A stretch of DNA of 39,939 nt. It comes from a virus. Below are positions 1 through 39,939 of the stretch, one piece after another (position 1 is the first letter of the stretch; the number at the start of each line of letters is the position of its first letter). The notes beneath the pieces are model-generated. The model was not told where the DNA came from, did no database searches, and worked only from the letters and a program-made list of their open reading frames with translations. The stretch is taken from IMG/VR virus record IMGVR_UViG_3300009090_000002, positions 1 through 39,939 of that record; one strand, given 5' to 3'. The position numbers and the translations under genes are program-made.

Positions 1-23
1 CGGCCCCTCGGTCGTGCCCGCCG
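1..23. repeat. Terminal direct repeat, left copy (23 bp)
   Basis: The first 23 bases are identical to 39911-39933. After the repeat the two ends diverge: the right end has only six further bases, which do not match. This looks like an assembly overlap of a circular or terminally redundant genome with minor end variation. The reading frame that runs off the left edge continues in frame at the right edge, which supports joining the ends. Confidence 0.8.
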
Positions 24-111
24 CGAGCCGCGCGATCGCGCCGAGCGCCACGAGCAGATCGGCCACGGCGGCAGCGGGCAGGACGGGCGGCGTCGTCTGT
101 TTCTTGGTCAT
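1..111 (-). CDS. Hypothetical protein, N-terminal part (continues at the right end of the window)
   Basis: The gene runs leftward off the window. ATG at 111 has a good SD (GAGGGG, about 3 nt upstream), preferred over an in-frame ATG at 207 that touches the previous stop. The visible part begins MTKKQTTPPVLP and contains an Ala/Leu-rich helix. Joined through the 23-bp terminal overlap it continues in frame into 39761-39939 and gives a protein of roughly 85 residues ending in an Arg-rich segment. I do not recognise the family. It is the last gene of the leftward early-type operon. Confidence 0.6.
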   Translation of the reverse strand, partial: MTKKQTTPPVLPAAAVADLLVALGAIARLAAGTTEGP

Positions 112-206
112 GTCCCCTCGCGGCGTTCCAGGACGCGCCGCCCGCGCGCCCGCGATCGTGCCCTTGCCGGTGCCGCGATCGCGCCCCGGGCGAGCCGTGG
201 CGCGCA

Positions 207-293
207 TCACAGGCCGCCCCGCGAGATGATCCACGCGACGAGCCCGATCAGCAGCAGCCCGCACCCGAGCAGCGTCCAATCGACGGCGTCCAT
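207..293 (-). CDS. Tiny single-pass membrane peptide (28 aa)
   Basis: This 28-codon gene starts at ATG 293, overlapping the TGA of the upstream gene (TGATG), and its own TGA overlaps the next ATG at 207. The peptide begins MDAVDWTLLG, has a continuous hydrophobic stretch (about residues 7-23, core GLLLIGLVAWII) and ends SRGGL, so it is essentially one transmembrane helix with a short basic tail. Translational coupling on both sides is the main evidence that it is real. Its role is unknown; small phage membrane peptides can act as holins, antiholins or inhibitors of host membrane proteins, but nothing here decides which. Confidence 0.6.
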   Translation of the reverse strand: MDAVDWTLLGCGLLLIGLVAWIISRGGL

Positions 294-529
294 CACGCGG
301 GGTCCTTCCGCGTATCCGGCCACTCAGGCACGCCACTCAGCGGATACCGCTGGACCGCGCGCCACCGGTCCTCGTTTAGCACGCGGAACTGGTCAAAGAG
401 CCTCGCGCCATTGGTCGCATCGAGGTGCTCAGCAATCCCGCGCAGATACTCACGCCAGCCGGGTCGATCCAAGGCGCAAATGGCCAGCGACAACAGCACC
501 GCATCCAGATCGGCTCGGTCGAGCTCCAT
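293..529 (-). CDS. Hypothetical protein, 78 aa
   Basis: The start is ATG 529, which overlaps the TGA of the upstream 27-aa gene; an in-frame ATG at 580 would run through that gene. The product (MELDRADLDAVLLSLAICAL...) is an acidic helical protein with WREYLRGIAEHLD and RVLNEDRWRAV segments, ending in a charged tail. It has no membrane segment or cysteine pairs. I do not recognise the family. It is embedded between two tiny membrane peptides in a chain of one-base overlaps and is therefore probably co-translated with them. Confidence 0.65.
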   Translation of the reverse strand: MELDRADLDAVLLSLAICALDRPGWREYLRGIAEHLDATNGARLFDQFRVLNEDRWRAVQRYPLSGVPEWPDTRKDPA

Positions 530-612
530 CACCGCCACTTGTTCGCCGCGACAAAGATCGCGCCGATCACCAGTAGGCACACGATCGTCACCGCGGCGTC
601 AGGCCATCCCAT
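529..612 (-). CDS. Tiny single-pass membrane peptide (27 aa)
   Basis: A 27-codon gene whose ATG (612) overlaps the TGA of the upstream membrane protein and whose TGA (529-531) overlaps the ATG of the downstream gene. The peptide starts MGWPDAAVTIV, has a hydrophobic core of about 17 residues (TIVCLLVIGAIFVAA) and ends NKWR, so a single helix with a positive C-terminal end is expected. Function unknown. With the 28-aa gene at 207-293 it forms a pair of similar tiny membrane peptides separated by one soluble gene. Confidence 0.6.
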   Translation of the reverse strand: MGWPDAAVTIVCLLVIGAIFVAANKWR

Positions 613-923
613 CACTGCACCCGCGGCGCGCCGGGCCCGCTGACCCGCACGTTGGTCGCGATCCCGTCCGGCGGCTCGAGACTCGCCGCCACGGCCTGCG
701 CGATCACGAGCTGCTCGACCATCAGCGCGTGCCGCGTATCAATCTGCGCCTCGATCCGGGGCAGCACGCTCAGCCACGTCGTGAGCAGCGCGAGGCCGAG
801 CAGCGGCAGCGCGGCGTCACCCACCGGGCCAGCCACGAGCCGGTACCCGAGCAGCGCGGCGTGAAACCCGATTCCAGCCCACAGCACGCCGTGGGAGAGC
901 GCGCGGAGCGTCGCGACGCTCAC
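612..923 (-). CDS. Small membrane protein, probably two transmembrane segments (103 aa)
   Basis: The start is GTG 923, overlapping the TGA of the upstream HTH gene (GTGA). The protein has two hydrophobic segments, about residues 12-32 (VLWAGIGFHAALLGYRLV) and 36-55 (AALPLLGLALLTTWLSVL), followed by a soluble helix with ARG/GLU residues and a short tail. This topology is seen in some holins and small phage inner-membrane proteins, but the gene lies far from the recognisable endolysin at 9535-9990. A holin role is therefore only one possibility. Confidence 0.65.
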   Translation of the reverse strand: MSVATLRALSHGVLWAGIGFHAALLGYRLVAGPVGDAALPLLGLALLTTWLSVLPRIEAQIDTRHALMVEQLVIAQAVAASLEPPDGIATNVRVSGPGAPRVQ

Positions 924-1147
924 GCCGCTGGCCGGTCCTGCGGCGCCGCCGGAAAGAGCTCGGCCGCCGGTCGCTTCAGGAGGTGCGCCAGCGCGGCGCG
1001 CACGCGCGGGCTGGGCGCTTCGCGGCCATTGACGATCCGCGAGAAGCGCGGTTCGTTGACGTGGACGAGGGCGGCGGCGCCCCGCTGCGTGAGCCCGCGC
1101 GTCACGAGGGCGATTTTGAGGGTGAGGTTTTTCTGCGGCTTGTGCAT
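920..1147 (-). CDS. XRE/Cro-CI-type helix-turn-helix regulator (75 aa)
   Basis: A short DNA-binding protein. The stretch from about residue 10 to 65 has the XRE pattern: LKIALVTRGLTQRGAAALV, then HVNEPRFSRIVNGREAP and a C-terminal helix AALAHLLKRPAAELF. It is expected to bind an operator as a dimer. ATG 1147 has no SD, and a promoter-like pair (1157-1186) places the predicted transcription start within a few bases of the ATG, so the mRNA may be leaderless, as for lambda cI from PRM. The stop overlaps the GTG of the next gene. Candidate lysis-lysogeny or early/late regulator; its target is not known. Confidence 0.8.
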   Translation of the reverse strand: MHKPQKNLTLKIALVTRGLTQRGAAALVHVNEPRFSRIVNGREAPSPRVRAALAHLLKRPAAELFPAAPQDRPAA

Positions 1148-1156
1148 GGCCGGCGC

Positions 1157-1186
1157 AGTCTAGCCGAGGACGCGGCGCCTGGTCAA
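1157..1186 (-). promoter_or_regulatory. Sigma70-like promoter for the HTH gene
   Basis: On the minus strand TTGACC (1181-1186) and TAGACT (1157-1162) are separated by 18 nt, matching 5/6 and 4/6 of the sigma70 consensus. The -10 ends nine bases before the ATG at 1147, which implies a leaderless or nearly leaderless transcript. The site lies in the 43-bp gap between 1147 and 1191. Confidence 0.5.
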
Positions 1187-1190
1187 GAAC

Positions 1191-1379
1191 TTACCCGTCC
1201 TCGCCGGGCGCGTTGTCGTAGTGCCCGGCCTTCACGCTGGCGGCGATCCGCTGGAGCCGCGTCCAGAGCTCCACCTTCGGCGTCCCGAATAATTGGTTCT
1301 TGTGGTCGTGGAACTCGTGCGCCTCGGCGAGTTGGAGGAGCACGGTCAAGTCGCGGAGGAGGCGCTCGTGGCCGGTCAT
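1191..1379 (-). CDS. Hypothetical protein, 62 aa
   Basis: The start is ATG 1379, overlapping the TGA of the upstream gene (ATGA). The product is a small helical protein (MTGHERLLRDLTVLLQLAEA, then HEFHDHKNQLF and LWTRLQRIAASVKAGHY) with five histidines, four of them in the N-terminal half. No family is recognised. It is the last gene of a coupled trio (1824 to 1191) and precedes the promoter of the HTH gene. Confidence 0.6.
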   Translation of the reverse strand: MTGHERLLRDLTVLLQLAEAHEFHDHKNQLFGTPKVELWTRLQRIAASVKAGHYDNAPGEDG

Positions 1380-1582
1380 TCTTTCGGCTCCGGCTGCGCG
1401 CGTGCGGCGGCCGATCCCCAGACGACGATGCGATCCGACCACGGACACGGCGTTTTTTGTCGGCGCGCCCACCCGTATTTGTGCGGCATCAGGCGCAACC
1501 CGGAGCCGTCGCCCTGCGGGAGATATGCCGCGATCTGCCGATGACAGCCGGGGCACCTGATGCGCTCGTACTCGCGCCTCAT
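1376..1582 (-). CDS. Small putative zinc-binding protein (68 aa)
   Basis: ATG 1582 overlaps the upstream TGA (1579-1581). An N-terminal RCPGCHRQ motif supplies a Cys-X2-Cys pair followed by His; a later His (PHKYGW) and Cys (TPCPW) could complete a zinc site, but a canonical second Cys pair is absent. The C-terminus is charged (ARAQPEPKE). It is one of about ten small Cys-pair proteins in this genome. The function is unknown; nucleic-acid or protein binding is typical of such phage zinc ribbons. Confidence 0.6.
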   Translation of the reverse strand: MRREYERIRCPGCHRQIAAYLPQGDGSGLRLMPHKYGWARRQKTPCPWSDRIVVWGSAAARAQPEPKE

Positions 1583-1824
1583 GGCTGCGCCTTCGGCTGC
1601 GCGCGCGCGGCCAGCACCGCGTCGGCGAGCCGATAGGCCGTCTCCGCGTACTGCTCAACCGGCGTGCCCACGCCAGTCGCCGCGAGCAGGCCCGCCAGCG
1701 CCTGCCCGGCGAAGTAATCGCGCACGCTAAGTCCAGACGGGCGCACTTGCCCGTGCTCATCAAATTCTGGGTGTGCGGTCGCAAACGGTTGCGGGAACGC
1801 TGGCCCGCCGTCCTGCTCACTCAT
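1579..1824 (-). CDS. Conserved phage hypothetical protein with GGPAFP and DYFAGQA motifs (81 aa)
   Basis: The protein begins MSEQDGGPAFPQPF and contains GLSVRDYFAGQALAGLLA followed by a helical tail (AYRLADAVLAARA). The combination of an N-terminal GGPAFP and a central [ST]xRDYFAxxA motif recurs in small phage proteins of unknown function; this family recognition is from memory. ATG 1824 was chosen over the adjacent ATG 1827 because the SD AGGAG then lies at a better 6-nt distance. It heads the 1824-1191 trio. Confidence 0.75.
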   Translation of the reverse strand: MSEQDGGPAFPQPFATAHPEFDEHGQVRPSGLSVRDYFAGQALAGLLAATGVGTPVEQYAETAYRLADAVLAARAQPKAQP

Positions 1825-1887
1825 CATCGGCTCCTGTTGGCGCGCGGCGCCGCTCCACATCGCGGCGCCGCGCCACCCCTGCTGCTG

Positions 1888-2313
1888 TTACCGCACGACG
1901 GGCGCCGGCGCGTACGGATTATTCGGGCTCAGCGGCGAGAAGCGAGAGCCGTAGATGCCGTACGGGTTCGTAATGGACGTGGGTGAGAAGCGGCTGCCGT
2001 ACTCCCCGTACGGATTCGCCACGCTCAGCGGGTCGTAGCGATTGCCCGACAGCACGCCGAGAAATTGGCCATCGGCGGCGATGATCGCCGGCGGGCCGAC
2101 GACCGGCCGCGGCGCGACCGGGAACGCGATCGCCGGCACGGCCGGCGGCACGAGGGGGACATACACCGGCACACTGAGCGGCCAGGCCGTCGACGGGCTC
2201 GGCGCAGTCGGCGCGGTCGGCGCCGTGGGCGGGGTCGGCCACTGCGCCGAGGCGGGGACGGCCGCGGCGAGCACACAGGCGAGGAACAGACTACGGGACA
2301 CAACAAACTTCAT
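1888..2313 (-). CDS. Exported repeat protein with NPYG/YGSRFSP motifs (141 aa)
   Basis: ATG 2313 has an SD (GGGAG, 7 nt). The N-terminus is a clear Sec signal peptide (basic MKFVVSR, hydrophobic core, ASA cleavage site near residue 23). A TAPTAPTAP Pro/Ala linker follows, then a Pro-rich strand region and a C-terminal repeat: NPYGEYGSRFSP, NPYGIYGSRFSP and NPYAP. Similar NPYG.YGS repeats occur in exported bacterial proteins of unknown function (established only as a pattern). In a phage it is probably a moron acting in the periplasm or on the cell surface. No enzymatic motif is visible. Confidence 0.75.
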   Translation of the reverse strand: MKFVVSRSLFLACVLAAAVPASAQWPTPPTAPTAPTAPSPSTAWPLSVPVYVPLVPPAVPAIAFPVAPRPVVGPPAIIAADGQFLGVLSGNRYDPLSVANPYGEYGSRFSPTSITNPYGIYGSRFSPLSPNNPYAPAPVVR

Positions 2314-2346
2314 GAACGGACTCCCTTGATGTTCTGGATGGGTGAA

Positions 2347-2376
2347 GGCCCCGCGCGCCAGAACCCGCGCGGGGCC
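2347..2376 (-). terminator. Strong intergenic hairpin (11-bp GC stem)
   Basis: Bases 2347-2357 pair perfectly with 2366-2376, leaving an 8-nt loop. The hairpin lies between the stop of the 83-aa gene (2393) and the SD of the exported protein gene (2313). On the minus strand it is followed by TTCACCC rather than a U-run, so intrinsic termination would be weak; partial termination, pausing or mRNA processing are alternatives. Confidence 0.45.
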
Positions 2377-2392
2377 AGGACGAAACGGCCTC

Positions 2393-2644
2393 CTACTTCA
2401 CAAAGCGCAGCGCGGCCGAGATCGCGGTGAACAGCGCCGCAACCGCGCCGATGGTCGCGATGTTCCATTTGATGATCGTGGCTTGCATGGCTTCGAGCCG
2501 AGCCTCCATCCGCGCCTCCAAGAGCGCGAGGTCGGCCCTTGTCGCCAGGTGCGCGTCGTCAGTACTCGCGGCCAATTCGGCGTCCGGGACGCTCGCGCCG
2601 AACTGGATCAGTAACCGATACAGCGGCAGGTTCGTGGTGCTCAT
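2393..2644 (-). CDS. Coiled-coil protein with C-terminal membrane anchor (83 aa)
   Basis: ATG 2644 overlaps the TGA of the upstream gene (ATGA). The middle region (ADLALLEARMEARLEAMQ) is a heptad-like coiled coil, followed by a C-terminal transmembrane helix (ATIGAVAALFTAISAAL) and the tail RFVK. The layout resembles DUF1640-type coiled-coil/TM proteins found in phages and bacteria. It probably oligomerises at the inner membrane; its role is unknown. It is the last gene of the 3752-2393 coupled block, before an intergenic hairpin. Confidence 0.7.
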   Translation of the reverse strand: MSTTNLPLYRLLIQFGASVPDAELAASTDDAHLATRADLALLEARMEARLEAMQATIIKWNIATIGAVAALFTAISAALRFVK

Positions 2645-2958
2645 GACGCCACCGTCGCGGGCCGCGCGACACTGTCCAAGGCGGCCACCACGGCGCGGAC
2701 CCCGCCGCGCTCCAGCGCTGTGAAGAACGCCTGCAGCGCCTCCCGCAGTCCAACCGCCTCTTCGACGCTGCGGCAGTCCACCGTCCAACTCACCCCCGCC
2801 CAGTAGCGGTATTGCCCGAGGCCCCGGCGGAAGACGCTCGGCTGGAGGCGGACGCGAATCGGTTCGCCCTCGCGACGCTCCAACGCCGCCAGTTCCACCG
2901 GGCCATCGATGCGGTGGGGGTCGCCGCCGAGGTTGAAAGTCATAGTCTGCCCGCGCAT
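2641..2958 (-). CDS. Hypothetical protein next to the exonuclease (105 aa)
   Basis: ATG 2958 overlaps the TGA of the nuclease gene (TGATG); an alternative ATG is at 2943. The protein has a beta-rich first half (TFNLGGDPHRI, EPIRVRLQPSVFRRG) with a QYRYWAGVSWTVDC strand, and a C-terminal helical region (LREALQAFFTALERGG). No family is recognised. Tight coupling to the PD-(D/E)XK nuclease and proximity to the SSB-like gene suggest a recombination or DNA-metabolism role, which is inference from position. Confidence 0.6.
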   Translation of the reverse strand: MRGQTMTFNLGGDPHRIDGPVELAALERREGEPIRVRLQPSVFRRGLGQYRYWAGVSWTVDCRSVEEAVGLREALQAFFTALERGGVRAVVAALDSVARPATVAS

Positions 2959-3752
2959 CACGCCCGCCCCGCGCGTCGCGCCTGATACGCGGCCTCGTGG
3001 CCCTGCTGCCACGTCCACAGCTGCTTGGCGGCCAGGAACACGGGAAACAGTTCGGCCACGGGCGGCACCGGCACGACCTGAAACTGCGGGTCGAGCTCGG
3101 ACTTCGGGACCCGCAGGATCAGCGCCTGCACCGGCTCGGCATAGCCCATCTCGGTTAGCGCCTGACTGTACGCCGCGCATTGAAGATGCGACTCGCCATA
3201 GACCGATTTCCCGCTCTTGATATCCACCAACGTCAACACGCCGTTCACGCGCGCGAGTAAGTCCAGCGTCCCGGCGTAGGCGTGGGTGGCACTGTGAACA
3301 GTCCGCTCGATCAGGACGGGCTTGAGCCGCACCTCGCTCGCCCACTGCTCGAAGGCGCGCAGCGCCACATAGGCTGCCCCACGCGCCACGGGCTTCGGGC
3401 CCGCGTACGCGCCGAGCGCGGTCCGCATCGTCCATTCAATCAACTTGTGGATCTCAGCGCCTAAATCGCCAGCCGTTGCCAGCGCCTTCGCGTGCGCGCG
3501 CTCGGTGCCAAGCCGCGTCTGCAAGCGCGTGAGATACGCGGCGCGCGTCAGCGTCGCGGGTGTGGCGAGGTGCTCGGCATAGAGATCAGCGGCAGTGCTC
3601 GAGACGAGCGTGCGCTCCAAGCCAGAGGCCCACGGAAGCAAAGCGGGTTTGGCGATCGCGCTCAAAATACTGGTGACTGAGGGGTAGCGGACGCCGCCGA
3701 TGTCGTAGTACCGGCCGGTCGTCGTGTCGCGTGCTAGAGTCGGCATGGTCAT
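2958..3752 (-). CDS. PD-(D/E)XK exonuclease, RecB/Cas4-like
   Basis: Putative DNA exonuclease. ATG 3752 was chosen because AAGGA lies about 10 nt upstream; the GTG at 3761 is too close to the SD. In the 264-residue product the PD-(D/E)XK core is visible: His102 in GAEIHKLIEW, Glu149 in IERTVHS, Asp164 in GTLDLL, the Asp177-Ile-Lys179 motif in VDIKSGK, and Gln191/Tyr195 in HLQCAAYSQAL. This order (H...GxxD...DxK...QxxxY) is typical of RecB-family nucleases. With the SSB-like gene upstream it suggests phage recombination or DNA end processing. No annealing protein of the Erf or RecT type was recognised nearby. Confidence 0.85.
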   Translation of the reverse strand: MTMPTLARDTTTGRYYDIGGVRYPSVTSILSAIAKPALLPWASGLERTLVSSTAADLYAEHLATPATLTRAAYLTRLQTRLGTERAHAKALATAGDLGAEIHKLIEWTMRTALGAYAGPKPVARGAAYVALRAFEQWASEVRLKPVLIERTVHSATHAYAGTLDLLARVNGVLTLVDIKSGKSVYGESHLQCAAYSQALTEMGYAEPVQALILRVPKSELDPQFQVVPVPPVAELFPVFLAAKQLWTWQQGHEAAYQARRAGRA

Positions 3753-3788
3753 CTGGCTCACTTCCTTGACTGCGGGTGAGGTGGATGC

Positions 3789-3820
3789 GGCGCGCGGGCT
3801 CCGGCAGGGACCCGCGCGCC
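3789..3820 (-). terminator. Intergenic GC hairpin (10-bp perfect stem)
   Basis: Bases 3789-3798 pair with 3811-3820 around a 12-nt loop. The hairpin sits between the stop of the SSB-like gene (3828) and the SD of the exonuclease gene. It resembles the hairpin at 2347-2376 (both contain a CGCGCGGG arm) and lacks a U-tract, so a regulatory or processing role is as likely as termination. Confidence 0.45.
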
Positions 3821-3827
3821 ACGGTGG

Positions 3828-4223
3828 TTAGAACGGAATGTCGTCGTACGCCTCGGCCGCGGGCGGCGACACCACGACCGGCGGCGGCACCGGCACCGCG
3901 CGCCGCGCTGCCGGCACGACCGGCTTGACGCGGACACAGTCGACCGTCTCGCCACTGAATTCCGTCTGCGTCGGGTAGAGCGTGATCGCGACGCCTTCCC
4001 AGTCCTCGGTGAGCGCCGAGCCCGCGATCCCTGAAATCGCCTTCGCGTTCGTGCGGTTTAAAATCAATCCCTTCTTCGTCCCGCGGAAGTAGACGACGGG
4101 TTTTTTCTCGCGGCTGCGGCCGACTTCTTCCATCTCGACGTGGCTGATCGTGACCACGACGGCGCGGCCCTGGAGATCGGGCGCGCTGATCGATTTGGAC
4201 TGGTACGCGTTGTTGATGTTCAT
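3828..4223 (-). CDS. SSB-like protein with acidic C-terminal tip (131 aa)
   Basis: Candidate single-stranded-DNA-binding protein. ATG 4223 overlaps the previous TGA, and AAGGA lies about 9 nt upstream. Residues 1-105 look beta-rich (GRAVVVTISHVEMEEV, KKPVVYFRGTKKGL, WEGVAITLYPTQTEF), followed by a Pro-rich disordered linker and the terminal DDIPF. That tip is the SSB C-terminal motif that docks replication and repair proteins. The N-terminal domain is not the classical SSB OB-fold by eye, so the assignment rests mainly on the tip, the linker and the exonuclease next door. It could instead be another DNA-metabolism protein with an SSB-like tail. Confidence 0.65.
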   Translation of the reverse strand: MNINNAYQSKSISAPDLQGRAVVVTISHVEMEEVGRSREKKPVVYFRGTKKGLILNRTNAKAISGIAGSALTEDWEGVAITLYPTQTEFSGETVDCVRVKPVVPAARRAVPVPPPVVVSPPAAEAYDDIPF

Positions 4224-4486
4224 GACTGCGGGTCCTTGTCTGCGGGGAACGGGTGAACGGGTCGGGGTTCGGTGAGTTGCGATTCGAGTGAGTCGGCGGC
4301 GGCGGTGAGCGCGGCGGCGATCGTGCGGGCCGTGGCGACGGCGTGCGCGCCGGTACCGGGGAGATGGACGCTGATGGTGTGGTCGAGATGCAACGCGAGC
4401 GACGTCTCGGTGGTGAGGCGGCCAGCTGCGATGCGGACGACCTCCAGGTGGATCAGGTCCGCGAGATGAATGGTGACGAACGCCAC
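4220..4486 (-). CDS. Hypothetical protein, 88 aa
   Basis: GTG 4486 overlaps the upstream TAG by one base (TAGTG) and the stop overlaps the SSB-like ATG. The first half is beta-like (AFVTIHLADLIHLEVVRIAA, LALHLDHTISVHLPG), the second an Ala-rich helix (ATARTIAAALTAAADSLES) with a Pro-rich tail. No family is recognised. It is part of the coupled early gene row 5065-3828. Confidence 0.6.
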   Translation of the reverse strand: MAFVTIHLADLIHLEVVRIAAGRLTTETSLALHLDHTISVHLPGTGAHAVATARTIAAALTAAADSLESQLTEPRPVHPFPADKDPQS

Positions 4487-4677
4487 TAGCTACACCCGCC
4501 GCACCAGCCGCACCCGCGGCCGCAGGTCCGGCCGCGATCTTCGTCGCGGGCGTCGCCGTCTTCGCGCTCGGCCAGCGTCAGCGCGTCCGCGAGCTGGGCG
4601 GCGAGATCCGGCGCGGTGCGCAGCGGCCGGCCCGCGTAGTGCGTGCCCTCGGTGCCCGGAAACCACGTCGGGTTCAT
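4486..4677 (-). CDS. Small protein with Cys/Gly-rich C-terminus (63 aa)
   Basis: ATG 4677 overlaps the upstream TGA. The N-terminal half contains NPTWFPGTEGTHYAGRPLRT, the middle an acidic helix (LAAQLADALTLAERED), and the C-terminus is unusual: four cysteines in a Gly-rich tail (TCGRGCGWCGGCS). This could bind a metal or form disulfides. Function unknown. It lies in the overlapping early gene chain. Confidence 0.6.
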   Translation of the reverse strand: MNPTWFPGTEGTHYAGRPLRTAPDLAAQLADALTLAEREDGDARDEDRGRTCGRGCGWCGGCS

Positions 4678-4877
4678 CGCGCACCGCCTTCGCTCACATC
4701 GTCGCGGCCGTCGCAGGCCGCACACCAGACCGCCGCGATCCCGCCGCCGGGCTCGTGGTACTCGGTGCAGATCACGAGCGGGAACCCGTCGTAGTTCTCG
4801 ACCTGTTCCCCGTGGCAGAACACCGGCGTCTGGCAGCCGGCGCAGGGATGGGTATGGACGCGCGGGCGGCGGCTCAT
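4674..4877 (-). CDS. Small zinc-finger protein (67 aa)
   Basis: ATG 4877 overlaps the previous stop (ATGA). Two Cys-X2-Cys pairs are visible: CAGC near residue 12 and CAAC near residue 52, with further Cys and His residues (FCHGEQ, ICTEYHEPG) between them. This arrangement fits one or two zinc sites of a zinc-ribbon fold. No catalytic motif. Probably a nucleic-acid or protein-interaction module expressed early. Confidence 0.65.
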   Translation of the reverse strand: MSRRPRVHTHPCAGCQTPVFCHGEQVENYDGFPLVICTEYHEPGGGIAAVWCAACDGRDDVSEGGAR

Positions 4878-5065
4878 CGCGCACCGCCGAGGACCGCGAG
4901 CAGCTCGCGCTGGGCCAGCAGCGAGGCCAGCACGCGCGCGCTGGACCAGCCGCGGCCGAGCAGCACCAGGCCGGCGGCCGTCTCGCGCGCCGTGAGATAG
5001 GGCTTGGCGCGGATGATCTCGATTGAGGCGTAGGGGGTGCGTTCGGGGCGGAGGAAGCGAAGCAT
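4874..5065 (-). CDS. First gene of the leftward early operon (63 aa)
   Basis: ATG 5065 with SD AAAGGA about 8 nt upstream; a longer reading from 5113 would start inside the 5' untranslated region. The basic N-terminus (MLRFLRPERTPYASIEIIRA) is followed by KPYLTARETAAGLVLLGRGW and a helical end. No family is recognised. Its position directly downstream of the leftward promoter at 5116-5144 makes it the first translated early gene. Confidence 0.6.
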   Translation of the reverse strand: MLRFLRPERTPYASIEIIRAKPYLTARETAAGLVLLGRGWSSARVLASLLAQRELLAVLGGAR

Positions 5066-5115
5066 GGTCAGGGTCCTTTGGGTGGTCGGTGGCGGGCGCC
5101 GCAACCGATGCACAC

Positions 5116-5144
5116 AGTATGAACTAAGGCCGGCTCAGTGTCAA
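5116..5144 (-). promoter_or_regulatory. Leftward early promoter (TTGACA-17-CATACT)
   Basis: On the minus strand a perfect -35 TTGACA (5139-5144) and a 4/6 -10 CATACT (5116-5121) are separated by exactly 17 nt, in the only large AT-richer gap of the left arm. Transcription would start near 5110 and serve the leftward operon beginning at 5065. Confidence 0.65.
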
Positions 5145-5157
5145 TGATAATCGACAC
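5138..5157. promoter_or_regulatory. Candidate operator, inverted repeat GTGTC-N10-GACAC
   Basis: The dyad GTGTC (5138-5142) / GACAC (5153-5157), with half-sites spaced as for a dimeric HTH repressor, covers the -35 box of the leftward promoter. A second, wider dyad (ACACGG at 5175-5180, CCGTGT at 5200-5205) brackets the rightward promoter candidate. The HTH protein at 920-1147 is a possible ligand, which is inference. Confidence 0.45.
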
Positions 5158-5181
5158 GCCCCGAGAAACACGCGACACGGG

Positions 5182-5210
5182 TTGCGCCGCGAACTGAATC
5201 CGTGTAAGCT
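5182..5210 (+). promoter_or_regulatory. Candidate rightward promoter for the 5219 operon
   Basis: TTGCGC (5182-5187) and TAAGCT (5205-5210) are separated by 17 nt. The match to consensus is weak, but the position is right: the -10 ends eight bases before the ATG at 5219, which lacks an SD, so a leaderless transcript is predicted. Confidence 0.35.
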
Positions 5211-5218
5211 ACTACATC

Positions 5219-5407
5219 ATGCGCGTGTCGGATGAACTGCGTGAGCATCTCAGTAAACTCGGCAAAAAAGGGGGCCGGGCGGGAGGGCTGGCGTCGGCGG
5301 CCCGTCTGACGTCAGCGGAGCGCCGCGAGCGTGCGGCGGCGGCGGGTCGGGCCTCGGGCACCGCGCGCCAGAAAAAAGCCGCGCGCAAGAAGGCGCGAGC
5401 CGCGTGA
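5219..5407 (+). CDS. Small basic phage protein with KKGGRAGG motif (62 aa)
   Basis: The product begins MRVSDELREHLSKLGKKGG and contains RAGGLASAARLTSAERRE followed by a Lys/Arg-rich tail (ARQKKAARKKARAA). Short proteins with a K-G-G-(R/K)-A motif and LT.(A/E)ER helix are frequent in phages (pattern known, function not). The strong positive charge suggests nucleic-acid binding. ATG 5219 has no SD and is probably translated from a leaderless message. Its stop overlaps the GTG of the next gene. Confidence 0.65.
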   Translation: MRVSDELREHLSKLGKKGGRAGGLASAARLTSAERRERAAAAGRASGTARQKKAARKKARAA

Positions 5408-5652
5408 GCGCTGATGCCTTCCGGCCCGTCTTCGAGTCCCTGAAACACGTCGCCGATGGCCTCGTCCGGGCCACCGAGGGCCTCGTCCTCGCGACCGACG
5501 GCGTCAAACGCCTCGCCGAGGCCGTCCTCGCGGCGCAGGAGGAGCACGAGGATCTCCGCGAGACGGTCCACCGGCTGGAGAGCCTCGTGATCGCCCAGGG
5601 CGAAGACCTGCGCGCCCTGCGCGCCCGCCTTGATGGCGAGCCGGGCCGCTAG
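5404..5652 (+). CDS. Coiled-coil protein, 82 aa
   Basis: GTG 5404 overlaps the preceding TGA (GTGA). The product is a nearly continuous amphipathic helix: VFESLKHVADGLVRATEG repeats into LVLATDGVKRLAEAVLAAQ and EDLRETVHRLESLVIAQGED, with regular Leu/Val spacing typical of a coiled coil. No family is recognised; it is likely an oligomerisation or partner protein of the upstream basic protein. Confidence 0.65.
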   Translation: MSADAFRPVFESLKHVADGLVRATEGLVLATDGVKRLAEAVLAAQEEHEDLRETVHRLESLVIAQGEDLRALRARLDGEPGR

Positions 5653-5664
5653 AGGCTGATAGGG

Positions 5665-5673
5665 TGCTAGACT
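5665..5673 (+). promoter_or_regulatory. Extended -10 promoter candidate (TGC-TAGACT)
   Basis: In the 67-bp gap between 5652 and 5720, TGC followed by TAGACT (5668-5673) matches an extended -10; no good -35 is seen. The same TAGACT hexamer occurs in other intergenic sites (1157-1162 minus, 6236-6241 plus, 6317-6322 plus). Confidence 0.4.
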
Positions 5674-5719
5674 CCCGAACGCCCGTCCGCGTTCATTGCG
5701 GGCTCACCAGGAGGTTTCT

Positions 5720-6034
5720 ATGCTTCTCCAATTCACGAAACGTCTGCGCGCGGATCTCGCCAAGGCGGCCGGGGTTGATACGGGGCCAAGTGCCCTCGGC
5801 ACGCTGACCGAGATCACCCCGTACCCGACCCTCCGCTACGGCGAGATCGACGGCATCGGCACCGTCACGATCGATCAGAACGCCAACATGACCGGCTTCA
5901 GTCCCGTCGAGAGATGTAAGGATCGGCACGGCGAAACGGCGTGGGTGCCAACCGAGCTCGTGCGGAACCTGCGGCTCGAGCCGTTCGTGCCGGTGCCGGC
6001 GGGCAAGGCCATAAAGGAGTCGAAAGCGAGCTAG
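5720..6034 (+). CDS. Hypothetical protein, 104 aa
   Basis: ATG 5720 follows a consensus SD (AGGAGG, 5 nt), one of the strongest in the genome. The protein starts MLLQFTKRLRADLAKAAG and has a beta-rich centre (YPTLRYGEIDGIGTVTID), a CKDRHGETAWVPTELV segment and a Lys-rich tail (KAIKESKAS). The short beta domain could be an OB- or SH3-like fold, but I do not recognise the family. Strong ribosome binding and a possible own promoter suggest high expression. Confidence 0.7.
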   Translation: MLLQFTKRLRADLAKAAGVDTGPSALGTLTEITPYPTLRYGEIDGIGTVTIDQNANMTGFSPVERCKDRHGETAWVPTELVRNLRLEPFVPVPAGKAIKESKAS

Positions 6035-6036
6035 AC

Positions 6037-6228
6037 GTGCCGCGGCGCCGGGTCCGGTTCGGGTGGTCGCGCCCGCGCCCGGCCCAGGCGTCGGCCCCAG
6101 CGACGGCGGCCGTGGGTGGAACGCGGTGGCCGGAGCTCGTGGCCGCCGCGCTCGACTGGCCGCCCGCGGCGCGGCGCCGGCTGCCGCCCCCGCTCGGCGC
6201 CGGGCGGCGCCCTCGACGGTTGAGTTAG
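6037..6228 (+). CDS. Possible small basic protein (63 aa)
   Basis: A GTG-initiated frame directly after the stop at 6034. The product is Arg/Pro/Ala-rich (MPRRRVRFGWSRPRP, WPELVAAALDWPPAA, then a basic tail GAGRRPRRLS). The SD (AAAGGAG near 6013) is too far upstream, and the composition could come from GC-rich non-coding sequence. It is retained because it fills the gap in the rightward operon and ends shortly before the convergent region. Confidence 0.35.
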   Translation: MPRRRVRFGWSRPRPAQASAPATAAVGGTRWPELVAAALDWPPAARRRLPPPLGAGRRPRRLS

Positions 6229-6241
6229 GGTCTGCTAGACT
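6213..6241 (+). promoter_or_regulatory. Promoter candidate upstream of the convergent gap
   Basis: TCGACG (6213-6218) and an extended -10 TGC-TAGACT (6236-6241) are spaced by 17 nt. Transcription would start near 6248, where no coding sequence follows before the hairpin at 6292-6310. Confidence 0.4.
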
Positions 6242-6247
6242 GCGCGG

Positions 6248-6317
6248 CGCTAGGAACGACCCGCTGAACGGCGGTCGGCGGCGTGTGCCGGCGCGGGCTC
6301 CACAACCGCGTTGTTTT
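6248..6317 (+). ncRNA. Candidate small RNA (~70 nt) in the convergent intergenic region
   Basis: The stretch between the promoter candidate at 6213-6241 and the terminator-like hairpin at 6292-6317 has no convincing reading frame. It is rich in self-complementary GC segments, and the 10-mer at 6269-6278 is also complementary to 6325-6334, so the RNA could pair with itself or with the 3' end of the leftward late message. Boundaries are estimates. This is a structural inference, not a recognised RNA family. Confidence 0.3.
6292..6317 (+). terminator. Rho-independent-like terminator of the rightward operon
   Basis: CGCGG (6292-6296) pairs with CCGCG (6306-6310) around a 9-nt loop, followed by TTGTTTT (6311-6317), the only T-rich tract in the area. 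The stem is short but GC-only. It sits where the rightward operon meets the late leftward operon. Confidence 0.45.
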
Positions 6318-6344
6318 AGACTGTCCGACCGCCGATCCGCGGCG

Positions 6345-6914
6345 CTACCCGAGGATCTTCGGCTTCAGCTCCGGCTTCAGCGTCACCGCGCCTGTCTTCT
6401 TGTCGACCGTTCCCCGCAACACCACATCCTTCAGCGCGAGCCGGAGCGCACTGCTGGCGATCGCAAACTGCTGCCGCGCTTCGATGCCCTCGAGCCGCAC
6501 GGCCTCGAGCGCCGCCGTGAGCGCGTCGAGCCGCGCCGTGGTCTGCGCGATGAAGTCCTGCAGCGGGTCCGGCGGGGGCGGGGCTAGGATCGGCGCGGCA
6601 CTGTCGCCGGGATCGACCGGCGCGCGCCACCGCGCCGGGTCCACCGGATCGCCCGGTTGCCAGATCGGGGTGTTCGCGCCGCCGGCGTCGCCGAGGATGT
6701 CGACGATCTGCCCGCCGGCAAAGCAGACGATGTCTGCCGCGCGGCCCGCGCAGTTGTTCCCGGTGAGCTTTTCGAGGCCGCCGGCGCCTTCGGTCCTGAG
6801 CGCCCAGATCACGCGCGAGGTGATCGCCCACGCGCCGCACGGGCCGCGGAGATCGACGCCGCGGGCCTCGAGGTCGGCTTTGACGCTGCGCACGAGGTCG
6901 AGGTGGGATTCCAT
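6345..6914 (-). CDS. Phage hypothetical protein with GPCGAW and GNNC motifs (189 aa)
   Basis: ATG 6914 overlaps the TGA of the DUF551-like gene. The N-terminal domain (1-95) has a distinctive signature: DLRGPCGAWAITSRVIWALR, then LTGNNCAGRAADIVCF and QIVDILGDAGGANTPIW. Similar sequences occur in phage genomes, as far as I recall without assigned function. A Pro-rich linker (APPPPDP) leads to a coiled-coil C-terminus ending KPKILG. The conserved Cys and Asn residues hint at a catalytic or metal site, but no His partner is evident. Last gene of the late operon. Confidence 0.65.
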   Translation of the reverse strand: MESHLDLVRSVKADLEARGVDLRGPCGAWAITSRVIWALRTEGAGGLEKLTGNNCAGRAADIVCFAGGQIVDILGDAGGANTPIWQPGDPVDPARWRAPVDPGDSAAPILAPPPPDPLQDFIAQTTARLDALTAALEAVRLEGIEARQQFAIASSALRLALKDVVLRGTVDKKTGAVTLKPELKPKILG

Positions 6915-7159
6915 CAGCGCACCGGCGGCGGTGGTAACGGCATCCAATGCGTGGGCAGAGGGGATTCTGCCCACATCGGGTCCAGCGTCGAGGTCCAGCG
7001 GTGCAGGACCATCGACCACGCGCCTTCCCTGGAGGGAAGTGCATAGCCTTCCTCATCCGCCGCGAACCCGAGGAGGACGCGCTGCGTCAATCCATCCACG
7101 CCCTGCATCTTCGGCGCGGTCTCAATCGGTTGCCACACGAGATCGAGATGATCAGACAT
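6914..7159 (-). CDS. DUF551-like protein (81 aa)
   Basis: The family signature is visible at both ends: WQPIETAPK near residue 9 and THWMPLPPPP at the C-terminus, with VLLGF between. DUF551 proteins are common in phages and prophages and have no assigned function. ATG 7159 (MSDHLD) is used; an ATG six bases upstream (7165) is also possible. The start codon lies in the palindrome ATGGCCAT and overlaps the ATG of the rightward gene at 7158. The stop overlaps the next ATG. Confidence 0.85.
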   Translation of the reverse strand: MSDHLDLVWQPIETAPKMQGVDGLTQRVLLGFAADEEGYALPSREGAWSMVLHRWTSTLDPMWAESPLPTHWMPLPPPPVR

Positions 7160-7397
7160 GGCCATTCCCGCTGACGCGACGTGTCAAGAGATGTGGGGCG
7201 TGACTGGCCACGGCCAGTATCTCTACTGCGGGCAGCCGGCCGTCGCGCGCGTCCGCAGCCCACGCGGACAGGAGATCGACCTGTGTCTGGAGCACGCTGA
7301 TCACTATTGCGCGAACCGGGGCTGTATGTTGCTCGATACGACCGACGACGATCTGCGACAGCGGTACTGGACGATCGAGACCGGCGGCTTCCCCTGA
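7158..7397 (+). CDS. Small zinc-binding protein encoded against the late operon (79 aa)
   Basis: The product has protein-like composition and spaced metal ligands: a Cys at position 9, LYCGQPAVARVRSP, then DLCLEHADHYCANRGCMLL, i.e. Cys-X2-Glu-His and Cys-X4-Cys groups, followed by an acidic end. The third codon positions are strongly GC-rich, whereas the opposite frame (7152-7409 minus) uses rarer ATA, ACA and GTA codons; this favours the plus frame. It is the only rightward gene within ~29 kb of leftward genes. The SD is weak. Function unknown. Confidence 0.6.
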   Translation: MAIPADATCQEMWGVTGHGQYLYCGQPAVARVRSPRGQEIDLCLEHADHYCANRGCMLLDTTDDDLRQRYWTIETGGFP

Positions 7398-7405
7398 ATG
7401 TCGCC

Positions 7406-7618
7406 TCATAGGTGCCCCCGTCGTGGATCGGTGAGGCGCACGACTTGCCCCGGTGTCGGGTCCTCGCAGGCGCGGCACCCCGGATGGAACGGGCTGGCAC
7501 AGTCGAGGACCTCCGCGAGATCGATCCCGCAGAGGCACTCGGATCGGGCCTGCGCGCAGCCGTCGCAGGTCTCGTCGTACTCGAGCGGGTCCCGCCGGAG
7601 CCGGTCGTGCTCGCTCAT
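7406..7618 (-). CDS. Small Cys-rich zinc-binding protein (70 aa)
   Basis: ATG 7618 overlaps the upstream stop (ATGA). Cysteines occur as CDGC (about 18-21), ECLCG (about 28-30) and HPGCRAC (about 45-51), enough for one or two zinc sites. The N-terminal MSEHDRLRRDPLEYDET is charged and the C-terminus basic. It closely resembles the other small Cys-pair proteins in architecture though not in sequence. Function unknown. Confidence 0.65.
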   Translation of the reverse strand: MSEHDRLRRDPLEYDETCDGCAQARSECLCGIDLAEVLDCASPFHPGCRACEDPTPGQVVRLTDPRRGHL

Positions 7619-7881
7619 GGGTGCTCGGCCGCGTGAGCCGCTTCGGCGGCCCGCACGCGATCGGTGGGGAGCCAGAGCACCAGCCCGATGGACCGCGCCT
7701 GACCGGAGAAGACTTCAGACGGCGTGAGTTCTTGGGTGAGGAACGTGATCGCGGTCTGCCCGCGCTTGCTGGTCTCGAAATTCGTCGCGCTGTCGATCAG
7801 GTTTTGGAGCCGGACCTGCTCCTCGCCGATGCGGGTCAACAATTCGATGATCCCGAGCGGCTTCGCGCTCACGGCCGCCAT
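7615..7881 (-). CDS. Hypothetical protein, 88 aa
   Basis: ATG 7881 (MAAVSAKPLGIIELL) lies just inside the 3' end of the HNH gene; a longer frame from 7929 would overlap it by 60 bases. The product is helical (LTRIGEEQVRLQNLIDSATN) with a central SKRGQTAITFLTQELTPSEV strand region and a hydrophobic IGLVLWLP segment. No family is recognised. Confidence 0.6.
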   Translation of the reverse strand: MAAVSAKPLGIIELLTRIGEEQVRLQNLIDSATNFETSKRGQTAITFLTQELTPSEVFSGQARSIGLVLWLPTDRVRAAEAAHAAEHP

Positions 7882-8216
7882 CTGCGCATCTGCTCCTGCG
7901 CCTCGCGGAGCGTCAGTCGACCCGCGCACACCTCACGATGGAGCCGGTTTTCGTCGAGGTCCTTGCGATGCGCCTCACTGATCGGCTGCACCCAGAGATT
8001 CTCCAGCACATCGGCCCCAGACAATTCCCGCGGCACGCGATGATCCACACGGTAGCGCGCGCGATCGCGCCACGGCACGCCGTCGCGCGCGAACACCGCC
8101 TTGCGCATCGCGGTACTGACGAATCGATGATCGAGCCCCCAGCGGGTCCCACAGACCTCGGCCAGCGTCAGCGGCCGGACATCGACGAGCAGCGCGAGCA
8201 GCAGCCACGCGATCAC
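7869..8216 (-). CDS. Exported HNH-type nuclease (115 aa)
   Basis: GTG 8216 overlaps the previous TGA (GTGA). Residues 1-19 are a short hydrophobic leader (MIAWLLLALLVDVRPLTLA). The core has the HNH pattern YRVDHRVPRELSGADVLENL (Asp58-His59, Asn73), followed by AHRKDLDENRLHREVCAGRL with His93. The layout matches small secreted HNH endonucleases that use a beta-beta-alpha metal site. It sits close to the endolysin and a lipoprotein-like gene, so it may act in the periplasm. Whether the leader is a cleaved signal or an anchor is uncertain. Confidence 0.75.
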   Translation of the reverse strand: MIAWLLLALLVDVRPLTLAEVCGTRWGLDHRFVSTAMRKAVFARDGVPWRDRARYRVDHRVPRELSGADVLENLWVQPISEAHRKDLDENRLHREVCAGRLTLREAQEQMRRWRP

Positions 8217-8587
8217 GTCGCGACCTCGCGCGCCCACGCCGCCCCGCCGCGCAGCCGCACGCCGGCGTAGATCACGTGGCGTGTTAACCACGACACGTCA
8301 CAGAGGCCCATCGCTTCGTAGAGCACCCGATCCGCCTCGGCGCGCGTCGCCACGCTCGGCGTGCGGTACAGCCGATCGTGAATCACGGCGGCGCGACCGT
8401 AGGCGCCGGTGGGTGGGAGCACGGTCCACAAGACGCGGGGAATGGAGGCAAAGTCGGTGACGAAGCTGGCAGGGACGACGATCCGGCCGAGCGTGCCGAC
8501 GTCGGTCTCATAGGCAAAGTCACTCGTCAGGCGCCAGGTCTGGCCATCGATCCATTCCAGCTCCAGCTGGGTGTCGAAGCGCGCCAT
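8213..8587 (-). CDS. DUF1353 protein (124 aa)
   Basis: The pattern is typical of the DUF1353 phage family: IVVPASFVTDFASIPRVLW, then LPPTGAYGRAAVIHDRLYR and an ADRVLYEAMGLCDV helix. The family is common in tailed phages near tail or lysis genes; function unknown. ATG 8587 lies two bases after the stop of the lipoprotein-like gene. Upstream in-frame codons are antisense-like low-complexity sequence and were rejected. The stop overlaps the HNH gene GTG. Confidence 0.85.
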   Translation of the reverse strand: MARFDTQLELEWIDGQTWRLTSDFAYETDVGTLGRIVVPASFVTDFASIPRVLWTVLPPTGAYGRAAVIHDRLYRTPSVATRAEADRVLYEAMGLCDVSWLTRHVIYAGVRLRGGAAWAREVAT

Positions 8588-8589
8588 CT

Positions 8590-9102
8590 CTATTTCCGGC
8601 GCGAGAAGCCCCCAGAGGATCGCGTCGGGGTCGAGGCGGGTCGCGAGGCGAAGCCGCCCGAGGATCGCGTTGGCGCGGCGCTCGGTGGCGGCGGCGAAGC
8701 CGCTGGCGTAAAGCCGCCCGAGGATCGGGTCGGCGTCGCTGAGCGGGCCGGCGCAGTCGTTGGCGTCGCAACAGACGAGAACCCGCCAGTCCTCCGCGTC
8801 GTTGAGCCAGACGGCGCGGCGATCGGCGCGGGCGCCGTCACTGTGCGCTCGACGCGCGGCATCCAGGGCCGGTACGTCACCGGGTACCCGATCGGCGCCT
8901 GATAGATGTGGTACGTCGGCTGCGGCGACTGGAACAACAGATTCGACAGCATCCAATAGTAGACCCAGCCGTGATCGGGCTGCATGTAGCCCGCCTGGGT
9001 TTCGTAGCCCTGCCCCCAGGGGCGCTCGGCCGTGGAGGCGTGCCGACACGCGATCGATCCGAGACAGGCGAGGGCAACGATGAGGAAGAGTCGTTTGATC
9101 AT
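8590..9102 (-). CDS. Lipoprotein-like exported protein with TRSSGGF repeats (170 aa)
   Basis: ATG 9102 has SD AGGAG at 5 nt and overlaps the upstream stop. The N-terminus (MIKRLFLIVALACLGSIAC) is a signal peptide with a lipobox-like end at Cys19, although the -3 residue is Ser. An aromatic segment (HGWVYYWMLSNLLFQS) precedes a Pro/Thr/Ser-rich tail with repeated TRSSGGF units. It might be an outer-membrane component of a spanin-like pair with the membrane coiled-coil protein at 10352-10870, or a surface-exclusion moron. Neither role is proven by sequence. Confidence 0.7.
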   Translation of the reverse strand: MIKRLFLIVALACLGSIACRHASTAERPWGQGYETQAGYMQPDHGWVYYWMLSNLLFQSPQPTYHIYQAPIGYPVTYRPWMPRVERTVTAPAPIAAPSGSTTRRTGGFSSVATPTTAPARSATPTRSSGGFTPAASPPPPSAAPTRSSGGFASRPASTPTRSSGGFSRRK

Positions 9103-9278
9103 CACAACTCCTGGTCTGGCGCGTCCTTCAGCATCGTGTAGGCGACGAGGACGCTTTCTTCCGCCGCGCGAATGATGCCGGCGACGAAGGGCGCGCGGCT
9201 CTGATTCGCGGCCTCACGCAGCGCGTTGAGGGCCTGCCCGATCCGCTCGGCTTCAGCCGTGAGTTCCTGTCGCGTCAT
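9102..9278 (-). CDS. Small helical protein, 58 aa
   Basis: ATG 9278 (MTRQELTAEAERIGQALNAL) lies two bases after the upstream stop (TAG at 9281-9283 on minus), and its own stop overlaps the lipoprotein ATG. The product is helical throughout with REAANQSRAPFVAGIIRAAEE and ends acidic (KDAPDQEL). No family is recognised. Confidence 0.6.
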   Translation of the reverse strand: MTRQELTAEAERIGQALNALREAANQSRAPFVAGIIRAAEESVLVAYTMLKDAPDQEL

Positions 9279-9280
9279 AC

Positions 9281-9538
9281 TCACCAGCGTAGCAGGAGCT
9301 TGGTTCCGACGGAATTCTCCCCCGACGCCCACTCATGCCGCGCGGCGGCTTGCACCTCCCACTGGAGCCCGCCGACCAGCCCGCCCTTGTTTTTGAAGCT
9401 CGCGACGATCTGCGCGCCGTGTTGATCGACCGTGCCGACGACGACCTTTTCCCCCGGCGCCGCGTCGGCGGGGAGCGTCTCGCGGACGAGGCGCGCGAGT
9501 TGATCAGGGGAAAAGATCGTGGCGGGCGTGAGCGTCAC
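9281..9538 (-). CDS. Hypothetical protein, 85 aa, following the endolysin
   Basis: GTG 9538 overlaps the endolysin TGA (GTGA). The sequence begins with TLTPATIFSPDQLARLV and continues through EKVVVGTVDQHGAQIVASFK and GGLVGGLQWEVQAAARHEW, ending LLLRW. The middle is beta-like. No membrane helix is seen. Its position directly after the endolysin suggests a lysis accessory or structural role, but this is context only. Confidence 0.6.
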   Translation of the reverse strand: MTLTPATIFSPDQLARLVRETLPADAAPGEKVVVGTVDQHGAQIVASFKNKGGLVGGLQWEVQAAARHEWASGENSVGTKLLLRW

Positions 9539-9990
9539 GCGAGCCGCCGAATGCTCAGGATCTGTGATTTCGGGTACAGCGCGACCGTCACCGCGTTGCC
9601 CTGATTGCCGCCGAGCAGCGAGACGTGCGTCTCGGTCTGCCCCACGTAGAACCCGACATGCCCCGGCGCCGTGAGGACCGCCGCGCCCGTGCCGACCGTG
9701 GGCGGGCCGCGGCGCAGTACGACGATATCTTCTTCGGCGCGCGCATCGCTCAGCGGAATCGACTGCCCGACCAGCAGCCATGAGCGCGCGGCCAGCGAGC
9801 GCGAGCGCGGCAAGCCGAGGGTCCGGCAGATAAAATTCACGTAAGCGGAGCACCAGGGCGTCTCGTCGTCCTCGACCCAGCGCGAATCGAGTTGCAACAT
9901 CGCGAGCACGAGCGGATTGCTCAGATGGCCGGCGACTTCCGTCACGCCGAGAAAGGTTTGCGCGACTTTGACGGCGCTCGTGGTGATCAT
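9535..9990 (-). CDS. Endolysin, TIGR02594-like peptidoglycan hydrolase (151 aa)
   Basis: Putative cell-wall hydrolase with an NlpC/P60- or CHAP-like fold. The sequence has the pattern TPWCSAYVNFICRTLGL (candidate catalytic Cys47), LAARSWLLVGQ, EEDIVVLRRG, PGHVGFYVGQ (candidate His111) and LLGGNQGNAV. This is the order seen in TIGR02594 phage proteins. There is no signal peptide, so release would need a holin; the membrane protein at 10352-10870 is the nearest candidate. ATG 9990 overlaps the upstream stop. The gene sits in the distal late operon with exported proteins. Confidence 0.85.
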   Translation of the reverse strand: MITTSAVKVAQTFLGVTEVAGHLSNPLVLAMLQLDSRWVEDDETPWCSAYVNFICRTLGLPRSRSLAARSWLLVGQSIPLSDARAEEDIVVLRRGPPTVGTGAAVLTAPGHVGFYVGQTETHVSLLGGNQGNAVTVALYPKSQILSIRRLA

Positions 9991-10355
9991 GGCTGGTCCT
10001 CGATCACGAGCTGATTGAGTGTCTCGTGCGCGTCGTGCCGCCGCGCTTCGAGCAGGTCCGCGCGCTGCGCCATCTCGTGGCTCAAGTGCAGGAGCTCCCG
10101 GTACAGCCCCGGCCGCGGCGGCGCCGCGAGCGGCTCGGGATTGAGACCCGCCGCGGCTTCCGTCAACAACCGCGTGGCGCGCCGCTCGCGCGATTCAATC
10201 GGCCGCCGCGCCGGACAGCGCGTGCAGCGTTCCATCAGGACCACGAGCGGCTCGGGCACCCAGTCATGCTCGCAGGTGCTGCCGAGCCGGCAGCCGACGG
10301 CGTGCTCGCCCCGGCGCTGGCCGCAGAAGAGACACGTCGGCTCGTCCTCATTCAT
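9987..10355 (-). CDS. Zinc-ribbon protein with helical tail (122 aa)
   Basis: ATG 10355 overlaps the TGA of the membrane coiled-coil gene. The N-terminal third has two Cys-X2-Cys pairs (CLFCGQRRGEH near 8 and CTRCPARRP near 44) plus CRLGSTCEHDW, consistent with one or two zinc sites. The remainder is helical (ATRLLTEAAAGL, YRELLHLSHEMAQRADLLEA). No family is recognised. It separates the putative holin-like gene from the endolysin. Confidence 0.65.
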   Translation of the reverse strand: MNEDEPTCLFCGQRRGEHAVGCRLGSTCEHDWVPEPLVVLMERCTRCPARRPIESRERRATRLLTEAAAGLNPEPLAAPPRPGLYRELLHLSHEMAQRADLLEARRHDAHETLNQLVIEDQP

Positions 10356-10870
10356 CGGATCAAATCGCTTTCTCGCACGCTGCGCGGCAGCGGCGGCACG
10401 GCCGGCGCGGCATCGGCGCGGCGCACGATGTCGGCTTCGGCCGCCGCGAGTTTCTCCGCGAGCGCGTCGCGTTGGGCGCGCGCTTCGGCGAGTTGCGCGG
10501 CGGCAATCTCGGCCAGCTTGTCGGCGAGCAACTTGTGCGCCTCTTCGACGACCGACAGGCGGCCGTTGGTGTTTTTGTCGATCACGTCAATCGAGGACAC
10601 CGCAGCTTCGACCGCCGTGTGCGTCGCGCCGACGGTCGCGACCGTTTTCTGCACGGCCGCCTGCGTCTGCGCGAGCCCGGCTTTAATCACGCGCAGTTCG
10701 TTGATGGCGGTGAGCACTTTGACGATGCCGGTCGTGAGCGCGCCGAGGACCAGCACGGCGGCGCCGGCGACGGCGGCGATGACTTGGGAGCTGAGCTCGA
10801 GGGAGACCGGGACCGGCGGCGGTTGCGGCACCGGCAGCGGCGGCACGAGCTGCAGCAGGGCGCCGATCAT
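10352..10870 (-). CDS. Membrane-anchored coiled-coil protein, holin/spanin-like candidate (172 aa)
   Basis: ATG 10870 overlaps the upstream TGA. After a Pro-rich N-terminus (VPPLPVPQPPPVPV) there is one transmembrane helix (about residues 31-52, VIAAVAGAAVLVLGALTTGI), then a long coiled coil (AINELRVIKAGLAQTQAAV... KLLADKLAEIAAAQLAEARA) with a Pro-rich tail. Such topology fits an inner-membrane spanin or a structural holin-like protein. Its position two genes upstream of the endolysin supports a lysis role, which is an inference. Confidence 0.6.
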   Translation of the reverse strand: MIGALLQLVPPLPVPQPPPVPVSLELSSQVIAAVAGAAVLVLGALTTGIVKVLTAINELRVIKAGLAQTQAAVQKTVATVGATHTAVEAAVSSIDVIDKNTNGRLSVVEEAHKLLADKLAEIAAAQLAEARAQRDALAEKLAAAEADIVRRADAAPAVPPLPRSVRESDLIR

Positions 10871-11736
10871 CGGCGCGTGGCGACCGCCTTGGCGACCTCG
10901 GCATCGGTCGCGCCGCCGAGGCGCGCGGCGAGCTCGCGCGAGCGATTCACGGCGTCGAGCGCGTCGGCGTTGCTCAGGCCGCGGGTGCGTAAGCGGGTGA
11001 ACTCTTTCAGCTCGGCGGCGGTGAGGCGCATCTGGCCGCTCGCGGGCACGATCGGCTCAGCGGGCGGCTGGGCCGCGGCAACGGGCGCGGGCGCCGCGCG
11101 GCGGGCGGCGATCGCTTGTTCGTTGAGCGCCTGCTGCGGACTGATGCCGGGGCGCGCAGCGGGAGTCGGCGCGGCGGGAGCCGGCGCGCTGGCGGTCGGG
11201 TCCGGCGCGATCGGCGTCCGGTCGCCCAGCGTCGCCTGAATCGCTTTCTCGCCGACGCCGGCGGCGCGCAACTCCGCGACCGAGACGCCCTGCACGCGCG
11301 GGCCAGCTGCCGCGGCGGCGGCCGCAGACCCCTTTTCCACGGCGGCCGTGACCTTCTGGGCGAGCTTCAACGCATGGGCGGCGCGCGGACTTAACAAGCC
11401 GACCAGTTCGGTCGCGACTTCCGGCGCCACACTGCCCAGCAAGCCTGAGACGGCTTTGAACGCGAGTTGCGCGGCCGGCTTGGCCCCCGCGAAGGCCACG
11501 GCGGCGAGATTGACGGGCGAGGTGAGGTCGTCGATCGCGTCCACGCCGGTCGGATGGCCGAGCGGCGTGCGCAAGGTCGTTTCGAGCGCCGAGGGCGGGG
11601 GCTGTTTCGCGTTGAACGCTTCGGTCATCCGCTGCAGCGGCGTGGTCGCGGTCATGCGCGGGCCGACCGGCGGCGTCGAGTTGACGGCGCCGTGCTGTTT
11701 GGCGAGGGCGTCGTAATCGATCGCCTGGTCCGCCAT
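10867..11736 (-). CDS. Ala/Pro-rich late protein, probable virion component (289 aa)
   Basis: ATG 11736 overlaps the TAA of the upstream gene (TAATG). The N-terminal region (DYDALAKQHGAVNSTPPVGP) is followed by a hydrophobic Ala-rich segment (PVNLAAVAFAGAKPAAQLAF), a Pro/Ala-rich linker and a C-terminal helical region (LTAAELKEFTRLRTRGLS). Proteins that start with DYDALAKQ-like motifs occur among phage internal or structural proteins (recalled pattern). Position after the other ejection-type proteins suggests the same role. Confidence 0.55.
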   Translation of the reverse strand: MADQAIDYDALAKQHGAVNSTPPVGPRMTATTPLQRMTEAFNAKQPPPSALETTLRTPLGHPTGVDAIDDLTSPVNLAAVAFAGAKPAAQLAFKAVSGLLGSVAPEVATELVGLLSPRAAHALKLAQKVTAAVEKGSAAAAAAAGPRVQGVSVAELRAAGVGEKAIQATLGDRTPIAPDPTASAPAPAAPTPAARPGISPQQALNEQAIAARRAAPAPVAAAQPPAEPIVPASGQMRLTAAELKEFTRLRTRGLSNADALDAVNRSRELAARLGGATDAEVAKAVATRR

Positions 11737-13616
11737 TACCGAATCCCCGCGGCCTTCTTGAACGCGTCGGCGTCGGCCTGCGTCGTGAACGTGTGGACCA
11801 CCCCGCGCGGATCTGTCACCGTCGGCCGCGCGCTCGGCGTCGAAGCCCGGCTGAACTCCGGCAAGAGTCCGGTCTGTTGTTCGCCCGCCGCGGCAAAGGG
11901 CGACAAGCCTTTTGCCATTCGCGTCCGCGCGAAGTCCACGGCCTTCTGCACGATGGCCGGCGGCATTTTGTCGCGGCCCAGATCCATCGTGAGCAGCGAT
12001 CGCACCTCGTCTTTCGTCAACGTCGGCACCAGCGCCGGGACCTCGGTTTCCTTCCCGTTCAGATTCACGCCGATCGAAATCTCGCTGGACACGCCGCCCC
12101 CCGGCCGCTTGAGCAGACCCAGATAGCCGAGCCCTTTTGGCGTTCCGTCTTGTCTGGCGCCAAACCCATAATCCGGTGCCGCAGTCGGCGTCGTCGCGCC
12201 GCCCGGCGCCGGCAGCGGGACTTCATCCGTCAAGCCGTAGCGTTTCGTCAGCGCCGTGTGGCCGCCCAGGTATTTCACATACGCGGCTTTGTCGAGGATG
12301 TCGGCAAACGTGAGCATGTCCTTCTGGATGTTGGCGGGCACCGGCTGCCCCTCGGCTTTCTTGCCGAACCAGCCGACGATCCGATCCCAGGAGTTGCCCG
12401 CGCTCGCCGGAATCCCGATTTCCGCCATGTTGATCCGGTTGAAGCCTTGCGCTTTCACGCCGGCCATCGCCGTTTCGAGGGATTGCAGCGACGCCGACAC
12501 TTTGTTGCCGGCCTGCGCCGAGGCGACGACATCGCGCAGCGTTTGCGCGGAGCCGGCGGCGGTCTGATAGTCCTTCTCGACGGCGGTGACTTTGCCGCGG
12601 CCGACTTCGGCTTCGGCGAACTTCTGCGCGCGTGTCTGCTGTGCTTCGGCGAAGTCTTGCGCGCGTTTCTGCTGCGCGGTCTGCGCGGCGATCGCCGTCG
12701 TTTGGCGCTCCGTCGCCGCCATCGCCGCGGGATCGGACACGACGCGCTTGCGGTCCTCATAGCCGGCGAGCGCGTTCGATTCTGCGGGTGTCAGCGGCTG
12801 GCCACTGCGCTTCTTCGCGTACAGCTTCTGGGCCGCATCATCGAGTTCCGGGCCAGTCGGCGGCTTCGGCGTCGGGGTAAAGCCGGGCAACGGGGTCCAG
12901 GTCGGCGTCGCGCCGCTGCGATCTTCGATCAGCGGCGTCTCGCCTTCTTTGATCATCTGCACCTTCGGCTCAATGGCCGCACGGGCTTCTTTCGAGCCGC
13001 GCACCCACGACCGCGCCTGCTTTTCCATGAACCCCGGCTGCTCGATGGAGGCCGTGAGCATCTGCTGGCCGTCCGCCTTTGAGAGCAAGCCCTTGTCAGT
13101 GAGCGTGCCCACGGCCATCTGGAAGCTGCCGACATCGTTGGGCTGCTGGAGAATCTTGAGGCCGACCTCGCCGAGCTGATTGTTCCGGTGGTCCTCGAGC
13201 TGCGCCTGTTGCAGTTGATAGGCGCCGGTCGCGGTGTTGAGCTTTTGGGCGAGCGCCGTCACATGCGGCACGAGGCTCGGGTCGTGCTGGCGGGCGAGCG
13301 TGGCGACGGCCTCGACATCGATGTTCCCGCTGGCGTCGCGCGGGATCGACCCGACGAGTTGATCGGCCTGTTGCGATCGCTGGCGGTCCGCGATCTGGCC
13401 GCGCGTCAGCTCCTGCTCTTGCGCCGCGCCCTGGTCGAGCCGCGCCTCGCGCTGCTGCTGCAAGGCGAATTGATTATCCGCGCGCCGTTGCGCGAGGACG
13501 TGCCCCGGAATCTGGCCGATCGCCTCAATCGCGTTGCCCCAGATTTGCCCGCTGGCCGCCCGCGCCCGCGCCGCGCTGTCGCCTTGCGCGATGAGGAGGT
13601 CGGCGACGCGGCTCAT
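11736..13616 (-). CDS. Large internal virion/ejection-like protein (626 aa)
   Basis: ATG 13616 overlaps the upstream TGA; an earlier in-frame ATG (13673) would lie inside the zinc-protein gene. The first 400 residues are Gln/Ala-rich and coiled (NQFALQQQREARLDQGAA, KRAQDFAEAQQTRAQKFAEA). From about residue 480 comes a conserved module: KGLGYLGLLKRPGGGVSSE, ISIGVNLNGKETEVPALVPT, LTKDEV and RMAKGLSPFA. I recall this module from large phage virion proteins. Location downstream of the tail hub and tailspike, like P22 gp7/gp20/gp16, supports a DNA-ejection role. Confidence 0.7.
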   Translation of the reverse strand: MSRVADLLIAQGDSAARARAASGQIWGNAIEAIGQIPGHVLAQRRADNQFALQQQREARLDQGAAQEQELTRGQIADRQRSQQADQLVGSIPRDASGNIDVEAVATLARQHDPSLVPHVTALAQKLNTATGAYQLQQAQLEDHRNNQLGEVGLKILQQPNDVGSFQMAVGTLTDKGLLSKADGQQMLTASIEQPGFMEKQARSWVRGSKEARAAIEPKVQMIKEGETPLIEDRSGATPTWTPLPGFTPTPKPPTGPELDDAAQKLYAKKRSGQPLTPAESNALAGYEDRKRVVSDPAAMAATERQTTAIAAQTAQQKRAQDFAEAQQTRAQKFAEAEVGRGKVTAVEKDYQTAAGSAQTLRDVVASAQAGNKVSASLQSLETAMAGVKAQGFNRINMAEIGIPASAGNSWDRIVGWFGKKAEGQPVPANIQKDMLTFADILDKAAYVKYLGGHTALTKRYGLTDEVPLPAPGGATTPTAAPDYGFGARQDGTPKGLGYLGLLKRPGGGVSSEISIGVNLNGKETEVPALVPTLTKDEVRSLLTMDLGRDKMPPAIVQKAVDFARTRMAKGLSPFAAAGEQQTGLLPEFSRASTPSARPTVTDPRGVVHTFTTQADADAFKKAAGIR

Positions 13617-13822
13617 GAGGGGTCCTCCGGCGGGCACAGGCAAAAGAACGCCGTCTCGCCGCAGCCTTCGCACAGGTCCGGCTTCTGCGTCTTGTGCCCG
13701 TCGTCGTTACACGTCGCGCACGCGGCCCAGACGAAATCGCGACCGCGCCCGTCGAGGCGGCGCGGACGCCATACGGACCAGCCCGAGCCGTCGCCGCAGG
13801 TGTCGCAGGCGTGCGGGCTCAT
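13613..13822 (-). CDS. Small zinc-finger protein between virion genes (69 aa)
   Basis: ATG 13822 overlaps the upstream stop and the TGA overlaps the next ATG. Cysteine pairs are CDTC (about 6-9), CATC (about 35-38), CEGC (about 51-54) and CLC (about 61-63). The pattern resembles the DnaJ-type or rubredoxin-like double zinc knuckle but is not a recognised family. It interrupts the row of ejection-type genes. Confidence 0.65.
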   Translation of the reverse strand: MSPHACDTCGDGSGWSVWRPRRLDGRGRDFVWAACATCNDDGHKTQKPDLCEGCGETAFFCLCPPEDPS

Positions 13823-14865
13823 GACACCCTCGATCCGAGCGCCGCCGTCAGCCCGCGGTTCGCCACGTCATTCTGGCGGCCCCAGAGATCATTTTCGCTC
13901 GTGCGCTTGATGCCGTAGTTGGTCAGGTAGTCGTTCAACGTCCGCGCGTTCTCGTTCTGGTAGGCCGAGTACTGGTTCGCGTACTGCGTCTGCGCGTTAT
14001 TGACCGAGGTCTGGTACTCGCCCTGAGTCTGCTGCCGCGCGGTCAGGCCCGCCTGTGACGCATCGGTGAAGGTCCGGTACTTCTGCAGGTAGGCCCCGAA
14101 CGCGTCGGTGAAGCTGGTGTTGTACTCGCCCACGTTTTCCGCGCGCGTCTGCAGCGACTGGCCGAACAGATTGTTGTACTCGTTGCTCGCGTAGTCCTGC
14201 GCGGCGTGGCCGAGCGCGAGCTGCGTGCCGCCGTTCAGGATCGTGCCGCGTGCGGCGGCGCTGCGTTCCCGCGCCTGCTGATCGGCGGTCAACCGGGCCT
14301 GATAGCCGGGCGAGGCTTCGAGCTCGGCCTGGGTCGGCGCGCGGAACTCGCTCTGGAGGCTCGCCGGTTTGGTCGGCGCCGTGAAGTCGCCGCCCTGCCA
14401 CACGGGCGCGACGTAGGGCGAATTGAGCACGTCGGGCCGGGCGGGCGCGGTGTAACTCGGCGCGGCGCCGCTCGAGCGGTAGGGCGCGGGCGGGACGCCG
14501 AAGCCGGTCGGATCGCCGCCCTGCCAGCCGGTAAACTGGTTGCCGCCGCCGCCGCCGCTGCTCGGTGCCGCGGCCGCGAGCTGGGGCGCGGCGTTCGGCG
14601 CCGCATTCGGTGAACCTTGCGGCCACGTCTGCCCCGGCAGTTGCGGCGCAATCGGCTGCGTCGGATTGATCGTTGGCTGGGGCACGCCGCCGCCGCCGTC
14701 CCAGACCGTCGCGCCGGTCGTCGGGTCGATGTGATAGCCCGGCGGCGCCGTCTGGCGCGGGACGGGGAGCGGCCCGGTGTTCGTGTAGTTGGTCGGCGGC
14801 GCGTTCGCCGCGAACCAGTCGCTGCCGTCGTCGCCGCGGCCGGGGCGGTCGGCGTCTTCTCTCAT
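13819..14865 (-). CDS. Internal virion protein, C-terminal-type module (348 aa)
   Basis: ATG 14865 overlaps the upstream TGA. The first half is Gly/Pro/Ala-rich and disordered. From about residue 190 a conserved phage module appears: LEASPGYQARLTADQQARER, SAAARGTILNGGTQLALGHA, QDYASNEYNNLFGQSLQ. SPGYQ-R-ERSAAARG-GG-YASNEY is a signature I recall from virion or ejection proteins. The usual N-terminal partner module (PYLAAG..LLGL) lies in the neighbouring gene 14862-16118, so the two may be halves of a commonly fused protein. Confidence 0.75.
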   Translation of the reverse strand: MREDADRPGRGDDGSDWFAANAPPTNYTNTGPLPVPRQTAPPGYHIDPTTGATVWDGGGGVPQPTINPTQPIAPQLPGQTWPQGSPNAAPNAAPQLAAAAPSSGGGGGNQFTGWQGGDPTGFGVPPAPYRSSGAAPSYTAPARPDVLNSPYVAPVWQGGDFTAPTKPASLQSEFRAPTQAELEASPGYQARLTADQQARERSAAARGTILNGGTQLALGHAAQDYASNEYNNLFGQSLQTRAENVGEYNTSFTDAFGAYLQKYRTFTDASQAGLTARQQTQGEYQTSVNNAQTQYANQYSAYQNENARTLNDYLTNYGIKRTSENDLWGRQNDVANRGLTAALGSRVS

Positions 14866-16118
14866 GCGCTCACCTGCACGGCGCCGCGCTGCAGATAGTG
14901 CGCGACCTGGCTCGGGTCTACCTGTTGCTGTTGGCCGTTGGGCGCCCGGAGCGTGACGAGGCCGCCCGTGGCGGCTGGCGCCGTCATCCGCGCTTGGGGC
15001 TGGGTCGTGAATTGATTCGTGGGCGCGGCCGACGTCGGCGGGCTGCCGGACGGGGTCGCGTACGGGCCGACATAATTCCCAGGCATCCACGCGCTGCCCT
15101 GCCCCGTGGGATTCCAGTTCGACGCGAAGTCGTACAGCTGGCCGTCGATGGCGAGCTTGTCATCGCTGAGGAGCGTGCCGCCCGCGTGCGTCGGCCGGGC
15201 CACAGCAAAGCCCTTCGCCTGGAGCGCCGCGTAGAGGGGCCCGACGCCCTCGCTGACCGGGTGCGAGGTTTGCCAGTCACTGATGAACGCCTGCGCGGCC
15301 GGCGAGAGCGGCGCCGCCGGCCCGCTGCGCGGCGCGAAACTGGTGGCGGTCGTGCCGGGGCGCGCGGGGAGGCCCAACAGTTGACTCTGGCGGTCGGAGG
15401 CGCTGGCGCCCGCGGCGAGATACGGCGCGAGCCGGCCGGTCAAGTCGCTGTACTGCGATTTCTCGAAGTCGAGGGCCTTCTGGAACGATTCGGCTTGAAT
15501 CCGGGCGGCCTCCGTGTTCGCGCTCGCTTGTTCGTGCGCGCCGAAGATCGTGGCCGCGGCGGGGATGCCGTAGTCGAGCGCCGGTTTGAGCCAGTTCGCG
15601 ACGCCGCGAGACGACACGCTGGTGTCGAGGACACTGCTCTCGCCGGTGAAGTTGCCGGCCGCATCCCAGACGCTTGCGCCGGCCGCGGGCGCGGTCACGG
15701 CGGCGCCCGCCGGCAGGGCGCCGATCCCGGCCGGCACTGCACTGGAGGCCGCCGTGGTCGCCGCGATGTTCGCCGCCGTCGAGGGGCCGAGCGCGCTCGC
15801 GGCGGGCGCGGTGCCGCCAATATAGGCCGCCGCAATGCCGCCAAGCTCCGCGGCCGCGATGTAGGGCAGGGCGTGCGCGAGTTGATTCAGAAAACTCTGC
15901 TGACTGTTCGCGTTGGTTGGGATCAAGGGGCCGAGCGTGCCTTCCGGGTCAAGCAAGCGGAGATCCCCGCTCGCATCAGTGACCCAGTTGGCGGGGATGC
16001 TCGACAAGTGATTCCACGCCAGCGCGCGTTGCACTTTCGGATTCGACGCGACCGCCGGGTAGTGCGCCGTCGATGCCGTTGCAGAGCCCGGATGTTCGGT
16101 CGAAAACTGATTCGGCAT
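14862..16118 (-). CDS. Internal virion protein, N-terminal-type module (418 aa)
   Basis: ATG 16118 overlaps the TGA of the fibre-like gene (TGATG). After MPNQFSTEHPG and a helical segment there are Ala/Gly-rich hydrophobic stretches (LPYIAAAELGGIAAAYIGG, TAANIAATTAASSAVPAG) that could insert into membrane. Then ALDYGIPAAATIFGAHEQ, FQKALDFEKSQYSDLTGRLA and PYLAAGASASDRQSQLLGL, which form the first half of a widespread phage internal-protein signature. The C-terminal part has FAVARPTHAGG and a Gln-rich end. Probable ejection protein. Confidence 0.7.
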   Translation of the reverse strand: MPNQFSTEHPGSATASTAHYPAVASNPKVQRALAWNHLSSIPANWVTDASGDLRLLDPEGTLGPLIPTNANSQQSFLNQLAHALPYIAAAELGGIAAAYIGGTAPAASALGPSTAANIAATTAASSAVPAGIGALPAGAAVTAPAAGASVWDAAGNFTGESSVLDTSVSSRGVANWLKPALDYGIPAAATIFGAHEQASANTEAARIQAESFQKALDFEKSQYSDLTGRLAPYLAAGASASDRQSQLLGLPARPGTTATSFAPRSGPAAPLSPAAQAFISDWQTSHPVSEGVGPLYAALQAKGFAVARPTHAGGTLLSDDKLAIDGQLYDFASNWNPTGQGSAWMPGNYVGPYATPSGSPPTSAAPTNQFTTQPQARMTAPAATGGLVTLRAPNGQQQQVDPSQVAHYLQRGAVQVSA

Positions 16119-16888
16119 CAGATGATCCGGTAGGTGAAGCTGAACGCGAACGCCTGATTGGTCACGTCGACCGCCGTCCAGCGCAGCGTGGCCCGGTCGT
16201 TGGCCGCGTCCCCGATGATGCCGGCACACTGCCCGGCAATCCCTGGCGCCGCCGCGGTGCCCCCGCACTGATTCGCCGCCCCGAAGTTGCTGGCGATCGG
16301 CAGCGCGATCCCGAGCTGCGTATCGCCGGCCGCGGTCGGGTCGATATCGACCTGTCCCGAGACGGTGACGACCGAGCCGACGCGCACGTACTGGCAGCTG
16401 TAGGCGGTCGAGGCCGCGACATTCACCGCGTTGGTCAAGGCGGGCGTGTAGGTGCTCGCGACCACATCCGAGAGCTGCGTCGAGACGAGGCCCGTCAGCG
16501 CGGCGCCCGAGATGGCTGGCAGCGCGCCCGCGAGCGCCGCACTCGACAGGCTCGTCAGCGCCGCGCCCGAGATGGCCGGCAGCGCGGCCGGAAAGCGCGC
16601 GTCGGCAATCGTGCCGGTCAGATCCGCCGCCGGCACGGTGGCCGAGGTCGACGGCGTCGCGATGCCGAGCGCGACGGCGATCTTGAGGTAGCCGCTGGTC
16701 AAGAGGCCCAGATTGCGCGGCGCGGTCAGTGTGCTGTTCGCCGTCGCCGTGAGGTACGGCGCATCGACGGGCGCCGACACGCCGATCGCGGTCGCGGCGT
16801 CGCGAAACCAGATCCGCCAGATGTCCGCGATGAGGCCGGACACTTTGTCGAAGATCGGCACCGTGATCGGCATCGGGCGCAGGGCCAT
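16118..16888 (-). CDS. Tail fibre-like protein with ALPAISGAAL repeats (256 aa)
   Basis: ATG 16888 overlaps the gp10-like stop. The N-terminus (VPIFDKVSGLIADIWRIWF) may attach to the tail. The middle has two ALPAISGAALTSL-type repeats characteristic of trimeric tail fibres. The C-terminal ~95 residues (TAYSCQYVRVGSVVTVSGQV, then beta strands with NDRATLRWTAVD) form a typical fibre-tip domain. Function: host recognition or needle-like tail accessory. Its position directly after the gp10-like gene recalls the P22 tail needle gp26, but sequence similarity to gp26 is not evident. Confidence 0.75.
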   Translation of the reverse strand: MALRPMPITVPIFDKVSGLIADIWRIWFRDAATAIGVSAPVDAPYLTATANSTLTAPRNLGLLTSGYLKIAVALGIATPSTSATVPAADLTGTIADARFPAALPAISGAALTSLSSAALAGALPAISGAALTGLVSTQLSDVVASTYTPALTNAVNVAASTAYSCQYVRVGSVVTVSGQVDIDPTAAGDTQLGIALPIASNFGAANQCGGTAAAPGIAGQCAGIIGDAANDRATLRWTAVDVTNQAFAFSFTYRII

Positions 16889-18357
16889 CAGCGCTGTCCT
16901 GTTCCGGGCGTCACCCTGACCCACGCGCCGGGCCCGAGCACCCGCCGCACGGGATCAGAGATGACCGTCTCGATCACGAGCCGGTCGAGCCGCGTGCGCC
17001 CCAACTTGTCCCACTTCACGCGCTGGCCGTACGCGCCCATGACGCCGAGCGACGTCGTGCGCGTGATCGGCCACGTCTGGCCGCAGTCCTTACTCAGGTT
17101 CAGCCGGATCTGCGGATCGCTGCCCTGGCCTGCGTTCAGCCCCACGCCGGCCTGCGTCCCGATCTCGATCGCGTCGAGGAACCCGAGCTGATTCTCATCA
17201 GAGAGGTAGGGCGCCCGCCGCACCGCGCGCAACACCGCGCCGTCGTCGTCGAACGTGTCCAGATCCAAGGTCCACACCGCGCCGCTGTCCCGGCTCCCGA
17301 CGACGTGCTGGCCGTTCACGCAGGCGTGGCCGCGCACGCGCCACGCCGTCTCGACGCCCCGCACACTGTCCCACCCCGCGCGCTGATGCCAGAGCGACTC
17401 GGTCGCGTCCCAGACCCACGTCACGCCGGCATCGCCCGCCGTGGGGCACGTCAGCGCGTAGAAATGGTGCCCGTCCTGCTCGTACGTGAAGGCTTCAGTG
17501 TTCGCGAGGCTCGGGTAGCCCTCGAGCGCGGTCGCGATCGCCTTCGTGCTGATCGCATGGCCGCCGTAGCCCGCGAGCTGATACACCGCGCGGCCGCGGC
17601 TCGACTGCCCGACCCAGCGGATCGTGTCGTCGTCGACGCTGATCGCCCACGGCGACGCGGCGCCGATCGGGAACAGCGAGCCCTTGATCGGCTGAAACGG
17701 GTTCAGCGCGGCGCCGATGTTCTCGTAGGCCTCGCTGGTCTCGCTGCCGAAGATCCACACGCGCGTCAGGGTCGTGACCATCCCCACAACGCGATCGCTC
17801 GCGGTCGAGCGCGTGAAAAAATCGAGCGCGCCCCAACTGCTGCCGTTCTCCAGCGCCGAGAACCAGACGCGGAGGGAGTCGGCCTCAGACAGCAGGAAGT
17901 AGCCATCAAGGAAGCCGACTTGGACTGGCAGATGGGTGAGGGGGAGCGCGATGGCGGCTGACAGCACATTGGTCGTCAGGTTGAGCACTTTGAGCTGGCC
18001 GCCGCCGACGAACACGCGCTGCGTCCCGCCGTCGCCGTTACTGGCCGAACTCACCGGATGGCCGTCGTTGAGAATCTGGCCGCGGTCGATGGCCGCGTAG
18101 CCGGGGCTGAAGGTCTCCTCGTACAGCCGATCGCCGCTGACGGTGAACGTGCGGCCGTCTTCGGTCCAGCGGCCGCGGCCGGGGCTGGTGGCGAGCGTCC
18201 CGAGCGGCTTCAAGCCGGGCGTGCCGTCGAGCGAGGCCTTCTTCGCGTTGCCCTGGCTGTCGACCGTCGACGGGTAGAGATTCACGCAGCGTTCGGTTTC
18301 AATCGTGCCGCTGCGCGCGGGCGCCGCGCCGCCGACGAAGGCCGACCACAAGGGCAC
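16888..18357 (-). CDS. P22 gp10-like packaged-DNA stabilisation / tail hub protein (489 aa)
   Basis: The start is GTG 18357 (TAGTG, sharing a base with the tailspike stop); GTG 18363 is also possible. Early motifs match the Phage_stabilise (P22 gp10) family: TERCVNLYPSTV, LDGTPGLKPLG, and repeated beta-propeller-like blades such as DGYFLLSEADSLRVWFSALE and RVWIFGSETSEAYENIGAAL. The length is close to P22 gp10 (about 470). In P22 gp10 forms the hexameric hub below gp4 that seals the tail and binds tailspikes. The gp4-like and tailspike genes lie nearby, as expected. Confidence 0.88.
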   Translation of the reverse strand: MPLWSAFVGGAAPARSGTIETERCVNLYPSTVDSQGNAKKASLDGTPGLKPLGTLATSPGRGRWTEDGRTFTVSGDRLYEETFSPGYAAIDRGQILNDGHPVSSASNGDGGTQRVFVGGGQLKVLNLTTNVLSAAIALPLTHLPVQVGFLDGYFLLSEADSLRVWFSALENGSSWGALDFFTRSTASDRVVGMVTTLTRVWIFGSETSEAYENIGAALNPFQPIKGSLFPIGAASPWAISVDDDTIRWVGQSSRGRAVYQLAGYGGHAISTKAIATALEGYPSLANTEAFTYEQDGHHFYALTCPTAGDAGVTWVWDATESLWHQRAGWDSVRGVETAWRVRGHACVNGQHVVGSRDSGAVWTLDLDTFDDDGAVLRAVRRAPYLSDENQLGFLDAIEIGTQAGVGLNAGQGSDPQIRLNLSKDCGQTWPITRTTSLGVMGAYGQRVKWDKLGRTRLDRLVIETVISDPVRRVLGPGAWVRVTPGTGQR

Positions 18358-20627
18358 TACCACTGCCCCCGCGCAATTTGCAGCACACTCGCACTGAGCC
18401 GCGCAACAGTGCGGCGCTGGAGCGCGGCTTCGAGCACCTGACATTCATCCGGCCGAATCGCGTAGCGGTCGCCCGCCGGGACCGCCCGGTACACGTCCTC
18501 GCCTTGGTCGTTGATCCCGGTGCGCTCGTCGTGCGCTTCCCACGTGTCATGGCACACGATGCCGTAGCGTGTGGCATCGAGGCCCTTGGCCGTGAAGGCG
18601 GCGACAATCTGCTGCGCGATGACGCCGTGGTGAATCCGGGCCGCGTCGCCTTTCGCCGCCACCGCCGTCAGCCAGCGGTATTGCACATACGGCACCTCGG
18701 CCCACGCATCGAGCACGCGATCGTCAATCGGGGCGATGTCGGTTTTCTCGCGCGCATCGGAGGTGTTGATCGCGCCGGCGACGGCAAAGACTTCCTTCCA
18801 GCGGGCGCCGCCCAGCCCGAGATTCATGACGTTGTCGACCTGCGGGACGACGTCGGTCGCATGCACGGCGGCCACCGTCGACGCGCCGATCGCGAAGTTG
18901 ATCGTCGACGGCCCGAACAGCGTCGCGGAGGTCCCCGTCGTGCCCTGGCCGAGAAACAGATTATTCGACGCGTTGTAGCTCGCGAACGCCAACGGCGTCG
19001 TGCCATCAGCAGCGAACCCTTTCACGCCGTAGGTGTTGGCCACGACCAGCGAGGCGGCCTGGACCTCGAGCTGCGACCCGGCTTGATTCGCATGGACGAT
19101 CAGGCCAGTGCCGGTCGTGCCAAGGTGCAGATCGTTGGTGACGAGCCAGAGGTAGCCGGCCGTGCCCGGCCGCAGCTCCCCGTTCACGCCGTTCGCGATC
19201 CACTTATGGGTGCCGGCGGCGCTGTTGACCAGCGAGTAGAACGGCGCGGTGACGGCGGGGGCGTTGTCGCGCACTTCGCCGGTCGTGAGCGAGTCGAGCG
19301 ACAGAAGGGACGACGCGCCGCTGACTTCCAGGTGCAGGATGTTGGCGCCCGGCGTCGGCTCGCTGTAGATCCGCATCAACTTGTTGGTCGGGTTCGCGGA
19401 ATCGTTGAAGTAGGCCGCGTCCTGGATGTAGGGCTTGATGAGGCCCGCCAGATCCGGCAGGTGCGCGACGGATTCATTCAGATAGAGCGTACCGCCCAGG
19501 CTCACCTTGCCGTCGATCCCGACAAAGCCCTCGACGTAGTGGCCGATGCTGGAGGTCGTCGCCGCGAAGGGAATCGACAGCAGCGTATCGGTCCCCACGG
19601 CACTGTCGAGAAACAGGCCGTAGCCGCGCAGGCGCGGCACCTCGGCGAAGGGCTGGGTCAGTTTGACGCCGTGCGTGTCGTAGCACTGAATCCAGGTGTT
19701 CGCCCACACGGCGCCGCTCACGCCGGCGAGCTCGACGGCGAAGCCGAAATTGACGCCGCTGACGCGGGCATTGCTGAAGAAGATCGCCGCCGCGTACTGC
19801 GCCACGTCGCCGGCCTCGACCAGGATCGCGTGCTCACAGGCGGCGCTGCTGGTCGGTTGGACGAAGAGGCCGCTGAACGTCAGATAGGCGATCGGCTGGA
19901 CCGCGCCCGAGGTGATCCAGAGGCATTTCTTGGTGCAGTTGGCAATCGAGACGTTCGTGATCACGCACGAGTAGGTGCCGCCGCGGATCTTGAGGCCGTA
20001 GGACGCGGTCCCCTGGCCGTTGATCTCCAGATTCTCAACCGCCATCCCTTCGTTGCGGGTCGCATCAGTCGACAGCGTCAGGATCGGGAGCGTCAGGTCG
20101 TAGGCGACCAGACCGCCGGGGGTCGCGGTACTTTCCAGCCGGCCCTGGTGACTGCCGGCCAGCGTGACTTTGGCTTTGTCGAGGACGACGTTGACGGCGT
20201 ACGGCCCCTTGGCCGCGAGCACCGTGCCGCCGCTGGCGGGGACCGCGGCGATCGCCGCCGCAAAGGCCGCGGTGTCGTTGGCGATGCCGTTCCCGACCGC
20301 GCCGTAGTCTTCGACCGCGTAGACGGTCCAGTTCACAGGGCCGCTCACATAGTCCTGCGACCAGATCGCGGCGCCGGTCGAGGTCGTGAGCACGAACTGA
20401 TACGACTGCCCCGGCGTGAGGTAGATGGGGCCGAAGAGGCCGCCGCTGCTCGCGACGATCGGATTCGCATTCGGGGTCGTCAGTGCGCGGTCGCTGTAGG
20501 TGGCCAGGGGTGTCGAGGCCGAGCCGGCGACGTACGAATGAAGGAGGGCGCCTGGGGACACGACCCCCAAATCTGAGAACACGCGTTGGCGGGCGACGGG
20601 CGCGAGCGGCGCCGTGATCGGGCTCAT
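18357..20627 (-). CDS. Tailspike: pectate-lyase-type beta-helix with C-terminal S74 chaperone (756 aa)
   Basis: The N-terminal ~110 residues (QRVFSDLGVVSPGALLHSYV, LTPGQSYQFVLTT) are a podovirus head/tail-binding domain. From about residue 115, EDYGAVGNGIANDTAAFAAA is the hallmark of the Pectate_lyase_3 right-handed beta-helix, which probably binds and cleaves surface polysaccharide. The C-terminal ~135 residues form a Peptidase_S74 intramolecular chaperone (TSDAREKTDIAPIDDRVLDA, HHGVIAQQIV) that in known spikes trimerises and then self-cleaves at the Ser near residue 623. The glycan target cannot be read from sequence. Confidence 0.92.
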   Translation of the reverse strand: MSPITAPLAPVARQRVFSDLGVVSPGALLHSYVAGSASTPLATYSDRALTTPNANPIVASSGGLFGPIYLTPGQSYQFVLTTSTGAAIWSQDYVSGPVNWTVYAVEDYGAVGNGIANDTAAFAAAIAAVPASGGTVLAAKGPYAVNVVLDKAKVTLAGSHQGRLESTATPGGLVAYDLTLPILTLSTDATRNEGMAVENLEINGQGTASYGLKIRGGTYSCVITNVSIANCTKKCLWITSGAVQPIAYLTFSGLFVQPTSSAACEHAILVEAGDVAQYAAAIFFSNARVSGVNFGFAVELAGVSGAVWANTWIQCYDTHGVKLTQPFAEVPRLRGYGLFLDSAVGTDTLLSIPFAATTSSIGHYVEGFVGIDGKVSLGGTLYLNESVAHLPDLAGLIKPYIQDAAYFNDSANPTNKLMRIYSEPTPGANILHLEVSGASSLLSLDSLTTGEVRDNAPAVTAPFYSLVNSAAGTHKWIANGVNGELRPGTAGYLWLVTNDLHLGTTGTGLIVHANQAGSQLEVQAASLVVANTYGVKGFAADGTTPLAFASYNASNNLFLGQGTTGTSATLFGPSTINFAIGASTVAAVHATDVVPQVDNVMNLGLGGARWKEVFAVAGAINTSDAREKTDIAPIDDRVLDAWAEVPYVQYRWLTAVAAKGDAARIHHGVIAQQIVAAFTAKGLDATRYGIVCHDTWEAHDERTGINDQGEDVYRAVPAGDRYAIRPDECQVLEAALQRRTVARLSASVLQIARGQW

Positions 20628-20655
20628 CGCGTCCTCGCAGAGTCAGCGGCGACCG

Positions 20656-21714
20656 CTAGGTTTTCGAGCACGCGATCACCTTGGTCCAAGCCGACCGATT
20701 GTCGAACGACGTGCCGGTGAAGGCCGGCGCGGCCACCGTGCCGAGCGGCGTCACGGTGCCGGTGCCGTTCGTGCCCGTCGCCGTCAGCGTGTGGGTGTGG
20801 GTCGCGAGCGCCGCGCCCGTGAAGACTTCCGCCGAGGTCACGCTTGACGACCCGGTCAGCGTCGGCACGCCCGCGGGCCAGGCCACCGTGCCGAGCGGCG
20901 TCACGGTGCCGGTGCCGTTCGTGCCCGTCGCCGTCAGCGTGTGGGTATGCGTCGCGAGGGCGCTGCCGGTGAAGGTCGGCGTCTGCGCGATCGCCTTCGC
21001 CACGCCGCCGGTCGTGGAGCTATCCGCGCCAGTCGTGAGCGCCGAGATGGTGCCGGCCGGCGTACCCGCCGTGACCGCCGAGCTCGTCGCACTCGATCCG
21101 GTGAAGGTCTCGGCCGAGGTCACACTGGACGACCCGGTAAAAGTCGGGACCCCCGCGGGCCACGCAATCGCGTTCAGCAGCGGCGTGACGGTGCCGGTCG
21201 CATTCGTCCCGGCGGGCGTGCCCGCGCTCACCGCGGAGCTCGTCGCGCTCGAGCCGGTGAAGGTCTGCGCCGAGGTGACACTTGACGATCCGGTGAAGGT
21301 CGGCGCGCTGTTGGTGCCGGCCGGCGTGATGGTGTCGCTGCCGCCGGTCGTGCCGACATCGCCGTTCGCGCTGACGGTGCCCAGGAGCGTCTTGCCGCTG
21401 AGCGCGCTGACTTCGGTGTAGCCCGTGGGACAGGTGCCCGAGGTCCGAAAGACGATCGAGCCGCTCGGGACGGGGGCACTCACGACCGGTTGAAGCGCGG
21501 TCCAGGCGTCGGTCGCCGTGCAGATGTAGACGCCCGCCGTCCCGCCAATCAGCACAAACGACGATCCGATCCAACAGGTCGACGGGAGCGCGGTGCCGGT
21601 GGTGAGGCCCGGCTGCGTCTGCCCGCGCAGCGCGGCGAACCAGGCCGCAGCGAGGCACGCGGCGGCGATCAGCCCCACGAGGTACCCCTTCATGGCGTCG
21701 GGGCTCCGACCCAT
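20656..21714 (-). CDS. Repeat-rich fibre-like protein with N-terminal hydrophobic leader (352 aa)
   Basis: ATG 21714 overlaps the TAA of the next protein (TAATG). A hydrophobic N-terminus (KGYLVGLIAAACLAAAWFAA) resembles a signal-anchor. Then comes SGTCPTGYTEVSALSGKTLLG, like the tail-collar motif of fibre tips, and about 230 residues of imperfect repeats built from TFTGSSSVTSAETFTG, ATSSAVTAGTPAGT and ATHTHTLTATGTNGTGTVTP. The repeats are Thr/Ser/Gly-rich, as in elongated beta-structured fibres. Likely a receptor-binding or surface-displayed protein. The hydrophobic leader is unusual for a fibre. Confidence 0.65.
   Translation of the reverse strand: MGRSPDAMKGYLVGLIAAACLAAAWFAALRGQTQPGLTTGTALPSTCWIGSSFVLIGGTAGVYICTATDAWTALQPVVSAPVPSGSIVFRTSGTCPTGYTEVSALSGKTLLGTVSANGDVGTTGGSDTITPAGTNSAPTFTGSSSVTSAQTFTGSSATSSAVSAGTPAGTNATGTVTPLLNAIAWPAGVPTFTGSSSVTSAETFTGSSATSSAVTAGTPAGTISALTTGADSSTTGGVAKAIAQTPTFTGSALATHTHTLTATGTNGTGTVTPLGTVAWPAGVPTLTGSSSVTSAEVFTGAALATHTHTLTATGTNGTGTVTPLGTVAAPAFTGTSFDNRSAWTKVIACSKT
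20731..20796. repeat. 66-bp direct repeat, copy 1, inside the fibre gene
   Basis: Bases 20731-20796 are identical to 20881-20946 (period 150 bp). They encode the repeated TLTATGTNGTGTVTPLGTVA unit on the minus strand. Nucleotide identity implies recent duplication or conversion. Confidence 0.85.
20881..20946. repeat. 66-bp direct repeat, copy 2, inside the fibre gene
   Basis: Second copy of the repeat at 20731-20796. The intervening segment encodes a variant of the SSSVTSAE unit. Shorter related units continue to about 21310. Confidence 0.85.
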
Positions 21715-23063
21715 TACGGCGTCCCGCCCAGGCAAATCCAGCCGAAGGTGTCCCCCGCGGTGAGGCCGGTGACGGTAAAGCCGGTCGTCGACCGCACGCT
21801 GATCTTGGGGGCGAGAATCACCGACGTGTAGTCGGTCAGCGTGCAGAAGGGCGCGAAGGAAAACGGGGGCGCCCCGAAGACGATGTCACAAGCGGTCGAG
21901 CCCGAGCCGGGCACCGCACTCCCCGCCGTGTTGCTCGAATGCGCCGAGACCACACCGGTGGAGCCCACCGAACAGTTGGCGACGGTCGGCACAGCGGTTC
22001 CGACATTCACCTCGAGACCGACCGTCGCGCCGGAGTTCTGCGACACCTTCATCAGGCCATCGGCCGAGGACTGCAGCACGGTCTTGTTCGTCCAGCCGAG
22101 CGTGCTCGACGTGCCGGCCGTGAAGTTACCGAGCGCGGTCGTGGTGCCCGTACTCAGCACGGTCAGCGGATAGCTGCTGCCGACGCCGTTGAGCGAGTAC
22201 GCGAGTCGCCAGCGCCCGGTCGGGGTGGCGGCGCTCGTCGGCAGGACTTCTGCGTAGAAGTCGATCGTCTTGCTCGCGCTCACCGTGTCCCAGGCGGTGC
22301 CGCGCCAGCGCAGCCGCGGCGACATCTGCACGGTGGTGGTGCCGTCCGAGGCGGTGCTATTGGCGACGATGACGCCATCGGTCGAGGTCACGGCAATCCC
22401 GGCGAGATTGAAGGTATCCGCCGTCGCCGTGGTGAGGCCGCCGGTAATCGAGGGCGAGGCGGTGTAGGCCGGCAGCACGCCGACACCGCCACTGGCCAGC
22501 ACTTGCCCGGGCGCGACATCCGCCACTTTCGAGAGCGTCGTCGCGGTGTCGGCACTCAAGAGGTCGCCAATCGCGTAACTCGCTTGCCCCGTGCCGCCGT
22601 TGGCGGCGGCCAGCGTGCCCGTCGCGCTCGACGCATCGTTCCCACGCGCCGTCGAGGCGGTGCCGCGCGTGAGCGTGACGTTGACCCCGCCGCTCGCGTA
22701 GACCGTGCAGCGCGCGCGCACGGCGCGCAGGCCGGGGTTGCTGATGGCGTACTGCCCGGTCGTCGTCGCGGTTGAGGCCACCACGCCGGTCGCGAGCTTG
22801 GTCGCCGTCACGGCAAACCAGCTCACGCCGTCCGCCGACGCTTCCCACGTCACGGTCGCGCTGAAGGTGCCGGTGACTTGAAACGTCAGGGTCGGCGCCC
22901 CCGGCGGCACCTGCCACGTCGCGCACGCCGTCGGCGCCGTGACGCACGCGGTGCCGGAGTCGACGACGCCAATGGTTTGCGGCGACGGCGGCACGGTCTG
23001 CGCGTGCAGCGACGCCGCCGCAAGCAGGACCGCCACGAGACACAGGAGGTTGGGGCGTCTCAT
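21714..23063 (-). CDS. Fibre-like protein with a Sec signal peptide (449 aa)
   Basis: ATG 23063 overlaps the upstream stop. MRRPNLLCLVAVLLAAASLH followed by AQ is a textbook signal peptide with cleavage after about residue 22. Mature sequence: a beta domain (TWQVPPGAPTLTFQVTG, VTWEASADGVSWFAVTA), the fibre motif LAAANGGTGQASYAIGDLL and DVAPGQVLASGGVGVLP, and a C-terminal beta domain with several Cys. GTGQASYAIGDLL-type motifs are typical of phage tail fibres. A signal peptide on a fibre-type protein is unusual; it may be displayed on the infected cell or processed during assembly. Confidence 0.7.
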   Translation of the reverse strand: MRRPNLLCLVAVLLAAASLHAQTVPPSPQTIGVVDSGTACVTAPTACATWQVPPGAPTLTFQVTGTFSATVTWEASADGVSWFAVTATKLATGVVASTATTTGQYAISNPGLRAVRARCTVYASGGVNVTLTRGTASTARGNDASSATGTLAAANGGTGQASYAIGDLLSADTATTLSKVADVAPGQVLASGGVGVLPAYTASPSITGGLTTATADTFNLAGIAVTSTDGVIVANSTASDGTTTVQMSPRLRWRGTAWDTVSASKTIDFYAEVLPTSAATPTGRWRLAYSLNGVGSSYPLTVLSTGTTTALGNFTAGTSSTLGWTNKTVLQSSADGLMKVSQNSGATVGLEVNVGTAVPTVANCSVGSTGVVSAHSSNTAGSAVPGSGSTACDIVFGAPPFSFAPFCTLTDYTSVILAPKISVRSTTGFTVTGLTAGDTFGWICLGGTP

Positions 23064-23398
23064 GTCGGCTCTGCCTCCGTCGCTGGAGTCCCAGCCGACG
23101 GCAGGGCGGCGGCATCGTCAGGGGCGGGTTCGGGTGCCGGCTCGGGCGCCGGCTCGGGTTCAGGCGGCGCCGCGGGCGGGTCGTGCGCGAGGTGCGCCGT
23201 GATCGTCGCCAGCGCGGCCCGCTGCTCGGCTTCCTGCGCGGCGTCCTGGGCGACCCAGCCGGGCGCAATCATCTTCGGATATTCGTGGAACGCGGGCCGG
23301 TCCACGCGCAGCGTCACATAGTCGTCCTCGGTGCCGACCACGGCGCCCGCCACCGCGCCCGTGACCGTCGCCGTCTCCCCGACTCGAAAGGTGCCCAT
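23060..23398 (-). CDS. Small protein with beta domain and Pro/Glu tail (112 aa)
   Basis: ATG 23398 has SD AAGGAG at 6 nt; an ATG six bases upstream would abut the SD. The first 50 residues are SH3-like in look (FRVGETATVTGAVAGAVVGT, DYVTLRVDRPAFHEYPK), followed by a helix and a PEPEPAPEPAPEPAP tail. No family is recognised. Lies between gp4-like connector and fibre genes in the late operon; possible head-tail accessory. Confidence 0.6.
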   Translation of the reverse strand: MGTFRVGETATVTGAVAGAVVGTEDDYVTLRVDRPAFHEYPKMIAPGWVAQDAAQEAEQRAALATITAHLAHDPPAAPPEPEPAPEPAPEPAPDDAAALPSAGTPATEAEPT

Positions 23399-23408
23399 CG
23401 TCATCTCC

Positions 23409-24167
23409 TTAGCCGTTCCCCAACGTGATGTCGTAGCCGGCGCCGCCGCCGGTGCGCGCGCCGATCGTCGCGAGCTCGTTCGGCAGATCCACCAGCCCAT
23501 GATTCGCGCGGCCGATCGCTTGCAGACTCGACACCGCCAGCCGCGCGGTCTCGGCATCCAGCGCGCGGCCATAGGGCGTCGCCAGCCGCCGCGCGAGGTT
23601 CGCCTCGAGCGCTTCGTCGTACCCCGGCGGGAAGGTGTAACTGGTCGTCAGATCCGCGAACTCGGCGACCATCTGGTCGAGGTAGAGCACCAGCGAGTTG
23701 GTCGCCACGGTCGGCACGGGCCAGAGCAACACGGCGCTGAGCCCCGCCGTGATCGTCGGGTCGTAATAGACGGCCTGAAATTCGGTACTGGTGTCCGCCT
23801 TGGTCGCGAGCGCGTCCCACTGCTGCTCGGTCAGGACCGGGACCGCGCGTTCGACGTTGGGCGTCGACGCGGTGTAGAGGATCGCGGCGCCGGTCACGCG
23901 CGCCGGGGTGGCCGGCCGCGGCGTGTTGATGCTGCCGCCCGTGCCGATCGTGTAGGGGCTCGCGGTGCTGCCGCGATTCGCGATCAGCGCCGTGACGACG
24001 CGCGCGCGCGCCGGGATCGGGCCGCTGCGGATCGCCCAGCCGCCGACGAGGCGATTCAGGCGCGCCAGCCCATCGGCCGCCGCGTCGGCGGGGATCGCTT
24101 CATCGACGGCGTAGACGTTGAGGAACCCGAACGCCCCCGCAATGAGGGCGTTCGCCGTGGTACTCAT
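23409..24167 (-). CDS. P22 gp4-like head-to-tail connector (252 aa)
   Basis: The protein begins MSTTANALIAGAFGFLNVYA and carries the conserved run of this podovirus connector family: LARLNRLVGGWAIRSGPIPA, PYTIGTGGSINTPRPATPA, WDALATKADTSTEFQAVYYD, LLWPVPTVATNSLVLYLD and PPGYDEALEANLARRLATPY. In P22, gp4 binds below the portal after packaging and provides the platform for gp10. The protein is longer than P22 gp4 (about 166 aa). No muramidase motif could be identified by eye. Confidence 0.85.
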   Translation of the reverse strand: MSTTANALIAGAFGFLNVYAVDEAIPADAAADGLARLNRLVGGWAIRSGPIPARARVVTALIANRGSTASPYTIGTGGSINTPRPATPARVTGAAILYTASTPNVERAVPVLTEQQWDALATKADTSTEFQAVYYDPTITAGLSAVLLWPVPTVATNSLVLYLDQMVAEFADLTTSYTFPPGYDEALEANLARRLATPYGRALDAETARLAVSSLQAIGRANHGLVDLPNELATIGARTGGGAGYDITLGNG

Positions 24168-24179
24168 GACGGGCCACGG

Positions 24180-24848
24180 CTACGCGAGGACCGGCGCGAC
24201 CGCCTGGCCGACGCTATAGGTCACGGTCATAAAACTGCGTCCGGCCGCCCCGGCGCCCGGTGTGACCGTACAGACGCCGATGACACTGCCCGCCGTCACG
24301 TAGAACGGCCCGGCTTTGGTCGAGGTCGCTTGCCCGAACACCCCCGTCGCCGAGACGAGATACGTCCCGTTCACGCCGCCCCAACTCGCCGAGCCGCCGG
24401 CCGCGCGCAAGGCTTCGCCCACGAGCAGATCGGTCGCGTTCAAGTTGGTGGAGGTGAACCAGCCGTTCGCGCTCTGCGCGTCGCCGCAGGTGAACCGCGC
24501 CGAGGCTTTCGACCACAGCACGCTCGACGTGACGACGATGTCCACGAGCGTCGCGCCGGCCGGAATCACCACCGTCCCGGTGAAGGTCGTCGAGGTCGCA
24601 TCCTCGACAAACGACACCGTCTTGCTGACGACGAACCCCGTCGCCGCATCGCCCGTGATGACGGGACTCGTGATGGTGGGCGTCGTGATCGTCGGCGCGG
24701 TCAGGGTTTTGTTCGTCAGCGTCTGCGTCGCGCTGAGGCTGGCGATCGCGCCGGTCGTGCCGATCGTGGGCGCACTGGTGAACGTCCAAGCGCCGGTGCA
24801 GTCGTAATCGCGCTGCGGCTGAAAGGCGCCGCCGATACTTTTGCTCAT
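24180..24848 (-). CDS. Fibre-like structural protein with LTNKTLTAPTI motif (222 aa)
   Basis: ATG 24848 overlaps the upstream stop. The N-terminal third has the head/tail-fibre motif SATQTLTNKTLTAPTITTPT followed by a beta-rich domain (VVIPAGATLVDIVVTSSVLW, WGGVNGTYLVSATGVFG). Such (T/L)TNKTL repeats are frequent in trimeric capsid- or tail-attached fibres. Its position between coat and connector genes suggests a capsid or neck fibre. Confidence 0.7.
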   Translation of the reverse strand: MSKSIGGAFQPQRDYDCTGAWTFTSAPTIGTTGAIASLSATQTLTNKTLTAPTITTPTITSPVITGDAATGFVVSKTVSFVEDATSTTFTGTVVIPAGATLVDIVVTSSVLWSKASARFTCGDAQSANGWFTSTNLNATDLLVGEALRAAGGSASWGGVNGTYLVSATGVFGQATSTKAGPFYVTAGSVIGVCTVTPGAGAAGRSFMTVTYSVGQAVAPVLA

Positions 24849-25276
24849 GGCTTGCGCGCCTTTCGTGCGCGGGGTTTCACCGGCGTCTCGGGAATCACCG
24901 GCAGGTGTTCGATGGTCTGCTCATCGATGGCCGCCGCTTCGGCTTGCGCCCGCGGACTCATCGTGCGATCGGAGGCCGCGCGGTTGGCCGCCAGGATCGC
25001 GTGCTCGCGATCCGTCGCGTGCAGGAGCGCGAGCGCGGCCTCCTGCCCCTCGCGGAACCCGCGCGACAAGAGATTCGCTTCCTGCACGTCGGTCTCGGCG
25101 ATCTGCGCGTCGACAATGACGGGCACCCCGGCCGGCGTGCGGCCGGCGCGGTGCAACCATTTCGGAAATTCGTGGTAGACGAACGGCTTGAGGCCCGGCC
25201 CGAACTCGGTCGGGCCAGCCTCCCACTTGATGCGTTCCTGAGCGTAAGCACTTTCTTGCGAGTGGAGAATTCCCAA
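24845..25276 (-). CDS. Hypothetical head-region protein (143 aa, TTG start)
   Basis: The start is TTG 25276, supported by a near-perfect SD (AAGGAGG, 5 nt). The sequence begins with GILHSQESAYAQERIKWEAG and contains KPFVYHEFPKWLHRAGRTP and VPVIVDAQIAETDVQEANLL, then a helical region and a Lys/Arg tail (KPRARKARKP). YHEFPKWLHR-type motifs recur in phage head-region proteins of unknown role. Related short motifs (HEYPKMI) occur in the protein at 23060-23398, which may indicate a shared fold or partner. Confidence 0.6.
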   Translation of the reverse strand: MGILHSQESAYAQERIKWEAGPTEFGPGLKPFVYHEFPKWLHRAGRTPAGVPVIVDAQIAETDVQEANLLSRGFREGQEAALALLHATDREHAILAANRAASDRTMSPRAQAEAAAIDEQTIEHLPVIPETPVKPRARKARKP

Positions 25277-25286
25277 GGCGCCCTCC

Positions 25287-25931
25287 TTACGTCAAGACGG
25301 TCGTCGAGCCAGTGACCGGCGACGCCAGGACGTTCCACAGCCCGGCATTCGCGACGATCGTGAACCCCGCGCCGGCAAACGCCGCCATCGTCGCGGTCGT
25401 GAACGGCGAGCCCGTGAGCCCGTTGTTCAAGAGCGCCGTCGCCGTGATCACATGCGCGTTCGCGGTCTGGTTGCTGAACGTCAACCGCAAGCCGTTCTGC
25501 GCGACGGTCGGCGCCGGGATCGTGCCAGTGGCGACGCCCGCCTTGGTCAGCACGTAGGTGGTGTTTTTGTCCGGCAGGGTGAGCGTGCCGAAGCTCGCGC
25601 CAAACACCTTGTAGTCCTCGACGGCCGGCGGTCGCTGCGTCGGCGACCCGGCCGCGATGTTCGGGAAGTCGGCGCCGTTCGCGCCGAGCGAGACCGGCGC
25701 GAGGATGTCGTGCGCGACGGCGAGGCTGCCCTCGCAGCCGCGGCTCCGTACTTTGATCGAGCCGCTCGCGAGCACGGTGACGAGGTACATGTACTCGCCG
25801 TCGATCTGCATCGGCTGGCCCATGCCCGAGAGCAGCAGGCCCACCGCGGGATACCCCGAGGTCGAGGTCAGTGAAAGTTGCGTGTCACTCGCGGTGCACG
25901 CCACGCTCAAGGTCGTATTGGTCAGCGCCAT
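25287..25931 (-). CDS. Beta-rich capsid-associated protein (214 aa)
   Basis: The product is a Thr/Ala-rich beta protein: LSVACTASDTQLSLTSTSG, QPMQIDGEYMYLVTVLASGS, IKVRSRGCEGSLAVAHDILA, and a C-terminal domain with ATALLNNGLTGSPFTTATMA. The N-terminal part resembles the short beta domains of head decoration or fibre-anchor proteins. It is encoded immediately downstream of the coat protein gene, where decoration genes often lie. Assignment by context; no family recognised. Confidence 0.55.
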   Translation of the reverse strand: MALTNTTLSVACTASDTQLSLTSTSGYPAVGLLLSGMGQPMQIDGEYMYLVTVLASGSIKVRSRGCEGSLAVAHDILAPVSLGANGADFPNIAAGSPTQRPPAVEDYKVFGASFGTLTLPDKNTTYVLTKAGVATGTIPAPTVAQNGLRLTFSNQTANAHVITATALLNNGLTGSPFTTATMAAFAGAGFTIVANAGLWNVLASPVTGSTTVLT

Positions 25932-25946
25932 GTTCGTGCCCCTTTC

Positions 25947-27167
25947 CTAGCTGAAGATCCGGAGCGCCATGCTCGGGAGAATCGACGCGATGCCGACCAA
26001 CATATCGATCCGCGTCGGCAGCTGATCGGTCTGGACCGACCACTGCTCGGCCATCCGCAGCGAGATCGCACTGTCGGGATCGGTGATGCGCTTGGCGCGC
26101 GCGCCGGGCAAGTCTTTCGGCAAGTCGGCCGCGACAAACGCGAACGCCGCCGGGTTGAACATGAGCGACGTCCGGGTGGCGGTCGCGGCCATCGTCGCCG
26201 CCACGGTGCCCGTGGCGCCGGTCCAGGTCACGACTGCGTTGTTCGCGGGCGAGCCGGTGACGGTCTGCAAGGCGCCGCTCGTGATGATGGCGGGGCTGAT
26301 CGCAAACGTCCCGGTCGTCGTGCCCGAGAGCGCCGCGGTCAAGGTGAACTGCTGCAGGTCGCCCGTGTCGTTTTTGCTGATCGGGTTGACGCTGTTCACG
26401 CCCGCACACGTAAACGTGTCGCCAGCGACCATCGCATAGGTGCCCATGCCGGACATGGCGAGGGTCGAGCCGGTCTGGCTCGCACTCGACACGATTGGCG
26501 TCGCGGTCGTGAACGTGCCGGTCGTGAAGGTCGGCATGTTCGGGTCCCAGCTCCAACTGTCGGCGCCCAGGGCCGGCCCGCTGAACTGGCCGCTCTTGAA
26601 GTTCTTGCTGATCTGCGCGGCGGGGTTGAAGAGCGCGAAGTTCGCGGCGAGGAGCTTGCTCTGCGCCTTCGGGTCGAGCACCACGACGAGGTCCTGCGGG
26701 ACGCCGACGTTGCGCAACTTCGCGATGCCGTCGGTGTAGGTCACATCGTCGGTAATCGCCGTGCCCGGCGTGCCAATCGAGTAGTAGACGGTCTTATGGA
26801 CTTCGGCGCCAGCGATGACATCGGCTTTGTTGGCCATCGCCTGTCCGGCGGGACGCGTGTAGCGGTCCTGCACTTCTTCGACCGCGACCGCGTCATCGGC
26901 CGACGACCACGCCATGCCGATCTGAAACTGATGGTTCAGGGAAATCGGCACGGTTTGATTCAGGATCGGCTGCGTGACGAGGACCTGGCCCTCGTTCACG
27001 ACCCAGAGTTGTTGAATCCGCGCCTGGACGGTGTAGCCCACGGCGCCGCCGCGGCCCGCCCACGCGCTGTCGTAACTGCGGTCGAACTGGCCGACGAGCT
27101 TGATGTTGTTCCGGTAGTTGAGGGCGACGTCTTTCGTCACGAAGCCCTGCGTGATGATCGTATTCAC
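25947..27167 (-). CDS. Major capsid protein, P22 coat family (406 aa)
   Basis: GTG 27167 start with a weak SD. The sequence follows the P22 coat (gp5) pattern: an N-terminal arm (TKDVALNYRNNIKLVGQFDR), the QARIQQLWVVNEGQ strand, MAWSSADDAVAVEEVQDRYT in the E-loop/spine region, PQDLVVVLDPKAQSKLLAAN, an inserted I-domain-like segment (MVAGDTFTCAGVNSVNPISK, FAISPAIITSGALQTVTG), and the conserved C-terminal DPDSAISLRMAEQWSV. HK97-fold shell protein. Scaffold and portal genes lie just upstream, as in P22-like phages. Confidence 0.9.
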   Translation of the reverse strand: MNTIITQGFVTKDVALNYRNNIKLVGQFDRSYDSAWAGRGGAVGYTVQARIQQLWVVNEGQVLVTQPILNQTVPISLNHQFQIGMAWSSADDAVAVEEVQDRYTRPAGQAMANKADVIAGAEVHKTVYYSIGTPGTAITDDVTYTDGIAKLRNVGVPQDLVVVLDPKAQSKLLAANFALFNPAAQISKNFKSGQFSGPALGADSWSWDPNMPTFTTGTFTTATPIVSSASQTGSTLAMSGMGTYAMVAGDTFTCAGVNSVNPISKNDTGDLQQFTLTAALSGTTTGTFAISPAIITSGALQTVTGSPANNAVVTWTGATGTVAATMAATATRTSLMFNPAAFAFVAADLPKDLPGARAKRITDPDSAISLRMAEQWSVQTDQLPTRIDMLVGIASILPSMALRIFS

Positions 27168-27206
27168 GGGCGCACACTCGCGGACCTGCCGCGACGCGCA
27201 CGCGAT

Positions 27207-28295
27207 CTAGCGACGGCGGCCGAAGTAGCGCTCGTGGTTGGCGAGCGACTGGTCGTCGTCGTCGGGCGGCGGGTCGCCGGTCGTCAGGGGGCCAGTCCGC
27301 ACCGGATTCGGCGGACGGGGGGCCGCGGGTGGTGACAGCCGGGCGGCCGATCCGGTCGAGGCGGCCTGCACCGGCGCTGGAGTCGTGAGGCGTTGCCCGA
27401 GCAACGTGAGTTCCCGGAAGAGCATCATCGGATTGCCGGCATATGCGGCAAGCGGCGCCACGTCCTCCGGGTGCGTGACGAGATGATAGGCCACTTCCAG
27501 GCCGGTCGGATCTTCGTAGACGAAGGCTTCGCCGAGGCCGCCGCGCAGGATCGCCGGGATGTTGGAGGTGGGCTGCATGACCAGCGCGTCGAAGTCGGCG
27601 TGTTTCGCGCGGGCTGCGGCGACGTTCACTTTCCACGCGGCTTCGATGCGTTGCGCCTCGGCGGCCCGCTGTTGCGCGGCCTCGTGCTCGACGCGGGCGC
27701 GCTCGCGCGCGGTCAGCGTCGTCTCCACTTTCCACTCGGTCAGCGCGTCGAGGTACGCGGGATCGCTGGTGCCGTAGGCGAACGTCTCGGGGTTGGGCTT
27801 CGCGGGCGCGGCGGCCGCCGCGGGCGGCATAACTGGCAAGGCGGCCGGCGGGGCGGGACGGGGCGCGGGGGCGGCGGGCGCCGCGCGGCGTTCAGCCAGC
27901 TCGGCGCGGCGCCGCAACTCGAAGACGCGGTTACTCTCGCCCGGCTGTTGCGTGATGTCCGCGCCGCTCGCGGCTTCGGCGTCCTTGATGCGCTTGGTGA
28001 GCGTGCCGATCGTCGCGACGTCGTCCGGCGCGGCTTGCTGGCTGATGGCGTGATGGCGCTGGCGAAAGCGGCCTTTGGCGTCGCGGGGGCCGGCGTCGGC
28101 TGGGTCGGCGTGCCCTTCAGGTGCAGGCTCAGCCGCAGCGGCTTCGCGGGCGGCGTCGCCGTAGCGCGCTTCGTGTTCGGCGAGGGTGGTGGGTTCGCCC
28201 TCGGCGTCGGGCGTGACGCCGCCCTGGTCGGCGGGAATGACCGGCTCAGCGACCGGCTCGGCCGCGGGGGCGGCGACAGCGGATTCGTCGGCCAT
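27207..28295 (-). CDS. Scaffolding-like protein (362 aa)
   Basis: ATG 28295 lies four bases after the upstream stop. The protein has an Ala/Glu/Pro-rich acidic N-terminus, Pro-rich linkers (APAAPAPRPAPPAALP), a coiled coil (TARERARVEHEAAQQRAAEA) and the typical WKVNVAAARAKHADFDALV, AYHLVTHPEDVAPLAAYAG segments seen in podovirus scaffold proteins. The C-terminus is charged (LANHERYFGRRR) as expected for coat-protein binding. Gene order portal-scaffold-coat supports the role: it guides capsid assembly and leaves or is degraded. Confidence 0.8.
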   Translation of the reverse strand: MADESAVAAPAAEPVAEPVIPADQGGVTPDAEGEPTTLAEHEARYGDAAREAAAAEPAPEGHADPADAGPRDAKGRFRQRHHAISQQAAPDDVATIGTLTKRIKDAEAASGADITQQPGESNRVFELRRRAELAERRAAPAAPAPRPAPPAALPVMPPAAAAAPAKPNPETFAYGTSDPAYLDALTEWKVETTLTARERARVEHEAAQQRAAEAQRIEAAWKVNVAAARAKHADFDALVMQPTSNIPAILRGGLGEAFVYEDPTGLEVAYHLVTHPEDVAPLAAYAGNPMMLFRELTLLGQRLTTPAPVQAASTGSAARLSPPAAPRPPNPVRTGPLTTGDPPPDDDDQSLANHERYFGRRR

Positions 28296-28299
28296 CAGA

Positions 28300-28509
28300 T
28301 CAGGTCTCCAGGTTCCACTGCAGACGGACCCCACAGCGCGGGCAGGTCGTCATGCTGGGCGTGAGCCGCGCGAGATGGTGGTCGTCCCGCTGCGACGGGG
28401 TCGCTTCACAGCGGGGACAGGCGTAGGTCCGGCTCGCGTCGCGCCAACCATGCCCCGACGTCACGATCACGACCGGCTCAGCGGCGGCGGCAACTGGTTC
28501 GTCAGCCAT
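28300..28509 (-). CDS. Zinc-ribbon protein before the scaffold (69 aa)
   Basis: ATG 28509 lies inside the end of the upstream gene (8-base overlap). Two Cys-X2-Cys pairs are clear: YACPRCEAT (about 31-34) and TTCPRCGVRLQWN (about 56-59), separated by a His-containing linker (RDDHHLARL). This is a classical zinc ribbon. Its N-terminus (MADEPVAAAAEPVV) resembles that of the scaffold (MADESAVAAPAAEPV), hinting at local duplication or a shared docking peptide. Role unknown. Confidence 0.7.
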   Translation of the reverse strand: MADEPVAAAAEPVVIVTSGHGWRDASRTYACPRCEATPSQRDDHHLARLTPSMTTCPRCGVRLQWNLET

Positions 28510-28975
28510 TGACTCCTTCGGGCTCGACCACGATTTCGCGTGTGAGCAGCGCGACCGTGTTTTGAAACGCCCGCTCTAACAGCTCCGGCGGCAGGTGCAG
28601 CGGATACACGCTGCCGCTGTGCGCCATCCCCGCCATCACGCAGTCCGCGATGAAGTCGAGCACGTCGATCAGGTTCACGTCGTCCGGCACGCCATCGGCC
28701 TCGCTCAAGTGATGGCGGTTCAGGCGCCGATGCCGATCCCACCAGTCATGGCGTGCGAAGCCGGTCAGGAAGTCCGCGTGGAAGCCGTCGAGGTCGGTGA
28801 GTTTGTCCGTGTCATGGTCGAGCATCGCCGTCGCAATCGCGCGGCTGAAGAACTGGAGCGCCTCGCGCACGTCGCGGATGTGCTGATGCGAACTCGCCAG
28901 CAGCGTCTCTTTCGTCACGCTGGTAAAGTCGCAGGTGCGTGTGTCGGCGGTCGGGCTCGGGTGGATGCGAATCAT
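28502..28975 (-). CDS. DUF5662-like phage protein (157 aa)
   Basis: ATG 28975 overlaps the upstream stop (ATGA). The sequence carries a highly characteristic run: SSHQHIRDVREALQFFSRAI, HDTDKLTDLDGFHADF, WWDRHRRLNRHHLSEADGVP, DDVNLIDVLDFIADCVMAGM and ERAFQNTVALL. Many His and Asp residues (HDxDK, RHHL) resemble a metal-binding HD-like helical fold. The family name is from memory and its function is unknown. It is common in phages next to structural genes. Confidence 0.75.
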   Translation of the reverse strand: MIRIHPSPTADTRTCDFTSVTKETLLASSHQHIRDVREALQFFSRAIATAMLDHDTDKLTDLDGFHADFLTGFARHDWWDRHRRLNRHHLSEADGVPDDVNLIDVLDFIADCVMAGMAHSGSVYPLHLPPELLERAFQNTVALLTREIVVEPEGVNG

Positions 28976-29247
28976 GCTTTCGCGCTCAGCGTAGCCGCGC
29001 CGCAGACGCAGGTCCGGCAGTGCGGGCACGGAAACACATGCAGCGCGCCCGCGCAGGTCGTCGGCGGCGAGGGGGCGGCGCTGATGATCTGGTACGTCGG
29101 CGGCGGCAGCGACAGCGCCGGCAAGTAATCGTAGGGCCACCAGCAGAGCGCGGTGTTGACGCTCGCGCCCGGCACGTAGGCGGCGCCGCTCGCCCAACTC
29201 GCCGTCCACGTCGTGCTGTCGTCGGCTGATCCACCCGTATAGACCAT
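28972..29247 (-). CDS. Small protein with C-terminal Cys cluster (91 aa)
   Basis: ATG 29247 overlaps the portal TGA (TGATG) with SD AGGAG at 5 nt; GTG 29250 is an alternative. A Ser/Thr/Trp-rich N-terminus (DDSTTWTASWASGAAYVPG) is followed by CWWPYDYLPALSLPPP and a Cys cluster, FPCPHCRTCVCGAATL, with two CxxC motifs. Possibly a zinc site. Unknown function; it lies between portal and DUF5662-like genes. Confidence 0.6.
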   Translation of the reverse strand: MVYTGGSADDSTTWTASWASGAAYVPGASVNTALCWWPYDYLPALSLPPPTYQIISAAPSPPTTCAGALHVFPCPHCRTCVCGAATLSAKA

Positions 29248-31607
29248 CACGGCTCCTGTGTCTCGGCCGGCGCCGGCGCGAGGTCGGCGGCCTGCTGCCC
29301 CTGCTCCAGCGCGTGCTGCTGCCCTTGCTCGGCTGCCGCCGCGTCGTGCCCCGCCGCCTGCTGCGCCTGCTCCAGCGCCTGCTGATGCTCGAGCGCGGCC
29401 ATCCCCACGTCATGCGCGCGATCCGCGTGCGCCTGCTCCTGCACGCCGAGCCGCGCCCGTTCCTCGAGGAACAGCGCGAGCCGGTCCACCTTCGCGCCGA
29501 GCTCCGCCACGGCGATCTTGGTTTCGTTCGCCGCCGCCGCCTGCAGGTGCTCGGCGTCGATCTTCATCTGCGCAATTTTCTCCGCGCTCGCATACTTCCG
29601 CTCTTCGCCCTGAATCTCGGCCTGCGCCTTGTGCAGGAGCCCCGTCGCCTCTTGCAACTGTTGCTGCTGCTGCGTCAACTGTTGCTGCACCTGTGGCGGC
29701 ACGTCCGCGCCCTGGGCCTTGCTCGCCAGCAGCGCCTGAATCTTCGGGTCGAGCATGACCTTCGCGCGCTCGGCCATCTCGCGGTGGCCCGGCCCGTCCT
29801 GATTTTTGAAAAACAGATCGCCGAACCAGGTGATAAATTGCGGGTTGGCGGTCAGCAGCGACGCGATGATGGAGGTTTCTTCGTCGCGGCGCGTGTCGGC
29901 CGACTGCGTGACCTTGACGACCACGTTGAAGTGGGCGTCTTTGGTCAGCCGGTACTGCTTCGGTTGACTGGGCGCGCTCCCGGTCGGCGGCTGGCCCGGC
30001 ATCGTCGGAGCAGATGGCGGCGGACTGATCGTGATCCGCTGCGGCTCCCCTTCACTATCCAGAATCCGCACGATCCGCCCCGGCGTCCCGTAAATCGGGT
30101 AGAGCAGGTTGTTGAGGATCTGCCCCTCGTAGCGCAGCGACCGCTTGAGATTGCTCAGCGCGCCGGACGTCGCGCGCAGCGTCTGCTGCTTGTAGCTCTC
30201 CAGCGCCCGCGCGCTCTTGATGCTCGGGTCGACCTTCCCGAGCGACGGGTCATGCACGCGCGAGGTCGTCTGCACGCCCTCCTTGAACATCTGCAAGGCG
30301 CCGGCAATCGCCGCAATCGGCGGGTCGACCTGGGGCCGGTGCGCCTCGCGGAACTCGTGGCCCTCATCGTCACGGGTGCGCTGCGGCAGGTACGGCAGCG
30401 TGCGCGTCGTCGAGGCTTCGTACCACCGCTCATACCCGTCGATCGACTCCGGGTCCAGAATCAGCGCCGGGATGGGCGCGAGGCCGACGGTTTCGACGAG
30501 CTTGCTGGCCATCGCGTTGACGCCTTCGCAGCTGTCGCGCATCGGCCGCACGACGCCGTGGACGGGCCGGTCGCCGTCGACCGGGAGCAGTTCTTCGTAC
30601 AGGATTTTGATGATCGGGAGATCGGGGCCGGGCCAGTCGGTTTCGTCGAGGATCTGGTGGCCGTCGATCTTCGCCCACTTGATCGACTGCTGCACGTCGG
30701 GGCGCCGGTCGACGATCGCACTGTCGGGGAGATCGTCCGGCAGTTCGTCGTGCCAGAGCGTGCGGCCGTCCGCCAGCTTCACCAGGGTGCGCTTCTCCCG
30801 CACGGTGTACCAGTAGTCCGTCACGCGGCAGATCCGGGTGTCGTTCTTGGTGGTGAACCACCCCGGCGCCCCGTCGCCGGCGGAGCGGAACGCGTCGTCC
30901 TCGACCAGATCCTGCGCCGCGTCGGGAAACTCGCTCTGATACTTGACCCAGGTCAGATCGACGCCGACGAAGCCCCACTCCGCGTCCGAGCCGTCTGGTT
31001 CAGTGTGCGCCGGGTCGAGGCCCACGGCGCCCTGCTGGAAGAACCGCTGCAGGAACACTTCCTGGTCCCAGGTTTTGCCGGGCAGATACCGGGTCATGAC
31101 CCCGTAGAAGCCGCGCCCGCGCACCAGCGCCCCGAAGAAGGCCCACATCCGGGCCTCGCTCGCTTCGAGCGCCCGCTGCATCCGGCGCAGCAGGCCCTCG
31201 CGCAGCTCCACCTCGGTCGGGTCCGGCGTCAGGCCGAGGTCGCCGAAATCATCGGCCGGCACGAGCTCGACGCCGAGATCGGCGCCGCGGCCCTGGTCGA
31301 GGATCTGCGAGACCGGCTCATGGGTTTGGTCGATGGTGAAACACGGCCGGGCGGGGACGGCGGGGAGGCCGCCGCTGGCTTCTTGCCGCTGCCGGGCTTT
31401 CTTCACGGCGTCGGGCCACTGGTCCAAATTATAAAAACGCGTGTCGTCCTGCTCGTGCTCGATCTGGGTGGAGTCGGCCTCTTCGAGTTGCTTGAAGCGG
31501 TCGCGGGCGAGCTTCAGGAACGCCTCGGTCTGGCGCGCGGTGCGTTTCTTCGGCGCGGCGGCAGGCGGGGCGTCGACGGGATCGGCGGTCGCAGGAGGGT
31601 AGGCCAT
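29247..31607 (-). CDS. Portal protein, P22-like (786 aa)
   Basis: ATG 31607 overlaps the stop of the small upstream gene. P22-type portal signatures include the N-terminal KLARDRFKQLEEADSTQIEH and ARFYNLDQWP-like strand, the RPCFTIDQTHEPVSQILDQ motif, WAFFGALVRGRGFYGVMTRY, VRPMRDSCEGVNAMASKLVE, KVDPSIKSARALESYKQQTL and GQILNNLLYPIYG. A long Gln-rich coiled coil forms the C-terminal barrel (VQQQLTQQQQQLQEATGLL, repeated QQALEQAQ). The length is close to P22 gp1 (about 725). The dodecameric ring is the DNA entry vertex and packaging motor dock. Confidence 0.92.
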   Translation of the reverse strand: MAYPPATADPVDAPPAAAPKKRTARQTEAFLKLARDRFKQLEEADSTQIEHEQDDTRFYNLDQWPDAVKKARQRQEASGGLPAVPARPCFTIDQTHEPVSQILDQGRGADLGVELVPADDFGDLGLTPDPTEVELREGLLRRMQRALEASEARMWAFFGALVRGRGFYGVMTRYLPGKTWDQEVFLQRFFQQGAVGLDPAHTEPDGSDAEWGFVGVDLTWVKYQSEFPDAAQDLVEDDAFRSAGDGAPGWFTTKNDTRICRVTDYWYTVREKRTLVKLADGRTLWHDELPDDLPDSAIVDRRPDVQQSIKWAKIDGHQILDETDWPGPDLPIIKILYEELLPVDGDRPVHGVVRPMRDSCEGVNAMASKLVETVGLAPIPALILDPESIDGYERWYEASTTRTLPYLPQRTRDDEGHEFREAHRPQVDPPIAAIAGALQMFKEGVQTTSRVHDPSLGKVDPSIKSARALESYKQQTLRATSGALSNLKRSLRYEGQILNNLLYPIYGTPGRIVRILDSEGEPQRITISPPPSAPTMPGQPPTGSAPSQPKQYRLTKDAHFNVVVKVTQSADTRRDEETSIIASLLTANPQFITWFGDLFFKNQDGPGHREMAERAKVMLDPKIQALLASKAQGADVPPQVQQQLTQQQQQLQEATGLLHKAQAEIQGEERKYASAEKIAQMKIDAEHLQAAAANETKIAVAELGAKVDRLALFLEERARLGVQEQAHADRAHDVGMAALEHQQALEQAQQAAGHDAAAAEQGQQHALEQGQQAADLAPAPAETQEP

Positions 31608-31855
31608 CAGAACCCTTGCACCAGCCAGCGCAGCCGCTGCCACAGCGTGCGGTCGCGCAGCGCGCTGATCTGCTGGGCGAGCTGCCGGAGGTAGCCATCG
31701 ACATAGCCGCGCTGCTCATCGGCCAGCGTCAGGACGTGCGTGCGGTTCCGGTCGATCGCCCGCTCAGCGGCCAGCAGCGTCGCTTCGACGGCGTCCAGGC
31801 GCGCGGCCAGGCTGTCGGTCACGCTGCGGTGCTGGCGCTGCTCGGTCCCGTTCAT
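31607..31855 (-). CDS. Small coiled-coil protein between terminase and portal (82 aa)
   Basis: ATG 31855 (MNGTEQRQHRSVTDSLAARL) is used; no clear SD is present and a TTG at 31864 is possible. The product is a continuous helix with heptads (DAVEATLLAAERAIDRNR, YLRQLAQQISALRDRTL) ending in QRLRWLVQGF. No family is recognised. Its place between large terminase and portal suggests a packaging or assembly accessory. Confidence 0.6.
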   Translation of the reverse strand: MNGTEQRQHRSVTDSLAARLDAVEATLLAAERAIDRNRTHVLTLADEQRGYVDGYLRQLAQQISALRDRTLWQRLRWLVQGF

Positions 31856-31871
31856 AACTGGCAAGGCGACA

Positions 31872-33398
31872 TCACTCGGCCCACGTCATCCTGCCGCCCC
31901 GATCAGACGGGGCGCCGGTCGACCGGAACACGGGCGGCTTTTTCGCCTTCACCGCGCGGGCGAACGTGAGGCAGAACGCGTCGGCATCGTCGGGGCTCGC
32001 TTCGCTGCGCTTCTGGAGGTCCGCTTTTGATTCGATCACGAGTTTCCCGCTGCTATTGGTGTGATAGCCGGGGAGACAGAGCTGCTCGGCTAAGAGTTCC
32101 TCATCCGGCAAGCTGCCCAGCAGCAGGAAATCCTTCGCACGGCTATAGCAGTGCGCTCTGACGTTGAGCTGATGGGGGTCTGGGGACTCGGCCCCGTTGT
32201 TGATCTCGTAGACGTTCGTGAACCCCATCGATCGCAATTGCACCACAATCGCCGCGCCGAACGCCGCGTCGACAAAGAGCGCCGCGATCTGGTGGCCCGG
32301 CCGCCGGTCACTGAGCAGCTCGGCACACTTGGCGATTCTGACGCCGCGATCCGGGTCCTTTTCCCCCGGTAATCGCCAGGGCCCGAGCGGCGCGCCGTCC
32401 GCGCCGAGCGGGTTGCCGCACAGCCCGCGGCGGAAGCGGATCACGTTCCACGCCTTGCCGCCGCCGCTGACGTCGAAGCCGGCAATCAGGGGATCGTCGG
32501 GCAGGGGGACCATCGTCCGGGCGCGGGCGGCGTCGACGCGGGTTTTGTCGATGTACTGGAGCTCGTCCGCGGAGGGTGGGAGGCCGAGGACGCGGACTTT
32601 CACGAAGTCAGATTCCGGCCCGTAATCCGCGATCCACTGCGCGATCAGGTCCTTGTTCGTAAAGCGGCTCGTGCGCGAATCGACCCGGCGGTGATTCCAG
32701 CGCGCGGCTTTGTCGCCGAAACACACCCGGTAGAACTCGCCCGTGTTGCGCACCATCTGGCCGAGCGCAAACATCATCGGCTCGCCGTCGGTGAGCCCGC
32801 CGTAGGCCGTCGTCCACACTTCGTCGGGGACTTCGCTGGCTTCGTCCAGGCCAAACCACGAGGTCGAGCGCTTTGAATGCTGCCCGGCGAACGCCTGCGC
32901 GTTCTGTTTCTTGCAGCTTTGCATCTGGACTTTCCATGTCTCGGGGAAGTCCTTGCTATAGATGCCGCTCTGCATGATGTCGAACCACGGCGCGGTGAGA
33001 CAGAGCCGCGTCCAGAACTGGAGCGCCGGCCAGGTGCGCGCTTCGAGTTGCGTGTAGGTGCCGGCGGTGATCGTGCCGTCGCTATGGGGCCGCGTCGAGA
33101 GAATCCAATCCGCGAGCCACGCCATCAGCGCGCTGCCACCGGTCCCGTGCCCTTTCGAGACGGCCATCAGGATCGGCATGACCGGATCGACGCCGTTGAA
33201 GGCGCGGGCGCGCACGTCGGTCCCCAGGCTCGTGAGAAATTCTTGTTGGTTCGCGTCGGGGCCGGGCTCATCGGCGAGGGGCGTGTTCGGAACACCCCAG
33301 GGGTAGGCAATTTCAACGAACCTCAGAGGGTCGTGATAGCAACTCGCGACGAGGTCCTCGATCTCGGCTTCGACCGTCGCGGTGGTGGGCGCGTTCAC
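31872..33398 (-). CDS. terL: Terminase large subunit (508 aa)
   Basis: GTG 33398 overlaps the small-terminase stop (GTGA). ATPase motifs: a Walker A-like loop SKGHGTGGSALMAW with Lys82 at the N-terminal side and Gly instead of Lys before the Ser; Walker B WFGLDEASEV (Asp185, Glu186). RNase H-type nuclease acidic residues are seen in GFDVSGGG (Asp309), LFVDAAFG (Asp377) and DDADAF (Asp471/473). It cleaves concatemeric DNA and pumps it into the procapsid. The shifted Walker A lysine resembles the deviant P-loop of lambda gpA. Packaging type cannot be decided from sequence. Confidence 0.93.
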   Translation of the reverse strand: MNAPTTATVEAEIEDLVASCYHDPLRFVEIAYPWGVPNTPLADEPGPDANQQEFLTSLGTDVRARAFNGVDPVMPILMAVSKGHGTGGSALMAWLADWILSTRPHSDGTITAGTYTQLEARTWPALQFWTRLCLTAPWFDIMQSGIYSKDFPETWKVQMQSCKKQNAQAFAGQHSKRSTSWFGLDEASEVPDEVWTTAYGGLTDGEPMMFALGQMVRNTGEFYRVCFGDKAARWNHRRVDSRTSRFTNKDLIAQWIADYGPESDFVKVRVLGLPPSADELQYIDKTRVDAARARTMVPLPDDPLIAGFDVSGGGKAWNVIRFRRGLCGNPLGADGAPLGPWRLPGEKDPDRGVRIAKCAELLSDRRPGHQIAALFVDAAFGAAIVVQLRSMGFTNVYEINNGAESPDPHQLNVRAHCYSRAKDFLLLGSLPDEELLAEQLCLPGYHTNSSGKLVIESKADLQKRSEASPDDADAFCLTFARAVKAKKPPVFRSTGAPSDRGGRMTWAE

Positions 33399-34096
33399 TT
33401 TTTCACCCGCGCCCTGGCGGCGACCAAGCGCGCCACCCGCGCATTGGCCTCATGCATCGTCACATCGACCTTCTCCACGAGCAGCGCGAAGTGCTTCGCC
33501 AGCAGCTCCAGCGCGTGCACCTTCGGCCAGAACTTCATCTTGTGAATCGTGTCGGTGTGCCCATCCCCCGCCGCCACGTTCTTAATGACCACCTCGAGCC
33601 CCGCCACCGACGCCGCCTGCTCCGCGGTCAACTGATGCGGATGCTTCAGGCTCCCGTCCGCGTGGAAGTAGTCGCGCGCACTGGCAAACGCCACGCGCCG
33701 CAGTTCTTCGAGCACCCGCGCGGCGGTGAGCTCGGCGGTCGCCATCTGCCGCGCTTTGCCGTCGCGAATCGCCGCCTGGATCTTAGGAATGACTAGGAGG
33801 TGCGCGGCTTCGACGTCGGGGCTTTTCGAGGTGTAGCCGGCGCGCCGGTACGCCCCGGCGCCGTTCAAGTCAATCAAGTACTCGCTGACGAACCGCGCGT
33901 GCGCGGCGCTCAGCTCGCCGGCGGCCTCGGCGGCGGCGTCGGCGCCGGCCGTCAAGAGCGGCTCGAGTTGCGCGAGCGACGCGACCATGCCGGCCGCGTC
34001 TTGCTTGGCGCGGGCGCGGGTGAAGGCGCTGAAGGCGGCCGCGGCCTCGGCCCAGCGCGGGGCGCGCGGCGGCGTGGGGCGCGGCTTACGAGGCAC
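33395..34096 (-). CDS. terS: Terminase small subunit, Terminase_2-like (233 aa)
   Basis: ATG 34096 lies 11 bases inside the end of the methyltransferase gene. After an Ala-rich N-terminal extension of about 60 residues, the central region shows the Terminase_2 pattern: HARFVSEYLIDLNGAGAYRR, AGYTSKSPDVEAAHLLVIPK and IQAAIRDGKARQ. This is the DNA-recognition HTH domain. A C-terminal part with ELLAKHFALLVEKVDV probably contacts the large subunit. The gene is followed by terL with a GTGA overlap. Confidence 0.87.
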   Translation of the reverse strand: MPRKPRPTPPRAPRWAEAAAAFSAFTRARAKQDAAGMVASLAQLEPLLTAGADAAAEAAGELSAAHARFVSEYLIDLNGAGAYRRAGYTSKSPDVEAAHLLVIPKIQAAIRDGKARQMATAELTAARVLEELRRVAFASARDYFHADGSLKHPHQLTAEQAASVAGLEVVIKNVAAGDGHTDTIHKMKFWPKVHALELLAKHFALLVEKVDVTMHEANARVARLVAARARVKK

Positions 34097-35372
34097 GCGC
34101 CCGCTTCTTCTCGGGGATCGGCTGCGGTGTCTGGCCGGTGAAGGCGGCCCAGCGATCCAGAATCACCTGACAGTAGTCGGGCGAGATTTCCATCCCGAGA
34201 CAGCGGCGCTTCGTCTGCTCACACGCGATCAGCGTCGAGCCGGAGCCGAGAAACGGATCACAGATCACATCGGATGGACGCGATGAGTTCGTGATGGCGC
34301 GTTCCACGAGCGCCACCGGCTTCATCGTCGGATGGTCGGGACTTCGCCTCGGGCGCGCGCATTCCCAGACCGTGTCTTGCGTCCGGTCGTCGACGAAGTG
34401 GTGTGCTGCGCCATCGGTCCAGCCGTACAGAATCGTCTCGTGTCGCCAGTGATAATCTTGGCGACCCATCACGAACGCATCCTTCACCCACGCGATCGTT
34501 TGTCGAAGGACGAGGCCCGCGTCGGAGAGTGCGAGGCGGAACCGGAGTTCCATGTCCCCAGAGGGAGAGCAGACGTAAAAGACGCCGCCTGGTTTCAATC
34601 CAGCCGTGGTCGTTCGCAGCGCCGTCGTCACGAACGCCTGCGTCGCTTCAGGCGTCATCGCATCATTGGCGACTTCCAGTCCGTCACGCCGCCGATGTCG
34701 CACCGCTGCTTCCTCGACCGACAGCTTTGTTTGATACGCCACCCCGTACGGCGGGTCGGTGAACACGAGCGCCGCCTTCTCGCCGCCCATCAGCCGCGCG
34801 ACGTCCTCGGCCTGCGTGCAATCGCCACACATCAGCCTGTGCGCGCCAAGCTGGTAGATGTCCCCGCGCTGGATGCGCGTCGCACGCGGCGCCGGGACAT
34901 CATCGGGATCAGTCTTCCCCGCGACGACCGCCTCTGGCTGCGCCAGCGCCGCCGCCCACTCCTCCTCGGTCCAGCCCTCGCGCAGCGCCGGCACGCGCGC
35001 GGCATACGCCGCCAGCAGTTGCGCGTCCCACGTCGACAGCTCCGCGCTTCTGTTGTCGCTGACGATGACGTCGTCGCGCTGCGCGGCGGTCAGGTTCCGC
35101 CGCCGCACGAACACCGGCCGCGTGCCGTCGCTCTCGACGATGATGGCCTCGCGCTGCCCCGCCGCTTTCGCCGCCGCGTGGAAGCCGTTGCCAGCCAAGA
35201 TCGTGCCGCGGTCATCGACAACACCTGACCGCGCCGAGCCGACGCGCGCGATCACGTCCTGGAGAAACTTCTGGTCCCGCGCACCGTGCTGGCGCGGATT
35301 CTTCGCCAGCGGTTTCAGCGACGCGAGCGGCACGACCTCGACGCGCACGGGCGCGGCTTTTTTGCTGCTCAT
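34086..35372 (-). CDS. ParB-like domain fused to DNA (adenine-type) methyltransferase (428 aa)
   Basis: ATG 35372 overlaps the upstream stop (ATGA). Residues 10-110 are a ParB/Srx-like domain: VPLASLKPLAKNPRQHGARD, GTILAGNGFHAAAKAAG, LTAAQRDDVIVSDNRSAEL. The second half is a beta-class methyltransferase with motif IV DPPYG (206-210), GGVFYVCSP, HPTMKPVALVERAI and motif I-like DPFLGSGST (372-380). This DPPY-before-FxGxG order fits N6-adenine (or N4-cytosine) methylases. It may protect phage DNA from restriction or mark packaging sites; no cognate restriction enzyme is seen. Directly upstream of terS. Confidence 0.88.
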   Translation of the reverse strand: MSSKKAAPVRVEVVPLASLKPLAKNPRQHGARDQKFLQDVIARVGSARSGVVDDRGTILAGNGFHAAAKAAGQREAIIVESDGTRPVFVRRRNLTAAQRDDVIVSDNRSAELSTWDAQLLAAYAARVPALREGWTEEEWAAALAQPEAVVAGKTDPDDVPAPRATRIQRGDIYQLGAHRLMCGDCTQAEDVARLMGGEKAALVFTDPPYGVAYQTKLSVEEAAVRHRRRDGLEVANDAMTPEATQAFVTTALRTTTAGLKPGGVFYVCSPSGDMELRFRLALSDAGLVLRQTIAWVKDAFVMGRQDYHWRHETILYGWTDGAAHHFVDDRTQDTVWECARPRRSPDHPTMKPVALVERAITNSSRPSDVICDPFLGSGSTLIACEQTKRRCLGMEISPDYCQVILDRWAAFTGQTPQPIPEKKRARAS

Positions 35373-35707
35373 GTCGCCAGCCGCCGCTGCACCAATCGCA
35401 GCCGCCACAGCGTCCTGAGCGTCACCGCCTCGCGGCTGGCTGAGAGCTGCAACTTCTGCTGCCCGAGCGCGCGCGCGATCATCACTTTGGAAAAGCCCTC
35501 GTCGACCAAGTCGGCCACGACCGCGAGCGCGGGCGCGGCCGGGATGTGCGCGCCGAGCGGGGGCCGGTGCGCGCGGAGCGCGGCGCGGTACTGCTGGTGG
35601 TAGATCGTGTTCGCGGCGACGCACGCCGCGCAGCGGCAGCCGGCCTGATAACTGCGCCGAGTCCCCGGCCGTTCGAGGTCAGCGCAGATAGAGCACCACG
35701 GCGGTGA
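35369..35707 (-). CDS. Zinc-finger plus HTH protein with no normal start codon (up to 112 codons)
   Basis: This frame ends in ATGA with the methyltransferase ATG. The open stretch encodes WCSICADLERPGTRRSYQAG, then CRCAACVAANTIYHQQYRAA and, later, LVDEGFSKVMIARALGQ, an HTH-like element. GT.R.Y..GCRC..C followed by an IARxLG helix is a pattern known from small phage/actinobacterial DNA-binding proteins. No ATG, GTG or TTG precedes the Cys motifs; the first is GTG 35518. An ATC start, a +1 shift from the membrane-protein gene (at CGC-TGA-C, 35679-35681), or a sequencing indel could explain it. Coordinates show the whole open frame. Confidence 0.55.
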   Translation of the reverse strand, partial: SPPWCSICADLERPGTRRSYQAGCRCAACVAANTIYHQQYRAALRAHRPPLGAHIPAAPALAVVADLVDEGFSKVMIARALGQQKLQLSASREAVTLRTLWRLRLVQRRLAT

Positions 35708-35867
35708 TCACGGCCGCCACGATCGCGATCACCACGACCCAGGTGGGGCCGCGGCTGGGCGGCTTCTCGGTGCCGACGATCGGCGTCCGCCAATCCCTGA
35801 GTCCTGAATGCTCGTTGTCGTAGGGAATCACCGGCGGCGGCGCCTCGGCTGGCGACACAAAGCCCAC
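35679..35867 (-). CDS. Tail-anchored membrane protein, 62 aa
   Basis: GTG 35867 start (an alternative GTG lies at 35858). The N-terminal 40 residues are polar and Pro-rich (SPAEAPPPVIPYDNEHSGLR, TPIVGTEKPPSRG), followed by one C-terminal transmembrane helix (TWVVVIAIVAAVITAVVLYL) ending Arg-stop. The stop codon context is CGC-TGA-C and overlaps the following zinc-finger frame. Function unknown; it is an early gene of the late operon. Confidence 0.6.
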   Translation of the reverse strand: MGFVSPAEAPPPVIPYDNEHSGLRDWRTPIVGTEKPPSRGPTWVVVIAIVAAVITAVVLYLR

Positions 35868-35944
35868 AGCTCGAGCTCGGTCTCCACCTCAAGCGACGGC
35901 GTGATCGGGAGGACTCCGTCGAGGCGACGTACCCGCACCTTCAC
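35828..35944 (-). CDS. Possible first gene of the late operon (38 aa)
   Basis: GTG 35944 start. The short product (KVRVRRLDGVLPITPSLEVE, then TELELWALCRQP and a run of Arg) has a beta-strand-like first half. It overlaps the start of the membrane-protein gene. Low length and the Arg tail make this uncertain, but it is the only frame that fills this part of the operon. Confidence 0.35.
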   Translation of the reverse strand: MKVRVRRLDGVLPITPSLEVETELELWALCRQPRRRRR

Positions 35945-36071
35945 CGCATCGGGACGCCCGTTGCCAGCGAGTAGCCGTGTGCGCGCGCGATGCGCACGAG
36001 ACGCGCGGTGCGGGCCGCGGACGCCACACGACCGCCAGCGCCGCACACCGCCGCCTCAGCCCTACCGGCCC

Positions 36072-36098
36072 GCACCGTGCGCACCGCGCGCACGGTGC
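36072..36098. promoter_or_regulatory. Perfect 11-bp inverted repeat in the divergent region 35945-36145
   Basis: GCACCGTGCGC (36072-36082) and GCGCACGGTGC (36088-36098) flank 5 bases. The dyad sits between the leftward late operon (35944) and the rightward module (36146). It can be read as an operator for a dimeric regulator or as an RNA hairpin. The rest of this 200-bp gap shows no coding sequence; I found no convincing consensus promoter in it. Confidence 0.5.
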
Positions 36099-36145
36099 CT
36101 TGGTTCAGCTTGAATCGCCCCTGCGCGCGATCGGATAGTGCGGCG

Positions 36146-36424
36146 ATGGTGAAGCCGTACCGACCCTCGGAGTGTGCGACCTACATGGGCATGAGCGAGA
36201 ACTGGGTCCGTCACGCGATCACCCGCGGGGTGCAGACCCTCGATCACCAGACCGTGTACCTGCCGGCGGAAAAACTCACGGTGCTCTCGAAAACGGGCAA
36301 GCCGAAAATCCTCTATCGCATTCACACGGAGGATTTTGATCGCTTTCTGCGCGCGATCGGCTGGCAACATTTACCGCGGCAGCCGCGCCCGCTGACCGAT
36401 GCGCACGCGAGCGCCTCGCCGTGA
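36146..36424 (+). CDS. Excisionase/MerR-like HTH DNA-binding protein (92 aa)
   Basis: The N-terminal two thirds have the winged-HTH pattern of HTH_17/Xis proteins: YRPSECATYMGMSENWVRHA, ITRGVQTLDHQTVYLPAEKL, then ILYRIHTEDFDRFLRAIGW. Such proteins bind DNA to regulate transcription or direct excision. No integrase gene was recognised, so regulation is more likely. ATG 36146 has a weak SD (GGAT); upstream in-frame codons were rejected as non-coding. The stop overlaps the next GTG (GTGA). A dyad at 36072-36098 lies in its leader. Confidence 0.75.
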   Translation: MVKPYRPSECATYMGMSENWVRHAITRGVQTLDHQTVYLPAEKLTVLSKTGKPKILYRIHTEDFDRFLRAIGWQHLPRQPRPLTDAHASASP

Positions 36425-36861
36425 CGCGCCCGGACTACACCGCGTATCCCGCGCTGGCGCTCCTGCCGGCACTCGTGCGCCAACAGCGGCGCCTCGAGGC
36501 CGAGCTCGTGCCGCTCGACGCCGTCGCGACCGACGAAAAATCCATCCGCACGCAGATCGATCAACTGCTCCTCAAGGCGGGGATCGCGAGCGGTGAGGGC
36601 GTCGTCTGTTTGGGGTACGACGTCCTGCACCACGAGCGCGCGGGCCAGACCCGGTTGAATCAGGACACGTTGATGGCGGAGTTCGTCGCCGCGGGGGTCG
36701 ATCACGCGCTGGTCGAGTCGATCGTGGCCGTCGCGACCGAGCGCGGCGATCCGTCCAGCTATGCGACGGTCAAGCCAGCGAAGGGCGCGCAGGTCCGCGA
36801 CGCGCGGCCGAAGCTCACAATGGCCAAAGCGCGCCTCGCGCCGGCCCGGCGCCGCGGGTAG
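36421..36861 (+). CDS. Unknown protein with coiled coil and SSYATVKPAKG motif (146 aa)
   Basis: GTG 36421 overlaps the upstream stop. Residues 15-55 form a helix or coiled coil (LVRQQRRLEAELVPLDAVAT, KSIRTQIDQLLLKAG). A compact domain follows: GVVCLGYDVLHHERAGQTRL, FVAAGVDHALVESIVAVATE, DPSSYATVKPAKGAQVRDAR. The GYDV-H and SSYATVKP elements look like a conserved phage protein, yet I cannot name it. The C-terminus is basic. It is the central gene of the rightward module with the HTH protein. Confidence 0.65.
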   Translation: MTRPDYTAYPALALLPALVRQQRRLEAELVPLDAVATDEKSIRTQIDQLLLKAGIASGEGVVCLGYDVLHHERAGQTRLNQDTLMAEFVAAGVDHALVESIVAVATERGDPSSYATVKPAKGAQVRDARPKLTMAKARLAPARRRG

Positions 36862-36873
36862 GACAACGCCGCC

Positions 36874-37110
36874 ATGCTCGCTGCCGCTGCCGTCGCCGCG
36901 CCGCTCACCGGGGATCAACTCTTATGGGCGATCCGGGAGTTGTATCGCGCCTGGAAGACCACCCCGCCGTCGCAGCAGGCGGCCGTGGAACTCGAGAGCC
37001 GGACGCTCGCCGCGACCTATCTCGCGCTCGTGCGGGACCAGCGGTACGACGAGCGGATCGCGCGGGCGCAGCTCCGGCGGGTGTGCAACCCGCGGCACGA
37101 CGCGGCGTAG
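36874..37110 (+). CDS. Hypothetical protein, 78 aa
   Basis: ATG 36874 with a modest SD (AGGA, about 10 nt). Helical throughout: LTGDQLLWAIRELYRAWKTT, ELESRTLAATYLALVRDQRY, ERIARAQLRRVCNPRH. No family is recognised. It is the last gene of the rightward module and ends four bases from the convergent gene at 37115. Confidence 0.6.
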   Translation: MLAAAAVAAPLTGDQLLWAIRELYRAWKTTPPSQQAAVELESRTLAATYLALVRDQRYDERIARAQLRRVCNPRHDAA

Positions 37111-37114
37111 CGGC

Positions 37115-37357
37115 TTACGTGCGGCGCCGATCCAGTTCGTCCGCTTTCTCGATCAGGAGCGCCGCGAACTGCCGCGCCTCGCCAGACGGCAGACCCAGCC
37201 ACCCGATCGGCTTCCCGAACTGGACGCGCACGATCGCATTCGCATAATCCGCCGTCAGCGCCATCTGGAGTTCGCCTTCGTCGTCGGCGTCCGCGTGGCC
37301 GCGTGGAAACCGGCTGGTCGCGCCGAGTTTGGTGATCTTGAAGTCTTTGATCTTCAT
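37115..37357 (-). CDS. Hypothetical protein, 80 aa
   Basis: ATG 37357 overlaps the upstream stop (ATGA). The product begins MKIKDFKITKLGATSRFPRG, has an acidic segment (ADADDEGELQM), a strand-rich centre (NAIVRVQFGKPIGWLGLPSG) and a helix (EARQFAALLIEKADELDRR). No family is recognised. Co-translated with the HTH_36-type protein; a partner or regulator role is possible. Confidence 0.65.
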   Translation of the reverse strand: MKIKDFKITKLGATSRFPRGHADADDEGELQMALTADYANAIVRVQFGKPIGWLGLPSGEARQFAALLIEKADELDRRRT

Positions 37358-38073
37358 CGCAGCGCCTCCGCGCGGGCCCGTCGCCCGTCCGTAATCGCCC
37401 GGTCAATGCAGGCGTGGATGGTCGCACATCGCGGCGTGTGCGGACACTGCACGCCCGCCGAGACGCCCTCCGCGCGACGGGGCAGCCAGACGGCCCCCAA
37501 CAGCGGCAGGCGACCGGCCGCGGGGCGCGGGGCGGCTCGCGTTCGAACAGCCAGCCGACGTCCTGGCGGCGGCAGCGGGGTTTCGAACGGGAGCCGCGGT
37601 TCGGGCCAGTCCCAGGGCAGACAAGGCGCGCGCAGCGCGCGCTCTTCTTCTGGTTCAATCTGGATCTGGTTCACTGTCACGCCCGTGTGACTACCCGTGG
37701 TCACGCCGACGTAACTACCTCCCTCGGCGTGGGTAGTCACGCTGGTATGACTACCTGGGTCGCTGGCTGGCGGCTCGAACCGCAGCGTATAGCGATTCGA
37801 GGTCCAATCACCCGCCGCGTCCCGACGACGCTCGACGACCAGGGCGCCCGCCTCGTGCAACGATCGAATCGCCCGGTCGACCGCCGGACGGGAACACCGG
37901 AGGTCGTTTGCGAGCCGTGTCCGCGAGGGGTAACACGTCCCGTCCCGATGATCCGCGTACTCGGCCGCGAGCAGGCCGAAGAGGCGATAGCCGCGATCCG
38001 ACACGGCGGGATGCTGGGCTACCCAGAGCGGGATGCGCGCGAACGGCGTGCCCAGGCGGAGCGCGAGACTCAT
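37354..38073 (-). CDS. HTH_36-type DNA-binding protein, replication-initiator-like (239 aa)
   Basis: The N-terminal ~100 residues match the HTH_36/replication-protein pattern: FARIPLWVAQHPAVSDRGYR, LFGLLAAEYADHRDGTCYPS, RTRLANDLRCSRPAVDRAIR, SLHEAGALVVERRRD. Then comes the low-complexity segment GSHTSVTTHAEGGSYVGVTT typical of these proteins, and a basic Pro/Arg-rich C-terminus with three Cys. Such proteins are often the phage or plasmid replication initiators. ATG 38073 overlaps the HTH-HNH stop. Related in its HTH part to the upstream gene, so the pair probably arose by duplication. Confidence 0.8.
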   Translation of the reverse strand: MSLALRLGTPFARIPLWVAQHPAVSDRGYRLFGLLAAEYADHRDGTCYPSRTRLANDLRCSRPAVDRAIRSLHEAGALVVERRRDAAGDWTSNRYTLRFEPPASDPGSHTSVTTHAEGGSYVGVTTGSHTGVTVNQIQIEPEEERALRAPCLPWDWPEPRLPFETPLPPPGRRLAVRTRAAPRPAAGRLPLLGAVWLPRRAEGVSAGVQCPHTPRCATIHACIDRAITDGRRARAEALR

Positions 38074-38759
38074 CGCTCCTCCTCTCGCGCCAACTTGCCT
38101 TCGCGATGAAAGAGCGTGTGACAGCCGTGACAGAGGACGATGAGATCAGCGGGCCGTTCCGCGCCGAGACGTCGGTACGTCCGGTGATGGACATTAAGGG
38201 CCTCTGCCCCGTTGCACACCTGACACCGAAAGTGCGCCCGTTCCAGCTGGCGCAATCGCGTGCCGCACCAGTGATCGCTTTGGAGATAGTCGGCGTACGA
38301 CACCCTCGGAGGAATCTGCGCGTCGGGGTCGATCGGCGGCTTTAGCCGCACCCGATAGCGGCTCACGGTCCGATGGCCGTTCGGGGTGTGCCGCCGCGTG
38401 ATCTGGACCGCGCCGATCCGTCGCAAGATCCTCAGCGCGCGATCCACCGTATCAACCGACAGGGCTAATTTCTGCGCGAGGGCAGCCCGCGCCACATGCG
38501 CCTCGCCCGACCGATACTCCGCATACCGGCCCGCCAATTCCCCGTAGACGCGCACCGCGGTGCCCGTCACATCCGGGTGTTCAATCAGCCAGAGCGGCAC
38601 CCGCGCGAACCGCGCGTCTGATATCGCTGCGCTCGGCGGCGGGGCGTGGGGCGCAGCAGCGGCAGGGGCGCCACGAGTAGGGGCTTGATTTTGCTGTTGA
38701 GTTTGGTAAGCTGTCTGTGCCGCGTGGGATGGCTCCGTGCGCGGCGATCCGCAGGACAT
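38070..38759 (-). CDS. HTH-HNH fusion protein (229 aa)
   Basis: ATG 38759 with SD AGGAGG about 9 nt upstream; GTG 38765 is too close. After a Gln/Ala-rich N-terminus, residues 48-140 are an HTH_36-like domain (FARVPLWLIEHPDVTGTAVR, LAQKLALSVDTVDRALRILR, RIGAVQITRR). Residues 163-222 are an HNH domain: CQVCNGAEALNVHHRTYRRL and LIVLCHGCHTLFHREGK, with Cys179/182 and Cys210/213 as zinc ligands and His191/192 as the catalytic pair. It could nick or cut at a site bound by the HTH, for example an origin or a host target. Promoter and leader hairpin lie upstream. Confidence 0.85.
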   Translation of the reverse strand: MSCGSPRTEPSHAAQTAYQTQQQNQAPTRGAPAAAAPHAPPPSAAISDARFARVPLWLIEHPDVTGTAVRVYGELAGRYAEYRSGEAHVARAALAQKLALSVDTVDRALRILRRIGAVQITRRHTPNGHRTVSRYRVRLKPPIDPDAQIPPRVSYADYLQSDHWCGTRLRQLERAHFRCQVCNGAEALNVHHRTYRRLGAERPADLIVLCHGCHTLFHREGKLAREEER

Positions 38760-38778
38760 CGTCACAGCCCTCCTGACC

Positions 38779-38827
38779 GGCGCGCGTGCAGAGCGTTGCT
38801 TTCCAGCCAGTGCTCTGCGTGCGCGCC
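38779..38827 (-). promoter_or_regulatory. Leader hairpin (16-bp imperfect stem) before the HTH-HNH gene
   Basis: Bases 38779-38794 pair with 38812-38827 at 14 of 16 positions around a 17-nt loop. On the minus strand the stem ends only a few bases before the SD (AGGAGG), so folding could modulate ribosome access or act as an attenuator between 38877 and 38759. Confidence 0.5.
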
Positions 38828-38851
38828 GAACGGGTCGTAACCTTACCTCAC

Positions 38852-38880
38852 CTCATACGGCTTTCGAATCCGATTGTCAC
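38852..38880 (-). promoter_or_regulatory. Promoter candidate GTGACA-17-TATGAG
   Basis: On minus, GTGACA (38875-38880) and TATGAG (38852-38857) are separated by 17 nt. It begins within the stop codon of the upstream gene and would drive the HTH-HNH gene through the leader hairpin. Confidence 0.45.
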
Positions 38881-39185
38881 GTCGCGCGGCGCCGCGCGTG
38901 ATGCAGCGCGTGCCGCAGCCGCGCCCGCGCGCGCAGCGCCCCGACGCCGATCGCGTCCGCCGATGCCAACGGCTCGAGCAGTGCGTCGGTCGCGGCGCCG
39001 CCGAAGATTGCGCGCAGATGGTCGAGCGTGAGCCGGTGGCCGTCGACGAGCGCAGTGAGCACGGCCAGGAGCGCCTGATCATCGACGACGCCGCGGGCGG
39101 TGAGGACGGCGAGCCGCGCGGCGATCTGCCGCAACCGGAGGGTGGTGATCGGATCATCCGCGGGGACCCAGACGCCGTCGGTCAT
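38877..39185 (-). CDS. Hypothetical helical protein, 102 aa
   Basis: ATG 39185 overlaps the upstream stop (ATGA). Entirely helical: TTLRLRQIAARLAVLTARGV, DDQALLAVLTALVDGHRLTL, DHLRAIFGGAATDALLEPLA, ending in an Arg/His-rich segment (LRHALHHARRRAT). No family is recognised. Second gene of the 39634 leftward operon. Confidence 0.65.
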   Translation of the reverse strand: MTDGVWVPADDPITTLRLRQIAARLAVLTARGVVDDQALLAVLTALVDGHRLTLDHLRAIFGGAATDALLEPLASADAIGVGALRARARLRHALHHARRRAT

Positions 39186-39634
39186 GACGGGGACACCGTC
39201 TCTCGGCTGCCTTGGCGCAGTTCGCGGAAGTCGAGCAGTGCGCGTCCGGCCGCGGCCTCTGCGAGCCCCATCTGGACCAAAAACTTAAACAGCAGTTCGT
39301 CAGAGACGGCGGCTTCAATTGCGCCGTGGAGCATCCCGACGACCTCGCGCGCCTTGTCGAGATCCATCTGGATCTCGCGGCCGTTTAGGGTGAGTTCCAC
39401 CATCCCGCGTTTCGTCGCGGCACTGACGATACTCGCGATCTCGACCCGCAGGGGCTGCCCCTCCCCTGGGTCCGGCGCGCGCGCGCTCGCCTTCTTGATG
39501 GCCGCGACCACGCCGCCGATGGCGTCGCGTTCTTCGGCCGTCAAGGTCTGCATCCACGCCGTGAATGGCTCGCCGCCGCGCAGCAGAATCTCGGCGGCGA
39601 GCAGCAGGCGCTTGCGTGGGACGTCGACCCGCAT
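39182..39634 (-). CDS. Hypothetical protein heading the 39634 operon (150 aa)
   Basis: ATG 39634, no SD visible. The sequence is MRVDVPRKRLLLAAEILLRG, then LTAEERDAIGGVVAAIKKAS, a beta-like PLRVEIASIVSAATKRGMVE with LTLNGREIQMDLDKAREVVG, and a C-terminal helix with LLFKFLVQMGLAEAA. A DNA- or protein-binding role is possible but the family is unknown. It is preceded by the AT-rich control region 39635-39760. Confidence 0.65.
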   Translation of the reverse strand: MRVDVPRKRLLLAAEILLRGGEPFTAWMQTLTAEERDAIGGVVAAIKKASARAPDPGEGQPLRVEIASIVSAATKRGMVELTLNGREIQMDLDKAREVVGMLHGAIEAAVSDELLFKFLVQMGLAEAAAGRALLDFRELRQGSRETVSPS

Positions 39635-39694
39635 CAGGGCGCCGGCCGGGTGTTCGTGTTTGTTTCGGGGTTGGTTAACATAATCTTTCTTATC

Positions 39695-39707
39695 AGACCT
39701 TGGGTCT
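39695..39707. promoter_or_regulatory. Palindrome AGACC-TTG-GGTCT in the AT-rich control region 39635-39760
   Basis: A perfect 5-bp dyad with a 3-bp spacer lies in the least GC-rich part of the genome, just upstream of the gene starting at 39634. Near it, on minus, TATGTT could be a -10, but no good -35 was found. The remaining sequence of this 126-bp gap is non-coding by eye. Candidate operator. Confidence 0.45.
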
Positions 39708-39760
39708 ACCGCTAGGGGTGGTGTCGCGTCCCGACCACAAGCGACCGCGCGGAATCGTGG

Positions 39761-39939
39761 TCAGCGCGCCACACCGGACGGATAGACCGCCGCACTGATG
39801 GTTCGCCGGCTGCACGCGCGCTTGACACTCGCGACGCGCTCGCGCGGCGACTGCCCCGCGCCAATCCCCACCGCCGCGAGCACGGTGCGAATCCGCGCCA
39901 GGCGCGTCGTCGGCCCCTCGGTCGTGCCCGCCGACGCGC
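39761..39939 (-). CDS. Hypothetical protein, C-terminal part (continues from position 111 via the junction)
   Basis: This reading frame enters from the right edge and ends at TGA 39761-39763. If the 23-bp terminal overlap is collapsed, it joins in frame with the gene that starts at 111. The sequence includes TTRLARIRTVLAAVGIGAG, QSPRERVASVKRACSRRTIS and AAVYPSGVAR. Basic and helical; family unknown. It marks the 3' end of the leftward early operon. Confidence 0.55.
   Translation of the reverse strand, partial: ASAGTTEGPTTRLARIRTVLAAVGIGAGQSPRERVASVKRACSRRTISAAVYPSGVAR
39911..39933. repeat. Terminal direct repeat, right copy (23 bp)
   Basis: Identical to 1-23. See the left copy for interpretation. 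Confidence 0.8.

Follow-up and report, generated by a model that had tools for sequence, protein, structure and literature searches.

A predicted replication initiator with in-gene iterons beside a winged helix-HNH fusion, a putative origin-directed nuclease, in a P22-like podovirus

The gene pair, its leader and its genomic setting

The window analysed here is a whole virus record (IMG/VR IMGVR_UViG_3300009090_000002), 39,939 bases long with a GC content of 69%. An exact 23-bp direct repeat lies at the record ends (positions 1-23 and 39911-39933, with 6 more bases after the second copy), so the contig probably represents a near-complete genome that is nearly closed or circularly permuted. Terminase and portal, encoded on the minus strand, are of P22-like podovirus types, and the record is a P22-like podovirus. 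Its early genes also occupy the minus strand and run through the record ends into a region with two neighboring genes, here called P1 and P2; terS and terL follow a few kb downstream of P2. The features of this region are as follows.

38852-38880, minus strand: weak sigma-70-like sequence GTGACA-17-TATGAG upstream of P2, read by eye
38779-38827, no strand assigned: 16-bp imperfect inverted repeat (loop of 17 nt) in the P2 leader, immediately ahead of the Shine-Dalgarno sequence
38070-38765, minus strand: P2, a winged-helix and HNH fusion of 231 aa counted from the GTG at 38765 (open reading frame, profile matches, AlphaFold model)
38307-38621, minus strand: P2 winged-helix domain, residues 49-153, like the N-termini of replication initiators (identity to P1, phrog_270, model)
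38082-38306, minus strand: P2 HNH nuclease domain, residues 154-228, with zinc cysteines and catalytic residues intact
37354-38073, minus strand: P1, predicted replication initiator of 239 aa (HTH_36, 2.3e-8; phrog_270, 4.2e-15; Shine-Dalgarno sequence AGGAGG)
37768-38049, minus strand: P1 winged-helix domain, residues 9-102 (alignments A1 and A4)
37736-37755, minus strand: iteron 1, GGTAGTCATACCAGCGTGAC (repeat search and three-copy scan)
37700-37719, minus strand: iteron 2, GGTAGTTACGTCGGCGTGAC (repeat search and three-copy scan)
37676-37695, minus strand: iteron 3, GGTAGTCACACGGGCGTGAC (repeat search and three-copy scan)
37640-37760, no strand assigned: proposed replication origin, comprising the iterons and an AT-richer flank within the P1 gene (GC content, array scan)

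The start of P1 overlaps the stop of P2 by four bases (ATGA), and each gene is preceded by an AGGAGG Shine-Dalgarno sequence; for P2, the ATG at 38759, which lies 9 nt after that sequence, is a likelier start than the GTG at 38765. The first-pass annotation of this DNA had described two adjacent proteins with a common HTH domain, and the two open reading frames bear this out, with winged helices that are 42% identical over about 98 aa (E 4.1e-21) and 54% identical at the nucleotide level. The start of the recognition helix reads SRPAVDRA in P1 versus SVDTVDRA in P2. Both proteins carry an extra residue (LAAEYA in P1, LAGRYA in P2) that is absent from the rest of alignment A1, although one viral homolog (L090) apparently shares it; judged from the alignment, this is a mild hint of common descent. 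The same annotation had taken the pair to be duplicated. In trees of 16 to 25 winged helices, run with and without long branches, the P1 and P2 domains are nearest each other by path length and their grouping is not rejected by the AU test (p-AU 0.26-0.31), but the clade appears in only 2-4% of bootstraps. A tandem duplication of the winged helices is thus possible on these sequence comparisons.

The inverted repeat in the P2 leader, with arms at 38779-38794 and 38812-38827, had been noticed previously as a 16-bp imperfect hairpin before the Shine-Dalgarno sequence, and it withstands comparison with shuffled sequence: the RNA z-score is -4.2 on the minus strand of the gene and -5.7 on the plus strand, where two mismatches turn into G-U pairs, and no shuffle folds as well. 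It has no Rfam match. By analogy with the control of pSK41 rep, a counter-transcribed RNA over the P2 leader is conceivable. A promoter had been placed upstream as well; GTGACA-17-TATGAG is a weak match found by hand, but a promoter scan did not report it, and its designation as the P2 promoter is only a suggestion.

Several observations elsewhere in the genome concern the setting of the pair. A minus-strand gene just upstream of terS (34086-35624) combines a ParB-like N-terminal domain and a DNA methyltransferase in one protein (phrog_8071/620 plus phrog_498, N6_N4_Mtase), and another minus-strand gene (2958-3761) encodes a PD-(D/E)XK exonuclease (phrog_298), a likely recombination nuclease among the early genes. 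An AT-rich intergenic stretch with short inverted repeats (39650-39760, 54% GC) precedes a gene of 150 aa and is probably an early promoter/operator region. The first-pass annotation had put forward 39635-39760 as a possible nuclease target; this segment folds no better than shuffles, and nothing favors it over the iterons in P1. GC skew had been suggested as a check for a nearby origin; over the whole record, the cumulative skew has its minimum at 3488 and its maximum at 29157, and it is uninformative near the proposed origin because the genes run mostly in one direction.

The P1 gene and its iterons

The two proteins had also been read as an HTH_36 pair, and this holds by profile score for one of them. 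P1 matches Pfam HTH_36 (PF13730) with 34.2 bits, above the gathering cut-off of 25 bits, and also matches the replication initiation family phrog_270. P2 reaches 16.3 bits, below the same cut-off, and because this score is sub-threshold its kinship to HTH_36 is based on its similarity to P1 and on the alignments.

Directly behind the winged helix, the coding strand of P1 carries GGTAGTYAYRCNNGCGTGAC in three copies (37676-37755), a feature that was not part of the first-pass annotation. Iteron 1, together with the TACC that follows, makes an interrupted palindrome whose 8-bp arms match perfectly (GGTAGTCA...TGACTACC), and the surrounding 37640-37760 has a GC content of 57.9%, within the lowest 1.1% of the genome. 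When the whole 39.9-kb genome was scanned for three-copy 20-mers with weighting for composition, the P1 array ranked first, with a score of 95.7 compared with 89.7 for the next array and maxima of 69-74 in shuffled genomes. With a simple pairwise repeat statistic, the significance for P1 was only mild (10 of 300 synonymous shuffles did equally well), because many of the GC-rich genes in this genome are repetitive. Searching all viral contigs for the iteron pattern gave two single matches, both judged to be chance: one falls within a structural-type gene, and the other touches the edge of an unrelated open reading frame.

Related initiator genes have a similar layout. In genes of Arthrobacter phages Bumble and Laroye, Caudovirus D_HF5_3, Parageobacillus phage JGon-2020a, and a Tardiphaga plasmid, the best repeats lie at most about 60 nt from where the winged helix ends and are mostly 22-24 bp apart; a comparable array is present in the initiator gene of Microbacterium phage Gingerbug. 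In Arthrobacter phage Laroye, a separate HNH gene (L014, 3816-4142) is found two genes downstream of the iteron-bearing initiator gene. Among plasmids, the Rep boxes of pSK41 are central within rep, and the N-terminus of the pPR9 initiator is of the HTH_36 type (pfam13730) and resembles a phage replication protein (PMC5703833). P1 shares with pPR9, pSK41, and the "RepA-like initiators" of Arthrobacter phages an N-terminal wHTH followed immediately by central, in-gene iterons, and its organization can be likened to that of lambda O. The FxxFWxxYPRK-type C-terminal domain that several phage relatives have, among them the initiators of Arthrobacter phages and D_HF5_3, is missing from P1 (alignment A5). 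Its end (37354-37450, minus strand) carries a Cys/His motif (CPHTPRCATIHAC) in the place of that domain, and this different tail may bind a partner or zinc. We consider it very probable that P1 is an initiator whose own gene contains the origin.

The P2 fusion and its relatives

P2 differs from initiators with in-gene origins in that an HNH domain accounts for everything after its wHTH. The N-terminal part matches phrog_270 (2e-6), whereas RepA_N (PF06970) gave no Pfam match at E<=1 and is approached in fold only. In an AlphaFold model (mean pLDDT 75.9), both domains are present. The winged helix (pLDDT 84.8) has helices at residues 68-81, 93-99, and 104-116 and wing strands at 120-141. Compared by VIA-align with the N-domains of plasmid initiators, it scores Z 10.3 against 4pt7, 10.2 against 4pql, and 9.1 against 5kbj, over 97-98 residues; since other winged helices come close to these scores, the matches support the fold and do not establish membership.

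The claim that P2 contains a complete HNH domain is upheld by both alignment and model. In a 21-sequence alignment with 20 viral HNH relatives, P2 keeps 12 of 12 invariant and 3 of 3 near-invariant columns (Y157, Y160, W166, C181, C184, H193, H194, Y197, L200, G201, E203, D207, C212, H216, and H220). The catalytic His, Asp/Asn, and His and the two CxxC zinc motifs are kept, and the model shows a beta-beta-alpha HNH with strands at 190-194 and 208-212 and a helix at 213-230. The score for Pfam HNH (PF01844) is 17.4 bits, below the gathering cut-off of 21.4 bits, but PHROG HNH families match clearly at 1e-6 to 1e-10; PADLOC gave weak HNH matches only. No T5orf172 match was found in Pfam or PHROGs. 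The HNH of IscB is matched at 1.8e-8 (33.9 bits, for the HNH part only; the NCBIfam cut-off for whole IscB is 175 bits), and Cas5-HNH chains in the PDB are related as well. By sequence, the P2 domain belongs to the same subfamily as the YxxYLxSxxW-type phage HNH nucleases and the HNH domains of IscB and type I-E Cas5-HNH, but those stand alone or work in RNA-guided complexes, whereas that of P2 is joined to an initiator winged helix. Occurrence of the same type in IscB and Cas5-HNH marks this HNH as a portable module.

The HNH occupies the place that linker, iterons, and C-terminal part take in an initiator, and no iteron array in the P2 gene stands out from shuffles. The HNH segment is AT-rich for this genome (62% GC, 3rd percentile), with a GC3 of 0.70 versus 0.81 in the winged-helix part. 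Because of the missing iterons, the HNH in their stead, the composition of that segment, and the stand-alone phage relatives of the HNH, P2 looks, as far as its sequence can tell, like a chimera in which the origin-binding domain of an initiator is joined to a nuclease.

Close HNH relatives of P2 are mostly short stand-alone phage proteins, and none of 35 viral HNH ORFs in the subfamily is fused to an initiator-type winged helix. In ten sampled loci, their large neighbors include thymidylate synthase, endolysin, primase, and tRNA nucleotidyltransferase, with no terminase. Among the matching records (50 phage and 36 plasmid), none covers at least 80% of P2. A second wHTH-HNH fusion was found neither in 398 Pseudomonadota and 385 alphaproteobacterial genomes nor among IMG/VR matches, by searches that used short patterns and did not include a metagenome scan, so that uniqueness of P2 does not follow. 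The best relatives of its winged helix are 41-42% identical, and searches of viral contigs, phage and plasmid records, and about 780 genomes recovered no initiator close to it; a ten-member family alignment was too diverse for the viral scan, and narrower scans gave few or no relatives. Neither close relatives of this phage region nor a relative with an empty P2 site were found. Megaplasmids of Azospirillum, Lichenicola, and Roseomonas encode a related winged-helix protein, unannotated in the latter two; close by are partition genes and a divergent gene for a "plasmid replication protein". No iteron array was detected inside the plasmid genes that were tested.

Candidate roles of P2

The closest known parallel is Odn of phage ICP1, in which a RepA_N initiator-type domain is combined with a T5orf172 nuclease and which binds and cuts origins of the satellite PLE, cleavage requiring three semi-palindromic iterons (PMC8263062). 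Odn is a HEG-derived nuclease joined to the DNA-binding domain of an initiator (PMC8263062, PMC10448857), such initiator-nuclease chimeras arose more than once, and Odn-like proteins are known in coliphages Inny, Muut, and Mt1B1_P17 (PMC10448857). Like Odn, P2 is a single phage protein with an N-terminal initiator winged helix and a C-terminal nuclease. Unlike Odn, it has an HNH instead of T5orf172, its winged helix is HTH_36-type with no RepA_N detected by Pfam, and it adjoins the initiator gene of the phage itself. Further, Odn closely matches the initiator of its target, whereas no close satellite initiator is known for P2. Given its HNH, P2 would work like Odn-type nucleases and not be a member of that group. 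Since it has the design of Odn made from other parts, the best reading of P2 is an origin-directed nuclease.

In the mechanism that we propose, P1 would be a theta-type initiator whose origin, formed by the three semi-palindromic iterons and the AT-richer flank, lies just after the part encoding its DNA-binding domain. The winged helix of P2 would bring the HNH to the iteron DNA of a replicon, which it would nick, or cut as a dimer on the semi-palindromic site. The target would most likely be the origin of a competitor (a satellite, a plasmid, or a related phage) with iterons unlike those of the phage, whose own origin would be spared; the difference between P1 and P2 at the recognition helix would allow such sparing, though as an argument it is weak. 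Binding of iterons by P1 or P2, cleavage, the identity of the target, and the sparing of the own origin are all steps that we infer. In favor of origin-directed cleavage we count the P1 profile, the iterons, the intact HNH, the chimera-like composition, and the Odn precedent. Against it, no replicon was found with an initiator close to the P2 winged helix, the position of P2 in the P1 operon with overlapping genes makes a role at the own origin possible, and with one fusion only, conservation and selection cannot be judged. On balance, we give roughly even odds to the combination of a P1 initiator with an in-gene origin and a P2 nuclease aimed most likely at a competitor's origin. A stronger version, in which the operon is a self/non-self origin-exclusion module whose HNH cutter evolved independently of Odn and destroys related origins while sparing its own, is a tentative proposal that we hold less probable.

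The main rival is that P2 is a free-standing homing endonuclease, with the initiator-type winged helix as its DNA-binding domain, that cuts the initiator or origin region of related phages without P2, after which repair copies P2 in. The scattered placement of its HNH relatives beside unrelated phage genes is HEG-like, and P2 adjoins an essential replication gene, a usual place for a HEG (PMC10448857). However, no empty-site relative was found that would show insertion, and the ATGA overlap with P1 and a Shine-Dalgarno sequence of its own resemble an integrated operon gene, so we regard homing as rather unlikely. The earlier idea of a homing-type element with a captured replication HTH nevertheless comes close to the reading that we prefer, since the nearest characterized protein, Odn, is itself HEG-derived.

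It is improbable, and more so than homing, that P2 is an autoregulator or copy-control protein acting on its leader or on the iterons, with the HNH serving packaging or the breakdown of host DNA. The strong inverted repeat in the leader and the location of this wHTH-HNH gene, with terS and terL a few kb downstream, would suit such a role, as would HK97, where HNH proteins adjacent to terminases are mentioned as participating in packaging (PMC10448857). The HNH neighbors of the P2 subfamily, however, were not terminases in the ten loci sampled. To our knowledge, P22-like terminases and portals have no requirement for an HNH partner.

Least probable, if only slightly behind the preceding alternative, is that P2, working at the origin of the phage itself, helps or times replication as a nickase or a processing factor: the shared operon, the overlapping genes, the related winged helices, and an HNH placed where an initiator would have its origin-encoded linker are in keeping with it, but related phages whose initiators are of this type, with iterons in the gene, manage without such a fusion, P1 and P2 differ at the start of the recognition helix, and theta-type iteron initiators (lambda O, RepA_N replicons) are not known to need a nick. 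Of the nickase-plus-initiator pair envisaged in the first-pass annotation, the initiator is thus retained for P1, on the strength of phrog_270 and the three in-gene iterons, and the own-origin nickase is unsupported.

P1 and P2 are best described as an initiator with an in-gene origin beside an initiator-domain nuclease, a variant of known origin-directed nucleases with a putative function. If P2 cuts iteron origins, weapons that combine an initiator domain with a nuclease would have arisen independently of one another from at least two nuclease folds, T5orf172 and HNH, and targeting of origins would be a general strategy where phages and other replicons are in conflict. With initiator, iterons, and cutter side by side, the locus offers a compact system for studying how a phage protects its own origin.
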